Positions 1 through 64,000 of a stretch of 64,000 nt of DNA are shown one piece after another. A model generated the notes under the pieces. It ran no database searches. It was not told the DNA's origin and saw only the letters and a list, made by a program, of their open reading frames with translations. Numbering within the stretch: the stretch's first letter is position 1; each line of letters begins with the position of its first letter. Source of the DNA: Streptomyces sp. NBC_01231 (lineage in GTDB: Bacteria; Actinomycetota; Actinomycetes; Streptomycetales; Streptomycetaceae); contig CP108521.1 of the NCBI GenBank assembly GCA_035999765.1, forward strand, positions 5,208,001 to 5,272,000, read 5' to 3'. The position numbers were made by a program, and so were the translations under genes.

Positions 1-660
1 GCCGTCCGCGACGACATCTCGCAGGGCCTGCGGACCACCGCTGTCGCCATCGTGCCGATCGCCTTCGGCTTCCTCGCGCTCGGCATCCCGATGTGCACGC
101 TGATCTTCGGCTCCTCAGGCATCAGCGAGGCCACGAACATGGGGTACATGCTGATGGCCTTCGCCCTCGGCTTGATCCCGTACTCGGTGCAGTACGTCGT
201 CCTGCGCGCCTTCTACGCCTACGAGGACACCCGCACCCCCTTCTACAACACGGTGATAGTGGCCGCGGTCAACGCGAGCGCCTCGGCGCTCTGCTACGTC
301 GTACTGCCGCCCCGCTGGGCGGTGGTGGGCATGTCCGCCTCGTACGGTCTGGCCTACGCGATCGGTGTCGGTGTCGCCTGGAACCGACTACGCAAGCGGC
401 TGGGTGGCGACCTGGACGGCAATCGCGTGCTGCGTACGTACGCCAGACTGTGCATCGCCTCGGTGCCGGCTGCGCTGCTCAGCGGCGCTGCCTGCTACGG
501 CATCGCCCACTCGCTCGGCCAGGGCGTCCTCGGCTCCTTCGCGGCCCTGATCGCAGGTGGCGCGGTGCTGCTAGGGGTCTTCTTCGTCGCTGCTCGCCGC
601 ATGCGCATCGAGGAACTGAACTCGCTGGTCGGCATGGTGCGAGGGCGCCTGGGACGCTGA
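1..660 (+). CDS. murJ: Lipid II flippase MurJ (MviN), C-terminal part
   Basis: The window opens inside this gene; the open frame runs from base 1 to a TGA at 658-660 and encodes about 219 C-terminal residues. They form several hydrophobic helices typical of the last transmembrane segments of a MATE/MOP-fold flippase, with family-like stretches such as LGLIPYSVQYVVLRAFYAYEDTRTP, where the FYA-x-ED-T-x-TP segment is characteristic of MurJ. MurJ moves lipid-linked peptidoglycan precursor across the membrane. The next gene is a membrane pseudokinase, the partner known to be fused to MurJ in mycobacteria, which supports the call. The N-terminus lies outside the window. An internal ATG at 52 is not a start. 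Confidence 0.9.
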   Translation, partial: AVRDDISQGLRTTAVAIVPIAFGFLALGIPMCTLIFGSSGISEATNMGYMLMAFALGLIPYSVQYVVLRAFYAYEDTRTPFYNTVIVAAVNASASALCYVVLPPRWAVVGMSASYGLAYAIGVGVAWNRLRKRLGGDLDGNRVLRTYARLCIASVPAALLSGAACYGIAHSLGQGVLGSFAALIAGGAVLLGVFFVAARRMRIEELNSLVGMVRGRLGR

Positions 661-778
661 GGCGCGGGTACGCGCACAACCATCGTCCGCCCCCGTGTGT
701 CGTGCATGGCGGCGGACTGTGGGCACAATTGGTTTCGGCGTCGCACGACGCGCAATGGATGGGGAGGCAGGGACGACG

Positions 779-2500
779 GTGGCGGAACGGAGCACGGCTG
801 CCGTCGACGTGGCAGACAACAGCGGCGACGAGCCGCTGACCGCCAAGGCGGACCAGTCCACGGCCGACGGGGTGGCCAAGAACCGGGAGCGGGACACGGA
901 AGACGTCGAGGCACAGGGGAGTGGCGGGACCGAGAGTCCCGGGAAGGCGTCACCGCCGGAGCTGCACAGTGGCCACAAGCTCGCCAGACGGTACCGCCTT
1001 GAGGAGTGCGTCACCCGTCTGGACGGATTCAGCAGTTGGCGTGCCGTGGACGAGAAACTGCGGCGTGCCGTCGGCGTCCACCTCTTGCCCGCGGAGCACT
1101 CGCGGGCCCGTTCGGTGCTGGCCGCGGCCCGCTCCTCCGCGCTGCTGGGCGATCCGCGCTTCGTCCAAGTCCTCGACGCCGTCGAGGAGAACGACCTTGT
1201 CTACGTCGTCCACGAGTGGCTGCCGGACGCCACCGAGCTGTCCACACTGCTGGCCTCCGGCCCACTGGACGTGTACGACGCCTCCCAGATGGTCAGCCAG
1301 ATCTCCTCCGCCATGGCCGCCGCCCACCGCGAGGGCTTGGCGCACCTTCGGCTGAACCCGAACGCCGTCCTACGCACCTCGACCGGCCAGTGGCGCATCC
1401 GCGGCCTCGCCGTGAACGCGGCACTGCGCGGCATCAGTTCCGAGACCCCGCAGCGCACCGACACGGAGGCGATCGGTGCCCTGCTGTACGCGGCGCTCAC
1501 CCAGCGCTGGCCGTACGAGAGCGACGCCTACGGTCTGTCCGGCCTGCCCAAGGACATCGGTCTCATCGCCCCCGACCAGGTGCGCGCGGGGGTCCACCGC
1601 GGTCTGTCCGAGCTCTCCATGCGGGCACTCGCCAACGACGGCGCCACCGCATCGCGCCACGAGTCCCCGTGCACCACGCCGGAGGAACTGGTCAAGGCGA
1701 TCGCCGAGATGCCTCGCATCCGTCCGCCGGAGCCCACGTTCACCGCCCCGCCGGACTACCAGCGCACGACGTACCAGCAGGGCACGTACGGCCGCCCGTC
1801 CGCGCACCCGGGTGCCACGCAGCCGGTCGCCGCCCCGCCGCCCCCGCTGCAGACCCGTACCGGCAAGGCGTTGAAGTGGGCTGTCTCGGCCCTCCTCATC
1901 GCCGCGCTGGGGTTGGGCAGTTGGCAGCTGGCGGACGCGCTGATGGATCAGGGCAACAAGTCCGACGACACCGGCAACACGCAGACGACCGACGGGGACG
2001 ACAAGAACAGCACCGCTCCCAAGCCGGTCAAGACACTGAGCATCGAGCGCGCCAGCGAGTTCGTGGCGAAGGGCGACCCCCAGCATCCGGGCGACGTCGC
2101 CAAGACGTACGACGGCAACCCGTCGACGTACTGGAAGACAAGCACCTTCCTGCAGGGACCGTCCCTCGCGCCCTACAAGCCGGGCGTGGGCATCGTCTAC
2201 GACCTCGGTTCGGCGCAGGAGGTCTCCAGTGCCGGCATCGGGCTTCGCTACTCCGGCAATCACACGACGGCCAAGCTGTACGCTTCCGACTCGCTGACAC
2301 CGTCCTCGCTGGACTCGATGAAGGAGATCGGCAGCGTCACCACGAACGGCACCACGGCCACGGTGAAGGTCACCAAGCCGGTGAAGACGCAGTACGTGCT
2401 CGTATGGCTCACTGCTGTGCCGTACTCGGCAGCGGATCCGAGCGCGTACAGCAAGGCCGGCTACAAGCAGGCCATCACCGACGTGAAGTTCACTGGCTGA
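779..2500 (+). CDS. Membrane pseudokinase with extracellular discoidin-like domain (MurJ-associated)
   Basis: About 573 residues. An acidic N-terminal tail is followed by a protein-kinase-like region (roughly residues 65-317). It lacks the catalytic HRD aspartate (the loop reads HLRLNPNAV) and has no DFG motif, so it should be catalytically dead. A proline-rich linker, one transmembrane segment (about 363-385) and an extracellular domain resembling an F5/8-type carbohydrate-binding fold (YDGNPSTYW, IVYDLGS) follow. The GTG at 779 was chosen because GGGAGG lies 10 bases upstream; an ATG at 755 and a GTG at 695 are in frame and also possible. It follows murJ closely. In Mycobacterium a similar pseudokinase is fused to MurJ and controls it through a phospho-dependent FHA partner; the same role here is inference. 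Confidence 0.82.
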   Translation: MAERSTAAVDVADNSGDEPLTAKADQSTADGVAKNRERDTEDVEAQGSGGTESPGKASPPELHSGHKLARRYRLEECVTRLDGFSSWRAVDEKLRRAVGVHLLPAEHSRARSVLAAARSSALLGDPRFVQVLDAVEENDLVYVVHEWLPDATELSTLLASGPLDVYDASQMVSQISSAMAAAHREGLAHLRLNPNAVLRTSTGQWRIRGLAVNAALRGISSETPQRTDTEAIGALLYAALTQRWPYESDAYGLSGLPKDIGLIAPDQVRAGVHRGLSELSMRALANDGATASRHESPCTTPEELVKAIAEMPRIRPPEPTFTAPPDYQRTTYQQGTYGRPSAHPGATQPVAAPPPPLQTRTGKALKWAVSALLIAALGLGSWQLADALMDQGNKSDDTGNTQTTDGDDKNSTAPKPVKTLSIERASEFVAKGDPQHPGDVAKTYDGNPSTYWKTSTFLQGPSLAPYKPGVGIVYDLGSAQEVSSAGIGLRYSGNHTTAKLYASDSLTPSSLDSMKEIGSVTTNGTTATVKVTKPVKTQYVLVWLTAVPYSAADPSAYSKAGYKQAITDVKFTG

Positions 2501-2526
2501 GCAGTCGCCAAGGGGAAGGGGGTCCG

Positions 2527-3252
2527 ATGGCAGATGACACCGCGTACGGCGACACGAGCGATCAGGACCTCCTGGCTCTCCACGTAGAAGGCGATCCCGA
2601 GGCGTTCGGTGAGATCGTGCGGCGACACCGCGACCGGCTCTGGGCAGTGGCCCTGCGGACGCTGGGGGACCGCGAGGAGGCCGCTGACGCCGTCCAGGAC
2701 GCCCTCATGTCGGCGTACCGGGCCGCCCACACCTTCCGGGGCCAGTCGGCCGTCACGACCTGGCTGCACCGGATCACGGTGAACGCCTGTCTTGACCGTG
2801 CGCGCAAGGCGGCCTCCCGCAAGACGTCGCCGGTCGACGACACCGAGCGCCTGGAGCAGCTGCTGGAGCCGCACGAGTCGGCCTCGGCACCCGCGGAGCG
2901 CAATGATCTCCACCGTCAGCTGTTGGAGGCGCTGGGCACCCTTCCGCCCGACCAGCGCGCCGCGCTCGTCCTCGTGGACATGCAGGGCTATCCGGTCGCG
3001 GAAGCCGCTCGCGTGCTCGACGTGCCGACCGGGACGGTGAAGAGTCGCTGTGCCCGAGGCCGAGCCAGACTCCTGCCTCTCCTCACCCATCTGCGGCCGC
3101 ACAACACCGGGGGCGGCAGAGATGCGGGCTCGGGGCGGAACCGGACGCAGGGGACATCCGTCCCACCCGCAGCGGGACCGCGTGAGACGGGTCCCCCGGA
3201 TGCAGGGCCAGACGATTCAGCTGCTGTGAAGGGCGGAGGTGGGCGAGCGTGA
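2527..3252 (+). CDS. sigM: ECF RNA polymerase sigma factor, SigM type
   Basis: 241 residues with the two ECF sigma regions. Sigma region 2 (DPEAFGEIVRRHRDRLW, AADAVQDALMSAYRA, TWLHRITVNACLDRAR) lies at about residues 20-95. Region 4 with its helix-turn-helix (LPPDQRAALVLVDMQGYPVAEAARVL, GTVKSRCARGRARL) lies at about 130-190. A low-complexity Gly/Pro-rich tail follows. ATG 2527 has a GGAAGGGGG ribosome site. The stop overlaps the GTG start of the anti-sigma gene by four bases, indicating translational coupling. The order sigM / anti-sigma / trxB / trxA matches the Mycobacterium sigM locus, which is the basis for the symbol. Confidence 0.9.
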   Translation: MADDTAYGDTSDQDLLALHVEGDPEAFGEIVRRHRDRLWAVALRTLGDREEAADAVQDALMSAYRAAHTFRGQSAVTTWLHRITVNACLDRARKAASRKTSPVDDTERLEQLLEPHESASAPAERNDLHRQLLEALGTLPPDQRAALVLVDMQGYPVAEAARVLDVPTGTVKSRCARGRARLLPLLTHLRPHNTGGGRDAGSGRNRTQGTSVPPAAGPRETGPPDAGPDDSAAVKGGGGRA

Positions 3253-4178
3253 CATCCACGACAGAGACGGCCGGGCACCCGGACGTCGCGGAGATCTCCG
3301 ACCTCACCGAGGGCCTGCTCGAACCGTCGCGGACCGCGGACGTACGGCGGCATCTGGACGACTGCGAACTCTGCGCCGACGTCTACGCCTCGCTGGAGGA
3401 GATCCGCGGGCTGCTCGGGACCCTGCCAGGTCCCCCGCGCATGCCCGCCGACGTCGCCAGTCGGATCGACGCCGCCCTCGCAGCGGAGGCCCTATTGCAC
3501 GCCACGGCACCCGAAGCCGTGGATCCGCAGCCGCCCGTTGCGGCGACGATCCAGTCGGACTCCACGGCCTCGGACGCCAGCGCGCGTGTTTCACGTGAAA
3601 CACCGGCGACTGCGGACCGTCCCTCGGGCCACGCACACGTCTCGACCACCGGTCCGGGTCGTAAGCGTAAGAAGGGCGACCGACGCAGGGGTGTCGTCCT
3701 GGGCGCCGTGTTCACGGCCGCCGCCCTGGGATTCGGATCCGTGCTGCTGTCGTCCATGAACGATGGCAAGCCGTCCGGTCCCGAGGCACATGGGCAGCAG
3801 TCCACCTCCGCGGACACCTTCGCGGAGGGCAATCTGCAGAAGCAGGTCTCCGATCTGTTGGCCACGAGTCGGAGCGGAAGCGGATCTCGCTCGCCGCACA
3901 CCTTGGGCGCGGCGTCCGTGCCGGGCAGCGACGAGCCCAGGATCCTGCAGGACCCGATCCCGGTTCCCGCCTGCGTCCAGAAGGGCATCGACCGCAGCGA
4001 CTCGGCACTCGCGAGTGAGCCCGGGACGTACAAGGGCACGGATGCCCTGCTCGTGCTGCTCCCCGACGCGTCCGACACCTCCCGTGTCATGGCCTACATC
4101 ATGGACACGGCCTGTGTGGCCGACCCGTCCGTCGGCAAGGCCAACGTTCTGCTGAAGCGGTCCTACGCGCAGCCCTGA
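3249..4178 (+). CDS. Anti-sigma factor with zinc-finger (ZAS) domain and membrane anchor
   Basis: 309 residues. An N-terminal H35-x3-C39-x2-C42 motif (RRHLDDCELC) marks a zinc-containing anti-sigma domain that would bind the sigma factor encoded just upstream. A transmembrane segment at about 148-167 follows, then an extracytoplasmic region of about 140 residues with no recognised domain. The GTG start overlaps the sigM stop (GTGA). A perfect parS site sits inside the gene and is read as VSRET at residues 114-118, in the disordered linker before the membrane segment. By analogy with the Mycobacterium SigM anti-sigma factor it is expected to hold SigM inactive at the membrane. Confidence 0.85.
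   Translation: MTSTTETAGHPDVAEISDLTEGLLEPSRTADVRRHLDDCELCADVYASLEEIRGLLGTLPGPPRMPADVASRIDAALAAEALLHATAPEAVDPQPPVAATIQSDSTASDASARVSRETPATADRPSGHAHVSTTGPGRKRKKGDRRRGVVLGAVFTAAALGFGSVLLSSMNDGKPSGPEAHGQQSTSADTFAEGNLQKQVSDLLATSRSGSGSRSPHTLGAASVPGSDEPRILQDPIPVPACVQKGIDRSDSALASEPGTYKGTDALLVLLPDASDTSRVMAYIMDTACVADPSVGKANVLLKRSYAQP
3588..3601. other. parS site (ParB-binding centromere-like palindrome)
   Basis: Perfect 14-bp palindrome GTTTCACGTGAAAC, the established ParB target in Streptomyces. It lies inside the anti-sigma factor gene, in the linker-coding part. Confidence 0.93.
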
Positions 4179-4274
4179 GCGAGTCCTGAACCCTGCATTG
4201 AGCACACACGCTTCGCCTTTCGTCTCCCGTGGTAGCCGGAGCGATGTCGCGACTCCGTGTGCCCGGACACAGCG

Positions 4275-4300
4275 GGAATGCGCGACCCTTAGGATCCGTT
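4275..4300 (+). promoter_or_regulatory. SigR-type promoter of trxB-trxA
   Basis: GGAAT at 4275-4279, an 18-base spacer, then GTT at 4298-4300. This matches the Streptomyces SigR (thiol oxidative stress) promoter pattern GGAAT-N18/19-GTT. It lies about 70 bases before the trxB start. A SigR-dependent trxBA promoter is established in S. coelicolor; use of this copy is inferred from the match. Confidence 0.8.
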
Positions 4301-4370
4301 GGGTGGGGTGAGAGTTCTGAGAGGAGCTCCCCCGGTTCTACGACGCTGTCCAGAGACGAGGAATCAAGCC

Positions 4371-5339
4371 GTGACCGACGTCCGTAACGTGATCATCATC
4401 GGCTCCGGGCCCGCCGGCTACACGGCGGCGCTCTACACCGCGCGCGCGTCGCTGAAGCCGCTGGTGTTCGAGGGCGCCGTCACCGCTGGTGGTGCGCTGA
4501 TGAACACCACTGAGGTGGAGAACTTCCCGGGTTTCCAGGGCGGCATCATGGGACCCGAGCTCATGGACAACATGCGCGCCCAGGCCGAGCGCTTCGGCGC
4601 CGAGCTCATCCCGGACGACATCGTCGCCGTCGACCTGAGCGGTGAGATCAAGACCGTCACCGACACCGCCGGCACCGTCCACAAGGCCAAGGCCATCATC
4701 GTCACCACTGGTTCGCAGCACCGCAAGCTCGGTCTGCCGAACGAGGACGCCCTTTCGGGCCGCGGTGTCTCGTGGTGCGCCACCTGTGACGGCTTCTTCT
4801 TCAAGGACCAGGACATCGCCGTCATCGGCGGCGGCGACACCGCGATGGAGGAAGCCACCTTCCTCTCACGCTTCGCCAAGTCCGTGACGATCGTCCACCG
4901 CCGCGACACCCTGCGTGCCTCCAAGGCGATGCAGGAACGCGCCTTCGCCGACCCGAAGATCAAGTTCGTGTGGGACAGCGAGGTCGCCGAGGTACAGGGC
5001 GACCAGAAGCTGGCGGGTCTGAAGCTGCGCAACCTCAAGACCGGCGAGCTCTCGGACCTCCCGGTGACCGGCCTGTTCATCGCGATCGGCCACGACCCGC
5101 GCACCGAACTCTTCAAGGGACAGCTGGAGCTGGACGAGGAGGGCTACCTGAAGGTAGAAGCGCCCTCCACTCGGACGAACCTGACCGGTGTCTTCGGCGC
5201 CGGTGACGTCGTCGACCACACCTACCGCCAGGCCATCACCGCCGCCGGCACCGGCTGCTCGGCCGCCCTCGACGCCGAGCGGTTCCTCGCCGCCCTCGCT
5301 GACGAGGAGAAGGCCGAGCCCGAGAAGACCTCCGTCTGA
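4371..5339 (+). CDS. trxB: Thioredoxin reductase
   Basis: 322 residues. It has an N-terminal FAD-binding GxGxxG ([13 protein letters not shown]), the redox pair C136-A-T-C139 (SWCATCDG), an NADPH-binding GGGDTAMEE and the closing FAD motif GVFGAGDV. It uses NADPH to reduce oxidised thioredoxin in the cytoplasm. GTG 4371 is preferred because the homologous sequence begins here with a weak AGGA site upstream; the frame is open 72 bases further back. It is followed by trxA 40 bases downstream and preceded by a SigR-type promoter, so the pair is expected to be induced by disulfide stress. Confidence 0.96.
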
Positions 5340-5379
5340 CCCCGACCCACTCCATGCCCAACCAGTTAAGGAGCCCGCC

Positions 5380-5712
5380 GTGGCCGGCACCCTGAAGAAT
5401 GTGACTGACGACTCCTTCGAGCAGGACGTCCTGAAGAGCGACAAGCCCGTTCTGGTGGACTTCTGGGCCGCCTGGTGCGGTCCGTGCCGCCAGATCGCGC
5501 CCTCCCTTGAGGCGATCGCCACCGAGTACGGCGACAAGATCGAGGTCGTCAAGCTGAACATCGACGAGAACCCGGGTACGGCCGCCAAGTACGGCGTCAT
5601 GTCCATTCCGACGCTGAACGTCTATCAGGGTGGCGAGGTCGCCAAGACCATCGTCGGCGCCAAGCCGAAGGCCGCGATCGTCCGCGACCTCGAGGACTTC
5701 ATCGCCGAGTGA
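5380..5712 (+). CDS. trxA: Thioredoxin
   Basis: 110 residues with the classic active site WCGPC (Cys33 and Cys36) and the cis-proline segment MSIPTLNVYQGG. It is a cytoplasmic disulfide reductase recycled by the TrxB encoded just upstream. GTG 5380 has AAGGAG seven bases upstream. The transcript is closed by a strong hairpin about 12 bases after the stop, and a parS site lies between the stop and the hairpin. Confidence 0.97.
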   Translation: MAGTLKNVTDDSFEQDVLKSDKPVLVDFWAAWCGPCRQIAPSLEAIATEYGDKIEVVKLNIDENPGTAAKYGVMSIPTLNVYQGGEVAKTIVGAKPKAAIVRDLEDFIAE

Positions 5713-5713
5713 T

Positions 5714-5727
5714 GTTTCACGTGAAAC
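5714..5727. other. parS site
   Basis: Perfect GTTTCACGTGAAAC palindrome directly after the trxA stop codon and partly overlapping the left arm of the following terminator hairpin. Confidence 0.94.
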
Positions 5728-5766
5728 GCGATGGGGCCGGCCCGAAAGGGCCGGCCCCATCGCGTT
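5725..5766. terminator. Bidirectional terminator between trxA and the acetyltransferase gene
   Basis: Perfect 19-bp stem (5725-5743 with 5748-5766) and a GAAA tetraloop. It lies between converging genes; the right arm includes the stop codon of the minus-strand acetyltransferase. Confidence 0.9.
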
Positions 5767-6382
5767 AGAGCGGACGCAGTGCCGGTTCCTTCTGAACTGC
5801 CCCCAGCAGCCGGTCCAGCGCCATCTCCACGTCCTCCTTCCAGGAGAGCGTGGTCCGCAACTCCAGTCGCAGGCGCGGATAAGTGGGATGCGGCCGGACG
5901 GTCTTGAAGCCCACCGCCAGAAGATGGTCGGCAGGCAACAGGCAGGCAGGCTCCTTCCAGCGCGCGTCGCCGAACGCCTCGATGGCCTTGAATCCCCGCC
6001 GCAACAGATCCTTGGCAACCGTCTGCACCATCACACGCCCCAGCCCCTGCCCCTGGTAGCCCGGCATGATGAACGCCGTCATCAGCTGCACCGCGTCGGG
6101 CGAGACCGGGCTCGTGGGAAACGCCGTCGCGCGGGGGACATAGGCCGGAGGGGCGTAGAGCACGAAGCCCACCGGTACGTCGTCCACATACACGACTCTG
6201 CCGCAGGATCCCCAGTCCAGCAGGACGGCAGAGATCCAGGCCTCTTTCTCCAGGGCAGGCGTTCCCGCCTTTATAGCGGCCTCGCCGCTGACTGGGTCCA
6301 ACTCCCAGAAGACACACGCGCGACAGCGCTTGGGAAGGTCCTGAAGGTTGTCCAGCGTGAGCGGTACGAGCCGGCGCCCCAT
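5765..6382 (-). CDS. GNAT family N-acetyltransferase
   Basis: 205 residues. The middle shows a GNAT core: VVYVDDVPVGFVLYAPP as strands 2-4, and IMPGYQGQGLGRVMVQTV as the acetyl-CoA pyrophosphate loop (Q/R-x-x-G-x-G/A type, here QGQGLG). A conserved N-terminal part has RCRACVFWELDP. This gene sits between trxA and parB in the conserved Streptomyces order. The substrate is unknown. It converges on trxA. Confidence 0.85.
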   Translation of the reverse strand: MGRRLVPLTLDNLQDLPKRCRACVFWELDPVSGEAAIKAGTPALEKEAWISAVLLDWGSCGRVVYVDDVPVGFVLYAPPAYVPRATAFPTSPVSPDAVQLMTAFIMPGYQGQGLGRVMVQTVAKDLLRRGFKAIEAFGDARWKEPACLLPADHLLAVGFKTVRPHPTYPRLRLELRTTLSWKEDVEMALDRLLGAVQKEPALRPL

Positions 6383-6528
6383 GAAGGCTGTTCCTCGCTT
6401 CCTTCGCCCGCCGCGTCGCGGGCGGCAGTCAGAGCGCTCCGTTCCCTGAGCAGGCTGCCGACGAAGCCGCCGACCGCGCCCAGCCCAAGGCCCGCGCTCA
6501 CCAGTCCAGTGCGGCTCACCGTTCGCAT
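6271..6528 (-). CDS. Possible small membrane protein upstream of and overlapping the acetyltransferase gene
   Basis: A candidate of 85 codons starting at ATG 6528 with a purine-rich GGGAGAGGCAGGGG site. The first 49 residues look protein-like: a glycine-rich hydrophobic helix (TGLVSAGLGLGAVGGFVGSLL) followed by a charged stretch. The rest overlaps the start of the acetyltransferase gene in another frame and looks less like a real protein. It could be a short leader-type gene, a frameshifted longer gene, or chance. I do not recognise a family. Confidence 0.3.
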   Translation of the reverse strand: MRTVSRTGLVSAGLGLGAVGGFVGSLLRERSALTAARDAAGEGSEEQPSWGAGSYRSRWTTFRTFPSAVARVSSGSWTQSAARPL

Positions 6529-6626
6529 GCCCCTGCCTCTCCCCTCAGAGGTGCCCCCGGGTGGATGCGCCATACCCGAACGCATCGTATCCACGATGCG
6601 ATTCCACCGATACCGCCTGAAAGTAA

Positions 6627-6668
6627 AGGGCGGGCTGTGTCCCGTACACATCGGACACAGCCCGCCCT
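6627..6668 (-). terminator. Terminator downstream of parB
   Basis: Perfect 16-bp stem (6627-6642 with 6653-6668) and a 10-base loop, 37 bases after the parB stop on the minus strand. Confidence 0.8.
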
Positions 6669-6704
6669 GTCGACCGCTTGAGATGTCACTCCGCGGCCGG
6701 AGAA

Positions 6705-7805
6705 TCAATCCTCCGTCTCCTCGGAGTCACCGTCCAGAAGGCCCTTCTGAAGAACCGGCCCTTCCCCGGGAGCAAGGCTGCTGAGGATCCGCTCCAGGTC
6801 CTCCATGGAGGCGAATTCGACGGTGATCTTGCCCTTCTTCTGGCCGAGGTCGACCTTCACCCGCGTCTCGAAGCGATCCGAAAGGCGGGTCGCGAGGTCA
6901 GTGAGTGCCGGCGAGACCAGTGCACCGGCCCGAGGCCCCTTGGACCGCTGGGCCTTCTGCGGTCGCGAGCCCATCAGGGTCACGATCTCCTCGACGGCTC
7001 GCACCGAGAGCCCCTCGGCAACGATCCGATGGGCCAGCCGGTCCTGCTCCTCGGAGTCCTCGACGGAGAGCAGCGCTCGGGCATGTCCCGCCGACAGTAC
7101 CCCGGCAGCCACCCGCTTCTGGACGGCCGACGAGAGCTTCAGCAGACGCAGGGTGTTGGAGACCTGCGGGCGGGAGCGACCGATACGGTCCGCCAACTGG
7201 TCGTGCGTGCAGTGGAAGTCCTTCAGCAGCTGGTCGTAGGCGGCGGCCTCTTCCAGCGGGTTCAGCTGCGCCCGGTGCAGGTTCTCCAAGAGGGCATCCA
7301 GGAGAAGCTTCTCGTCGTCGGTGGCCCGTACGATCGCCGGGATCGCCTCCAGCCCCGCCTCACGGCAGGCCCGCCAGCGCCGCTCGCCCATGATGAGCTC
7401 GTAGCGCGCGGGGCCGGTCTGCCGTACGACGACAGGCTGGAGAAGACCGACCTCCTTGATGGAGGTGACCAGCTCCTGCAGCGCATCCTCGTCGAAGACC
7501 TCGCGCGGCTGTCGCGGGTTCGGCGTGATGAAGTCGAGAGGGAGCTCCGCGAAGTGAGCGCCCATGGGAGGCGCCGGCATCTCCGTAGAATCGCTCGCCG
7601 ACAGCTCCTCGGTTTCATGTGAAACAGGCGGCAGGGTGGCCACCTTCGCCGCAGCCACCCCACGGTCTGTGGTCAGCACCGGCACCGCCGCTGGGGATGT
7701 CGAAGCAGCGCCCCCCACCGCGGCCGGAGCCACCTGCTTCTCCGTCGGGGCAGCAGGGATCAGGGCGCCGAGACCACGGCCCAAACCCCTCCGTCGCTCA
7801 CTCAC
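6705..7805 (-). CDS. parB: Chromosome partitioning protein ParB
   Basis: 366 residues. The N-terminus [17 protein letters not shown] is typical of actinobacterial ParB and interacts with ParA in this family. The ParB/Srx (CTPase) domain includes [18 protein letters not shown] and the arginine-rich GERRWRAC patch. A helix-turn-helix that reads parS ([21 protein letters not shown]) and a C-terminal dimerisation domain follow. It binds the parS sites in this window and spreads to form the origin-proximal segregation complex. The GTG start overlaps the parA stop (GTGA), so the two are coupled. A one-mismatch parS lies in its own coding sequence. Confidence 0.97.
7612..7625. other. Degenerate parS site inside parB
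   Basis: GTTTCATGTGAAAC differs from the consensus palindrome at one base. It lies in the linker-coding region near the 5' end of parB, where it is read as VSHET. Confidence 0.75.
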
Positions 7806-8875
7806 TGGATCCCCTCCACCATGCTCGGGTCGCTCTGTGCGCCGATGTGCGCGTGTGTCGCGTCGTAGGAGACACCGACACCCTTCAGCGCGATTTCTCG
7901 TGCCGCCTCAAGGTAGGACAGGGCACCGCTCGATCCTGGATCGTAGGTCAGAACCGTCTGTCCATAGCTCGGCGCCTCGGAGATACGGACCGAGCGGGGG
8001 ATGCTCGTCCGCAGCACCTCGTCGCCGAAGTGGGTGCGCACCTCGTCCGCGACCTGGGACGCGAGGCGCGTCCGGCCGTCGTACATGGTGAGCAGGATGG
8101 TCGACACATGCAGGGCGGGGTTGAGGTGCCCCCGCACCAGGTCGACGTTGCGCAGCAGTTGACCCAGGCCCTCCAGTGCGTAGTACTCGCACTGGATCGG
8201 GATGAGGACCTCCTGGCCGGCGACCAGCGCGTTGACGGTCAGCAGGCCGAGCGAGGGCGGGCAGTCGATGAGGATGTAGTCCAACGGCTGCTCGTAAGCC
8301 TGGATCGCTCGCTGCAGTCGGCTCTCACGGGCCACCAGAGACACCAGCTCGATCTCCGCACCGGCGAGATCGATGGTGGCGGGGGCACAGAAAAGCCCCT
8401 CGACATCGGGGACAGGCTGGACGACGTCGGAGAGCGGCCTGCTGTCGACCAGCACGTCATAGATGGAAGGGACTTCGGCATGGTGGTCGATACCCAGCGC
8501 CGTGGAGGCGTTGCCCTGCGGATCGAGATCGACCACGAGCACGCGGCTACCGTGCAGAGCGAGCGAAGCGGCAAGATTGACGGTCGTCGTCGTCTTCCCC
8601 ACCCCGCCCTTCTGGTTGGCGACCACCATGACTCTGGTCTGCTCAGGACGCGGCAGACCCTCGCCGGCGCGACCCAGAGCCTCTACCGCCAATTGGGCAG
8701 CACGACCGATCGGAGTGTCGTCCATCGGAGGCGGTGTTTCACGTGAAACATCCTCCCCCATCGACTCGGTACGGGGACCGGGGACCGGATCGGTCATCGG
8801 TCCCGCGATGTTGGCGTTGGACCGCAAGGATTCACTCTCCTCGACTTCAGGCTCGCAGTGAACAGAGCCTCCCAT
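7802..8875 (-). CDS. parA: Chromosome partitioning ATPase ParA
   Basis: 357 residues from ATG 8875. It has an acidic N-terminal extension, then a deviant Walker A motif (KGGVGKTTT), switch [12 protein letters not shown] and switch [11 protein letters not shown] of the MinD/ParA family. It drives ParB-parS complexes and in Streptomyces builds filaments in sporulating hyphae. ATG 8875 gives the length I remember for Streptomyces ParA; the frame stays open to 9091, so a longer protein is formally possible. A perfect parS (8735-8748) lies in its N-terminal coding part, read as VSRET. It is upstream of and coupled to parB. Confidence 0.95.
8735..8748. other. parS site inside parA
   Basis: Perfect GTTTCACGTGAAAC within the 5' part of parA, in the coding region for the disordered N-terminal extension. 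Confidence 0.94.
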
Positions 8876-8929
8876 GTCTTCGGGGTCGTGAACCAGTGAG
8901 GCCTGTTGTTCTGTGGAGAAATCCACCTC

Positions 8930-8938
8930 TGTGGACAA
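8930..8938 (-). promoter_or_regulatory. Perfect DnaA box upstream of parA
   Basis: TGTGGACAA, the reverse complement of the Streptomyces consensus DnaA box TTGTCCACA. It lies about 55 bases upstream of the parA ATG, close to a half-similar TCTGTGGAGAA at 8910-8920. Confidence 0.6.
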
Positions 8939-9033
8939 CTCCACACCCGCTCGGAGTGAACCGAGTGGCTTTCGGTCGCGGGGTTCGGCCGCGGCCCGGC
9001 CCCGGCTGATGATGCCGTGCAACAGTGAGCGAC

Positions 9034-9047
9034 GTTTCACGTGAAAC
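9034..9047. other. parS site between rsmG and parA
   Basis: Perfect GTTTCACGTGAAAC in the intergenic stretch upstream of the chosen parA start. Confidence 0.94.
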
Positions 9048-9162
9048 ACGATGCACAGCGAACAGGGACGAACTGCCGCGACACTCCGCATGCGTAGGTT
9101 GGGCAGCTTGTGTGGAGTACGCGTCGCCGTCAGGACGGATCAGCGCCCGGAACCTCGAGCGG

Positions 9163-9882
9163 TCACCCCCGACGCCGACGTGCCCGTCCCGTGCGGGCTG
9201 CTTTGGCTCGCTTTGCCGCGAACCGCACACCCCCCGGACTCTCGCCGACCTCCACTCGCACCACCGTGGACAGTGGATCGACCGTGCCCTCCCCGACATG
9301 CAGGATGGACGTCTCCACGGCGCCCAGCTTGCTCAGCGCCGTCGCCGCGCTCTTGAGCTCCTCCTCGGCGGTGTCGCCCTTGAGCGCGAGCATTTCCCCG
9401 TAAGGACGCAGCAGGGGAATGCCCCAGGTCGCCAGTCGGTCCAACGGGGCCACCGCCCGTGCCGTCACCACATGGACGGGCGTGATGGTGCCCATGACCT
9501 CTTCGGCCCGCCCGCGGACGACGGTCACATGGTCCAGTCCCAGCAGCTCGACGACCTCCGTCAGGAAGGTGGTGCGCCGCAGCAGGGGCTCAAGCAGCGT
9601 GATCTTCAGGTCCTCCCGCACCAGCGCCAGGGGAATACCGGGCAGACCCGCGCCCGAGCCGACATCGCACACCGTTACGCCCTCGGGTACGACCTCCGAA
9701 AGCACTGCGCAGTTCAACAGATGCCGCTCCCACAGGCGGGGCACCTCACGCGGCCCGATCAGACCGCGCTGCACACCCGCCTCAGCGAGCAGCTCCGCGT
9801 AGCGGACCGCGTCTGCGAAACGATCACCGAAGACCTCGCGCGCCTGCTCGGGCGCGGGGGGAAGCTCCACTGCCTCCGTCAC
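9163..9882 (-). CDS. rsmG: 16S rRNA (guanine527-N7)-methyltransferase RsmG (GidB)
   Basis: 239 residues. It shows the SAM-binding motif VCDVGSGAGLPGIPLAL and the RsmG-specific segments RLWERHLLNC and TARAVAPLDRL. It methylates G527 of 16S rRNA; loss of this enzyme gives low-level streptomycin resistance in Streptomyces. GTG 9882 has GGAAGGAC upstream. It is part of the minus-strand jag-rsmG-parAB order, with a hairpin between jag and this gene. Confidence 0.95.
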   Translation of the reverse strand: MTEAVELPPAPEQAREVFGDRFADAVRYAELLAEAGVQRGLIGPREVPRLWERHLLNCAVLSEVVPEGVTVCDVGSGAGLPGIPLALVREDLKITLLEPLLRRTTFLTEVVELLGLDHVTVVRGRAEEVMGTITPVHVVTARAVAPLDRLATWGIPLLRPYGEMLALKGDTAEEELKSAATALSKLGAVETSILHVGEGTVDPLSTVVRVEVGESPGGVRFAAKRAKAARTGRARRRRG

Positions 9883-9957
9883 GGGGGACCGTCCTTCCGT
9901 ACGGCACGGCGCACCGGCGCCGACTCCAGAACCACCAGAACTATCAGGCTGACAAAG

Positions 9958-9990
9958 TCCGGCCCCGCCTGCGCAACAGACGGGGCCGGA
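9958..9990 (-). terminator. Hairpin downstream of jag
   Basis: Perfect 10-bp GC-rich stem (9958-9967 with 9981-9990) and a 13-base loop between the jag stop and the rsmG start. It probably reduces read-through from jag to rsmG. Confidence 0.6.
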
Positions 9991-10006
9991 GGAACGTACG
10001 GACCGA

Positions 10007-10519
10007 TCAGGCGGGAAGCACAACGACGAAGCGCTGTGGCTCCTCGCCCTCGGACTCGCTGCGCAGCCCGGCGGCCTTGACTGCGTCGTGCACGACCTTG
10101 CGCTCGAACGGCGTCATCGGCTGCATCTTCACGGGCTCGCCCGAGCTCCTGACCTCGGCGGCGGCCTTGGCGCCCAGCTCGGACAGCTCGGCGCGCTTCG
10201 TCGCGCGGTAGCCCGCGATGTCCAGCATCAGTCGGCTGCGGTCGCCGGTCTCCCGGTGCACGGCCAGGCGCGTGAGCTCCTGCAGGGCTTCCAGCACCTC
10301 GCCGTCACGACCCACCAGCTTCTGCAGGTCACGACCACTCGTGTCGCTGATGATCGAGACGGCGGCCCGGTCGGCCTCGACGTCCATGTCGATGTCGCCG
10401 TCGAGATCGGCGATGTCCAGCAGACCCTCAAGGTAGTCCGCCGCGATCTCGCCCTCCTGCTCGAGGCGGGTCAGGGTGTCTGCACCCTCGGCAGCGGCGG
10501 AGGTGGTGCCTTCCGTCAC
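10007..10519 (-). CDS. jag: Jag/KhpB-type RNA-binding protein (KH and R3H domains)
   Basis: 170 residues. A KH-like domain (LVGRDGEVLEALQELTRLAV, with a GRDG loop) is followed by an R3H-type domain (MTPFERKVVHDAVK). Jag/KhpB proteins bind RNA and are encoded next to yidC in most Gram-positive bacteria, as here. In streptococci they influence cell elongation; the target in Streptomyces is not known to me. GTG start, 15 bases after the yidC stop. Confidence 0.92.
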   Translation of the reverse strand: MTEGTTSAAAEGADTLTRLEQEGEIAADYLEGLLDIADLDGDIDMDVEADRAAVSIISDTSGRDLQKLVGRDGEVLEALQELTRLAVHRETGDRSRLMLDIAGYRATKRAELSELGAKAAAEVRSSGEPVKMQPMTPFERKVVHDAVKAAGLRSESEGEEPQRFVVVLPA

Positions 10520-10534
10520 GGGATGGACTCCTTC

Positions 10535-11800
10535 TTACTTCTTGGACGGGGACTTGGGCCGCTGCGGGCCCTTGCGCTGTCCGGACTGGGCCTTGCTGCG
10601 GGTGCCGCCACCGGGCTTCTGCGGGGCGTTCTTGGCGGCGGGCTTGGTGTCCTCGGGCTCATCGGACTTGCTCAGCGACGTGGTCTCGCCGGCTGCCTTC
10701 GCGGCTCCGGACTGGCGCTGGGACTTGCTCTGCCGCTTGGGCTGCTGCCTCTTGGGAGCAGCGGCGCTCGTCGACGTGCCGTCCTCGGCCTGGTCCGCCT
10801 CGACCTGGGTCTCGCCCCTCACCACGGTGCCGTCCGCCTGGGCCGTGAAGCCCGCCTTGTTCAGGCCGTTGATGAACTTGCGCTCGAACTCGTTGCGGTC
10901 GCGCCCCTTGGCCACGATGGCCTTGACGATGGCCTTCTCACCACGGCTGCGCGTCTTGCCGTGGTGCGTGACGTGCTTGTACAGACGCTCCAGATACGAA
11001 GCCTGGGCCTTGGAACCCGGGGTCGGGTTGTTGTGGATGACGTACATCTGCTGGCCCATGGTCCACACGTTGGTGGTCAGCCAGTAGACGAGGACACCGA
11101 CCGGGAAGTTGATGCCGAAGACGGCGAACATGACCGGGAAGACGTACATCAGCATCTTCTGCTGCTGCATGAACGGCGTCTTCACCGTGGTGTCGACGTT
11201 CTTCGTCATCAGCTGACGCTGCGTGTAGAACTGCGAGGCCGACATCATGACGATCATGACCGCGGTCACGATGCGGACGGTGGTCAGCGACGCGTCGAGC
11301 GCGACGACGTCCGCAGAGCTGTCGGTGAACTTCGCGGCCAGCGGGGCACCGAAGATGTGCGCCTTCTGAGCGCTCTGCAGCAGGCTTGTGTTGATGACGC
11401 CGATGGTGTCGTTGTTCGCGATGCCGTTGAGCACGTGGTACAGGGCAAAGAAGAACGGAGACTGCGCCAGGATGGGAAGGCACGAGGAGAGCGGGTTGGT
11501 GCCCGTCTCCTTGTACAGCTTCATCATCTCTTCGGACTGACGCTGTTTGTCGTTCTTGTAGCGTTCCTGGATCTTCTTCATCTCGGGCTGCAGCGTCTGC
11601 ATGGCCCGGGTCGCCTTGATCTGCTTCACGAAGAGCGGGATCAGGCAGATGCGGATCAGGATCACCAGCGACACGATGGACAGGCCCCAGGCCCACCCCG
11701 TGTCAGGGCCGAAAAGGGACCCGTACACCGTGTGGAACTGGACGATGACCCAGGAGACAGGTGTCGTGATGAAGCTGAAGAAGCTGGCAATCGTGTCCAC
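10535..11800 (-). CDS. yidC: Membrane protein insertase YidC
   Basis: 421 residues. An N-terminal transmembrane region ([21 protein letters not shown]) and the 60KD_IMP/YidC core with family-typical [23 protein letters not shown] and [24 protein letters not shown] are followed by a long basic Lys/Arg/Ser/Gln-rich cytoplasmic tail (about residues 290-421) that may bind ribosomes. It inserts membrane proteins with or without SecYEG. The GTG start is preceded by AAGGAG, three bases from the yidD stop. Confidence 0.96.
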
Positions 11801-11803
11801 TAA

Positions 11804-12157
11804 TCATGCTCCTTGGGCATGGGACGGGGTCTCTGCGGCCGGGCTCGTAGGAGCCTGCCCCTGGGTGGCCGGTTCGGCGGAGGAGGGCCCGCCCTTGCGT
11901 GCACGCCAGGCGTTACGCAGCATTTCGTGCCACCGCGGACGCTTGCGCGGCGGAACATGATCCACACCGCCCAGCGACCACGGATTGCATCGCAGGATGC
12001 GCCAGGCCGTGAACGCCGTTCCCTTGACCGCGCCATGGCGGTCGATGGCCTGGTAGCCGTAGTGGGAGCACGACGGGTAGTACTTGCACACCGGCCCGAG
12101 CAACGGACTGATGGTCCACTGGTACAGCTTGATCAGCGCCAGCAGCGGGTACTTCAT
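11804..12157 (-). CDS. yidD: Membrane protein insertion efficiency factor YidD
   Basis: 117 residues. The N-terminal 75 carry the YidD signature: [27 protein letters not shown] and [17 protein letters not shown], with the conserved cysteines. The tail is Ala/Pro-rich. It assists YidC-dependent insertion at the membrane. ATG 12157 overlaps the rnpA stop (ATGA), and yidC follows directly. Confidence 0.95.
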
Positions 12158-12525
12158 CGCGCGCCCCCTCCCAGAAGCCGCTCGATGGCGGCGTCCAGGT
12201 CTCGGGCCAGTTGTGCGTGGTCGGCGTCACCCGTGCCGGGCAACGCTCGTACGACTACCAGGCTACCGGGGGGCAGCAGGGCGACTCGATCGCGCATCAG
12301 ATGACGAAGCCTGCGCTTCACCTTGTTGCGCACCACCGCACCGCCCACGGCCTTGCTGACAACGAAACCCGCACGCGTTGGGGAAGCGCTCTCCCCAGGC
12401 GCGTGCGGGTCCGTGGCACCGCTACGAAAGTGGACGACGAGAGTCGGGCGTCCAGCCCGACGGCCCCGTCGTACCGCGGTCGCGAAGTCCTCGCGCCGCC
12501 TCAGCCGATGCTCGGTAGGCAGCAC
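12154..12525 (-). CDS. rnpA: Ribonuclease P protein component
   Basis: 123 residues. It begins [25 protein letters not shown] and contains the RNP-B motif [13 protein letters not shown], the RNA-contacting helix. It is the protein subunit that helps the catalytic RNase P RNA mature tRNA 5' ends. It lies between rpmH and yidD in the universal order and overlaps yidD by four bases. Confidence 0.96.
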
Positions 12526-12546
12526 GACGTCATGACCTGATCGGGA

Positions 12547-12684
12547 TCAGGCGGACAGGCTGGCGCGACCCTTGCTGCGGCGGTTCGCGAGAATCGCGCG
12601 GCCGGCACGGGTGCGCATCCGCAGGCGGAAGCCGTGGGTCTTGGCGCGACGACGGTTGTTCGGCTGGAAGGTGCGCTTGCTCAC
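12547..12684 (-). CDS. rpmH: Ribosomal protein bL34
   Basis: 45 residues starting [19 protein letters not shown], the almost invariant bL34 sequence. A GTG start at 12684 and TGA at 12547-12549. It is divergent from dnaA and followed by rnpA 21 bases downstream. Confidence 0.97.
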
Positions 12685-13056
12685 TCGGGGGCTCCAGAGA
12701 TAAATCGGGGTTTTCGGGGTGCCGTCCTGGCTGTCACCGTGCGCCCACGAGTAGCTCGCGTTACGCCCGAGTGCACCGCTGACCGATCACCCAAATGATC
12801 TGTGCCCATCGGAGGCAGGCGGCAGCAGCCATCGACAACTCGACCTGGTTACGGTACGCGCGGCTACGCCATCCGGTCAAACCAGGGGTCACCGGGAGAC
12901 ACTATCCACAGCCTGGGGACAACAACTTGAACCGTACCCGCCGCCCTGACTACCGTGGCTGAACTCCGATTCGTTCCCTTGTAGCTGCCCCACCCCCTTT
13001 GAATCCCGACCCGTCCCGAACCACACGTTCGTGGGACCCATGAGAGAGCGTGCCCT
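12685..13056. promoter_or_regulatory. rpmH-dnaA divergent control region with DnaA-box-like sequences
   Basis: 372 bases without a gene, carrying promoters for rpmH (minus) and dnaA (plus). Two DnaA-box-like sequences face each other: CTATCCACA at 12902-12910 (two mismatches) and TGGGGACAA at 12914-12922 (minus-strand box, one mismatch). DnaA boxes in this position are known to autoregulate dnaA in Streptomyces, so the pair probably serves that role. Confidence 0.65.
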
Positions 13057-15063
13057 GTGGCTGATGTACCTGCCGATCTTGCCGCAGTGTGGCCACGAGT
13101 ACTGGAGCAACTTCTCGGCGAGGGCAGAGGGCAGGGTGTCGAGACCAAGGACGAGCACTGGATCCGGCGCTGCCAGCCCCTGGCCCTGGTGGCGGACACC
13201 GCCCTGCTCGCCGTACCGAACGAATTCGCGAAAGGCGTGCTCGAAGGGCGCCTCGCGCCGGTCGTCAGTGAGACGCTGAGCCGCGAGTGCGGCCGCCCGA
13301 TCCGGATCGCGATCACGGTCGACGACTCGGCCGGCGAGCCCGCGCCCACTCCCGCGCCGCCTGCCCGGCCCCCGTCGCGCTACGAGGAGCCTGAGCTCCC
13401 TCCCGCCCAGTACGAGGGGGGATACGGCCGCCATCGCGCGGACGACCACATGCCCGGCCGCTCCGAGCAGCGCCCCGGGCCTCAGGGCGACCGCGACCAC
13501 CCATCCCACGCGGCCCACCCTTCTCGGCCGGACCAGCTCCCGACCGCCCGCCCCGCTTACCCCTCCGAGTACCAGCGCCCGGAGCCCGGCTCCTGGCCGC
13601 GCCCGCCGCAGGACGAGTACAGCTGGCAGCAGCAGCGGCTCGGCTTCCCGGAGCGCGACCCGTACGCGTCGCCGTCACAGGACTCCTATGGCCCCCCGCC
13701 GCAGGACTCCTACCGGCCCCCGTCCCAGGATTCGTACGGGCCCCCCTCGCAGGACTCGTACTCCTCCCAGGACTACCGTCAGCAGCCGCCTGAGCGCTCC
13801 GCGTACGACGGGCAGCGTCCGGACTACGACCAGCGCCCCGACTACGACAAGCGGTCGGAGTACGACCAATCGCGCGGCGACTACGACCCACGCGACGGCC
13901 GCCGGGACCGGTCGGACGGCCCGTCCGGACGCGTCCACCGCGGCGGACCGGTCGGTTCCTCGCTGCCCGCCACCGGCGCCCCCGGCCCGCTGGCCGCGCA
14001 GCCCGCGCCGGCGACCGGCCCCGGTGAGCCGACCGCGCGCCTGAATCCGAAGTACCTCTTCGACACGTTCGTCATCGGCGCCTCCAACCGCTTCGCGCAC
14101 GCGGCGGCGGTGGCCGTCGCCGAGGCGCCGGCGAAGGCGTACAACCCGCTCTTCATCTACGGGGAGTCGGGTCTCGGCAAGACGCACCTGCTGCACGCCA
14201 TCGGCCACTACGCGCGCAGCCTCTACCCGGGCACCCGCGTGCGGTATGTGAGCTCGGAGGAGTTCACCAACGAGTTCATCAACTCGATCCGCGACGGCAA
14301 GGGCGACAGCTTCCGCAAGCGCTACCGCGAAATGGACATCCTGCTCGTCGACGACATCCAGTTCCTGGCGGACAAGGAGTCGACGCAGGAGGAGTTCTTC
14401 CACACCTTCAACACGCTCCACAACGCCAACAAGCAGATCGTGCTCTCCAGTGACCGGCCGCCCAAGCAGCTGGTGACCCTGGAGGACAGGCTGCGGAACC
14501 GTTTCGAGTGGGGCCTGATCACCGACGTCCAGCCGCCAGAGCTGGAGACCCGTATCGCGATCCTGCGCAAGAAGGCGGTCCAGGAGCAGCTCAACGCCCC
14601 ACCCGAGGTACTGGAGTTCATCGCGTCCCGGATCTCGCGCAACATCCGCGAGCTGGAGGGCGCGCTGATCCGGGTGACGGCCTTCGCGTCGCTCAATCGG
14701 CAGCCGGTGGATCTGGGCCTCACGGAGATCGTCCTCAAGGACCTGATTCCCGGCGGCGAGGACTCGGCACCCGAGATCACCTCCACGGCCATCATGAGCG
14801 CGACCGCCGACTACTTCGGGCTCACGGTCGAGGACCTGTGCGGCACCTCGCGCGGCCGCGCGCTCGTCACGGCCCGCCAGATCGCCATGTACCTGTGCCG
14901 AGAGCTCACGGACCTCTCCCTGCCGAAGATCGGCGCGCTGTTCGGCGGCCGCGACCACACGACCGTCATGCACGCGGACCGCAAAATCCGCAATCTGATG
15001 GCCGAGCGGCGCTCCATCTACAACCAGGTGACCGAGCTGACGAACCGCATCAAGAACGGCTGA
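13057..15063 (+). CDS. dnaA: Chromosomal replication initiator DnaA
   Basis: 668 residues. Domain I (about 1-90) is followed by a very long disordered domain II (about 90-325) rich in Pro, Tyr, Gln and Asp. The AAA+ domain III has Walker [11 protein letters not shown] near residue 368 and Walker [11 protein letters not shown]. Domain IV carries the DnaA signature [15 protein letters not shown] that reads DnaA boxes. Domain II has tandem repeats of QDSYGPP and YDQRPD type; enlarged domain II is a Streptomyces trait. GTG 13057 gives the expected start [12 protein letters not shown]. It binds the boxes in the oriC region that follows. Confidence 0.97.
13678..13780 (+). repeat. In-frame tandem repeat in dnaA domain II
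   Basis: About four copies of a 24-base unit encoding QDSYGPPP / QDSYRPPS / QDSYGPPS, with a shorter last copy QDSYSS. A second, looser Tyr-Asp repeat ([16 protein letters not shown]) follows at about 13815-13890. All stay in frame. Confidence 0.85.
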
Positions 15064-15083
15064 CCGACGCACAGACCGACGCT

Positions 15084-15119
15084 GAGGGCGTCCCCGGAGG
15101 GAGTTCCGGGGACGCCCTC
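15084..15119 (+). terminator. dnaA terminator
   Basis: Perfect 14-bp stem (15084-15097 with 15106-15119) and an 8-base loop, 20 bases after the dnaA stop. It separates dnaA transcription from oriC. Confidence 0.85.
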
Positions 15120-15920
15120 CTTCATGTCGCGCTCGCCCTCTGTTCGATTACCTGCCGGGTTACGGCCTCTCTCCACAGATCTGCTGACTTTTTCGCGTCC
15201 ACACCCTGGGGACTGGGAAGTTGTCCAGAACGTGTCCACAGCCTCCTCGGTCGGAAGGCCATCGGACCAGGTCAGGTACTTGTGGATTAGTGGACGAACG
15301 ATCTCCACAGGCTGTGGACAGAGCGGTGATCCACAGCCTGTGCATCGAGTTGTCCACCGACAACCCACAGGCTGAGGACGGTTGTCCCCAGTGATCCCGG
15401 GCTTCTCCACATGACTGTCCACTGTTCGGCAACGCGACGCGCCTGATCACCGGGTCGAGTGAAAGGCGTCACACGAAGGTGCCGGGTTGGGCTGTGGGAA
15501 AACCGGGAAAAGCTGGGGACGGCGCTGGGGAGAACTCGCCTCGGGCTGTGCATGGAGTGTGCAGAACTTTCCGTTCTCCACAGAGAGGCCCGGTTGTCCA
15601 CCGCCTCCGCCCACAGGGCCCGTGGACAAAATTTCCCGGCTGACCTGCGCAAACGGGGTTATCCACGGTATCCACAGCCCCTACTACTACTCCCAACTAG
15701 AGAGAGCTGGGAATCCGTTTCGAAGGGGGTCCTGTGCACAACTCGCTGTCCGGCTCCCGACTGCCCCTCGTCACGACTTGACCCCGAGAGGCACCTACTG
15801 TCAGTGCCGTGCGTCAGACTGTTCCCCGGTGTCCTTCCCGCCACAGGGACCGACGACACCGCGACAGACGACGAAGCCAGGCAGGCCGAGAAGCGCCGGC
15901 AACAGCAGGAGGCGGCAACA
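15120..15920. other. Chromosomal origin of replication (oriC)
   Basis: About 800 bases between dnaA and dnaN without a gene and packed with DnaA-box-like 9-mers on both strands. One mismatch to TTGTCCACA: 15221, 15232, 15350, 15382, 15403, 15574 and 15594 (plus), 15313, 15621 and 15733 (minus). Two mismatches: 15169, 15195, 15301, 15327, 15415, 15668 (plus) and 15281 (minus), among others. No copy is a perfect match. Many boxes clustered between dnaA and dnaN is the known Streptomyces oriC design. The dnaN promoter must lie in the right part, near 15700-15850. Confidence 0.93.
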
Positions 15921-17051
15921 GTGAAGATCCGGGTGGAACGCGACGTACTCGCGGAGGCAGTGGCCTGGGCGGCTCGCAGCCTCCCGGCCCGTCCGCCGGC
16001 GCCTGTCCTCGCCGGCCTTCTGCTGAAGGCCGAGGAAGGCCAGCTGAGCCTGTCCAGCTTCGACTACGAGGTCTCCGCGCGGGTCTCCGTGGAGGCGGAG
16101 GTCGACGAGGAGGGCACGGTCCTCGTCTCGGGCCGGCTGCTCGCCGACATCTCCCGCGCCCTGCCCAACCGCCCGGTGGAGATTTCCACAGACGGTGTAC
16201 GGGCGACGGTGGTCTGCGGCTCCTCGCGGTTCACACTCCACACCCTGCCTGTGGAGGAGTACCCGGCCCTGCCGCAGATGCCGAACGCCACGGGCACGGT
16301 CCCTGGTGAGGTCTTCGCCGCCGCAGCCGCCCAGGTCGCCATCGCCGCCGGACGCGACGACACGCTGCCCGTCCTCACCGGTGTGCGCATCGAGATCGAG
16401 GGCGACACCGTCACGCTGGCGTCCACCGACCGCTACCGCTTCGCCGTCCGCGAGTTCCTGTGGAAGCCGGAGAACCCGGAGGCCTCCGCGGTGGCCCTGG
16501 TGCCCGCCAAGACCCTCCTGGACACCGCCAAGGCCCTCACGAGCGGCGACAGCGTCATCCTGGCGCTGTCCGGTTCGGGTGCGGGCGAGGGCCTGATCGG
16601 TTTCGAGGGTGCCGGCCGTCGTACGACGACCCGCCTCCTGGAGGGCGACCTCCCGAAGTACCGTTCGCTGTTCCCGACGGAGTTCAACTCCGTCGCCGTG
16701 ATCGAAACGGCCCCCTTCGTGGAGGCCGTCAAGCGCGTCGCCCTGGTCGCCGAACGGAACACGCCGGTGCGGCTCAGCTTCGAGCAGGGCGTGCTCATCC
16801 TGGAGGCGGGCTCCAGCGACGACGCACAGGCTGTGGAGCGAGTCGACGCCCAGCTGGAGGGCGACGACGTCTCGATCGCCTTCAACCCGACCTTCCTGCT
16901 GGACGGTCTGAGCGCCATCGACTCCCCGGTGGCCCAGCTGTCCTTCACGACGTCCACGAAGCCCGCACTGCTGAGCGGCAAGCCTGCGCTGGACGCCGAG
17001 GCGGACGAGGCCTACAAGTACCTGATCATGCCGGTGCGCCTGAGCGGCTGA
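15921..17051 (+). CDS. dnaN: DNA polymerase III sliding clamp (beta subunit)
   Basis: 376 residues with three repeated clamp domains. Family segments include VLAEAVAWAARSLPARPPAPVLAGLLL, LPVLTGVRIEIEGDTVTLASTDRYR and the C-terminal YLIMPVRLSG. It encircles DNA and tethers the polymerase. GTG 15921 was chosen because AGGAGG lies nine bases upstream and the protein begins with the expected KIRVERDVLAEAV; the frame is open far upstream into oriC, but that part is not clamp-like. Confidence 0.97.
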   Translation: MKIRVERDVLAEAVAWAARSLPARPPAPVLAGLLLKAEEGQLSLSSFDYEVSARVSVEAEVDEEGTVLVSGRLLADISRALPNRPVEISTDGVRATVVCGSSRFTLHTLPVEEYPALPQMPNATGTVPGEVFAAAAAQVAIAAGRDDTLPVLTGVRIEIEGDTVTLASTDRYRFAVREFLWKPENPEASAVALVPAKTLLDTAKALTSGDSVILALSGSGAGEGLIGFEGAGRRTTTRLLEGDLPKYRSLFPTEFNSVAVIETAPFVEAVKRVALVAERNTPVRLSFEQGVLILEAGSSDDAQAVERVDAQLEGDDVSIAFNPTFLLDGLSAIDSPVAQLSFTTSTKPALLSGKPALDAEADEAYKYLIMPVRLSG

Positions 17052-17208
17052 TCACGCCCGTCGGAGAACCCGCAGGTCGGGGCGTACGTTTGAGCGCGTA
17101 TGCCCACAGGTGTGAGCGAGCGTCCGGGTTTAGGCTCGGACGCAGGTACGAAAGTGCCGCGGCACGGATGTGCCGTCACGCCACCTCGCAAAACCTAAGG
17201 AACAACTG

Positions 17209-18084
17209 ATGGAGCTCGGTCTCGTCGGCCTCGGCAAGATGGGCGGCAACATGCGCGAGCGGATACGCCGCGCAGGTCACACCGTCATCGGATACGACCG
17301 CAACCCGGACCTCGCCGATGTCCACAGCCTCTCCGAGCTTGTGGGCAAGCTCAAGGGCCCGCGTGTGATCTGGGTGATGGTCCCGGCCGGTGGCCCGACC
17401 CAGTCGACCGTCGACGAGCTCGCCGAGCTGCTGGAGCCGGGTGATGTCGTCGTGGACGGCGGGAACTCCCGCTGGACGGACGACGAGAAGCATGCCGAGG
17501 AGCTGGCGGCCAAGGGCATCGGCTTCGTCGACTGCGGCGTCTCCGGCGGCGTCTGGGGGCTGGAGAACGGCTACGCGCTGATGTTCGGCGGTGACGCGGA
17601 GAACGTCGCCAAGGTGCAGCCGATCTTCGACGCGCTGAAGCCCGAGGGCGACGTCGGCGCCGTGCACGCGGGCAAGGTCGGCGCGGGCCACTTCGCGAAG
17701 ATGGTCCACAACGGCATCGAGTACGCGATGATGCAGGCCTACGCGGAGGGTTGGGAACTGCTGGAGAAGGTCGACTCCGTGACCGACGTCCGGGAGGTCT
17801 TCCGCTCCTGGCAGGAGGGCACGGTCATCCGTTCCTGGCTGCTGGACCTCGCGGTGAACGCCCTCGACGAGGACGAGCACCTGGACAGGCTGAAGGGTTT
17901 CGCACAGGACTCCGGCGAAGGACGCTGGACTGTGGAAGCCGCCATCGACAACGCCGTGCCGCTTCCCGCGATCACGGCCTCCCTCTTCGCGCGGTTCTCG
18001 TCGCGCCAGGAGGACTCTCCGCAGATGAAGATGATCGCCGCGCTGCGCAACCAGTTCGGCGGTCACGCGGTCGAGAAGAAGTAA
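17209..18084 (+). CDS. gnd: 6-phosphogluconate dehydrogenase, decarboxylating (short, YqeC type)
   Basis: 291 residues. It has an N-terminal Rossmann motif [12 protein letters not shown], the substrate-binding [21 protein letters not shown] and catalytic-region [21 protein letters not shown]. It oxidises 6-phosphogluconate to ribulose 5-phosphate and CO2 in the pentose phosphate pathway. The length fits the short family rather than the 480-residue form. ATG 17209 has AAGGA upstream. Its position between dnaN and recF is usual in Streptomyces. A weak 7-bp hairpin at 17120-17143 lies upstream. Confidence 0.93.
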
Positions 18085-18136
18085 TCCACAGGGCTGCTCA
18101 GCGGTCCACAACCCTGGGGGAGGTCGGCGAACGACC

Positions 18137-19258
18137 ATGCACGTCACGCATCTGTCGCTGGCCGACTTCCGCTCGTACGCCCGGGTCGAGGTTCCGCTCG
18201 ACCCGGGCGTCACCGCCTTCGTCGGCCCGAACGGGCAGGGCAAGACGAACCTGGTCGAGGCGGTGGGCTACCTCGCCACCCTCGGCAGCCACCGCGTCTC
18301 CTCCGACGCCCCGCTGGTCCGCGTGGGCGCCGACCGCGCGGTCGTCCGCGCCCAGGTCAAGCAGGGCGAGCGGCAGCAGCTGGTCGAGCTGGAGCTCAAC
18401 CCCGGCAAGGCCAACCGTGCCCGTATCAACAGGTCCTCGCAGGTCAGGCCGCGTGATGTGCTCGGCATCGTGCGGACCGTGCTGTTCGCCCCCGAGGACC
18501 TCGCCCTGGTCAAGGGCGACCCAGGTGAGCGCCGCCGCTTCCTCGACGAGTTGATCACCGCCCGCTCCCCGCGCATGGCCGGCGTCCGCTCCGACTACGA
18601 GCGGGTGCTCAAGCAGCGCAACACCCTGCTGAAGTCGGCCGCGCTCGCTCGACGGCACGGCGGTCGCTCCATGGACCTGTCCACGCTCGACGTCTGGGAC
18701 CAGCACCTCGCGCGGGTGGGGGCCGAACTGCTCGCCCAGCGTCTGGACCTGATCGCCGCGATCCAGCCCCTCGCCGACAAGGCGTACGAACAGCTGGCCC
18801 CCGGCGGCGGCCCGGTGGCCCTCGACTACAAGCCGTCCGCGCCCGGTGAGGCACACACGCGGGAGGACCTCTACGAGCAGCTGATGGCCGCGCTCGCCGA
18901 GGCCCGCAAGCAGGAGATCGAGCGGGGGGTCACCCTCGTGGGGCCGCATCGGGACGATCTGCTTCTCAAACTCGGTCAGCTGCCGGCCAAGGGGTACGCC
19001 TCCCACGGCGAGTCGTGGTCCTACGCGTTGGCGCTGCGCCTGGCGTCGTACGACCTCCTCAGGGCCGAGGGCAACGAGCCGGTGCTGGTCCTCGACGACG
19101 TCTTCGCCGAGTTGGACACCCGTCGTCGCGAACGCCTGGCCGAACTGGTCGCGCCGGGCGAGCAGGTCCTGGTGACGGCCGCGGTCGACGACGACGTGCC
19201 GCACGTACTGGCGGGGACGCGGTTCGCGGTGTCGGACGGGGCGGTGGAGCGCGTATGA
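18137..19258 (+). CDS. recF: DNA replication and repair protein RecF
   Basis: 373 residues. It has Walker [14 protein letters not shown] near the N-terminus, the ABC-type signature region [21 protein letters not shown] with Walker B, and the RecF-typical [11 protein letters not shown]. It is an SMC-like ATPase that helps load RecA at gaps. The stop overlaps the start of the next gene (ATGA). Confidence 0.96.
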
Positions 19259-19833
19259 GCACGGACGAGCCCGTGCCCCGGCCCGCACGCCCCTCGGCCG
19301 AGGCGCCCGGCCAGAGCGAGGGCAAGGCGCCCGAACCCTCCGGTGTCGACCTCGCGCGCGTGGCGCTCAGGGCGGCGAAGGAGCAGGCACGCGCGCGTGG
19401 CGACGCGGCGCAGCAGAAGAAGCAGGCGCGGCGGGGTGGTGGGCTGCGCTCCGGCGCGCGTGCCGACCGGCGCGACCCCATGGCGTTCGGTGCCGCCATC
19501 AACCGGCTGATCACCGAGCGCGGTTGGGAGGCGCCGGCCGCGGTGGGCGGCGTGATGGGCCGCTGGCCGCAGATCGTCGGCGAGGACGTCGCCAACCACT
19601 GTGTGCCGGAGAAGTACGACGAGGACGAGCGGATCCTCGTCGTGCGCTGTGACTCCACGGCCTGGGCGACGAACCTGCGCCTGCTCGCACCGACGCTGGT
19701 CGCCCGCCTCAACGAGGATCTCGGCCATGGCGCGGTCACGTTGATCAAGGTGAACGGCCCCGGTGGTCCCCCCCGCCGCTACGGCCCGCTGCGTGCCCCC
19801 GGCAGCACCGGTCCCGGCGACACCTACGGGTGA
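19255..19833 (+). CDS. dciA: DUF721 protein, DciA-type helicase-operating factor
   Basis: 192 residues. A basic, alanine-rich N-terminal half (many Lys/Arg from about 40 to 75) precedes the DUF721 domain (about 80-175: [66 protein letters not shown]). Actinobacterial DUF721 proteins encoded between recF and gyrB have been identified as DciA, which interacts with the replicative helicase. It is translationally coupled to recF by a four-base overlap. Confidence 0.88.
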
Positions 19834-22280
<2,447 letters not shown>

Positions 22281-22322
22281 GTCGGTCTCAGCTGACCGCA
22301 CCAGGAAGGATCTTCACCAGCA

Positions 22323-24917
<2,595 letters not shown>

Positions 24918-24935
24918 CACGAGGAGAGAGTCATC

Positions 24936-25787
24936 GTGAGCGGAGCCACGGGCGCCGGGTCCTCCGGAACCTCGACCGGTCCTTCCACCGGTTCGGAGAC
25001 GGACGGCGGCGGCCGTGGCTCCGCCGCGAACTCGACAGAATCGCGCACGGGGGATGCGCGCGCGGCGGACACCCGCACAGCGGACGCACGCGCGACCGAC
25101 CCGCATACGACCAACCTGCAGGCGATCAAGTCTCCCTCGACCGAGTCGCGCTCGCCCGACACGCATGGATCCCAGGGGGGAACTGTGACGGACACCCGAG
25201 GTCAGCAGGCCCAGCGGCACACCGCCGCCGCGAGCCAGGCCCCGGCCGCTCCGGGCGCCCAGGCTCAGCCCACGCCACCCGCCGCGGCCTCTCCGCTGCC
25301 GGGGGAACGGCAGCCGCAGCAGCCCGCCGAGCCCTACCACCCACCGCAGGCCTACCCGACGCAGGCGCAGGCCGCCGGGGTACGACGCCCGCGCACCGGC
25401 GCGCGCACCACGCCCCGTACCCGCAAGGCACGTCTGCGCGTGGCCAAGGCCGACCCGTGGTCCGTGATGAAGGTCAGCTTCCTGCTCTCCATCGCGCTGG
25501 GCATCTGCACGATCGTGGCCGCCGCGGTGCTGTGGATGGTCATGGACGCCATGGGCGTGTTCTCGACGGTGGGCGGCACGATCTCGGAGGCCACAGGCTC
25601 GAACGAGTCGAACGGCTTCGACCTGCAGTCCTTCCTGTCGCTGCCCAACGTCCTGCTGTTCGCGGCGATCATCGCGGTCATCGACGTCGTCCTCGCGACG
25701 GCCCTCGCGACGCTCGGCGCGTTCATCTACAACCTCTCCGCCGGCTTCGTCGGCGGCGTCGAGCTGACGCTGGCCGAGGACGAGTGA
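24936..25787 (+). CDS. DUF3566 transmembrane protein
   Basis: 283 residues. The first 170 are low-complexity (Ser/Thr/Ala/Asp, then Pro/Gln-rich). The C-terminal 110 form the DUF3566 domain: LRVAKADPWSVMKVSFLLSIALGICTIVAAAVLWMVM, a loop, then a second pair of membrane helices ending in FVGGVELTLAEDE. It is conserved downstream of gyrA in actinobacteria; function unknown. GTG 24936 follows GAGGAG. An internal GTG at 25185 would give a shorter protein lacking most of the low-complexity part. Probably in the gyrBA transcript. Confidence 0.85.
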   Translation: MSGATGAGSSGTSTGPSTGSETDGGGRGSAANSTESRTGDARAADTRTADARATDPHTTNLQAIKSPSTESRSPDTHGSQGGTVTDTRGQQAQRHTAAASQAPAAPGAQAQPTPPAAASPLPGERQPQQPAEPYHPPQAYPTQAQAAGVRRPRTGARTTPRTRKARLRVAKADPWSVMKVSFLLSIALGICTIVAAAVLWMVMDAMGVFSTVGGTISEATGSNESNGFDLQSFLSLPNVLLFAAIIAVIDVVLATALATLGAFIYNLSAGFVGGVELTLAEDE

Positions 25788-25830
25788 CCACGCCCCCAAA
25801 CCTTCGGTGACCGTCCCCCGAGAACCGATT

Positions 25831-25859
25831 TTGGGACTGCCCACGTCGTGCGCTAATCT
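25831..25859 (+). promoter_or_regulatory. Probable tRNA-Ile promoter
   Basis: TTGGGA at 25831-25836 and TAATCT at 25854-25859 with a 17-base spacer, a good housekeeping sigma (HrdB type) arrangement about 39 bases before the tRNA. Confidence 0.5.
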
Positions 25860-25897
25860 TCAGGGGTCAGCGCGCGGGACACACCGCAGAGCGCGGC

Positions 25898-25974
25898 GGG
25901 GCTATAGCTCAGTTGGTTAGAGCGCATCCCTGATAAGGATGAGGCCACAGGTTCAAATCCTGTTAGCCCCACCA
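25898..25974 (+). tRNA. tRNA-Ile (anticodon GAT)
   Basis: Complete cloverleaf: acceptor GGGGCTA/TAGCCCC, D-loop AGTTGGTTAGA, anticodon loop CTGATAA with GAT, T-arm GTTCAAATCC. CCA is encoded at 25972-25974. Confidence 0.97.
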
Positions 25975-25977
25975 GCG

Positions 25978-26013
25978 AAAAGAGCACCACCTCACGTGAG
26001 GTGGTGCTCTTTT
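25978..26013. terminator. tRNA-Ile terminator
   Basis: Perfect 18-bp inverted repeat with no loop bases at its centre (25995/25996), ending in TTT. The centre CTCACGTGAG resembles parS only by chance. It can also serve the convergent gene that follows. Confidence 0.85.
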
Positions 26014-26039
26014 GCTACCAGCAGGACACCACGCCCTTC

Positions 26040-26372
26040 TCAGCCCTGGGTCTCGGCCTCGATCTCGGCGTCGGTGACCGCGATGGCGATGCCGAGCGCC
26101 TCGGCGATGTTGCCCGCCGCCGTCATCACGCGAGCCGTGCCCACGATGGGGGCGACGGCGACCAGAACGTCCTGCACCTGGGCGGCGGTCAGGTTGGCCT
26201 TGAGGGCGGGACCGATGTGGGCGACGTAGGAGATCGGCGGCGCGTCCGAAGCCGCCAGCGCGGCGATGCGAGTGAGGATGAGTGTGTCCGGGGCCAGACC
26301 GCACCGCTCAAGAGAGTCGACGGTCATGGCGGCGAGGGTGTCAAGGACAGGGGTGCCGGAAGCTGTGGACAT
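26040..26372 (-). CDS. Carboxymuconolactone decarboxylase-like protein
   Basis: 110 residues from ATG 26372, with a strong AAGGAGG site. The fold is all-helical, with RIAALAASDAPPISYVAHIGPALKANLTAAQVQDVLVAVAPIVGTARVMTAAGNIAEALG, the pattern of CMD/AhpD-like proteins. It lacks the CxxC redox pair of AhpD; its only cysteine is in ERCGLAP. The substrate is unknown. It converges on tRNA-Ile and is flanked further out by an imperfect copy of the tRNA 3' end. Confidence 0.8.
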   Translation of the reverse strand: MSTASGTPVLDTLAAMTVDSLERCGLAPDTLILTRIAALAASDAPPISYVAHIGPALKANLTAAQVQDVLVAVAPIVGTARVMTAAGNIAEALGIAIAVTDAEIEAETQG

Positions 26373-26540
26373 GCCGAATGGCCTCCTTGAGACGCTGAAC
26401 GCGCCGAAATGGGGGGCGGCGGAGGCGGACAGAACGGGCATCCGCGGGCCCCACGGTCTCCTTCAACCGTAGAAGCGTTACCGCCAAGGCGCGCGGGGAG
26501 CCGTCTACCCAGCAGGTGCACGATGCCAGCTCGGGCTCGG

Positions 26541-26578
26541 CGCCTGACACCAGCGCCTGACACCAGCGCCTGACACCA
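26541..26578. repeat. 13-base tandem repeat, three copies
   Basis: CGCCTGACACCAG repeated at 26541, 26554 and 26567 (last copy 12 bases), in the noncoding stretch upstream of the CMD-like gene. Confidence 0.85.
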
Positions 26579-26625
26579 CGGGCCCGGAGAGCGGCGGACA
26601 GCGCTGAACGGGGCCGCAGGGACAG

Positions 26626-26645
26626 TCCTGTTGGCCCCGCCAGCG
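26626..26645 (+). repeat. Imperfect copy of the tRNA-Ile 3' end
   Basis: These 20 bases match 25958-25977, the 3' end of tRNA-Ile and the bases after its CCA, at 18 of 20 positions. The interval between the copies is about 650 bases and holds the CMD-like gene. It may be a remnant of a site-specific insertion or a decayed tRNA copy. Confidence 0.5.
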
Positions 26646-26690
26646 CGAAGACCCTCAACCGAACACGGTCGGGGGCCTTCGACGGGTACG

Positions 26691-26718
26691 GGCCCCCAGC
26701 CATATCCGGCTGGGGGCC
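26691..26718. terminator. Hairpin terminator downstream of the small secreted protein gene
   Basis: Perfect 11-bp stem (26691-26701 with 26708-26718) and a 6-base loop, about 120 bases past the stop of the next minus-strand gene. Confidence 0.65.
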
Positions 26719-26839
26719 TGCGGGGTCCTTCTCAAGGGCGTGTACGCAAGATCGCCGTTCCGTCAGGACGTGCGAGAGAAGGCGTGGAAGGTGCTGTGGG
26801 GTGGCCGCGGGGGACGTCGGTGCCGCGCGGACGGTTCTG

Positions 26840-27232
26840 TCAGCGCTGGAGGGGCGTGGCGTGTTCGTCCGGCAAGGCGGCGGAGTCGCAGGTCGTATCT
26901 GCTGCCGGATCGGCCGCCGAGGCGGCGTCGGCAGCTGCGATTGCCGCGTCGATGTCCGTGAGCGGCCGGTGGCGGCAACTGGGAGTCTTGCCGTGCGCCT
27001 CGGCGCGGATGCGCTGCTTCATCGTGGGGGGCAGATCCTTGGCGTAGGACCAGGGCGAGTACCCGGGAGACATCGCCGGCGGCGTCGCTGGCTCCGTCGT
27101 GCTGTTGCGGGTCGGCTCGGTCTGCGGTACCGCCGCGGCGGCGGTCGTCGTGATGAGTCCGAGCGCCGTGCACAGGGCGAGCAGGACGGTGACGAAGGCG
27201 GTCCACAGGTTCATGACCTTGTTCTGGGCCAT
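26840..27232 (-). CDS. Small secreted or membrane-anchored protein, unknown function
   Basis: 130 residues. It has an N-terminal hydrophobic segment (TAFVTVLLALCTALGLITTTAAAA), either a signal peptide or an anchor, then a Thr/Pro-rich stretch, a conserved-looking core (SPWSYAKDLPPTMKQRIRAEAHGKTPSCRH) and an Ala/Asp-rich tail with two cysteines in the second half. ATG 27232 follows GTGAGGGG. I do not recognise the family. GC-rich third codon positions support that it is real. Confidence 0.65.
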   Translation of the reverse strand: MAQNKVMNLWTAFVTVLLALCTALGLITTTAAAAVPQTEPTRNSTTEPATPPAMSPGYSPWSYAKDLPPTMKQRIRAEAHGKTPSCRHRPLTDIDAAIAAADAASAADPAADTTCDSAALPDEHATPLQR

Positions 27233-27570
27233 GGCCCCTCACTTTCGGGTTGGGCGATTTGCGTACTTCCCTCATGATGTGTATGGGGGCGGCGAAGTGG
27301 TGGACTGACGCCCGTGGCGCGTCGATCTTCGGATGAACACCACTCGGATGGGTGCAAGAAGGGCGAGAAAGAGGCGATACGGGCAGAAACGGCCGATTAG
27401 TCACCGTCTGTACAGGTGTGATCACCCTCTGATCGGAGCGTCGTGGTCCACTTGTACTGCGGTGTCCTGAACGGTAGTTGGGCCCCCACGTAGGTCACCG
27501 ATCGGTCTCGGTCGGTGTGTATAGTCGGGCGCCAGAGGTCCCCTACGTCAAGGAAAGACGAGGTCGCGCG
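27233..27570. promoter_or_regulatory. Divergent control region before the DLW-39 gene
   Basis: 338 bases without a gene, between divergent genes. A TATAGT at 27530-27535 is a likely -10 element for the DLW-39 gene, about 36 bases before its start. Nothing else is clear. Confidence 0.4.
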
Positions 27571-27699
27571 GTGAAGAAGCTTCTCCTGGTCGCACTGGCC
27601 GCCATCGGCGGGCTCCTCGTGTACCGCCAGATCCAGGCGGATCGCGCCGAGCAGGATCTGTGGACGGAGGCGACTGACTCCGTGCCCACGGGTTCGTGA
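27571..27699 (+). CDS. DLW-39 family small membrane protein
   Basis: 42 residues: MKKLLLVALAAIGGLLVYRQ, then QADRAEQDLWTEATD. It is a single membrane helix followed by the conserved Asp-Leu-Trp that names the family; the protein is about 39-42 residues across actinobacteria. Function unknown. GTG 27571 with AAGGAAAGACGAGG upstream. Followed by a terminator. Confidence 0.88.
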   Translation: MKKLLLVALAAIGGLLVYRQIQADRAEQDLWTEATDSVPTGS

Positions 27700-27720
27700 G
27701 TACCGACCGATTCTGAACAG

Positions 27721-27746
27721 ACCCCGGCCGCCTTCGCGGTCGGGGT
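27721..27746 (+). terminator. Terminator after the DLW-39 gene
   Basis: 11-bp stem with one G-T pair (27721-27731 with 27736-27746), a 4-base loop and a following TTT, 21 bases after the stop. Confidence 0.8.
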
Positions 27747-27923
27747 TTTGTGTTGCGCGTGCTCGGATCCTGTGCCAGTGCCCGTTGCACCGCCGCACCT
27801 GCCGACGCCGGGTGTTTCGGACGCCCGTACGGATTACGCGGATGGTGTGCCGTCCGACGGGGCAGGATGGGCGACGGTCACACGGTCGAACGGTCGGGGC
27901 AACGACGAGTGGGGTGGCGCGTC

Positions 27924-29279
27924 ATGGGGCGGCGTACGGGGTGGAGACGGGACGGGGAGGGTCGTCCGCCAGCGCCTCTACACGCGGTTGCCGGGCGAGT
28001 GACCGTCGTCCTCGGGCGGGCTGCCGTCGTGGGCGCGGTGCTGTGTCTGACGGCGGCGATGTCCTCTCTTTACGCGCACGCTGCCGGGGCATGGGACTCC
28101 TACGGCTTCGACCTCGACGGCAGGTCCGTCGCCGGCTCGACGAACACGGGTGACGCCACCGCACTGGCGCCCGGTTCGACGTATCGGAGCTCCCTCCCCG
28201 TCGACGGCAAGGTCTACTACCGCCTCGACCTCGACGCCTCGTCGACCGCGTACGCGTCGGTCACCGCTGTCCCCGGCTCCGGTACGACGGTCTCCGCGAC
28301 CGACGGCATCAAGGTCTCCGTCCAGGACGCCGACAGCCACTCCTGTTCCATCGACACCGCCAGCGTCGGTACCGACCGTCGGCCCCACCCCCTGACCGCC
28401 TTGGGCGTGCGGGACACCTCGCGCGCCAGGTCCCGGTGTCAGGACGCCGGCGCCTACTACCTGCTCGTCGAGCGGGTTCACCGACCGGGGTCCTCGTCGG
28501 ACGACTGGGGACTGGAACTCGCCACGGCGTCGGAGCCTGCCCTGAAGCACGCAGGTGCAACGAGTGCGCCCGAGGCCTGGAACTCCGCCCCGCCCGCTCC
28601 TGTGACCGGCGAGGCCGCGTCGCGGCAGGGCGCCTCGGGCTTCGCCGGGGCGACGCCCGTGGGCCAGGGAGTCTGGCGCGACGACATCCTGCCCGGGGAG
28701 ACGTTGTTCTACGCGGTGCCCGTGGACTGGGGGCAGCAGCTCTACACCACCGCCGAGCTGGGCAGTTCGGGTGACGACAACGGCCTTGTGGCCAGGGCGC
28801 TGGTCGTGTCCCTCTACAACCCCGTGCGCGGCTTTGTCGACGACGCGAGCGTGGTCTACGACGGCAGCCAGCGCGCGGCGGAGCTCGAACCGTTGCCGCC
28901 GGTCGAGTACCCCAACCGGTACGACGTCTCCGACCGGGTGAGCGGGATGCGCTTCGCGGGCTCGTACTACCTCGCCGTGCACCTCTCGGAGCAGGTGGCC
29001 GACAGATTCGGCGAGGGGCCCTTCGACCTGACCCTGCGCGTGCGGGTCACGGGCACCTCGACGGCCGGCCCTGGATACGCGGGTCAGCCCGATCCGCAGG
29101 GCCTCTTCGACGTCACGTCACGAGGTCAAGAGACGGCGGCCGCCGCGGGCCGGACCTCGACGGACGATGACACCGCAATGAGGCTGCTCGCGGCGGGCGG
29201 GATCGGCACGGGGACCGCGCTGCTGATGGGGCTCGGGGTGTGGACGGCGATGGGGCGGCGCAGGGCCGGATCCTCGTAG
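27924..29279 (+). CDS. Secreted, membrane-anchored protein with PPC-like domains
   Basis: 451 residues from ATG 27924. A basic N-terminus and hydrophobic signal segment (VLGRAAVVGAVLCLTAAMSSLYA) precede a large extracellular part and a C-terminal membrane helix (LAAGGIGTGTALLMGLGVW) with a short basic tail. The ectodomain contains two regions resembling bacterial pre-peptidase C-terminal beta-sandwiches (AGAYYLLVERVHR and LPGETLFYAVPVDWGQQLY). A conserved-looking pair of cysteines (SHSCS and RSRCQ) could form a disulfide. Function unknown. It converges with a Ser/Thr kinase; a link is conceivable but only inferred. The start is uncertain, since the frame is open from 27750. Confidence 0.7.
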   Translation: MGRRTGWRRDGEGRPPAPLHAVAGRVTVVLGRAAVVGAVLCLTAAMSSLYAHAAGAWDSYGFDLDGRSVAGSTNTGDATALAPGSTYRSSLPVDGKVYYRLDLDASSTAYASVTAVPGSGTTVSATDGIKVSVQDADSHSCSIDTASVGTDRRPHPLTALGVRDTSRARSRCQDAGAYYLLVERVHRPGSSSDDWGLELATASEPALKHAGATSAPEAWNSAPPAPVTGEAASRQGASGFAGATPVGQGVWRDDILPGETLFYAVPVDWGQQLYTTAELGSSGDDNGLVARALVVSLYNPVRGFVDDASVVYDGSQRAAELEPLPPVEYPNRYDVSDRVSGMRFAGSYYLAVHLSEQVADRFGEGPFDLTLRVRVTGTSTAGPGYAGQPDPQGLFDVTSRGQETAAAAGRTSTDDDTAMRLLAAGGIGTGTALLMGLGVWTAMGRRRAGSS

Positions 29280-29342
29280 GGCTGGGTCTTGCGGGGCTGC
29301 GAATCTCGTAGGGCTGGGATCTCGTACGGCCGGAGCCTCCCA

Positions 29343-29366
29343 GGGGGCACGGGGGCACGGGGGCAC
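29343..29366. repeat. 8-base tandem repeat GGGGGCAC, three copies
   Basis: Short G-rich tandem array in the space between convergent genes, next to a loosely repeated TCGTAGGGCTGGG motif at about 29275-29330. Confidence 0.75.
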
Positions 29367-29394
29367 GCAGGCTCGGGGGCAGGGGAGACGAAGG

Positions 29395-30981
29395 TCAGAT
29401 GCGGGTGAGGGCCCAGAAACCTACGGCGTAGCAGGCCAGTGCGAGCAGCAGGAGCGGGATCGCCACCTTGGCCGGTGGGCCGGAGCGGCGGCGGGCGGCT
29501 CGATGACGCGGCTGCGTGGTGTGCGCGGCTTCCCGCGCAGCAGGTGGAACCTGTTGGGCCTGAGCGGTGTATGAAGCAGTAGAGGCATCAACGCGCTGGT
29601 GCAGCACCGTTGTTGGGGAGTGGGCGGGGTATTGGGGAGCAGGCGGTCGGGGGGAGGAGAGCAGGTGCGTGGGGTCGTGGGGGGAGAGGTTGGCGGACGG
29701 ATCCGGGGGGTCCTGGTGTGCCTGCGCCTGTGGATGGACGTGGTTGTGGGACTGAGGGGGCGCGGGACGCGGCTGTGGAGTGGGAGGGCCGGTCCTTCGG
29801 GAGGAGGTCGTGGTGGGTTGAGGCGGGGGCAGGTGGAAGCTGCCGGTGTCCGACATGGTGATCGGCTGAGCGGGGGCCCCCGCCCCCGAGGCGGTGGTGG
29901 GCCCGGCGGGAGCGGGCGTGCGCCGGGGCACCGCACCGTCCGGACCCGGGAGCGGGCCGCCCTGCCGAGGGCCAGGAGACACGACCCCCGAGTCGGGCGA
30001 CGAACCGGTGCTGGGGGCGGGGCCTTCAGCGTTGCCTGTGATGGCGCCGGGGTGGGCGGTCCTCGAGCCTGTGCTCCCCGTGTCCACGCCCGGTGCCCGT
30101 TTGAGGGGGCCCTCAGGGACGAACCCCGGGGGCAGAGAGCCGAGTTGATCGAAGATCTCGATCTGTTCGTCGTCGGGGCCTGGTTCCGGCAGGAGCTCCG
30201 CGGCCGACGCGAGCGCCTTGCGGGCCCCGGTGGCCGTGCGAAAGCGGGCCTGCGGATCCGGTTGCAGCATCGAGGCGACGACCTGCCAGAGCGGCTCAGG
30301 AATGCCTTTGGGTGCGCTCGGGGTGCCATGGGCCGCGAAGTACTCGACGAGGGCTTTGGCGTCCGGCTTGGCGCCCTCCAGGAGATACAGCGCGACCAGC
30401 CCGACCGCGAACAGGTCCGCGGGGAAGTCCGGGTCCGAGCCCAGCATCTGCTCGGGTGCGATGTAACCGGGCGTCCCCACCACGAGGTTGGTCTCCGTCA
30501 GGCGGGGTTCGCCCAGGCGCATCGCGATGCCGAAGTCGGACAGGCGCAGCCGGGGGCGACTCGTGCCGGTGGCTTCGAGCAGGATGTTCGCGGGCTTGAT
30601 GTCGCGGTGGACCACGCCTTCCGTGTGCACCGCGGCAAGTCCGGCAAGAAGCTGGTCGAGCAGGGTGCAGACGAGGGAGGCGGGCAGCGGGCCGTAGTCA
30701 CCGACGAGGTGGACCAGGGAGCCGCCGGCGACCAGATCCATGGTGAACAGGACCTTGTCGTCGTCAGCCGCCCAGCTGGCGGGCGCGAGCACATGGGGGT
30801 GGTCGATCCTGAGCGCCTGTTCACGGACGAAGCGCAACAGGGCGTGCGCGTCCCGCTGTTGGAGAACCTTGGCGGCCACATAACGTCGTCGGCGGTGGTC
30901 CCAGGCGCGCCAGACCGCACCGACCCCTCCGCGTCCGATCGGATCGACCAGTTCGTACCGTCCGGCGAAGACCTCACCCAT
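29395..30981 (-). CDS. Serine/threonine protein kinase, tail-anchored
   Basis: 528 residues. An N-terminal kinase domain (about 9-265) is complete: glycine loop GRGGVGAVW, Lys38, HRDIKPAN with Asp127, DFG at 149-151 and GTPGYIAPEQ. A long Pro/Thr/Gln/His-rich linker (about 290-500) ends in one membrane helix (VAIPLLLLALACYAVGFWALTRI) at the extreme C-terminus, so there is essentially no sensor domain outside. The linker has irregular third-position GC, unlike the kinase part, so it evolves freely. ATG 30981 has no strong ribosome site. Downstream of an XRE-type regulator on the same strand and convergent with the PPC-like protein. Confidence 0.9.
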   Translation of the reverse strand: MGEVFAGRYELVDPIGRGGVGAVWRAWDHRRRRYVAAKVLQQRDAHALLRFVREQALRIDHPHVLAPASWAADDDKVLFTMDLVAGGSLVHLVGDYGPLPASLVCTLLDQLLAGLAAVHTEGVVHRDIKPANILLEATGTSRPRLRLSDFGIAMRLGEPRLTETNLVVGTPGYIAPEQMLGSDPDFPADLFAVGLVALYLLEGAKPDAKALVEYFAAHGTPSAPKGIPEPLWQVVASMLQPDPQARFRTATGARKALASAAELLPEPGPDDEQIEIFDQLGSLPPGFVPEGPLKRAPGVDTGSTGSRTAHPGAITGNAEGPAPSTGSSPDSGVVSPGPRQGGPLPGPDGAVPRRTPAPAGPTTASGAGAPAQPITMSDTGSFHLPPPQPTTTSSRRTGPPTPQPRPAPPQSHNHVHPQAQAHQDPPDPSANLSPHDPTHLLSSPRPPAPQYPAHSPTTVLHQRVDASTASYTAQAQQVPPAAREAAHTTQPRHRAARRRSGPPAKVAIPLLLLALACYAVGFWALTRI

Positions 30982-31176
30982 GGCCGTGCGTCGCCCCTCC
31001 CCCTTCGGGTCCCCCTTACCTCCCCTTGCTTCCCCCGCGATGAGCGATACGACCCCTCCGTGCCGTCATCGGTGAAGACACGCCCCCACGTGTCTCCCCG
31101 CCGAGGGCACGACCCCCCGTGCCTCCTCGGCCGTCGGCCCGGCCGCCGAACCCCCTTCGGTGACCGGGCCGTTAAC

Positions 31177-31725
31177 TCAGCTCTGGTGGGACTGGTAGTG
31201 AGTGACGGCGTCGGAGGTGCGGCCGGCGCCGTACACCCGGAGGAACTCTGCCAGTTCCGGGTGGGTCGAGGCGAGGGTGTCAGCCGCCTCGATGATGTCT
31301 CCGGCGGCGGCGACCGAGCGCAGCAGCGACTGGATCTCGCGGACGACCCGCTTGACGGTGGGCGCCCCCGAACTGCTCGTCGTCTGTGTGGTGTTGTTGA
31401 GCACCGAGCCCCCCTGCGACTTCTTGATCTCTTCCATGCGGTCGGTCGCCTCGGCCGCGCTGACGCTGCCGTCCGCGACCTGCCCCGCCAGGTCCTGCAG
31501 CAGCTGCACCCGCTGGACCACAGCGGGGTTGCCGATCTTCGCCCGCTGACCGCTCATCAGCTGAGACAGCATCGGCGCTGACAGTCCCAGTACCCCCGCG
31601 AGACGAGCCTGGTTGAGGCCAAGATCGTCGATGAGCTTACGGAAGAGCGCCCCCAGCGGCTCCCCGTACCAGTTCCGCTGCAGTTCCCGCGCTCTCGCGG
31701 TCGCTTCCTGCTGTGCGGCGTCCAT
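31177..31725 (-). CDS. XRE-type DNA-binding regulator
   Basis: 182 residues from ATG 31725 with GGGGAGACG upstream. A helix-turn-helix at about 40-65 (LNQARLAGVLGLSAPMLSQLMSGQRAKIGNP) is followed by a helical region that may multimerise (QRVQLLQDLAGQVADG, RMEEIKKSQGG). A Ser/Thr-rich linker and a C-terminal helical segment (VREIQSLLRSVAAAGDIIEAADTLA) complete it. The regulon is unknown. It is followed by a kinase gene 195 bases downstream on the same strand. Confidence 0.83.
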   Translation of the reverse strand: MDAAQQEATARARELQRNWYGEPLGALFRKLIDDLGLNQARLAGVLGLSAPMLSQLMSGQRAKIGNPAVVQRVQLLQDLAGQVADGSVSAAEATDRMEEIKKSQGGSVLNNTTQTTSSSGAPTVKRVVREIQSLLRSVAAAGDIIEAADTLASTHPELAEFLRVYGAGRTSDAVTHYQSHQS

Positions 31726-31823
31726 TGCGTCTCCCCATCGCTTCCCCAAAAACCGTGCTTCGCGGTAGCGAACCACGCGGAGCATCTTACGGAGAGTGTT
31801 TGTTCACCGGGACCCCAATCCTT

Positions 31824-31854
31824 TTGCGGAATCACGGGGGTGACCCGGTACTCT
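31824..31854 (+). promoter_or_regulatory. Possible tRNA-Ala promoter
   Basis: TTGCGG at 31824-31829 and TACTCT at 31849-31854 with a 19-base spacer, about 50 bases before the tRNA. Confidence 0.35.
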
Positions 31855-31904
31855 GGTCTGCGGCACCCACCGGTACGTGGTTGTTCCGGTGGTTGTTCAT
31901 CTTT

Positions 31905-31977
31905 GGGGCCTTAGCTCAGTTGGTAGAGCGCTGTCTTTGCATGGCAGATGTCAGGGGTTCGACTCCCCTAGGCTCCA
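31905..31977 (+). tRNA. tRNA-Ala (anticodon TGC)
   Basis: Complete cloverleaf: acceptor GGGGCCT/AGGCTCC with one G-T pair, D-loop AGTTGGTAGA, anticodon loop TTTGCAT, T-arm GGGGTTCGACTCCCC. CCA is not encoded (ACTT follows). Confidence 0.96.
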
Positions 31978-31985
31978 CTTACAGA

Positions 31986-32020
31986 ACCCCTCCAACCTGC
32001 GCGAACGCGGTTGGAGGGGT
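31986..32020 (+). terminator. tRNA-Ala terminator
   Basis: Perfect 12-bp stem (31986-31997 with 32009-32020), an 11-base loop and a following CTTTT. Confidence 0.88.
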
Positions 32021-32072
32021 CTTTTGTGCAGGGTGCCTGCTGCGGGGACGGGGCGGCCGTCGGGCGGATCGT

Positions 32073-32086
32073 GTTTCACGTGAAAC
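32073..32086. other. parS site downstream of tRNA-Ala
   Basis: Perfect GTTTCACGTGAAAC, intergenic, about 16.5 kb to the right of the centre of oriC. Confidence 0.94.
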
Positions 32087-32163
32087 CGTCCGCACCACAA
32101 CAGAGCCGTGGGGCAGGAGACGACACGGTCTCCTGCCCCACGGCACCTCGCCTCAGTGAATCG

Positions 32164-32877
32164 TCACTGCCCTTCGTCGCGGCGTGCGGCCTCCTCCTCG
32201 GCCTGCTTGGCCTGCACCTCGGGGTCGAGCACGGACTGCCCGCTACCGTCCACCGAGGTCAGGCGGTTCGCTTCGGGGACATCCGTCGCGGCGGGTGGCT
32301 CGACCAACCAGTCGGGGTTGGCCTGCTTGTCCCACCACTTCCAGGCGGCGAAGGCGCCGCCCGCGACGAGACCCGCAACAGCCAGCGCCTTGGCGAGCCG
32401 ACCTGCCTGCGCACGCCGCTCCTGCTTGCGAACCAGCTTCTGAATCTGCTTGGGCGAGACCTGACCGCGCAGGGCGGCCAGCGCCGCGGTGCTGCGCGCG
32501 GCCGCCTCGTCCCGAACGGGCCCGGCCGCGGCCACCGCCTGCCCGATCCTCGGCCGGGAGTAGTCGGCGGCCTGCTTGGCGGCCTTGCGGGTACGTGCGG
32601 CAGCCTCGTGGGCGGCCTGGTCGACCTTCGGCGGGACATGGGCGAGAGCCTGCGAGCGGGCCTGGTCCAGACGCGGCGCGAGATGGGCGCCGTATTGGAC
32701 GCGTGCCTGTTCGGCGGCCTGCGTCACCTTCGGCGCGAGCCGTACGCGTGCCTCGTGTGCGTAGTGCGCGGTCCTGTCCTTGGCCGTGTCGGCGTAGGGC
32801 GCCACCACTTCCGCGGCGTGCAGCACGCTGTCCTTCGCCGAGCCGGTCGCGGCGCGCACGCTGTCGATGCGGGTCAC
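32164..32877 (-). CDS. DUF5324 family protein
   Basis: 237 residues. It is highly charged and Ala-rich with repeated heptad-like segments (AKDRTAHYAHEARVRLAPKV, AAHEAAARTRKAAKQAADYSRPRIGQA), suggesting long amphipathic helices or a coiled coil. One membrane helix (LAKALAVAGLVAGGAFAAWKWW) is near 165-185 and a short acidic tail follows. This matches the Streptomyces DUF5324 pattern; function unknown. The GTG start has GAGGAGG upstream. Confidence 0.82.
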   Translation of the reverse strand: MTRIDSVRAATGSAKDSVLHAAEVVAPYADTAKDRTAHYAHEARVRLAPKVTQAAEQARVQYGAHLAPRLDQARSQALAHVPPKVDQAAHEAAARTRKAAKQAADYSRPRIGQAVAAAGPVRDEAAARSTAALAALRGQVSPKQIQKLVRKQERRAQAGRLAKALAVAGLVAGGAFAAWKWWDKQANPDWLVEPPAATDVPEANRLTSVDGSGQSVLDPEVQAKQAEEEAARRDEGQ

Positions 32878-33240
32878 GGGATCCTCCTCCTCGGTGGCGT
32901 ACGGTATTTCGACTTTCCACCCTTTTACGGATCATGCATGTTCGGACGAGCCGGGTCATGTGAGGGCGGGCATCCGGGTCATGACCCCCTGGCACCTGGC
33001 TATCTCCGATCAAGAACTCCTCAAGAGCCGATCACGTGTAATAGCGGATGAATACAGGGCAACACGAGCTTGTCGTCGACAATGCCACGGATCGCCGCCC
33101 TGCGCCCCCGGCCCGGAGCCACTCGACCGGATTTCTGTAAGCGAAACCGCAGAAGCCGGACGCACGGGCGGGTGCCAGGCGACGCACGACGCGAACCATG
33201 CAAGGATCGGTGGGCACAGGAAGACAACGGAAGGCAGATC
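32878..33240. promoter_or_regulatory. Divergent control region, DUF5324 gene and ppiA
   Basis: 363 bases between divergent genes, with a comparatively AT-rich patch near 32910-32940 (TTTTACGGATCATGCATG) that may hold promoter elements. No gene or repeat is evident. Confidence 0.35.
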
Positions 33241-33774
33241 GTGGCCGAGCAGCTCTACGCCACCCTGAAGACGAACCACGGCGACATCGAGGTCCGGCTT
33301 CTGCCGAACCACGCCCCGAAGACGGTCCGGAACTTCGTCGAGCTCGCCCAGGGCGAGCGCGAGTGGACTCACCCGGCCACCGGAGAGAAGTCCACCAAGA
33401 AGCTCTACGACGGCACGATCTTCCACCGCGTCATCAGCGGCTTCATGATCCAGGGCGGCGACCCGCTGGGTACCGGCATCGGCGGCCCGGGTTACGAGTT
33501 CGAGGACGAGTTCCACCCGGACCTCTCCTTCAACAAGCCCTACCTGCTGGCCATGGCCAACGCCGGCCCGGGCACCAACGGCTCGCAGTTCTTCATCACC
33601 GTCTCCCCGACGGCCTGGCTGAACCGCAAGCACACCATCTTCGGCGAGATCACCGACCCGGCCGGCCAGAAGGTCGTGGACGCCATCGCCGCCGTTGCGA
33701 CGACGCGTCCGAACGACCGCCCGGTCCAGGACGTCGTCATCGAGTCGGTCGTCGTCGAGACCCGCGAGGGCTGA
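33241..33774 (+). CDS. ppiA: Peptidyl-prolyl cis-trans isomerase, cyclophilin type
   Basis: 177 residues with the whole cyclophilin core: DIEVRLLPNHAPKTVRNFVELA, the active-site FHRVISGFMIQGGDP with its catalytic arginine, LAMANAGPGTNGSQFFIT and LNRKHTIFGEI. It is cytoplasmic with no signal peptide and catalyses proline isomerisation during protein folding. GTG 33241 follows GGAAGGCAG. A terminator lies 60 bases after the stop. Confidence 0.95.
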   Translation: MAEQLYATLKTNHGDIEVRLLPNHAPKTVRNFVELAQGEREWTHPATGEKSTKKLYDGTIFHRVISGFMIQGGDPLGTGIGGPGYEFEDEFHPDLSFNKPYLLAMANAGPGTNGSQFFITVSPTAWLNRKHTIFGEITDPAGQKVVDAIAAVATTRPNDRPVQDVVIESVVVETREG

Positions 33775-33833
33775 GACCACGGGAACCCGCGCGCAGGCCG
33801 CCTACCTCCCCGGCCTACGCGAAGGGAACCAAT

Positions 33834-33865
33834 CGCCCCGCTCATCCGTAAGGATGGGCGGGGCG
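33834..33865 (+). terminator. ppiA terminator
   Basis: 14-bp stem with one G-T pair (33834-33847 with 33852-33865) and a GTAA loop. It ends 32 bases before the rhomboid start. Confidence 0.8.
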
Positions 33866-33897
33866 GTGCATGTGCGTACGACGACTTAGGGGATGTC

Positions 33898-34785
33898 ATG
33901 GACCAGGCGGCAAGCAGTTCGCAGGGCGCGCAGAGCGTGCCCGGCTGCTACCGGCACCCGAACCGTGAGACCGGTATCCGATGCACTCGCTGCGAGCGTC
34001 CGATCTGCCCGGAGTGCATGGTCAGCGCCTCCGTCGGCTTCCAGTGTCCCGACTGCGTGCGCAACGGCTCCGGCACAGGGCAACCCTCGACGGCAAACCA
34101 GCCCCGCACCCTGGCCGGTGGCACGATCGCCGCCGACCCCCGCCTGTTCACCAAGATCCTGGTCGGCATCAACCTCGCGGTGTTCATCGCCGTCCAGGTC
34201 TCCCCGTCGCTGCTGAACGACCTGGTGCTCGTCGGCGCGTGGCCCCCAGCGCCGTTCGCCCCGACCATGGGTGTCGCCGACGGCGAGTGGTACCGACTGG
34301 TGACCTCGATGTTCACGCACCAGGAGTACTGGCACATCGGGTTCAACATGCTCAGCCTGTGGTGGCTCGGTGGTCCGCTGGAAGCGGCACTCGGCAGGGC
34401 CCGCTATCTCGCGGTCTACTTCATCTCGGGCCTCGCGGGCAGTGCCCTCGCCTATCTGCTCGCGTCCCCCAGCACGGCCACGCTCGGTGCCTCCGGTGCC
34501 ATCTTCGGCCTCTTCGGCGCCACCGCCGTCCTCGTGCGGCGGCGCAACTACGACATGCGGCCGATCATCGCCCTGCTGGTGATCAACCTGATCTTCACCT
34601 TCAACCCTGGCTTCAACATCTCCTGGCAGGCCCACATCGGTGGCCTCGTCGCCGGCGTCATCACGGGCTACGCCATGATCAACACCCCGCGAGAACGCCG
34701 TGCTCTGGTCCAGTACGGCACCTGCGCCCTGGTCCTGGCCGTGATCGTGATCATGACCGTGCTGAGGTCCGCCCAGCTCACCTGA
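33898..34785 (+). CDS. Rhomboid family intramembrane serine protease with N-terminal zinc-binding motif
   Basis: 295 residues. The N-terminus has a cysteine/histidine-rich B-box-like motif (CYRHPNRETGIRCTRCERPICPECM...CPDC, about 17-60). Six membrane helices follow with the rhomboid dyad: catalytic Ser199 in GASGAIFGLF and His246 in AHIGGLVAG; HxxFNMLSLW is the L1-loop/helix 2 motif. It cleaves membrane proteins within the bilayer; the substrate is unknown. ATG 33898 with AGGGG upstream. Confidence 0.93.
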   Translation: MDQAASSSQGAQSVPGCYRHPNRETGIRCTRCERPICPECMVSASVGFQCPDCVRNGSGTGQPSTANQPRTLAGGTIAADPRLFTKILVGINLAVFIAVQVSPSLLNDLVLVGAWPPAPFAPTMGVADGEWYRLVTSMFTHQEYWHIGFNMLSLWWLGGPLEAALGRARYLAVYFISGLAGSALAYLLASPSTATLGASGAIFGLFGATAVLVRRRNYDMRPIIALLVINLIFTFNPGFNISWQAHIGGLVAGVITGYAMINTPRERRALVQYGTCALVLAVIVIMTVLRSAQLT

Positions 34786-35064
34786 GCCGACAGTCCGGGC
34801 AGGTGAGCGGCCGGTTGTCCACAGTCAGTGGCGGATCTTGTGCATACCGTGCGGGAACACGTGTGCCTGCTGTGGTGTACCTGCGTTTCCGCAGGTCAGG
34901 CAAGGCTGAACGGGCTTTCGATTGCCAGTCAGTCAGTCACACCGGCGTCAACACCCGAGGAGTTATCCACAGATCGTCTTTTCTTTTCCCCACCGTGTGG
35001 ACAGGGGCTGTGGATAACTCAGTGGATAGCCCTGGGCAGAGGTACGTTCACCTGCCCGTGGCCG
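34786..35064. other. Intergenic DnaA-box cluster between rhomboid gene and crgA
   Basis: 279 bases between two convergent genes. It contains a perfect TTGTCCACA at 34815-34823, TTATCCACA at 34963-34971, TGTGGACAG at 34996-35004 and TGTGGATAA at 35009-35017. The last two are on the minus strand; the second and fourth match the E. coli R1-type box on opposite strands. No gene or terminator hairpin is evident. The density is like that of oriC, but the site is about 19 kb away. Confidence 0.7.
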
Positions 35065-35319
35065 CTACTTCCACTGCGTCGAGACGCCGAATCCCGCGGC
35101 GATGAACCCGAAGCCCACCACGATGTTCCAGTTGCCCAGCTGGTCGACGGGCAGCGACCCGTCGGTCACGTAGAAGACGACGATCCAGGCCAGGCCGATG
35201 AGGAACATGGCCAGCATCACCGGCGCCACCCAGGCCCGGTTGGTCAGCTTGATGGCGGTCGCCTGCTTCGCCGGCGGCGGCGTGTAGTCGGCCTTCTTGC
35301 GGATACGTGACTTCGGCAC
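35065..35319 (-). CDS. crgA: Cell division inhibitor CrgA
   Basis: 84 residues from GTG 35319. It begins [15 protein letters not shown], has two membrane helices ([22 protein letters not shown] and [21 protein letters not shown]) separated by a short loop, and ends STQWK, as CrgA does. CrgA coordinates growth and septation in reproductive hyphae and influences FtsZ rings in Streptomyces. Divergent from the DUF881 gene. Confidence 0.96.
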
Positions 35320-35460
35320 GAGGGTCTCTCCTGTCGATGCGCTGCGTGGCCGCGCAGGGTGCGGGGCTGGCTCCGAGGCAGCGTACAAGGGGACACTGGG
35401 TGCTCCCCCGGGCGTCCGTTAGCGTAGTGCTTCCGCGGTGCCGAAGGAGATAAGGGTACG

Positions 35461-36240
35461 TTGAGCAATTCTGCCGACTTCCCCGGGACGGGATCCAGTC
35501 CTGCCCGCCGACGAGGTTTCCGGCCGGTGCGAGTGCTCACGGCGGGCGTCTTCGCTCTCGCCGGGCTCATTTTCTTCACCAGTTTCAACACGGCCAAGGG
35601 CACCAACATCCGGACGGACACGTCCTTGCTGAAGCTGTCGGACCTCATCCATGAGCGCAGCGGCAAGAACGGCCAGCTCGACGAGTCGAACGCGGCCCTG
35701 CGTAACGACATCGAGTCACTCGCCGAGCGGGACGACGGCAGCACCAAGGCCGAGGACGACAGGCTGTCCGCCCTCGAGAAGAACGCGGGCACCCAGAAAC
35801 TCACGGGCAAGGCGATCTCGGTCACCCTCAACGACGCCCCGCCGGACGCCACCGCCAAGCTCCCCGGCTATCCCGAGCCGCAGCCCGACTATCTGGTCAT
35901 CCACCAGCAGGACCTCCAGGCAGTGGTCAACGCCTTGTGGCAGGGCGGCGCTCAGGGCATCAAGGTCATGGACCAACGGCTGATCTCCACCAGCGCGGTG
36001 CGCTGTGTGGGCAACACCCTGATCCTCCAGGGTCGCGTCTACTCGCCGCCGTACAAGATCACGGCGGTCGGTGACCCGGAGAAGCTGCAGAGGGCGCTCA
36101 CGGCGTCAGCGGCGATCCAGAACTACATGGTGTACGTCAACGTGTACGGGCTCGGATGGAAAGTCGAGGAGGACGGGCGGGTGACTCTGCCCGGCTACTC
36201 GGGCACAGTGGATCTGCAGTACGCGAAGCCTGTGGAGTAG
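35461..36240 (+). CDS. DUF881 family membrane-anchored protein
   Basis: 259 residues. One N-terminal membrane helix (VLTAGVFALAGLIFFTSFNTAKG) is followed by a coiled-coil segment (about 60-110) and the DUF881 domain: AISVTLNDAP, YLVIHQQDLQAVVNALWQGGAQGIKVMDQRL, TLILQGRVYSPPYKITAVGD. The TTG start at 35461 is supported by GAAGGAGATAAGGG upstream. DUF881 proteins neighbour crgA and sortase genes in actinobacteria and are YlxW-like in Gram-positives; function unknown, probably linked to the cell envelope. Confidence 0.88.
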   Translation: MSNSADFPGTGSSPARRRGFRPVRVLTAGVFALAGLIFFTSFNTAKGTNIRTDTSLLKLSDLIHERSGKNGQLDESNAALRNDIESLAERDDGSTKAEDDRLSALEKNAGTQKLTGKAISVTLNDAPPDATAKLPGYPEPQPDYLVIHQQDLQAVVNALWQGGAQGIKVMDQRLISTSAVRCVGNTLILQGRVYSPPYKITAVGDPEKLQRALTASAAIQNYMVYVNVYGLGWKVEEDGRVTLPGYSGTVDLQYAKPVE

Positions 36241-36255
36241 CCGCCGGGGGGCTCT

Positions 36256-37008
36256 GTGTCGGTGCGGGTGATCGTCAGGACTTTCAGCGAGCTCTGTATC
36301 ACCCTGGGTGCACTGATCGTGTTGTTCGTCGGCTATGTACTGTTCTGGACCGGCGTGAAGGCCGACCATGTCATGGACGACCAGATCGACGAGCTGCAGG
36401 AGCAGTGGGCGCGGGGCAGTGTGCGCCCCACATCGACGACCCCGCCTGACACGGCCACCCCGGACCCCACGACGGCCACCCCCGGAGCGCCCGATGGGGT
36501 CGGCGCTGCCGAGCCCCCGGCGCCGCCGACGTCGTACAAGGGCGGGAAGCCCTTCGCGATCATGTACATCCCGCGGCTTGGTTTCACGTGGAACAAGCCG
36601 GTCCTGGAGAACACCGCCACCAGCACCCTGAAGAAGGGGCTCGGTCACTACGCGAACACGGCGCGGCTGGGGCAGAAGGGCAACTTCGCGGTCGCCGGCC
36701 ATCGGCGTACGTACGGCGATCCCTTCAAGGACTTCCCCGAGCTGCGCCGCGGGGACGCGGTGGTGCTGACGGACGGTTCGACCTGGTTCACGTATCGGAT
36801 CGACAAAGGGCCTTACAAAACCGTGCCCTCGGACATCGAGGTGATCGACCCTGTGCCACGTAAGTCGGGGTATACGCGTTCGGGCCGCTACCTCACACTG
36901 ACCACGTGTGATCCGGAGTGGGGGCACAGCCATCGGCTGATCGTCTGGGCGCATCTGGACTCCACACAGCCTGTGGAGGCCGGGAAACCTCAGGCTCTAC
37001 GCCGTTAG
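36256..37008 (+). CDS. Class E sortase (first of three)
   Basis: 250 residues. An N-terminal membrane helix (TLGALIVLFVGYVLFWTGV) is followed by a Thr/Pro-rich linker (about 60-95) and a sortase domain. Catalytic residues seen: His149 in AGHRRT, Cys218 in LTTC and Arg227 in HRLIVWA. Class E sortases of Streptomyces anchor proteins, such as chaplins, through LAXTG signals. It follows the DUF881 gene by 15 bases. A one-mismatch parS-like sequence lies in its coding region. GTG start at 36256 with only a G-rich upstream stretch as ribosome site. Confidence 0.93.
   Translation: MSVRVIVRTFSELCITLGALIVLFVGYVLFWTGVKADHVMDDQIDELQEQWARGSVRPTSTTPPDTATPDPTTATPGAPDGVGAAEPPAPPTSYKGGKPFAIMYIPRLGFTWNKPVLENTATSTLKKGLGHYANTARLGQKGNFAVAGHRRTYGDPFKDFPELRRGDAVVLTDGSTWFTYRIDKGPYKTVPSDIEVIDPVPRKSGYTRSGRYLTLTTCDPEWGHSHRLIVWAHLDSTQPVEAGKPQALRR
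36581..36594. other. parS-like sequence inside the first sortase gene
   Basis: GTTTCACGTGGAAC differs from the parS palindrome at one position in the right half. It is read in a frame giving FTWNK, so unlike the other coding-region sites it does not produce VSRET. Confidence 0.45.
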
Positions 37009-37060
37009 TCTGGTGCGGTACGGCGTGAGTCTGGTGCCGTGGCGCGACGGAAGGGACGGC

Positions 37061-37222
37061 ATGTACGGCTGGATCTGGCGGCATCTGCCGGGGAACGCAT
37101 GGGTGAGGGCGTTGATCTCACTCGTGCTGGTCGTGGTCGTGGTCTACGTCCTGTTCCAGTACGTCTTTCCGTGGGCGGAACCGCTGCTTCCCTTCAACGA
37201 TGTGACGGTGGACAACCAGTGA
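37061..37222 (+). CDS. Small single-pass membrane protein
   Basis: 53 residues from ATG 37061 with GGAAGGGACGG upstream: MYGWIWRHLPGNAWVR, then the helix ALISLVLVVVVVYVLFQYVFPW and a short acidic tail ending DVTVDNQ. The stop overlaps the pabA/trpG start (GTGA). It sits between a sortase gene and pabA in a compact run of co-directional genes. I do not know its function. Confidence 0.75.
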   Translation: MYGWIWRHLPGNAWVRALISLVLVVVVVYVLFQYVFPWAEPLLPFNDVTVDNQ

Positions 37223-37853
37223 CTGCGCGGATTCTCGTCGTCGACAACTACGACAGCTTCGTCTTCAACCTGGTCCAGTACCTGTACCAGCTCGGCGCCG
37301 AATGCGAGGTGCTGCGCAACGACGAGGTGTCAACGGCGCACGCCCAGGACGGCTTCGACGGTGTTCTGCTGTCGCCGGGCCCCGGCACTCCTGAGGAGGC
37401 CGGCGTCTGCGTCGAGATGGTGCGGCACTGCGCCACCACCGGCGTCCCCGTCTTCGGCGTCTGCCTCGGCATGCAGTCGATGCAGGTGGCGTACGGCGGT
37501 GTGGTGGACCGCGCCCCGGAGCTGTTGCACGGCAAGACCTCTCTGGTCGAGCATGAGGGCCGAGGCGTCTTCGCCGGCCTGCCCACGCCCTTCACGGCGA
37601 CCCGCTACCACTCCCTCGCCGCCGAGCCCGCGACCGTCCCTGCGGAGCTTGAGATCACCGCTCGCACGCACGACGGCATCATCATGGGCCTGCGCCACCG
37701 GGAACTGGCCGTCGAGGGCGTGCAGTTCCACCCCGAGTCGGTGTTGACGGAGCATGGCCACCAGATGCTGGCCAACTGGCTGCTGGAGTGCGGCGACCAG
37801 GGTGCGGTGGCGAGGTCGGTGGGGCTCGCCCCGGTGGTGGGCAGGGCCACGGC

Positions 37854-37857
<4 letters not shown>
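37219..37857 (+). CDS. pabA: Glutamine amidotransferase, PabA/TrpG type
   Basis: 212 residues with the class I amidotransferase triad: Cys in FGVCLGMQ, and His-x-Glu in VQFHPES. It begins ILVVDNYDSFVFNLVQYL, the typical anthranilate/aminodeoxychorismate synthase component II start. It supplies ammonia from glutamine to a chorismate-using partner. No component I gene is in the window, so folate versus tryptophan cannot be settled. Overlaps both neighbours by four bases (GTGA each time), embedded between two sortase genes. Confidence 0.9.
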
Positions 37858-38990
<1,133 letters not shown>

Positions 38991-38996
38991 GGGCAG

Positions 38997-39761
38997 ATGA
39001 ACGTGGCAGCGACCACCGACGACACCGAGCACGATGAGCACACCGGCGCGGACGCGCCCGCGCCTCCCGAGGCGCGTCGCCGCCCCGGCCGTATCGCCAT
39101 GGCGGTCAGTGTCTTCGGCGAGCTCCTGATCACGGCCGGCCTGGTCCTCGGCCTGTTCGTCGTCTACTCCCTGTGGTGGACCAACGTCGTCGCCGACCGC
39201 AAGGCGGACCGCCAGGGCGACAAGGTCCGTGACAACTGGGCGGCCCAGAAGGACACCGGGCCCGGTGCGCTGAACACCAAGGAGGGCATCGGCTTCCTCC
39301 ACGTGCCCGCGATGAAGAACGGCGAGGTCCTGGTCGAGAAGGGCACCTCGGCGAAGATCCTGAACGACGGTGTCGCCGGCTACTACACCGACCCGGTCAA
39401 GTCAGCGCTCCCGACCACAGGCAAGAACGGCAACTTCTCGCTCGCCGCCCACCGCGACGGCCACGGCGCGAAGTTCCACAACATCGACAAGGTGAAGAAG
39501 GGCGACCCGATCGTCTTCGAGACGAAGACGAAGTGGTACGTCTACAAGGTCTTCGCGGTCCTTCCCGAGACCTCGAAGTACAACGTCAAGGTCCTGTCGA
39601 AGATCCCCAAGGAGTCCGGCAAGAAGAAGGCGGGCCACTACATCACCCTGACCACGTGCACGCCGGTGTTCACCTCCCGGTACCGGTACGTGGTGTGGGG
39701 CGAACTGGAGCGGGTGGACAAGGTGGACAGCGAGCGGACGCCGCCGAAGGAACTGGAGTGA
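38997..39761 (+). CDS. Class E sortase (third of three)
   Basis: 254 residues. A charged N-terminus, a membrane helix (VSVFGELLITAGLVLGLFVVYSLWW) and a sortase domain with His152 (AAHRDG), Cys221 (TLTTC) and Arg230 (RYRYVVWG). It starts six bases after the previous sortase gene, at ATG 38997. A strong terminator follows. The shared FGEL/GEVF-ITxG helix and WWTNV motif show it is a paralogue of the second sortase. Confidence 0.93.
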   Translation: MNVAATTDDTEHDEHTGADAPAPPEARRRPGRIAMAVSVFGELLITAGLVLGLFVVYSLWWTNVVADRKADRQGDKVRDNWAAQKDTGPGALNTKEGIGFLHVPAMKNGEVLVEKGTSAKILNDGVAGYYTDPVKSALPTTGKNGNFSLAAHRDGHGAKFHNIDKVKKGDPIVFETKTKWYVYKVFAVLPETSKYNVKVLSKIPKESGKKKAGHYITLTTCTPVFTSRYRYVVWGELERVDKVDSERTPPKELE

Positions 39762-39798
39762 CAGACCCCCTCGTGGAGGTCAGTCGCCTAGCATGGTG

Positions 39799-39839
39799 AA
39801 GGCCCGAAGCCGCAACTATCTCTTGCGGCTTCGGGCCTT
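39799..39839. terminator. Terminator between sortase cluster and nuclease gene
   Basis: Perfect 17-bp stem (39799-39815 with 39823-39839) and a 7-base loop, 37 bases after the third sortase. It can serve both convergent genes. Confidence 0.92.
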
Positions 39840-39850
39840 GCTGTCTTTGC

Positions 39851-40891
39851 CTAGCGGAGTGCCTTGAGACGCACTCCGGCGCTCCACTCCTCCAGCTCGT
39901 CGCGGTTCACCGTGATGACTCCGGTCAGGTCTGCGATGACTTGTGCTTCGCTGCTGAAGGTGCTGGTGGCGACGAACAGGGCGATGTCCATACGGCCGAT
40001 GGCTCGCGCGGCCCCGGCGAACTTCTGCATGTCGGCGCTCGGAACGGACCAGCGGCCGGCCCGGTTCTTGCACTGGACGGCGATGGTTCGTCCGTCGGTC
40101 GTGCGTGCGGTGATGTCGATGCCCCGGTCGGTGCGGGCCTGCGGTACGACGACCTCCGTACAACCGTCCCGGCGCAGCAGATCAGCGACGTGCTGCTCGA
40201 ACGCCTTCCACGTCATGGCCTTGGTGGAGGCCCTGATCTGGTCCGTCGGTGCTTCTCCTTCCAGGCTGCTGATCCGCCGGTGGTGCCAACAGAGTTTGCG
40301 TTCGACGTTCTCGATGTCCTGGCGGAGCTCGATGAGTTCGCGGCGGTGTTCGCCTGACGTTTCGATCATGGCGTTGAACATGGGGACGATGGTCTCGCCG
40401 AGGATGTGGGTGATGCGCTGGTCGATGCGGTCGTCGAGGGAGACGGTTTCCATTGGGACGGGGTTTTCCACAGGCTGTGTGCGCGCCAGGTACTCCATGT
40501 CAAGGAGGTACCGGCGTACCTGACGGGCGACTTCGCTGTCGCGGAGGAGCATGGCGATGTTGAGGACAGCACGCCGGGAGTAGATGGTGAGACTCCGGCG
40601 GGCTTGTGGACAACTGCCCAGCGAGAGTGACACGTTGTCACTCTCGAATTTTCGCAGGTCAGCGCCTCGAAGAACAGTCATGCCGTTGACGTCCAGCTCT
40701 TCGCGGTGGCGTTTTGCGAGCTGCCGGACGACTTCGATGGTGACGTCGAAGTACGCCGCCACCATCGCCGTAGTCACATGCATCCCGTCCGGCAGCAGCG
40801 ACAGCGCCTTGACTCTGTCGAGGACGTCTGTGCGCTCCAGCACGCTGCCGCGCAGACTCTTCGATTCCAGCAGCGCCGATTCGTTGATCAT
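39851..40891 (-). CDS. Antirepressor-like DNA-binding domain fused to Mrr-type restriction endonuclease domain
   Basis: 346 residues from ATG 40891 with GGAAGGGCAG upstream. The N-terminal part (about 35-130: VAAYFDVTIEVVRQLAKRH, MTVLRGADLRKF, LTIYSRRAVLNIAMLLRDSEVARQVRRYLLD) resembles phage antirepressor/ORF6N-Bro type DNA-binding domains. A helical middle contains a likely coiled coil (RRELIELRQDIENVERKL). The C-terminal part is an Mrr-like nuclease: AFEQHVADLLRRDG, Asp259 in DRGIDI, Gln273-Cys-Lys275 in VQCKN, that is D...QxK. It is a probable DNA-cleaving or DNA-modification-sensing protein. It stands alone between sortase and pknB genes that are normally adjacent in Streptomyces as I remember them, and no methyltransferase is nearby. 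Confidence 0.75.
   Translation of the reverse strand: MINESALLESKSLRGSVLERTDVLDRVKALSLLPDGMHVTTAMVAAYFDVTIEVVRQLAKRHREELDVNGMTVLRGADLRKFESDNVSLSLGSCPQARRSLTIYSRRAVLNIAMLLRDSEVARQVRRYLLDMEYLARTQPVENPVPMETVSLDDRIDQRITHILGETIVPMFNAMIETSGEHRRELIELRQDIENVERKLCWHHRRISSLEGEAPTDQIRASTKAMTWKAFEQHVADLLRRDGCTEVVVPQARTDRGIDITARTTDGRTIAVQCKNRAGRWSVPSADMQKFAGAARAIGRMDIALFVATSTFSSEAQVIADLTGVITVNRDELEEWSAGVRLKALR
40606..40614 (-). other. Perfect DnaA box inside the nuclease gene
   Basis: TGTGGACAA, the reverse complement of TTGTCCACA. A related TTTTCCACA lies at 40464-40472 in the same gene. It may be chance. Confidence 0.4.
40622..40646. repeat. Perfect inverted repeat inside the nuclease gene
   Basis: 11-bp arms (40622-40632 with 40636-40646) separated by CGT, in the coding region for the N-terminal DNA-binding domain (residues near ESDNVSLSL). 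Confidence 0.85.
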
Positions 40892-41206
40892 GTTCTGCCC
40901 TTCCGCTCGTGGCGTGGCCGTGCGGCCAGGGCAGAGCTCCGACACCCCACCCCATCCGATCAACGAGTCGTCACATATGAAGACACGATCGATACGCGTA
41001 CACCTATACGGCGGAGTGAGTGAGACGTTCCGGCGAAGGTCGGCGGTGCTCCAGTTGCCTCCGTAGACGTAGACGTTCTGGGGGTGGGGGGCTGGGGGTC
41101 CCGGGGCCCGGCCCACCGGGCCGTGGACGCGTCAGAGCCCCGGCACTCTGATCCGAGTGACGGGGCTCTGACGTACGGGAGGGCTGTCAGTCCTCCCTGT
41201 GGGCCG
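40892..41206 (-). promoter_or_regulatory. Control region of the nuclease gene and end of the pknB operon
   Basis: 315 bases between pknB and the nuclease gene, both on the minus strand. The left part is less GC-rich (around 40965-41020, with GATCGATACGCGT and CACATATG) and is the likely promoter for the nuclease gene. The right part holds the pknB terminator. Confidence 0.45.
41130..41173 (-). terminator. pknB operon terminator
   Basis: Perfect 13-bp outer stem (41130-41142 with 41161-41173) plus an inner 5-bp stem CACTC/GAGTG, 34 bases after the pknB stop. Confidence 0.85.
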
Positions 41207-43204
41207 CTATCCGGTGCCGCCGCCGAAGAATCCGCCGCCGTTCCCGTTGCCGTTTCCGTCGCCGCCGACGGTCGTCAGCGTGACCGTGGTGCCGGCCGGG
41301 TCGCCGTCGATCTCGGAGTTGCCCTGCGGATCCTGCTGGCTCACGAACGCGGTGTCGCTCTGGTTGCTTCCGTCGGCGAACTGGATGTTGGTGAAGCCGG
41401 CCGCCTGCAGGGTCTGTTTGGCCTGCCCGACCGTCTGGCCGACGACGCTCGGGACTGGTGTCTTCTTCGGAGCCGCCTTGCCGACCTTCATCTCCACCGT
41501 GGAGTTCTTGTCGGCCTGCGAGCCCGCCGACGGCGTGGTCTCGATGACCTTGCCGACCTGGTTCTGGTCCTGGGTCTCCACGTCGGTGCAGTTGCCGACC
41601 AGGTTGTTCGCGGTCATCTGAGCCTTGGCGGCGTCACAGGACTGGCCCAGGACGTCCGGGACCGTGGCCTTCTCCTCGGCCTTGGCGATGGTGAGGGTGA
41701 CCGTGGTGCCCTTCTCCACCTCGTCGCCGAGATCCGGGTCCTGGTCCGTGACCTTGCCCGGCTCCTCCGTGGACACCTCTTCCTTCGTCTTGACCTCGAA
41801 GTCGTACTTGTCGTCCTCGAGGATCGACGTCGCCTCGTCGACGGTCTTGCCGAGGACACTCGGGACCGCGACCTTCGGCGCCCCGGTGGAGATCACCAGG
41901 TTGACGACTGTCTGCTTCTTGACATCGGACTTGCCCTTGGGATCTTGGTCGCAGACCGTGCCCTTGGTCTGGTTCTCGCAGGGCTTCTGCGTGACCGTCC
42001 CGACCTTCAGGTCGCTGTTGGTCAATTGCGATCTCGCGTCGGCTTCCTTCAGGCTGATGAGGTTGGGCACAGCCACGGTGTCATTGGCCACCCCACCACT
42101 CGCGAAGATCCACTTCCCGATCAGGATCGCGCCGACGAGGACGAGAACCCCCGCCACCACCAGCAGAATCGTCGACGTGTTCGACTTGTTCTGGCGGCGC
42201 CGGTCGGGGCGGTCGTCGTAGCCGAAGCCGCCGTCGTCCGGAGACATCGGGGGGAGCATGGTCGTCGCCCCGCCGCCCGCGTCGGCGCGCAGGGCGGTCG
42301 TCGGCTGGTCGTCCGGGTAGCCGCCGTAGCCCACGGAGCCCATCGCGGCGGTGGCCGCGACCGGCTGGCCGTCGAGGCAGGCCTCGATGTCGACGCGCAT
42401 CTCGTCGGCCGACTGGTAGCGATAGTTCGGGTCCTTGACCAGCGCCTTCAGGACGATGGCGTCCATCTCGGGCGTGAGCTCGGGATCGAACACGGACGGG
42501 GCCTGGGGCTCTTCCCGGACGTGCTGGTACGCGACCGCCACCGGGGAGTCGCCCACGAAGGGCGGTCGGACCGTCAGGAGCTCGTAGAGCAGACAGCCCG
42601 TGGAGTAGAGGTCGGACCGCGCGTCGACCTGCTCGCCCTTGGCCTGCTCCGGGGAGAGGTACTGGGCGGTGCCGATGACCGCGGATGTCTGCGTCATCGT
42701 CATGCCGGAGTCGCCCATGGCGCGGGCGATGCCGAAGTCCATCACCTTGACCTGGCCGTTGCGCGTCAGCATGACGTTGGCCGGTTTGATGTCGCGGTGG
42801 ACGATGCCGGCCCGGTGTGAGTACTCCAGGGCCTGGAGAATGCCGATGGTCATCTCCAGCGTGCGCTCCGGCAGCAGCTTGCGGCCGCTGTGGAGTAGCT
42901 CACGCAGGGTGGAGCCGTCGACGTACTCCATGACGATGTACGGGATCGAGACCCCGTCGATGTAGTCCTCGCCCGTGTCGTAGACCGCGACGATCGCGGG
43001 ATGGTTGAGCGAGGCGGCCGACTGGGCCTCCCGGCGGAACCGGGCCTGGAAAGACGGGTCGCGTGCGAGGTCCGCACGCAGCGTCTTCACCGCCACGGTG
43101 CGGCCGAGGCGCGTGTCCATGGCGAGGTATACCTCCGCCATGCCACCACGACCGAGCACCTGGCCCAGCTCGTACCGGCCGCCGAGGCGACGCGGCTCTT
43201 CCAT
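41207..43204 (-). CDS. pknB: PASTA-domain serine/threonine protein kinase PknB
   Basis: 665 residues. The kinase domain (about 10-275) has GRGGMAEVY, Lys40, HRDIKPAN with Asp138, DFGIA at 156-160 and a Thr-rich activation loop. A juxtamembrane linker and membrane helix (TSTILLVVAGVLVLVGAILIGKWIF) lead to four extracellular PASTA repeats (VPNLISLKEADARSQL, VPSVLGKTVDEATSIL, VPDVLGQSCDAAKAQM, VPSVVGQTVGQAKQTL) that sense muropeptides or lipid II. The C-terminus is Gly/Asn-rich. It phosphorylates growth and division proteins; its phosphatase and FHA partners are in the same operon. Called PkaF in S. coelicolor. Confidence 0.96.
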   Translation of the reverse strand: MEEPRRLGGRYELGQVLGRGGMAEVYLAMDTRLGRTVAVKTLRADLARDPSFQARFRREAQSAASLNHPAIVAVYDTGEDYIDGVSIPYIVMEYVDGSTLRELLHSGRKLLPERTLEMTIGILQALEYSHRAGIVHRDIKPANVMLTRNGQVKVMDFGIARAMGDSGMTMTQTSAVIGTAQYLSPEQAKGEQVDARSDLYSTGCLLYELLTVRPPFVGDSPVAVAYQHVREEPQAPSVFDPELTPEMDAIVLKALVKDPNYRYQSADEMRVDIEACLDGQPVAATAAMGSVGYGGYPDDQPTTALRADAGGGATTMLPPMSPDDGGFGYDDRPDRRRQNKSNTSTILLVVAGVLVLVGAILIGKWIFASGGVANDTVAVPNLISLKEADARSQLTNSDLKVGTVTQKPCENQTKGTVCDQDPKGKSDVKKQTVVNLVISTGAPKVAVPSVLGKTVDEATSILEDDKYDFEVKTKEEVSTEEPGKVTDQDPDLGDEVEKGTTVTLTIAKAEEKATVPDVLGQSCDAAKAQMTANNLVGNCTDVETQDQNQVGKVIETTPSAGSQADKNSTVEMKVGKAAPKKTPVPSVVGQTVGQAKQTLQAAGFTNIQFADGSNQSDTAFVSQQDPQGNSEIDGDPAGTTVTLTTVGGDGNGNGNGGGFFGGGTG

Positions 43205-43375
43205 AGCTTCCTACCAGCCCTCTCCGTCGGTCCCGATCCGCACGGCTCGTGCGGATCGGAGGCTGCCGTCCGGGCCTACCGTACCCGGCTGGCTCTGTGT
43301 GACCTGGCCAAGCCCGTCACCCGATACAGGACCGGTATCGCAACGTGCACCGATGTGAAGGGGACGTGAGCGGGG

Positions 43376-44851
43376 TCACTTCTTGCTGTTGATGACCGCC
43401 TCCATCACGCTCTTCGCGATGGGCGCCGCGAGGCCACCGCCGGAGATGTCGTCACGGACGGCGGCGTCGTCCTCGACCACGACGGCCACGGCGACCGGCG
43501 AGCTGTTGTCGGCGAGCTTGGCGTACGAGAGGAACCAGGCGTACGGGTTCTTGCTGTTGTTCTCGCCGTGCTGGGCGGTACCGGTCTTGCCGCCCACGGT
43601 GACGTCGCCGCCGATCTGCGCCCTCGTACCCGTTCCCTCCTTGACGACGGTCTCCATCATCGACTGGAGGATCTGGGCGTTCTTCGCCGACAGGGGCTCG
43701 CTCAGCTTCTCCGGCTCGGTCTTCTCGACGGGGTCCACGCTGTGCGCCTGGAGCTCGTCGACCATGTACGGCTTCATGAGGGTGCCGTCGTTGGCGATGG
43801 CCGAGGCGACCATGGCCATCTGCAGCGGGGTCGCGGCGGTGTTGTACTGGCCGATCGAGGACAGCGCGGTCTGCGACTTGTTCATGCCGTCGGAGAAGAC
43901 CGAGGCGCTGGAACGGACCGGCGTGAACTGCTCGGAGGTGAAGCCGAACTTCTTGGCCTCCTCCAGCATCTTGTCGTTGCCGAGGTCGGAGCCGATCTTG
44001 CCGAAGACGCTGTTGCAGGACACCCGCAGCGCCTCGCGCAGGGTGGCGTTCTTGCAGGGGATGTTCCCCTCGTTCTTCAGCGGGGTCGTGGTGCCCGGCA
44101 TGATCCACGGCAACGGCGAGTTCGTCTTCGCGTCCGGGTCGGTGTACAGGCCGTCCTCGAGCGCCGCGGCCGCGGTGACGACCTTGAAGGTGGAGCCGGG
44201 CGGGTAGACCTCGCGCAGCGCCCGGTTCAGCATCGGGTCGTCGGGGTTGTTCTTCTTGTCCAGCTTCTTCCAGGCCTCGGCGTCCGACTCGCTGCCGCCG
44301 GCGATCGTGGAGGGGTCGTACGACGGGTAGGAGGCCAGTGCCAGGATCTTGCCGGTGGACGGTTCGATCGCGGCGACGGCGCCCTTGCCTCGCTCCTTGA
44401 GCCCGTTGTACGCGGCCTTCTGCGCGGCGGCGTTGAGGGTGGTGACGACGTTGCCGCCCTCCCTCTCCTTGCCGGTGATCATGTCGAGGGTGTTGCGGAA
44501 GAACAGCCGGTCGTCGTTGCCGGTGAGGATGCCGTCCTCGATGTTCTCGAGCTGGTTGGCGCCGTAGGCCTGCGAGACGAAGCCGGTGACCGGCGCCCAC
44601 ATCGCGCCGTTCTTGTACGTGCGCTTGTACTTGAAGTCGCCCGAGGAGGTCGTCGCGTGCCCGGTGATGGGGTCGCCGCCGACGATGATGTCGCCGCGGG
44701 GGGTGGCGTAGCGAGCGATGGCGACACGGCGGTTGTCCGGGTCCTCACGCAGGCCGTCGGCCTGGACGTACTGGATCCAGTTGTCGCGGATGAGCAGTGC
44801 CAGGACGAGGAGTCCGCAGAAGATCGCGATCCGGCGCAGGGGCTTGTTCAT
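43376..44851 (-). CDS. pbpA: Penicillin-binding protein 2-type transpeptidase PbpA
   Basis: 491 residues from ATG 44851. An N-terminal membrane helix is followed by a dimerisation region and a transpeptidase domain with Ser220 (PPGSTFK), SCN at 278-280 and K422TG (GGKTGTAQ). It cross-links peptidoglycan with the SEDS protein encoded upstream. The ATG overlaps the SEDS stop (ATGA), giving tight coupling. The frame is open upstream, but that part is only a shadow of the SEDS gene. Confidence 0.96.
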   Translation of the reverse strand: MNKPLRRIAIFCGLLVLALLIRDNWIQYVQADGLREDPDNRRVAIARYATPRGDIIVGGDPITGHATTSSGDFKYKRTYKNGAMWAPVTGFVSQAYGANQLENIEDGILTGNDDRLFFRNTLDMITGKEREGGNVVTTLNAAAQKAAYNGLKERGKGAVAAIEPSTGKILALASYPSYDPSTIAGGSESDAEAWKKLDKKNNPDDPMLNRALREVYPPGSTFKVVTAAAALEDGLYTDPDAKTNSPLPWIMPGTTTPLKNEGNIPCKNATLREALRVSCNSVFGKIGSDLGNDKMLEEAKKFGFTSEQFTPVRSSASVFSDGMNKSQTALSSIGQYNTAATPLQMAMVASAIANDGTLMKPYMVDELQAHSVDPVEKTEPEKLSEPLSAKNAQILQSMMETVVKEGTGTRAQIGGDVTVGGKTGTAQHGENNSKNPYAWFLSYAKLADNSSPVAVAVVVEDDAAVRDDISGGGLAAPIAKSVMEAVINSKK

Positions 44852-46299
44852 GACGGGCGGACCACCTGGGTCATCTCGGCGTCGGGGCTGGGGGCAGGGG
44901 CGGGCGCCGGGCGGCGTGCGGTGTCGCTGATGCGCAGCAGGATGCCGATGAGGGCCCAGTTGGCGATGACGGAGGAACCGCCGTACGCCACGAACGGCAG
45001 CGTCATACCGGTCAGCGGGATGAGGCCCATGACACCGCCGGCCACGACGAAGACCTGGAGGGCGAAGGCGCCGGACAGGCCGACGGCCAGCAGCTTGCCG
45101 AACGGGTCGCGGGCCGCGAGTGCGGTGCGTACACCGCGCTCGACGATCAGGCCGTAGAGCAGCATGATCGCCATGACGCCCGCGAGGCCCAGCTCCTCGC
45201 CGAAGGTGGCGAGGATGAAGTCGGAGTTGGCGGCGAAGCCGATGAGGTCGGAGTTGCCCTGTCCGAGCCCGGTACCGAGCGTGCCGCCGGAGCCGAAGGC
45301 CCACAGGGCCTGCATGGCCTGCTCGGAGTGGACGATGCCGTCCTGGACCCCGGAGCGGCTGAGATCGAACTCGTGTGCCGGGTCGAGCCAGGCCTGCACA
45401 CGCGTCTGGATGTGCGGCTCGAAGCTCGCCACGCCGACGGCGCCGACTGCGGACATCAGCAGACCGAAGACGATCCAGCTGGTCCGCTCGGTGGCGACGT
45501 ACAGCATGATGATGAACATCCCGAAGAACAGCAGGGATGTTCCGAGGTCGGTCTCAAACACCAGGACGAGGATCGAGATGACCCAGACGACGAGAATCGG
45601 ACCGAGGTCGCGCCCGCGGGGCAGGTACAGGCCCATGAAGCGGCGGCTGGCCAGGGCCAGGGCGTCTCTCTTGACCATGAGGTAGCCGGCGAAGAACACC
45701 GCGAGGGCGATCTTCGCGAATTCGCCGGGCTGGAGCGTGCCGAGGCCAGGGATCCTGATCCAGATCTTGGCGCCGTAGACGTCTGCGCCGAGTCCGGGGA
45801 CGAGCGGCAGAATCAGCAGGAACAGCGCGCCGGCCATGGAGATGTAGGTGTAGCGCTGCAGGACGCGGTGGTCCTTGAGGAAGATCAGTACGACCACCAG
45901 CAGGGCGACGCCCATCGCGGAGTACAGCAGCTGGCGGGGGGCCGCCTCGACGAAGTCCTTGTTCGCCTGCAGCCGCTTCGACTGGTCCAGACGCCAGATG
46001 ACGACCAGGCCGATCCCGTTCAGCAGGGTCGCCAGCGGCAGCATCAGCGGATCGGCGTACGGCGCGAACTTCCGGACGACGAGATGACCGACGCCTGCGA
46101 GCAGGCCGAGTCCGAGGCCGTAGCTCAGCAGCCCGGGCGGTACCTCGTCGTTGATCGCCAGACCCACGTTGGCGTACGCGAACACCGGGATGAGGACGGC
46201 GAACACCAGTAGCGCGAGCTCGGTGTTGCGCCGACTCGGTGTGCCGATCGAGCCGATCGTGGACGTGTGGTGCGTCGACGGGTTGGTTGTACTGCTCAT
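44848..46299 (-). CDS. rodA: SEDS-family peptidoglycan glycosyltransferase (FtsW/RodA)
   Basis: 483 residues and about twelve membrane helices. SEDS motifs include KIWIRIPGLGTLQPGEFAKIALAVFFAGYL, VFETDLGTSLLFFGMF, GTGLGQGNSD and FGEELGLAG, and GLIPLTGMTLPFVAYGGSS. It polymerises lipid II at the membrane together with PbpA. RodA and FtsW are hard to separate by eye; the pairing with PbpA and the kinase operon fits the RodA-like group, often annotated FtsW in Streptomyces. Confidence 0.94.
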   Translation of the reverse strand: MSSTTNPSTHHTSTIGSIGTPSRRNTELALLVFAVLIPVFAYANVGLAINDEVPPGLLSYGLGLGLLAGVGHLVVRKFAPYADPLMLPLATLLNGIGLVVIWRLDQSKRLQANKDFVEAAPRQLLYSAMGVALLVVVLIFLKDHRVLQRYTYISMAGALFLLILPLVPGLGADVYGAKIWIRIPGLGTLQPGEFAKIALAVFFAGYLMVKRDALALASRRFMGLYLPRGRDLGPILVVWVISILVLVFETDLGTSLLFFGMFIIMLYVATERTSWIVFGLLMSAVGAVGVASFEPHIQTRVQAWLDPAHEFDLSRSGVQDGIVHSEQAMQALWAFGSGGTLGTGLGQGNSDLIGFAANSDFILATFGEELGLAGVMAIMLLYGLIVERGVRTALAARDPFGKLLAVGLSGAFALQVFVVAGGVMGLIPLTGMTLPFVAYGGSSVIANWALIGILLRISDTARRPAPAPAPSPDAEMTQVVRPS

Positions 46300-46326
46300 C
46301 GTGTGACGGGGCCTCTCACGGCTTGC

Positions 46327-47904
46327 CTACTGCGTACCGCACTGCGAGACGACCTTCTGCTCTTCCTCCGAGAGAGTGGGGCCGGGGCTGGGAGTGGGTG
46401 CGGTCGTGGACGGGGACGGGGAGGTCGGCTGCGAGCCCGACGGGTTGGGTGTCGGTGTCGCCTTGGACGTGAGGGAGGTGCGGGTGGTTCCCGTGGTGCC
46501 TCCGGCCTCGCCCGCGCCGGTCTTGGAGTTCTTCTCGCTCTCGGCCGCCTGCCGCTCGGACTGCTTCTGGCACGCGGAGGCCTGAACGGACAATTCGGTG
46601 ATCTTCTTCTGGGCGCTCTTCAGGTCGCCCTCGGCGATCGTGCTCTCCACCAGCTTCTGCTGGTAGGGCGGCAGGTACTTGAGTTCGATCTCGGGGTGGT
46701 CCTTCGACACCTTCGAGAGCGACATCCAGGCCAGGTCCTGGCTGATGCCCTGGTAGAGCGCGACGTGCTCGCCGTTGGTTCCGACGTAGTACTGGGTCTG
46801 CGTCCAGCGCCAGCCGCCGTAGAGGCCGCCGCCGATGACGCCGAGCGCGAGCACGAGGTAGAACGATCTCTTCAGCCACCTGCGGCCCTTGCGGGGCTTG
46901 ACGAAGTCGTCGTCGCCGTAGTCGCCGAAGCTGCCCTCGGGGATGTAGCCGGTGGTGTCGGCGGAGCCGGGCGGGCCGAACTCGCCGCCTGAGCCGCCTT
47001 GTCCGGGTACCTGGCGGCCGAGCCCGGAGGCGCGGCCCGCCGGCGTCTGCATGATGCCGTTGTCGTGCAGGTGGTTCTGGTTCTCGGCGACCGCGCCGAC
47101 CACGACCGGGGTGTCGGACAGCTGCCCGGCGAGGGTGTCTCCGGTGTCGAGGTCGAGGACGTCGGCGATGATGACCGTGATGTTGTCGGGGCCGCCGCCG
47201 CGCAGCGCGAGCTCGATCAGGTTCTGGACGGTCTCCTGGGGGCCCTGGTAGCTGGCGAGGGTGTCCTCGAGGGTCTGGTGGGACACCACCCCGGACAGGC
47301 CGTCGGAGCAGATCAGGTAGCGGTCGCCGGCGCGGACCTCGCGGATGGAGAGGTCGGGCTCGACATGGTCGCCGCTGCCCAGCGCGCGCATCAGCAGGGA
47401 GCGCTGCGGGTGGGTGGTGGCCTCTTCCTCGGTGATCCGGCCCTCGTCCACGAGGCGCTGCACCCAGGTGTGGTCCTGCGTGATCTGGGTGAGGACACCG
47501 TCGCGGAGCAGGTACGCGCGCGAGTCGCCGACGTGCACGAGACCGAGCCGCTGACCGGTCCACAGGAGGGCGGTGAGCGTGGTGCCCATGCCCTCCAGTT
47601 GCGGGTCCTCCTCGACCATCGCGCGCAGTTGGTCGTTGGCGCGTTGGACGGCGGTGCCGAGCGAGGTGAGGACGTCGGAGCCGGGCACGTCGTCATCGAG
47701 CGCGACGATGGTGGAGATGGCCTCGGAGGAGGCGACCTCGCCGGCCGCCGCGCCGCCCATGCCGTCGGCGATGGCGAGCAGGCGCGGACCGGCGTATCCG
47801 GAGTCCTCGTTGCCCTCCCGGATCATGCCTTTGTGCGATCCGGCGGCGAAGCGCAGTGACAGACTCATGCGCACCTCGCCCGTCGGCTCCGGGTACATCC
47901 GCAC
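46327..47904 (-). CDS. pstP: PP2C-family protein serine/threonine phosphatase PstP
   Basis: About 525 residues. The PP2C domain (about 15-245) has the metal-binding acid residues: EGNEDSGYAG, LLAIADGMGG, LICSDGLSGVV and GGPDNITVI. A linker, a membrane helix (SFYLVLALGVIGGGLYGGW) and an extracellular Ser/Thr/Pro-rich region follow. It removes phosphates added by PknB. GTG 47904 was chosen with GGAGG nine bases upstream; ATG at 47898 or 47868 are alternatives. Confidence 0.94.
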   Translation of the reverse strand: MRMYPEPTGEVRMSLSLRFAAGSHKGMIREGNEDSGYAGPRLLAIADGMGGAAAGEVASSEAISTIVALDDDVPGSDVLTSLGTAVQRANDQLRAMVEEDPQLEGMGTTLTALLWTGQRLGLVHVGDSRAYLLRDGVLTQITQDHTWVQRLVDEGRITEEEATTHPQRSLLMRALGSGDHVEPDLSIREVRAGDRYLICSDGLSGVVSHQTLEDTLASYQGPQETVQNLIELALRGGGPDNITVIIADVLDLDTGDTLAGQLSDTPVVVGAVAENQNHLHDNGIMQTPAGRASGLGRQVPGQGGSGGEFGPPGSADTTGYIPEGSFGDYGDDDFVKPRKGRRWLKRSFYLVLALGVIGGGLYGGWRWTQTQYYVGTNGEHVALYQGISQDLAWMSLSKVSKDHPEIELKYLPPYQQKLVESTIAEGDLKSAQKKITELSVQASACQKQSERQAAESEKNSKTGAGEAGGTTGTTRTSLTSKATPTPNPSGSQPTSPSPSTTAPTPSPGPTLSEEEQKVVSQCGTQ

Positions 47905-47996
47905 GGTGCCCACCCTCCGGTCGGGAGCGCGCCGGGGCCCGTGGTGGGGGCCGCCACTGCGTGCTCGCTCCGCTCGCGCCTATCCATGATGTAGCA

Positions 47997-48509
47997 CTAC
48001 TTCCGCAGCTCGATGACGGTCTTGCCGATGCGGATCGGCGCGCCCGGTCCGATCGGTGTGGGGGTCGTCAGCCGCGTTCGGTCGAGGTACGTGCCGTTGG
48101 TGGAGCCCAGGTCCTCGACGATCCACTGGCCGTCGCGGTCCGGGTAGATCCTGGCATGACGGCTCGAGGCGTAGTCGTCGTCCAGCACGATGGTGCTGTC
48201 GTGGGCCCGGCCCAGGGTGATGGTCTGGCCCTGGAGTGCGACGGTGGTGCCGGTGAGTGTGCCTTCCGTCACCACCAGCTTGGTGGGGGCGTTACGACGC
48301 TGCCGGCCCCCGGCGGCCTGCTGGCGCTGCTGCGGGGGCGCGGCCTGGCGGGCGGCCTGCTGGGACCGTCCGCTCTCCCGGCGCGAACCGCGCTGGGTGA
48401 CACGCGTACCGAACAGGTCGCTGCGGATGACCTGCACGGCCACGATCACGAACAGCCACAGTACGGCTAGGAAACCCAGCCGCATGACCGTGAGGGTCAG
48501 CTCTGACAT
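47997..48509 (-). CDS. fhaB: FHA-domain membrane protein FhaB
   Basis: 170 residues. An N-terminal membrane helix (VMRLGFLAVLWLFVIVAVQVI), a basic/Gln-rich linker and a C-terminal FHA domain with LGRAHDSTIVLDDDYASSRHARIY and LGSTNGTYLD, the phosphothreonine-binding Arg/Ser/Asn set. It recruits phosphorylated partners, probably PknB targets. ATG 48509. Confidence 0.93.
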   Translation of the reverse strand: MSELTLTVMRLGFLAVLWLFVIVAVQVIRSDLFGTRVTQRGSRRESGRSQQAARQAAPPQQRQQAAGGRQRRNAPTKLVVTEGTLTGTTVALQGQTITLGRAHDSTIVLDDDYASSRHARIYPDRDGQWIVEDLGSTNGTYLDRTRLTTPTPIGPGAPIRIGKTVIELRK

Positions 48510-48519
48510 TGCCCCCGCT

Positions 48520-49392
48520 TCACCCTTCGGCTTGCCGGTAAATGATGGTGCTGCTGCCCACGACGATCCGCGAGCCGTCGCGGAGCGTAGCGCGGGTGGT
48601 GTGCTGCCCGTCCACCACGATGCCGTTGGTGGAGCCGAGATCCTGGATCGTCGAGGGCGTTCCGGTCCGGATCTCGCAGTGCCGGCGGGAGACGCCGGGA
48701 TCGTCGATCCGCACGTCGGCCTCGGTGCTGCGGCCCAGCACCAGCGTCGCGCGGGAGATCTGATGGCGGGTGCCGTTGATCTCGATCCAGTGGCGCATAC
48801 GACCACCGGCCGCCGGAGCGGCCGGGGGCCGCTGTCCGCCCGCGGGCTGCGGGTAGCCGTAACCGCCGGGGCGGCCGCCGGGCGGCGGCGAGGCCGGCAT
48901 CGGCGGGGCGCCCGCGGGTGACGCGGCCGGCGGGTAGCCGTAGCCGCCGGCCGCGCCGGGGCCAGGACGGCCCGGAGCCGGGGCCGCCGGGGCGCTGCCG
49001 GGAGCCTGCTGGTCGGTGGAGGAGGCGAGCGTACGGCTGCGCACCCGGTACAGGCCGGTGTCGAGGTCGTCCGCCTTCTCCAGGTGGACCTTGATGGGGC
49101 CCATGAAGGTGTAGCGCTGCTGCTTGGCGTAGTCGCGCACCATGCCGGCGAGCTCGTCGCCGAGCTGTCCGGAGTAGGGGCTGAGCCGCTCGAAGTCCGG
49201 TGTGCTCAGTTCCACGATGAAGTCATTGGGGACGACCGTCCGGTCGCGGTTCCAGATGGTCGCGTTGTTGTCGCACTCGCGCTGGAGCGCTCCCGCGATC
49301 TCCACGGGCTGGACCTCGGACTTGAACACCTTGGCGAAGGTGCCGTTGACCAGACCTTCGAGACGCTGCTCGAACTTCTTCAGGACTCCCAT
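48520..49392 (-). CDS. fhaA: FHA-domain protein with DUF3662 domain (FhaA)
   Basis: 290 residues. The N-terminal DUF3662 domain (about 1-115: GVLKKFEQRLEGLVNGTFAKVFKSEVQPVEIAGAL) leads to a Gly/Pro/Tyr-rich linker and an FHA domain (LVLGRSTEADVRIDDPGVSRRHCEI, LGSTNGIVVDG). In mycobacteria FhaA binds the phosphorylated pseudokinase attached to MurJ; the homologous pseudokinase is present here at 779-2500. It is the first gene of the minus-strand operon; GGAGGAGG precedes the ATG. Confidence 0.94.
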   Translation of the reverse strand: MGVLKKFEQRLEGLVNGTFAKVFKSEVQPVEIAGALQRECDNNATIWNRDRTVVPNDFIVELSTPDFERLSPYSGQLGDELAGMVRDYAKQQRYTFMGPIKVHLEKADDLDTGLYRVRSRTLASSTDQQAPGSAPAAPAPGRPGPGAAGGYGYPPAASPAGAPPMPASPPPGGRPGGYGYPQPAGGQRPPAAPAAGGRMRHWIEINGTRHQISRATLVLGRSTEADVRIDDPGVSRRHCEIRTGTPSTIQDLGSTNGIVVDGQHTTRATLRDGSRIVVGSSTIIYRQAEG

Positions 49393-49952
49393 GGGGCACC
49401 TCCTCCGTAGCTGCTGCCGTTCTGCATCCCGCTGAGCGGGTACTTCCCTGCTTGGTACCGCTGATACCGCGTTTGGTGCCGCTGGTGCCGGGACCGCGCT
49501 TGGTACCGCTCGTGCTGGTCGTGCTGCTCGTACTGCTCGTACTGCTTACTGATCGTATCCACGCGCCGGTGAATCGGCTGGTTCCCCCTGTCGGACCGGT
49601 CGACGGGTGTCGACGCCTGTCGAGGTTCCCTGTGGAACTCCTCTTCGAACTCTTCTCGGACGTAGTCCTGCGAAGGGATCGTAGAGGCGGCCGCAGACCA
49701 GTGTCCCGCACCGGGCTGTGGACCCGGACCGGCTCCTGGGGAGATGGGCGGGACCGGTACGAGGTTGATACGTGAATCGACACCCCTTGATACGTAGCCG
49801 GAGGCCCGTCCGGTTCGGTGGGTTCGCGAGACCGTGCTGGTGGGCGGCTGCCCGGCCATAAGGGATGTGAATCCACCCCACCCAGCGTGCTAATGTTCTG
49901 CGTGTCGGAAGGCGCCAACCCCAAGGGGGAACAGCCCGAGGACACACCCAAT
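49393..49952. other. fhaA upstream region with repetitive tract
   Basis: 560 bases between fhaA and tRNA-Leu. 49440-49560 is repetitive (TTGGTACCGCTG- and CTGCTCGTA-type units). A minus-strand open frame (49859 to 49380, 159 codons) crosses it and ends 13 bases inside fhaA; it would encode repeated Gln-Tyr-Glu/Gln-His segments. Third-position GC is fairly high in that stretch but the 5' half looks unlike a protein, so I do not call it a gene. TAATGT at 49891-49896 is a possible -10 element for tRNA-Leu. Confidence 0.4.
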
Positions 49953-50039
49953 GCGCGGGTGGCGGAATAGGCAGACGCGCTGGATTCAGGTTCCAGTGCC
50001 CGCAAGGGCGTGGGGGTTCAACTCCCCCCTCGCGCACCA
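49953..50039 (+). tRNA. tRNA-Leu (anticodon CAG)
   Basis: Class II tRNA with acceptor GCGCGGG/CTCGCGC (one G-T pair), anticodon loop TTCAGGT with CAG, a long variable arm TGCCCGCAAGGGCGT and T-arm GGGGGTTCAACTCCCCC. CCA is encoded at 50037-50039. Confidence 0.96.
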
Positions 50040-50042
50040 TCG

Positions 50043-50078
50043 GAACGGGCGGCATCGTAGACACGATGCCGCCCGTTC
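50043..50078 (+). terminator. tRNA-Leu terminator
   Basis: Perfect 16-bp stem (50043-50058 with 50063-50078) and a 4-base loop, starting three bases after the tRNA. Confidence 0.9.
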
Positions 50079-50641
50079 TGCTATGTCCGCGCGCAGGTGT
50101 CTGTGAGGAACGTCTCAGGTCGACGGGCTGTCTTGGGGCGATCGTCGGGGTGTTCGCGGGCGTTGCTGGTCGTTCCCTTCAGCCTGTTCTGGAGCACTGC
50201 GCCGCGATGTGGATCACCGGCGGGATCGGTGAAGCCGGAAGTGTGGGCGTCGGTGGTGCGCGGGACCGGGTTCGTAGCGGGGTCGCGCTGGATCACCGGG
50301 CCTTCCGGTGCTGCTCTCCGAGGTTTCGGGATGCTCCCAGTTTTTGGGAGGGCCTCCGCTACGGGTGTTGTGTCGCAACGGCTGACGGTTGCGGGGCCGC
50401 GCTGGATTTCGCGCTCGGGCCGGACACTCCATGGGCGTAGGAGTAGACGCCGCAGGGCGAGTGTCCGACGGGGGTGCTCAGTGGCTTTGGGGCGGGCCTG
50501 AGCGGCGCCGGGTTTTCCACAGCCGTGGAGTTGTCCACAGGGTGTGACGGGTTTCAGCCACCGGCTGTACGGTCGGCACGAGTTGATGTTCGTGCGGCTG
50601 TGGCCGCAGCCGCGGGTACGAGTTCGGGGGAGGCGGTCGGC
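50079..50641. other. Intergenic region upstream of the DUF2252 gene
   Basis: 563 bases with no convincing gene. Near its right end lie TTTTCCACA at 50513-50521 and a perfect DnaA box TTGTCCACA at 50531-50539, about 100 bases before the DUF2252 start. The frame leading into the gene stays open from 50474, but the likely ribosome site is at 50625-50632. Confidence 0.4.
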
Positions 50642-52120
50642 ATGACCGAGGTCGGTGCGGAGACGGCAGCGGATGCGGTGCCGGTGGAAGCGGACGTGGC
50701 GCTCGCTGATCAGGCGGCGGTGAGCGCGGAGCGAGCCCGTCGACTCCCTGGGGTACGTGGCTTCGCCGGATGGCCTGCCGAGGGATCACCCAAGGAGGAG
50801 GGCAAGGCGCTGCGGCGCCGGGTCCCGCGCGCTGTGCACGCGACCCTCGACCTCGACGCCGCCCGGCCCGACGCGGTGAGCGCGGTCGAGGAATCCGGCC
50901 GCGGCCGGATTCCCGAGCTCACGCCGATACGGGTCGCAAGGATGGCGGCCACGCCCTTCGCCTTCCTGCGCGGAGCGGCGGGTCTCATGGCCCATGATCT
51001 GGCACGCACCCCCATGACCGGGATCCGCGCCCAGATCTGCGGCGACGCGCACGCGGCCAATTTCGGCCTGTACGGCGACGCACGCGGCGGCCTGGTCATT
51101 GATCTGAACGATTTCGACGAGACGGTCCACGGCCCCTGGGAGTGGGATCTCAAGCGGCTAGCAACCTCGCTGGTACTGGCCGGCCGCGAGGCGGGCGCCG
51201 ACGAGGACACCTGCCACCGGGCCGCGCACGGAGCGGCGGGCTCCTACCGTCGAACCATGCGGCTGCTCGCCAAGCTCCCGGTCCTGGACGCGTGGAACGC
51301 CATCGCGGACGAGGAACTCGTCTCCCACACCGACGCCCACGACCTGCTCGGCACCCTGGAGCGGGTGTCCGAGAAAGCGCGGGCCAACACCAGCGGACGC
51401 TTCGCCGCGAAGTCGACCGAGCCGACCGAGGACGGCGGCCGCCGTTTCGTCGACGCCCCGCCGGTCCTGCGGCGTGTCCCGGACGAGGAGGCCGCGGCGG
51501 TGACCGCGTCCCTGGAGGAGTACGTCACCACGCTCTCCGAGGACCGCCTCCCGCTGCTGGCCCGGCACGCGGTGCACGACGTCGCCTTCCGCGTCGTCGG
51601 CACGGGCAGCGTCGGAACGCGGTCGTACGTCGTGCTGCTCCTGGACCATCGAGGGGAGCCGTTGGTCCTCCAGGTCAAGGAGGCCCGTCCCTCGGCGCTG
51701 GTGCCGCACTTGGTGACGGCGGGCTTCGAGGCGCCGGCGGTCGACCACGAGGGGCGCCGGGTGGTCCTCGGGCAGAAGCGCATGCAGGTCGTCAGCGACA
51801 ATCTGCTGGGCTGGACGACGGTCGACGGGCGGCCCTTCCAGGTACGGCAGTTCCGCAACCGCAAAGGCAGTGTGGATCCCGCGGCCCTGGCCGCCGACCA
51901 GATCGACGACTACGGCCGCATGACCGGCGCCCTTCTGGCCCGCGCCCACGCGCACAGCGCCGATCCCCGCCTGATCGCCGGCTACTGCGGCAAGAACGAG
52001 GAACTGGACGAGGCGTTCGCCGCGTTCGCCGTCGGCTACGCCGACCGCACCGAGGCGGACCACGCGGATCTGGTGGCGGCGGTGCGGGCGGGGCGGATCG
52101 CGGCGGACGAGGGGGTGTGA
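50642..52120 (+). CDS. DUF2252 family protein
   Basis: 492 residues. Family motifs are clear: RMAATPFAFLRGAAGLMAHDL, ICGDAHAANFGLYG, LVIDLNDFDETVHGPWEWDLKRLATSL and VVGTGSVGTRSYVVLLLDHR. These recall an aminoglycoside phosphotransferase-like kinase fold (GDAHxxNF and DFDE take the place of HGDLHxxN and DWE). The substrate is unknown. ATG 50642 with GGGGGAGG upstream. Confidence 0.9.
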   Translation: MTEVGAETAADAVPVEADVALADQAAVSAERARRLPGVRGFAGWPAEGSPKEEGKALRRRVPRAVHATLDLDAARPDAVSAVEESGRGRIPELTPIRVARMAATPFAFLRGAAGLMAHDLARTPMTGIRAQICGDAHAANFGLYGDARGGLVIDLNDFDETVHGPWEWDLKRLATSLVLAGREAGADEDTCHRAAHGAAGSYRRTMRLLAKLPVLDAWNAIADEELVSHTDAHDLLGTLERVSEKARANTSGRFAAKSTEPTEDGGRRFVDAPPVLRRVPDEEAAAVTASLEEYVTTLSEDRLPLLARHAVHDVAFRVVGTGSVGTRSYVVLLLDHRGEPLVLQVKEARPSALVPHLVTAGFEAPAVDHEGRRVVLGQKRMQVVSDNLLGWTTVDGRPFQVRQFRNRKGSVDPAALAADQIDDYGRMTGALLARAHAHSADPRLIAGYCGKNEELDEAFAAFAVGYADRTEADHADLVAAVRAGRIAADEGV

Positions 52121-52253
52121 GAGCGGGCGGAGGGGTGCGAGAGCGGAGGGAAGGGTGCCGGTGGACGAGAGTGTGACGGCGGGATGCCGGCCGGGCGGCG
52201 GGTGAGGGTGGCGCGTTCCGAGGTCTCCTCCGGCCGTGGCCTAGGCTGGTCGG

Positions 52254-53111
52254 GTGACGACCCCGGAAGCTGAGCAAGATGGTGGGGCCGGCGAGGGCCG
52301 GCAGACGCCCGAAGGCGGTGCGCCCCGGCCCGAGGAGCGGCTGGAGCGGGCCGTGCGGGCCGCCGAGCAGGCGCTGATCGAGTACGAGATCGCGGTCGAG
52401 ACCTTCCGGATCGAGGTCGAGAACTTTTCCCGGCTGCACCACCAGAAGCTCGGCCCGATGTACACCCGGCTCGACGAGCTGGACGCCGAGATCGCCGAGG
52501 CGCTGGCCGCACGCACGGGCGATCCCGAGGACCGGCGGAAGGCGGACGAGGCGCGGGCCAGGGTCATGCCGATGCCAGGTGTCGAGGAGCTGTTCGGCGG
52601 CTGGATGGACGGCCAGGGGCTGTTCCCGGAAGCCTCGGCGATGCTCACCGATCAGCCGGTGCGGCCTCCGCAGCGGGTCCGCCCCAGCGACGAGGCCCGC
52701 AAGCTCTACCGCGACCTGGCCCGCAAGGCGCACCCCGACCTCGCGCAGGACGAGACCGAGCGGGGTCGGCGTGAGGAGTTCATCACCCGGGTCAACGGCG
52801 CCTACGCCATCGGGGACGAGGCGCTGCTGCGGGAGCTGGCAGAGGAGTGGGCCGCCGGGCCGAAGCCCCCGGAGCAGGGGCCGACGCCCGCCGACGAGTT
52901 GTACGCCCGCCTCGAATGGCTCGCCCAGCGCAAGGAACTGCTGGCCGTGGTCGCGCGGGACCTGGAGGAGAGCGCGATCGGCGCGATGCTCCGGATGGCT
53001 CCGGACGACCCCGACCGTCTCCTGGACGAGATCGCCGAGAAGCTCCTGGCCGACGTAGCCACGCGCGAGGCGGAGCTGGCGGAACTACTCGCCGAGCCGG
53101 AGAGCGGGTGA
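52254..53111 (+). CDS. J-domain-containing protein
   Basis: 285 residues. An N-terminal helical coiled-coil region (about 20-90), then a J-domain-like segment (EARKLYRDLARKAHPDLAQDE) with an intact HPD motif, so it can in principle stimulate an Hsp70. A C-terminal helical region is rich in Glu/Leu. It lacks the G/F and zinc domains of DnaJ. Function unknown. GTG 52254; 56 bases before the rhodanese gene. Confidence 0.8.
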   Translation: MTTPEAEQDGGAGEGRQTPEGGAPRPEERLERAVRAAEQALIEYEIAVETFRIEVENFSRLHHQKLGPMYTRLDELDAEIAEALAARTGDPEDRRKADEARARVMPMPGVEELFGGWMDGQGLFPEASAMLTDQPVRPPQRVRPSDEARKLYRDLARKAHPDLAQDETERGRREEFITRVNGAYAIGDEALLRELAEEWAAGPKPPEQGPTPADELYARLEWLAQRKELLAVVARDLEESAIGAMLRMAPDDPDRLLDEIAEKLLADVATREAELAELLAEPESG

Positions 53112-53167
53112 TCCGGGCGGCCCTTCCGGTGCCTTCTTCGTCGAGTGACGTCGGGTAGCGTCGGGGT

Positions 53168-53515
53168 ATGCATTTCGGAGCTGGTGTGCCCACGGTCGAG
53201 GTCCAGGACCTCAAGGACGGCGACTTCCTGCTGGACGTCCGCGAGGACGACGAGTGGCAGGCGGGCCACGCCGACGGGGCGCTGCACATCCCCATCAGTG
53301 AGTTCGTCGCGCGGTACGGCGAGTTGACCGAGGCGGCACCGCAGGACGGGCGGGTGCATGTGATCTGCCGCTCTGGCGGGCGCTCGGCCCAGGTCGCGAT
53401 GTACCTCGTCCAGCAGGGCGTGGACGCCGTGAACGTCGACGGCGGTATGCAGGTGTGGGCGGCCGCGGGCCGGCCCGTCGTGACGAACGAGGGCCGGCCC
53501 GGCTTCGTCCTCTGA
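53168..53515 (+). CDS. Single-domain rhodanese
   Basis: 115 residues with the rhodanese fold: FLLDVREDDEWQAGHADGALHIP and the catalytic loop CRSGGRS with Cys67. It carries persulfide sulfur during sulfur transfer or cyanide detoxification; the acceptor is unknown. Cytoplasmic. ATG 53168. Confidence 0.93.
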   Translation: MHFGAGVPTVEVQDLKDGDFLLDVREDDEWQAGHADGALHIPISEFVARYGELTEAAPQDGRVHVICRSGGRSAQVAMYLVQQGVDAVNVDGGMQVWAAAGRPVVTNEGRPGFVL

Positions 53516-53558
53516 GAGAGCCGGAGCCTTCAAGGGGCGGCCCCTGCCAGGCCTTCGT

Positions 53559-54692
53559 TCAGCTCAGTGGGTGGGCTGCCAGCAGGTCGCCCAGGGATTC
53601 CTCGTGCGCCGATGCCGGGCCGAGCGACAGTTCGAGGTGCTTGGCCCAGGCGTGATAGCGGTGCAGGGGATAGTCGACGTCGGCGCCGAACCCTCCGTGC
53701 AGATGCTGCGCCGTCTGCACGACCCGCCGGACGCCGTCGGCCGCCCAGATCTTGGCGACGGCCACATCACCGGAGACGGGCAGTGCCCCCTGGGCCCCCG
53801 AGCCATGCCGCCATGCGGCCTGCCACAGCGTTGCCTCCATGGCCCGCAGGTCGATGTAACGGTCGGCGGCCTGGACGGCGACGGCCTGGAAGGTGGCGAC
53901 CGGGAACCCGAACTGCTCGCGTTTGCTGGTGTAGTCACTGGTCATACGCAGGACCCGTTCGCCCAGACCGAGTGCCAGCGCGCACGTCCCGGTGGCCAGC
54001 AGATCGCGCAACCACTCCCAGGCGCCGTCGACATCGATGACGTCCCGGGCCGCGATCCGCGCCGATTCCAGGCGCAGTTCGGCCAGTCGCTCGCCGGTGG
54101 TGGAGATCTGCTCGGCGAGAACGACGCCCGGGTGGAGGCGGGGGACCAGCGCCAGAACGGTCCGGTCGGCGGCCGTGTGCGCCGGTACGACGACGAGGTC
54201 CGCGCCGTATGCCCAGGGCACGGCCGTCTGCACCCCGTCGAGGATCCACTCCCGCCCCTCCTGACGTGCGGTCACGGCGCGTTCGGCCGGGTCGTGGCCG
54301 GTGCGGCCGCTCGCGGCGACGGTCAGTACGACCTCCCCCCGACCGGCCCGGGCCAGCAGGGCGGACCTCAACTCCTCGTCGCCGTGGGCCTGTACGGCCG
54401 CCGTGGCCGCGCTGTGCTCCAGCAGTGGCACCCGCGCCAGCACCTGTGCCGCCTCGCGCAGCACCAGGCACAGCGCGATGGCGTCCAGGCCGGCGCCGCC
54501 GTACTCCGGGGCCGCCGTCAGACTCAGCAGATCCGCCTCAGCGAGCCTGCTCCACAGTGCGCGGTCGAAGTCTTCGGCGACGGCGCCCGCAGTGAGGGAC
54601 GGACTGGGCACCGCGTCCGGCGCGACCCCGGCGAACACCCCCCGCGCCGCCTCGGCCGCCGCCTGCTGCTCCTCGGTGAAGGTGAAGTCCAC
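53559..54692 (-). CDS. Acyl-CoA dehydrogenase family protein
   Basis: 377 residues from GTG 54692 with GGGAGGGGCAGG upstream. N-terminal DFTFTEEQQAAAEAARGVFAGVAPDA, a middle beta-domain, and C-terminal FAD-binding helices with YTSKREQFGFPVATFQAVAVQAADRYIDLRAMEATLW. The active-site glutamate position is not clear by eye, and the chain ends QHLHGGFGADVDYPLHRYHAWAK. Probably oxidises a CoA thioester; the substrate is unknown. It follows the paa operon on the same strand and may be co-regulated. Confidence 0.85.
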   Translation of the reverse strand: MDFTFTEEQQAAAEAARGVFAGVAPDAVPSPSLTAGAVAEDFDRALWSRLAEADLLSLTAAPEYGGAGLDAIALCLVLREAAQVLARVPLLEHSAATAAVQAHGDEELRSALLARAGRGEVVLTVAASGRTGHDPAERAVTARQEGREWILDGVQTAVPWAYGADLVVVPAHTAADRTVLALVPRLHPGVVLAEQISTTGERLAELRLESARIAARDVIDVDGAWEWLRDLLATGTCALALGLGERVLRMTSDYTSKREQFGFPVATFQAVAVQAADRYIDLRAMEATLWQAAWRHGSGAQGALPVSGDVAVAKIWAADGVRRVVQTAQHLHGGFGADVDYPLHRYHAWAKHLELSLGPASAHEESLGDLLAAHPLS

Positions 54693-54812
54693 GGTCCCTG
54701 CCCCTCCCACGCGCACACCGGCCCATCGGCCGGGTCGACGACCTGATGTCTGACGAGGCGTCAAGATAGAACAGGTTCTAGAAGAAGGGAACGGTCGGCC
54801 GCCTCCGGCCTC

Positions 54813-55874
54813 TCACCGGTCGAAGTCGAGCTCCACCTTCTCCGTCACCGGATGCGACTGGCATGCCAAGACATATCCCTCCTGTGTCTCCTCCGGCTCC
54901 AACGCGAAGTTGCGGTCCATCCGCACCTCGCCGGCGACCAGGAAGGCACGGCACGTCCCGCACACCCCGCCCTTGCAGGCGTAGGGCGCGTCTGGCCGGT
55001 TGCGCAGAACCGTCTCCAGCAGTGACTCCCCGTCCTGGACGGGCCAGGTGCCGCCCCGGCCGTCGAGCCGGGCGGTCACCGTACTGTGCGCGGGAGCCGG
55101 GACGACGGCCGTGGGCGCGACCGGGTCGACGTGGAAGATCTCCTCGTGGATGCGGGTCCGGGCGACCCCGAGTTCCCGCAGCGCCTGTTCGGCCCCCTGC
55201 ACCAGCCCGAACGGCCCGCACAGGAACCAGCCCGCCACCTGCTCCACCGGCAGCAGTGCCGGCAGCAGCCCGGTCAGCCGCTCGCGGTCGAGCCGCCCGG
55301 ACGGCAGCCCCGCCTGCTGTTCCTCCCGGGAGAGCACCGTCACCAGGTGGAGCCGCTCGGGGTAGCGGTCCTTCAGGTCGGCGACCTCCTCCAGGAACAT
55401 CGTGGAGGAGGATGTCCGGTCGCCGCGTATCAGACAGAACCGGGCCTCGGGCTCCCGTGCCAGCAGTGTCGCCACGATCGACAGGACCGGGGTGATGCCG
55501 CTGCCGCCGACGATCGCGGCGTACAGGCCGGGCGCGGGGTCGAGCGTGAAGCGTCCCGCCGGGGTCATCACCTCCAGTTCGTCGCCGATGTCGATCTCCT
55601 TGAGCGCGAAGGTGGAGAACGCGCCGCCCTCGACCAGCCGCACTCCGACCCGCAGGGTGCGCGGTCCCTCGTCGTCCGTCGCGGGAGCCGGGGAGCAGAT
55701 CGAGTACGTACGCCGGATCTCGACGCCGTCGACCTTCCGGCGCAGGGCGAGGTGCTGGCCCGGTGTGTGGCGGTACTCCTCGCGCAGCTCCGGCGGCACG
55801 GCGAGGGTGACCGCCACGGAGTCGTCGGTGAGCCGGTCGACCGCCGCCACCGGGAGTGCGTGGAAGCGGGCCAT
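54813..55874 (-). CDS. paaE: Phenylacetyl-CoA epoxidase reductase subunit PaaE
   Basis: 353 residues from ATG 55874. An FAD-binding RxYS region (IRRTYSICSPAP), an NAD(P)H-binding domain (YAAIVGGSGITPVLSI) and a C-terminal plant-type 2Fe-2S ferredoxin domain with CKGGVCGTC...CQSHP. It passes electrons from NADPH to the PaaABC oxygenase. The start ATG overlaps the paaD stop by one base (TGATG); a GTG three bases earlier is an alternative. Confidence 0.95.
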   Translation of the reverse strand: MARFHALPVAAVDRLTDDSVAVTLAVPPELREEYRHTPGQHLALRRKVDGVEIRRTYSICSPAPATDDEGPRTLRVGVRLVEGGAFSTFALKEIDIGDELEVMTPAGRFTLDPAPGLYAAIVGGSGITPVLSIVATLLAREPEARFCLIRGDRTSSSTMFLEEVADLKDRYPERLHLVTVLSREEQQAGLPSGRLDRERLTGLLPALLPVEQVAGWFLCGPFGLVQGAEQALRELGVARTRIHEEIFHVDPVAPTAVVPAPAHSTVTARLDGRGGTWPVQDGESLLETVLRNRPDAPYACKGGVCGTCRAFLVAGEVRMDRNFALEPEETQEGYVLACQSHPVTEKVELDFDR

Positions 55875-56464
55875 CACAACTCCTTGAAGTGGTCGAACGG
55901 TTCACGGCAGGCAAGGCAGCGCCGCAGGGCCTTGCACGCTGTCGAGGAGAAGCGGCTGAGCAGTTCGGTGTCCGCGGAACCGCAGTGCGGGCAGTGGATC
56001 GGGTCGGCCGTCCCGGTGGCTTCGTCGTCTTCGGTGGCGTCGGTCGTCGCGGGGTGCCGGGGCACCGCGGTTTCGCCGGCGTGTGTGCGGGTCGGCCCGA
56101 GCGAGAGCGTGAGCGGTCCGGACTCCCGACGTACCCGAGGTGGGGCGATGCCGAACTCCCGCAGTTTGCGGCGTCCTTCGTCCGTGATGTCGTCCGTCGA
56201 CCAGGCGGGCGCGAGCACCGTGCGCACGGTGACCTCCCGCACGCCGTGCTGGTGCAGTGCGTGCTCTATGTCCAGGGACATCGCCTCGATGGCCGGGCAG
56301 CCGGTGTACGTCGGGGTCAGCTCGACCTCGACCGCGTCGGCCCCGCGCATGTGCACCGCGCGCAGCACACCCAGCTCCTGGAGGGTGAGTACGGGCAGTT
56401 CGGGGTCGGGTACCGAACCGGCCACCTCCAGGAGTTCCGCCTCCAGGGCGGTGACCGTCACCAT
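55874..56464 (-). CDS. paaD: Phenylacetyl-CoA epoxidase maturation subunit PaaD
   Basis: 196 residues. An N-terminal MIP18-like/DUF59 domain (VPDPELPVLTLQELGVLRAVHM, LTPTYTGCPAIEAMSLDIE) and a C-terminal zinc-ribbon-like part with HCPHCGSADTELLSRFSSTACKALRRCLACREPFDHFK. Needed for iron-sulfur or iron-site assembly of the complex. It overlaps paaC by seven bases and touches paaE. Confidence 0.95.
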   Translation of the reverse strand: MVTVTALEAELLEVAGSVPDPELPVLTLQELGVLRAVHMRGADAVEVELTPTYTGCPAIEAMSLDIEHALHQHGVREVTVRTVLAPAWSTDDITDEGRRKLREFGIAPPRVRRESGPLTLSLGPTRTHAGETAVPRHPATTDATEDDEATGTADPIHCPHCGSADTELLSRFSSTACKALRRCLACREPFDHFKEL

Positions 56465-57192
56465 GACGCCCCCGGGTGACTGCGGTGCAGATGTTGCATC
56501 TCGGCGAGCATCCGCCCGAAGGGCTCGGTGTGCAGACCCTGTCGGCCGGCGCCGGCCTGCCACGCCCCGGACCGCGGGCCCTCCGGGATCGTGAGGGTGG
56601 CCCGGCGCAGCACGTCCTCGACGGAGGTGAGCCAGGCTGCCTCCAGCCGCTCCCGGTCGACGTCGAGCCCCTCCACCGGCTGGAACATCTCGCCGGTGAA
56701 ACGCCACAGCGCCTCGCACGCCCGCCCCATCCGTTCGTGGCCCACGTCGGTGCCGTCGCCGAGCCGCAGCGTCCACTGCTCGGCGTGGTCGCGGTGGTAG
56801 GCGACCTCCTTGACGGCCTTCGCTGCCAGCGGGGCGAACGGGCCGTCTCCGCCTGAGAGTTCGGCGTAGAGCAGGTGTTGGTAGGTGGAGAAGTACAACT
56901 GGCGGGCGATGGTGTGGGCGAAGTCGCCGTTCGGCTGTTCCACCAGCTGGAGGTTGCGGAAGGCACGCTCTTCGCGGAGATACGCCAGGTCGTCCTCGTC
57001 GCCGACCAGCGACAGCAGCACCCGGGCCTGGCCGAGCAGATCCAGCGCGATGTTGGCGAGGGCCACCTCCTCTTCGAGGACGGGGGCATGACCCGCCCAT
57101 TCGCCGAGACGGTGCGAGAGCACCAGGGCGTCGTCACCGAGGGCCAGGGCGGCAGCCGATCCGGGTGTGGTCGTGGACTCGGGTGCGGTCAC
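56458..57192 (-). CDS. paaC: Phenylacetyl-CoA epoxidase subunit PaaC
   Basis: 244 residues from GTG 57192. A ferritin-like helical bundle with GDDALVLSHRLGEWAGHAPVLEEEVALANIALDLLGQAR and LYFSTYQHLLYAEL. It is the structural partner of PaaA. GTG overlaps the paaB stop (GTGA). Confidence 0.94.
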   Translation of the reverse strand: MTAPESTTTPGSAAALALGDDALVLSHRLGEWAGHAPVLEEEVALANIALDLLGQARVLLSLVGDEDDLAYLREERAFRNLQLVEQPNGDFAHTIARQLYFSTYQHLLYAELSGGDGPFAPLAAKAVKEVAYHRDHAEQWTLRLGDGTDVGHERMGRACEALWRFTGEMFQPVEGLDVDRERLEAAWLTSVEDVLRRATLTIPEGPRSGAWQAGAGRQGLHTEPFGRMLAEMQHLHRSHPGASW

Positions 57193-57472
57193 AGGTGCTT
57201 CACCCCCTCCGGGATCTCGTAGAACGTCGGGTGGCGGTACGGCTTGTCGGCGGCCGGTTCGAAGAACGGATCCTTCTCGTCGGGCGAGGACGCGGTGATC
57301 ACGGACGAGGGGACGACCCAGATCGAGACGCCCTCGCCGCGCCGGGTGTACAGATCGCGTGCGTTGCGCAGGGCGAGCTCCGCGTCCGGCGCGTGCAGGC
57401 TGCCGGCGTGCGTGTGCGAGAGACCGCGGCGGGAGCGCACGAAGACCTCCCACAGAGGCCAGTCGGTGTTCG

Positions 57473-57476
<4 letters not shown>
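57189..57476 (-). CDS. paaB: Phenylacetyl-CoA epoxidase subunit PaaB
   Basis: 95 residues: [50 protein letters not shown] and [26 protein letters not shown], nearly the standard sequence. It bridges PaaAC units. The ATG overlaps the paaA stop (ATGA). Confidence 0.96.
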
Positions 57477-58507
<1,031 letters not shown>

Positions 58508-58540
58508 GAGGTCCCCCTCGACCTGGACTCTGCCGGTACT

Positions 58541-58559
58541 CCCGACCGATCGTTCGGTT
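58541..58559. promoter_or_regulatory. PaaR-like palindromic operator upstream of paaA
   Basis: Core ACCGATCGTTCGGT at 58545-58558 fits ACCGNNCGNNCGGT. It lies 34-51 bases upstream of the paaA start. The same 19 bases occur, inverted, at 63668-63686. It is a likely TetR-type (PaaR) regulator site; the regulator gene is not in the window. Confidence 0.65.
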
Positions 58560-58603
58560 CGTGCGATTCCATGGTGAGACGGGCGCCGTAAGGTGTCAAC
58601 CGC

Positions 58604-58646
58604 TGTGGACAACTCGCGGGCGTCCTCCGGCGTGGCCTGTGGACAA
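58604..58646 (-). other. Two perfect DnaA boxes in the paaA / DUF5819 intergenic region
   Basis: TGTGGACAA at 58604-58612 and again at 58638-58646, same orientation, 34 bases apart (start to start). They lie in the 336-base divergent region that also carries the paaA operator. Confidence 0.55.
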
Positions 58647-58843
58647 CCGGGGTGATTTCGGGGTGGGGCCGACGGGGGCTGTGCCGGGAGGACGGCTCTG
58701 AGTACCGTTCCGTGCGAGCGTCGTGCGAGCCGGGTGCCGGGCGGCACGGGCGAGAGGGCGCGGACGGACGCCCGCCGGGAACAGGGCGGAAAGGCGCCGG
58801 GAACAGAACCGGGGCAGGGCCGGGATCGGGGAGACGGGGCGGA

Positions 58844-59599
58844 ATGGACGCGTACGACGAGAGCTGGAGGCCCCCGCACGGGCCGGACGAGCCCAGCGCC
58901 CCCGACCCCGCCCCAGCCCCCGACGCCGAAGCCCGAATCGGACTCGTGGCCCTCTCCCTCCGGTACCAGATCGCTGTCGCCGTGGCCCTCGCCGTCGTCG
59001 CGGTCGCCGTCTGTGTGCACATCGGCATGGTGTTCCTGCATGTGGCGCCGTCGAACACGCTGACCAAGCAGCACGGCAAGGCGATCGACGACTGGATCTA
59101 CCCGGAGTTCGAGCAGAACTGGAAGCTCTTCGCGCCGAACCCGTTGCAGCAGAACATCGCCGTCCAGGTCCGCGCGCAGGTGCGGTCCGCGGACGGCGGG
59201 GTACGGACCACCGGCTGGTACGACCTGTCCGCACAGGACGGCCGGGCCATCGACGGCAATCTGCTGCCGAGCCACACCCAGCAGAACGAACTGCGCCGGG
59301 CCTGGGACTTCTTCGTCTCCACGCACGACACCGACAACCGCTCGACGGGCCTGCGCGGCTCCCTGTCCGAGACCTACCTGCGCCGCATAGTGTCGCTGCG
59401 CCTGGAGCGCGAGAACGCGGCCGGGAAGGGGGGCGCCGTCGACCTCGTCCAGATCCGCTCCCGCACCACGAACGTGCCCGCGCCGGAGTGGAGCGACGAG
59501 CAGGTCTCCGGCAAACCGATGTACCGCGTGCTGCCCTGGTGGTCGGCAGCGCCGGATACGGCGCACACGGCGGGCACGACCGCAGGGGGCGCGAAATGA
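58844..59599 (+). CDS. DUF5819 family protein (SdpA-like)
   Basis: 251 residues from ATG 58844 with GGGAGACGGGGCGG upstream. A short Pro/Ala/Asp-rich N-terminus, one membrane helix ([23 protein letters not shown]) and an extracellular domain with [16 protein letters not shown], the usual DUF5819 core. This core is shared with SdpA, which with SdpB processes the SdpC peptide toxin of Bacillus. The stop overlaps the HTTM gene start (ATGA). Confidence 0.83.
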
Positions 59600-60927
59600 A
59601 CCGGTTCGCCCTCTCCGTCTCGACCGGTATAGCCCGCGTCACCGAGTCCGCCCTCGGCCCGTACCAGACCGCCGTGATCCGCATCGGCTTCAGCGCGACC
59701 TGGCTGCTGTTCCTGCTGCGCGAGTTCCCTCACCGCCAGGAGATGTACGGTCCCGACGGCCCCTGGAGCTGGGACCTCGCCGAGCAGCTGATCTCGACGA
59801 ACGGTTCCTTCACGGCCCTGATGTGGTCCGACGGCAGCCTCTGGTTCGAGGCCCTCTACGCCCTCGCGGTCCTGACGAGTGCTCTGCTCCTGCTGGGCTG
59901 GCGCACCCGCACGATGTCGGTGCTGTTCATGGTCGGCGTGCTCTCGCTGCAGAACCGCAGCATCTTCATGGGGGACGGCGGCGACAACGTCCTGCACCTG
60001 ATGTGCATCTACCTCGTGTTCACGCGCTGCGGTCAGGTGTGGTCGCTGGACGCGCGCCGGGCACGGCTGTTGCGGGCGGCACGCGCGCGTGGGGAGCGCG
60101 TCACGGACCGGGTGGGTCCGGCCCTGTGGGGCGGGCTCGGGCTCGCGCTGGTCGCGGTGACGCTGGCGGGCCGGCTCGACGGCGACCCGACCGTGCCGGT
60201 GCTCCTGTGGGTCGTCTGGCTGGCGATGGCCCTGTGGTGGGCAATCGGGCGTTTCGCCAGGTCCGGCGAGCCGCGGATCCTGCTCGACGTGGTCGGCAAC
60301 ATCGTCCACAACGGTGCCCTGCTCGTGATCATGGCCGAGGCCTGTCTGATCTACGCGACGGCCGGTTGGTACAAGATCCAGGGTTCCCGCTGGCAGGACG
60401 GCACCGCCGCCTACTACCCCCTGCACCTCGACTACTTCTCGCCCTGGCCCGCCCTCGCCGACCTGCTGTCGGCCAGCGGCACGATGGTGATGCTGGTGAC
60501 CTACGGCACGGTCGCCGTGCAGGTCGCCTTCCCGTTCACGCTGTTCAACCGACGGGTCAAGAACGTCCTGCTCACCGCCATGATCATGGAGCATGCTGCG
60601 ATCGCGGTGATTCTGGGGCTGCCGTTCTTCTCGCTGGCGATGATCGCCGCCGACGCCGTGTTCCTGCCGACGTCGTTCCTGCGTCGGCTCGGCGGGTGGG
60701 CGACGCGCGCGCGTGGGCGGCTGCCGGCGGTGCCGGCCGTCACGGTGGGGTCGGCGGGCAGGGGCCGTCAGGGAGTTCCGAAGGGAGTTCCGGAACAACG
60801 CACCCCGGTGGACCCGGTGACTTCGGTGACCCCGGAGGCTTCAAAGACCGCGGAGGCCCCGAGGTCCGAGGGCGCCCCGACTACGCAGGAGGCGTCGGAG
60901 AACCGGGAAGCCCAGGAGCACTCGTAG
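59596..60927 (+). CDS. HTTM domain membrane protein (SdpB-like)
   Basis: 443 residues. About ten membrane helices and the HTTM (vitamin K-dependent gamma-carboxylase-like) features: [53 protein letters not shown] and [29 protein letters not shown]. The C-terminal 60 residues are low-complexity. In the Sdp system the HTTM protein is needed for maturation of a secreted toxic peptide. Translationally coupled to the DUF5819 gene; no toxin-like gene is adjacent. Confidence 0.85.
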
Positions 60928-60939
60928 AACCCTGGCGGT

Positions 60940-61030
60940 CCCGAGGGTCCCGAGGACCAGGGCATCAGGGAACCCAAGCACCCCAGGCACCCCAGGCACC
61001 TCGTGCACCAAGCACCCCAAGAACCCCGAG
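60940..61030 (+). repeat. Degenerate short repeats between HTTM and SpoU genes
   Basis: Several CACCCCAGG / GCACCCCA-type units at about 60975-61020 and a GGTCCCGAGG pair at 60938-60955, in the 126-base intergenic stretch. Confidence 0.5.
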
Positions 61031-61053
61031 CACACGCACGTAGGCTTCACGGC

Positions 61054-61815
61054 ATGACCGCCCCCGATCTCGTGAGCCGGTGGCACCGGCTCGCCGACGC
61101 CTCCGTCCTGCTCGACGGCTTCCACGCCCTCAAGCACGCGGTGCGTTTCGGCGCCGAGGTGTCGGTGGCCGTCGCCGTCGACCGGGCCGCCGCGCTCGCC
61201 CTCGCCGACGAGCTGGCCCCCGACGTACGGGACACGCTGGACGCGCTCCTGACGGAGGTCCCGGAGACGACGTACACCTCCCTGGTACCGCGCCCCCACC
61301 CCACCGCGGTGGCCGCCCTGGCCGTACGTCCCTCGCGCGCGTCCCATCTGAAAAGGCTGGCGCACACCCCGCGCACCGCGCCGGTCGTGGTGCTCGACAA
61401 CCCGCGCAACCTGGGCAACGCGGGGGCCGTGATCCGACTGGCCGCCGGTTTCGGCGCGACCGGAGTGGTCACCACCGGCACGCTCGACCCTTGGCATCCC
61501 ACGGTCGTACGCGGCGGAGCCGGGTTGCACTTCGCGACCGCGGTGGAGCGGCTGACCGTCGACGAACTGCCCGCCGGGCCGGTGTTCGCGCTCGACCCCG
61601 AGGGCGACGACCTGCGCGGCATCAAGCTCCCGGACGACGCCGTACTCGCCTTCGGCTCGGAACGCAGCGGCCTGTCGGCCGAGCTGCGCGCCCGGGCCGA
61701 CCACTTGTTGGCACTGCCGATGCGACCCCAGGTCTCCAGCTACAACCTCGCGACCAGTGTGGCCATGACGCTGTACCACTGGAGCGCGACCGGGGGCGCA
61801 CTCGGCGTCTCCTAG
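61054..61815 (+). CDS. SpoU/TrmH family RNA 2'-O-methyltransferase
   Basis: 253 residues. An N-terminal substrate-binding part (DASVLLDGFHALKHAVRFGAEVSVAVAVD) and the SPOUT knot motifs: NPRNLGNAGAVIRLAAGFGATGVV, AFGSERSGLSAELRARADHLLALPM and SSYNLATSVAMTLYHW. It methylates a ribose in tRNA or rRNA; the exact target is not evident. It converges with paaN. Confidence 0.9.
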   Translation: MTAPDLVSRWHRLADASVLLDGFHALKHAVRFGAEVSVAVAVDRAAALALADELAPDVRDTLDALLTEVPETTYTSLVPRPHPTAVAALAVRPSRASHLKRLAHTPRTAPVVVLDNPRNLGNAGAVIRLAAGFGATGVVTTGTLDPWHPTVVRGGAGLHFATAVERLTVDELPAGPVFALDPEGDDLRGIKLPDDAVLAFGSERSGLSAELRARADHLLALPMRPQVSSYNLATSVAMTLYHWSATGGALGVS

Positions 61816-61871
61816 GAGGTGCTCTGCGACGTGCTCTACGACCTGCTCTGCCAGGGGTTCTGGGAGGGGCC

Positions 61872-63578
61872 CTACGCGTCGCGCCGGACCTCCACGACCC
61901 GGAAGCGGTTCGCCACGAATGCCCCGTCCGTGAGGGCCGCGTTGGCCGCCGGGTTGCCGCCGGAGCCGTGGAGGTCGGAGAAGGCGGCCGTCTGGTTGAC
62001 GTACACCCCGCCCGTGAGGTTCAGCGACAGCTGGGCTGCCTCCTCCAGGCAGACCTCCTGGACGGCCTGCTCGACGTCCTCGTCGGTGGTGTACGCGCCG
62101 ACCGTCATCGCGCCCTTCTCGCGGATGGTCCGGCGCAGCAGCTCCGTCCCGTCGGCCGCCGAGTCGACGGCGACGGCGAAGGACACGGGTCCGAAGCACT
62201 CGCGCAGGTAGGCGGGCTCGTCGTCCGCCCCGTCCCAGTACTTCCGCGCACCGTCCAGCTTGACGATGACCGGGGTGCGGACGACCGCTCCCGGGAACTC
62301 CGGGTTGCTGATCTCCCGCGAGCCGAGGGCCACTTCGCCGAGCCCGGAGGCCGCCTCCAGACGGGTCTTCACATCCGGGTTGACGATGGCGCCGAGTAGG
62401 GCGTTCGCGCGCGCGTCGTCGCCCAGGAGGCCGTCGACGGAACGGGCCAGGTCCGCGACCACCTCCTCGAAGGTCTTGGGGCCCTCGTCGGTGCGGATGC
62501 CGTCGCGCGGGACGAGCAGGTTCTGCGGGGTGGTGCACATCTGGCCGCTGTACAGGGACAGCGAGAAGGCCAGGTTGGCGAGCATCCCCTTGTAGTTGCC
62601 GGTCGACTCCACCAGCACGGAGTTGACACCGGCCTTCTCGGTGTAGACCTGCGCCTGGCGGGCGTTGGCCTCCAGCCAGTCGCCGAACGCCGTCGAGCCC
62701 GTGTAGTCGATGATCCGGATCTCCGGGCGGGTGGCCAGCGTCTTCGCGATGCCCTCGCCGGGGCGCTCGGCGGCGAGGGCCACCAGGTTCGGGTCGAATC
62801 CGGCCTCGGCCAGAACCTGGCGGGCCACCTGCACGGTGAGCGCCAGCGGCAGCACCGCGCGCGGGTGCGGCTTGACCAGGACCGCGTTGCCCGTGGCGAG
62901 GGAGGCGAACAGGCCCGGGTAGCCGTTCCACGTCGGGAAGGTGTTGCAGCCGATGACGAGGCCGATGCCCCTCGGTACCGGGGTGAACTGCTTGGTGAGC
63001 GCCAGCGGGTCGCGCTTGCCCTGAGGCTTGGTCCACTCCGCGGTGTCGGGTGTGCGGACCTGCTCCACGTACGCGTACGCCACCGCTTCCAGTCCGCGGT
63101 CCTGCGCGTGCGGGCCGCCCGCCTGGAGCGCCATCATGAAGGCCTGGCCGGAGGTGTGCATGACCGCGTGCGCGAACTCGTGCGTCCGGTCGCTGATCCG
63201 GTTGAGGATCTCCAGGCAGACCACCGCGCGGATCTCCGCGCCCGCGTCCCGCCAGGCACGCTGTCCGGCCTTCATGGCGATCAGCAGCGCGTCGACGTCC
63301 GCGTGCGGGTAGGTGACGCCCAGCTCGATGCCGTACGGGGAGACCTCGCCGCCCACCCAGTCGTCCGTGCCGGGCTGGCCGAGGTCGAGGCGGGTGCCCA
63401 GGAGGGCGTCGAAGGCGGCCTTGCCCGCCGCGGCGTCCAGGCTGCCGTTCTCGCCGTAGGCCTTGGGGTGCTCGGGGTGCGGCGACCAGTACGCGCGCGT
63501 GCGGATCACTTCCAGCGCCTGGTCGAGGGTGGGCCGGTGCTTGGCGATCAGATCGTGCGCGGTGAGTTCGGCGGCCAT
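61872..63578 (-). CDS. paaN: Phenylacetic acid degradation aldehyde dehydrogenase PaaN
   Basis: 568 residues. An aldehyde-dehydrogenase-like core with Cys348 in SGQMCTTPQN, VIGCNTFPTWNGYPG and YTGSTAFGDWLE. The length and divergence from classical ALDHs fit PaaN, which handles the ring-cleavage semialdehyde stage of the phenylacetate pathway. AGGAG precedes ATG 63578. It is separated from paaABCDE by three unrelated genes but shares their operator. Confidence 0.9.
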   Translation of the reverse strand: MAAELTAHDLIAKHRPTLDQALEVIRTRAYWSPHPEHPKAYGENGSLDAAAGKAAFDALLGTRLDLGQPGTDDWVGGEVSPYGIELGVTYPHADVDALLIAMKAGQRAWRDAGAEIRAVVCLEILNRISDRTHEFAHAVMHTSGQAFMMALQAGGPHAQDRGLEAVAYAYVEQVRTPDTAEWTKPQGKRDPLALTKQFTPVPRGIGLVIGCNTFPTWNGYPGLFASLATGNAVLVKPHPRAVLPLALTVQVARQVLAEAGFDPNLVALAAERPGEGIAKTLATRPEIRIIDYTGSTAFGDWLEANARQAQVYTEKAGVNSVLVESTGNYKGMLANLAFSLSLYSGQMCTTPQNLLVPRDGIRTDEGPKTFEEVVADLARSVDGLLGDDARANALLGAIVNPDVKTRLEAASGLGEVALGSREISNPEFPGAVVRTPVIVKLDGARKYWDGADDEPAYLRECFGPVSFAVAVDSAADGTELLRRTIREKGAMTVGAYTTDEDVEQAVQEVCLEEAAQLSLNLTGGVYVNQTAAFSDLHGSGGNPAANAALTDGAFVANRFRVVEVRRDA

Positions 63579-63667
63579 GCGGGACCAACTCCTCGTTTCC
63601 TGAACTCTTCGTCGAGCTCATGACCTGGGCAGAAACATGGGCGGGAACAGGCGGTCAGAGTTAGAGT

Positions 63668-63686
63668 AACCGAACGATCGGTCGGG
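63668..63686. promoter_or_regulatory. PaaR-like palindromic operator between paaN and 3-hydroxyacyl-CoA dehydrogenase gene
   Basis: Core ACCGAACGATCGGT at 63669-63682, the exact inverted copy of the sequence upstream of paaA, sharing all 19 bases. It lies between two divergent pathway genes, so it could control both. Confidence 0.65.
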
Positions 63687-63738
63687 ACAAGGGGGTCCGC
63701 CGCATCTGTGGAAAACCCCGTGCGGGAGGATCGCGCAC

Positions 63739-64000
63739 ATGACAGGACTCGACCTCAGCAGCCCCGTGGCCGTCGTCGGCGCCGGCACCATGGGCCAGGG
63801 CATCGCCCAGGTCGCACTGGTCGCGGGCAATACCGTACGGCTGTACGACGCCATGCCCGGGCGGGCCCGGGAGGCCGCCGACGCGATCGGCGCGCGTCTG
63901 GACCGGCTCGTCGAGAAGGGCCGTCTCGACGCCGCCGACCGGGACGCGGCACGCACCCGTCTGCTGCCCGCCGAGAGCATCGCCGACCTCGCCGACTGCG
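63739..64000 (+). CDS. paaH: 3-hydroxyacyl-CoA dehydrogenase, N-terminal part
   Basis: The gene starts at ATG 63739 (GGGAGGAT site) and runs off the end of the window after about 87 codons. The visible part is the NAD-binding Rossmann domain: VAVVGAGTMGQGIAQVALVAGNTVRLYD. It would oxidise the 3-hydroxyadipyl-CoA intermediate of phenylacetate degradation, given the operator it shares with paaN and paaA. The symbol rests on that context. Confidence 0.85.
   Translation, partial: MTGLDLSSPVAVVGAGTMGQGIAQVALVAGNTVRLYDAMPGRAREAADAIGARLDRLVEKGRLDAADRDAARTRLLPAESIADLADC

Follow-up and report, generated by a model that had tools for sequence, protein, structure and literature searches.

The window, i.e. 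the whole stretch of 64,000 nucleotides that was analyzed, contains between a sortase gene and a pknB-type kinase gene a stand-alone open reading frame that joins a winged-helix domain to an Mrr nuclease domain (hereafter, the Mrr-fusion gene). The genes and features of this locus are as follows.

38997..39761, plus strand: sortase gene (Sortase domain), a fixed neighbor, convergent with the Mrr-fusion gene
39799..39839, no strand: terminator-like inverted repeat (17/17 paired) between the Mrr-fusion gene and the convergent sortase gene
39851..40891, minus strand: Mrr-fusion gene, 346 amino acids plus stop (ATG at 40891, stop at 39851-39853)
39854..40249, minus strand: Mrr nuclease domain, residues 215-346 (Pfam and fold match)
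39854..40333, minus strand: exchanged nuclease cassette, residues 187-346, left edge approximate
40067..40117, minus strand: catalytic D259 to Q273-C-K275
40262..40438, minus strand: predicted long helix (coiled coil), residues 152-210 (structure model)
40472..40891, minus strand: winged-helix domain of phage antirepressor type, residues 1-140 (phage tblastn matches, alignment, domain model)
40583..40753, minus strand: exchanged recognition cassette, residues 47-103 (predicted recognition helix 52-61, wing 72-75)
40950..40990, minus strand: conserved 41-base upstream element of the Mrr-fusion gene
41130..41173, no strand: terminator-like inverted repeat (91% paired) between pknB and the Mrr-fusion gene
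41207..43204, minus strand: pknB-type kinase-PASTA gene, a fixed neighbor, followed by the Mrr-fusion gene

The initial annotation had placed a stand-alone gene in a core locus between these two neighbors, with terminators on both sides, and the neighboring open reading frames agree with this placement; the two inverted repeats could act as terminators. As had also been stated, no methyltransferase or partner gene was found among the open reading frames between the two neighbors in the window, and the orthologues have the same neighbors. The site lies between housekeeping genes and is not a defence island; the gene is likewise not located in a phage immunity region.

The proposed fusion of an antirepressor-like domain, a coiled coil and an Mrr nuclease was confirmed by phage tblastn matches, the structure model and Pfam. 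Pfam Mrr_cat matched residues 224-336 (E = 5.5e-21, exceeding the curated cut-off), the fold of the nuclease domain matched MspJI and AspBHI in a structure comparison, and the helix at residues 152-210 was present in the predicted structure model. The catalytic residues named in the initial annotation, D259, Q273 and K275, are conserved in 72, 70 and 71 of 72 orthologue sequences, respectively. The whole-protein model was weak in the N-terminal domain, and this domain was accordingly modelled separately. The label ORF6N/Bro-type, which had been given to this domain, held only in part: residues 1-140 are homologous to phage antirepressors, whereas neither ORF6N (PF10543) nor Bro-N was listed by Pfam for the window protein. 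ORF6N appeared in relatives only, below the Pfam cut-off (best 6.9e-05, 23.5 bits versus 27.8 required), and Bro-N was not listed for the relatives examined with Pfam either. The KilAC/ANT C-terminal domain was also absent from the window protein according to Pfam. Two PADLOC candidates, PDC-M59A (residues 26-132, 5.4e-11) and PDC-S02 (residues 216-333, 2.6e-10), gave partial matches to one half of the fusion each, and neither model describes the fusion. In 5.39 million open papers, we found nothing on an antirepressor combined with Mrr in Streptomyces or on PADLOC PDC-M59, and no description of an antirepressor-Mrr fusion among the matches listed, a scope outside which most subscription papers lie.

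Phage relatives of the N-terminal domain

The relation of residues 1-140 to antirepressors, on which the initial annotation depended, was found in a tblastn search of phage records, 67 of 50,697 of which matched (best match: E 4e-33, residues 2-150 at 50% identity); among the 30 phage matches listed, out of these 67, many are annotated as 'antirepressor'. By homology to these records, together with the alignment, the N-terminal DNA-binding domain is of the phage antirepressor type. The phage homologues adjoin repressor genes, and three of five phage relatives examined contain the KilAC/ANT C-terminal domain. A full-length phage or plasmid version of the fusion was rejected for the collections searched, as a query coverage of at least 80% was reached in 0 of 67 phage and 0 of 141 plasmid records; 15 viral contigs of the first scan matched the nuclease only.

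We also compared the recognition segments of the family with those of viruses in 6120 family-virus pairs (72 by 85). The mean identity was 34% in the recognition segment, 50% in residues 1-46 and 65% in residues 104-133, and the identity of the segment exceeded that of both flanks in 51 of the 6120 pairs. The top pairs, which are the extremes of a ranked list, involved L304, L307 and L235 and showed 63-65% identity in the recognition segment, compared with flank identities of 39-54% and 33-67%. Of these three, L307 is a KilAC antirepressor (ANT 1.6e-13), and L304 and L235 had no Pfam match. These comparisons suggest that recognition cassettes and viral antirepressors are likely to draw on a common pool.

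In the cited parts of their descriptions, E. coli Mrr (with a winged helix) and the MspJI family also have a DNA-binding domain before an Mrr-type PD-(D/E/Q)xK nuclease (PMC3874153, PMC12707154), in one gene and with no methyltransferase. The window protein differs from them in a winged helix of phage antirepressor type, not of the Mrr N-terminal family, in the long coiled coil between the domains and in the separate exchange of its cassettes. It is possible, although we regard it as unlikely, that the protein is a modification-dependent (Type IV, Mrr- or MspJI-like) enzyme, in which the winged helix would read a foreign base modification and cassette exchange would follow which modifications are foreign. 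This explanation would account for the absence of a protecting methyltransferase, and is consistent with the domain order of E. coli Mrr, with the nuclease shared by MspJI-type enzymes and with the fold match reported above. However, Pfam did not list the Mrr N-terminal family for the window protein at E up to 1, a remote relation being possible, and the N-terminal domain groups with phage antirepressors, for which we found no report of the reading of modified bases.

Distribution and decay of the fusion

Of 150 sampled genomes of the genus, 22 had the full-length gene at the pknB-sortase site (L001-L022, including that of the window); a sortase gene was seen in all 22 and pknB in 20 of the 22 within a 1.5 kb flank. 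The gap between the two neighbors was inspected in 106 of the 150 genomes, of which 26 were brought in by the gene and 80 by the sortase. The gene or a remnant occupied 29 of these 106 gaps, seven of them in a decayed form (L023, L024, L025, L027, L039, L067 and L068), while 73 had both neighbors and no trace of it and 4 were not judgeable. The empty gaps were short (at most 350 bases in 62 of the 73; median of the 73, 184). The presence/absence comparison proposed in the initial annotation thus leads us to reject a universal Streptomyces gene, and the gene is best read as having long occupied the pknB-sortase gap in some members of the genus. Larger gaps devoid of the gene contained other inserts, such as a TetR/FAD-enzyme pair (L034) and a transposase-like rve gene (L106); small inserts of these kinds or encoding secreted-looking proteins were seen in L034, L035, L036, L045, L048, L064, L088 and L106. 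Since the gaps of other genomes hold other small inserts, the gap may be a small insertion spot.

At other sites in the 150 genomes, the fusion was found at full length in L026, L028 and L119, as residues 15-346 in L118 and in a frame-broken form in L121. The full-length copy L026:1501-2505 has R-x-E in place of Q-x-K in an open frame, a replacement that points to a nuclease retained in frame but inactive. A scan of species genomes, in which the E-values refer to candidate stretches only, yielded 428 relatives; the best 80 of the 428 were all from Streptomyces, each covering at least residues 1-313, and 78 of these best 80 had a sortase of the right kind downstream. Outside the genus, among the matches listed in 293 genomes of the order, three genomes matched (E up to 1e-25), over residues 3-198 at most. 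The full fusion did not turn up outside Streptomyces in any of the samples searched.

Decay at the pknB-sortase site has occurred repeatedly and in different ways: a frameshift interrupts L023, the catalytic Q-x-K strand is missing from L024, and L025 and L027 end after the coiled coil, the N-terminal domain still being readable in all four. This pattern fits a costly, conditionally useful nuclease, and would also fit an independent role of the N-terminal domain. Decayed second copies were observed between pknB and the intact gene in L010 (L010:1015-1414), L141, L165, L187 and L201, and may have been left by tandem insertions in which one allele replaced another. Relatives that have this N-terminal domain but no nuclease are common at other sites; for example, one adjoins the seryl-tRNA synthetase gene in L123 (L123:6299-7072), where the domain is followed by a coiled coil, and similar loci in L124, L125 and L129 place this arrangement in one part of the genus. 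In six nuclease-free sequences, the recognition segment was the most variable part of the domain (0.61 versus 0.78 and 0.85).

Separate exchange of recognition and nuclease cassettes

When the first 22 orthologues were compared, the differences between related copies were confined to one sharply bounded stretch. For example, when L003 and L007 were compared in DNA windows, the flanks were 77-100% identical (57% in the window at codon 145), compared with 17-57% for windows starting at codons 49-97. According to the model of the N-terminal domain, the exchanged segment starts at the predicted recognition helix (52-61) and stops before the conserved second half of the domain.

We computed segment statistics for 72 sequences, i.e. 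71 of 80 named orthologues and the window; the other nine of the 80 (L141, L157, L164, L172, L176, L187, L197, L201 and L210) were left out for length, and the pknB statistics used 66 of the 72 sequences. The mean pairwise identity was 0.85 for residues 1-46, 0.53 for 47-103, 0.87 for 104-135, 0.76 for 136-186 and 0.62 for 215-346. The identities of the recognition segment and the nuclease were uncorrelated (rank correlation 0.01, P = 0.19 in 299 permutations), and clustering into eight recognition types and five nuclease types revealed 21 combinations. L161 and L147 are each 98% identical to L200 in the recognition segment and 48-53% identical in the nuclease; for L213 and L214, from Streptomyces sp. 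ISL-96 and ISL-100, conversely, the nuclease is 98% identical and the recognition segment 51%, with both neighbors 95% identical. In 31 pairs (30 taxa) whose neighbors are at least 90% identical, identity fell below 65% in the recognition segment of 12 and the nuclease of five, and in none for residues 1-46, 104-135 or 136-186.

The backbone (residues 1-46 and 104-186) tracks the neighboring genes, whereas the variation of residues 47-103 (recognition helix and wing) is unrelated to that of the nuclease, and both are nearly decoupled from the neighbors. Correlations with pknB were 0.47 for residues 1-40, 0.34-0.41 for windows within 97-181 and 0.14 for windows within 46-106, and those with the sortase were 0.13 for the recognition segment and 0.11 for the nuclease; the species pairs underlying these values are mutually non-independent. 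As a control, 57-column windows taken where pknB evolves fast (mean identity 0.44-0.62) gave correlations of 0.33-0.47 with the sortase. Fast windows of pknB thus track the sortase where the cassettes barely do, and fast evolution alone does not explain the cassette pattern. An observation against the exchange reading is that low correlations, down to 0.14, are also given by very slow pknB windows. The signal of ancestry in the cassettes is weak yet significant (correlations of 0.10-0.15 with the neighbors, P = 0.003-0.02), and each cassette correlates with the backbone next to it (0.29 for the recognition segment and 104-135; 0.17 for the nuclease and 136-186), indicating that exchange is frequent but not free. 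These results show that the recognition and nuclease cassettes have been exchanged separately between species, which is the most telling feature of the family and lies beyond what a single sequence can reveal.

Drift in place is less favored as the cause of this variability. Among 27 pairs that have similar nucleases but dissimilar recognition segments, synonymous divergence was 0.62 in the segment, compared with 0.22-0.34 elsewhere in the gene, and the variants would accordingly seem to be old alleles more than products of drift. Pairs with like segments had a segment pN/pS of 0.16-0.19, which, since these pairs were picked for high identity, is of supporting value only.

The exchange also bears on a selfish or homing-type nuclease, which would spread by cutting empty sites or rival alleles. 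The fixed insertion point, the patchy presence, the decayed copies and the decayed second copies upstream in L010, L141, L165, L187 and L201 are what such an element might leave behind. However, fusions occur at other sites too, exchange takes place inside the gene, and the backbone follows the neighboring genes (0.47 with pknB for residues 1-40), which indicates that the gene as a whole is not a quick spreader. We consider this explanation very unlikely.

In 65 of the 72 sequences, the start is preceded at a distance of 62-112 bases by a 41-base element (at least 28 of 41 bases matching; shuffled maximum, 23). It accompanies seven of the eight recognition types (8/8, 2/2, 30/32, 3/4, 1/1, 11/13 and 10/11 sequences; type 8, 0/1), with deviations in places in the small types 2, 4 and 8. 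It was also found just upstream of two of four fusions at other sites (L111 and L119) and near none of 10 nuclease-free relatives. Upstream similarity correlated with pknB at 0.34 and with the recognition segment at 0.13. An operator in the gene's own promoter that changes with the cassette is less favored, as the element is common to nearly every recognition type; for the same reason, it is unlikely that the gene's own promoter is what the cassette reads, and the upstream pattern appears to speak against a simple autoregulator.

The protein might instead be a domesticated phage regulator, whose N-terminal domain would control host or prophage genes and whose nuclease would be secondary or recently lost in many lineages. 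The loss of the nuclease with an intact N-terminal domain in L024, L025 and L027, the common nuclease-free relatives and the repressor genes next to the phage homologues are in line with such a role. A phage-derived regulator is nevertheless less favored, and rather improbable in our view, because the conserved upstream element occurs with nearly every recognition type, notwithstanding the deviations in some; moreover, 70-72 of 72 orthologues retain the catalytic residues.

A candidate one-gene defence nuclease

We consider the best explanation, with a probability of about 0.5, to be a stand-alone defence nuclease encoded by one gene, which would act in the manner of Odn or Mrr and whose specificity would be exchangeable. 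In this mechanism, the antirepressor-type winged helix would bind particular DNA via residues 47-103, the coiled coil would join subunits and the Mrr domain would cut DNA. Recombination, presumably aided by the near-invariant flanking stretches, would swap the recognition and nuclease cassettes separately, so that the same backbone would be directed at different DNA in different species, the putative target being invading DNA. This reading is supported by the Mrr domain with its conserved D and Q-x-K and its match to the MspJI and AspBHI fold, the antirepressor homology of the N-terminal domain, the independent variation of recognition segment and nuclease on a backbone that follows the neighbors, the start of the exchanged segment at the predicted recognition helix, the greater likeness of some cassettes than of their flanks to viral antirepressors, the patchy presence, the frequent decay and the lack of a modification partner. 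On the other hand, the gene is flanked by housekeeping genes and the cassettes retain some signal of ancestry; the N-terminal domain may have a role of its own, because nuclease-free relatives with the same domain are common; furthermore, cutting by sequence alone would require a host without the site, and no protection mechanism was seen at the locus. The interpretation of the initial annotation is thus partly supported, and we infer for the window gene the one-gene defence role that it had proposed.

Some known systems resemble parts of this arrangement, as far as the cited portions of their descriptions extend. Odn, the origin-directed nuclease of phage ICP1, is phage-borne and combines a T5orf172 nuclease with a RepA_N-like domain, and its DNA-binding domain resembles that of its victim's own protein (PMC8263062). 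The window nuclease is similarly fused with a DNA-binding domain that has homologues in genetic parasites; unlike Odn, it is chromosomal and of the Mrr type, and the likeness is one of domains. The Bro network (ANT/KilAC, ORF6N, KilA-N) mixes DNA-binding modules with nucleases (PMC10111431), and the N-terminal domain of the window protein is homologous to phage antirepressors and members of this network; in contrast to phage antirepressors, the window protein has no KilAC domain and has a fixed chromosomal site and an Mrr nuclease. BstA is a prophage-borne defence protein with a KilA-N domain and a self-immunity element, for which no nuclease partner was seen in the part cited (PMC8585504). 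The window protein would likewise be a defence protein with a domain of the KilA-N class, but is chromosomal and fused to a nuclease. In Type I restriction, target-recognition domains of HsdS are shuffled (PMC7394358, PMC7557576), and in both cases a recognition segment is exchanged at a fixed locus; the window segment differs in lying within the nuclease polypeptide, with no methyltransferase, and the likeness is one of sequence exchange, the change in specificity being putative. Separate exchange of recognition and nuclease cassettes within one chromosomal gene appears in none of the cited portions of the Mrr, Odn and Bro-network accounts.

Because some cassettes resemble those of viral antirepressors, we tentatively propose, by analogy with Odn, that the targets might be operator-like sites of temperate phages, although we hold this to be improbable. 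Equally speculative is the more complete picture of a fixed-site, one-gene innate immune nuclease, whose recognition cassettes of ~57 residues would come from the antirepressor pool of temperate phages and be aimed at the operators those phages need, the cutter being changed by nuclease exchange.

If the defence reading is true, natural recombination has built a library of fusions between a winged helix and a nuclease, in which the backbone is shared and the specificity can be swapped, and this library adjoins a housekeeping operon, a place outside the scope of searches for defence islands. The existence of natural pairs whose main difference is the recognition cassette makes it testable whether the cassette sets the target, and which DNA the antirepressor-type domain reads.
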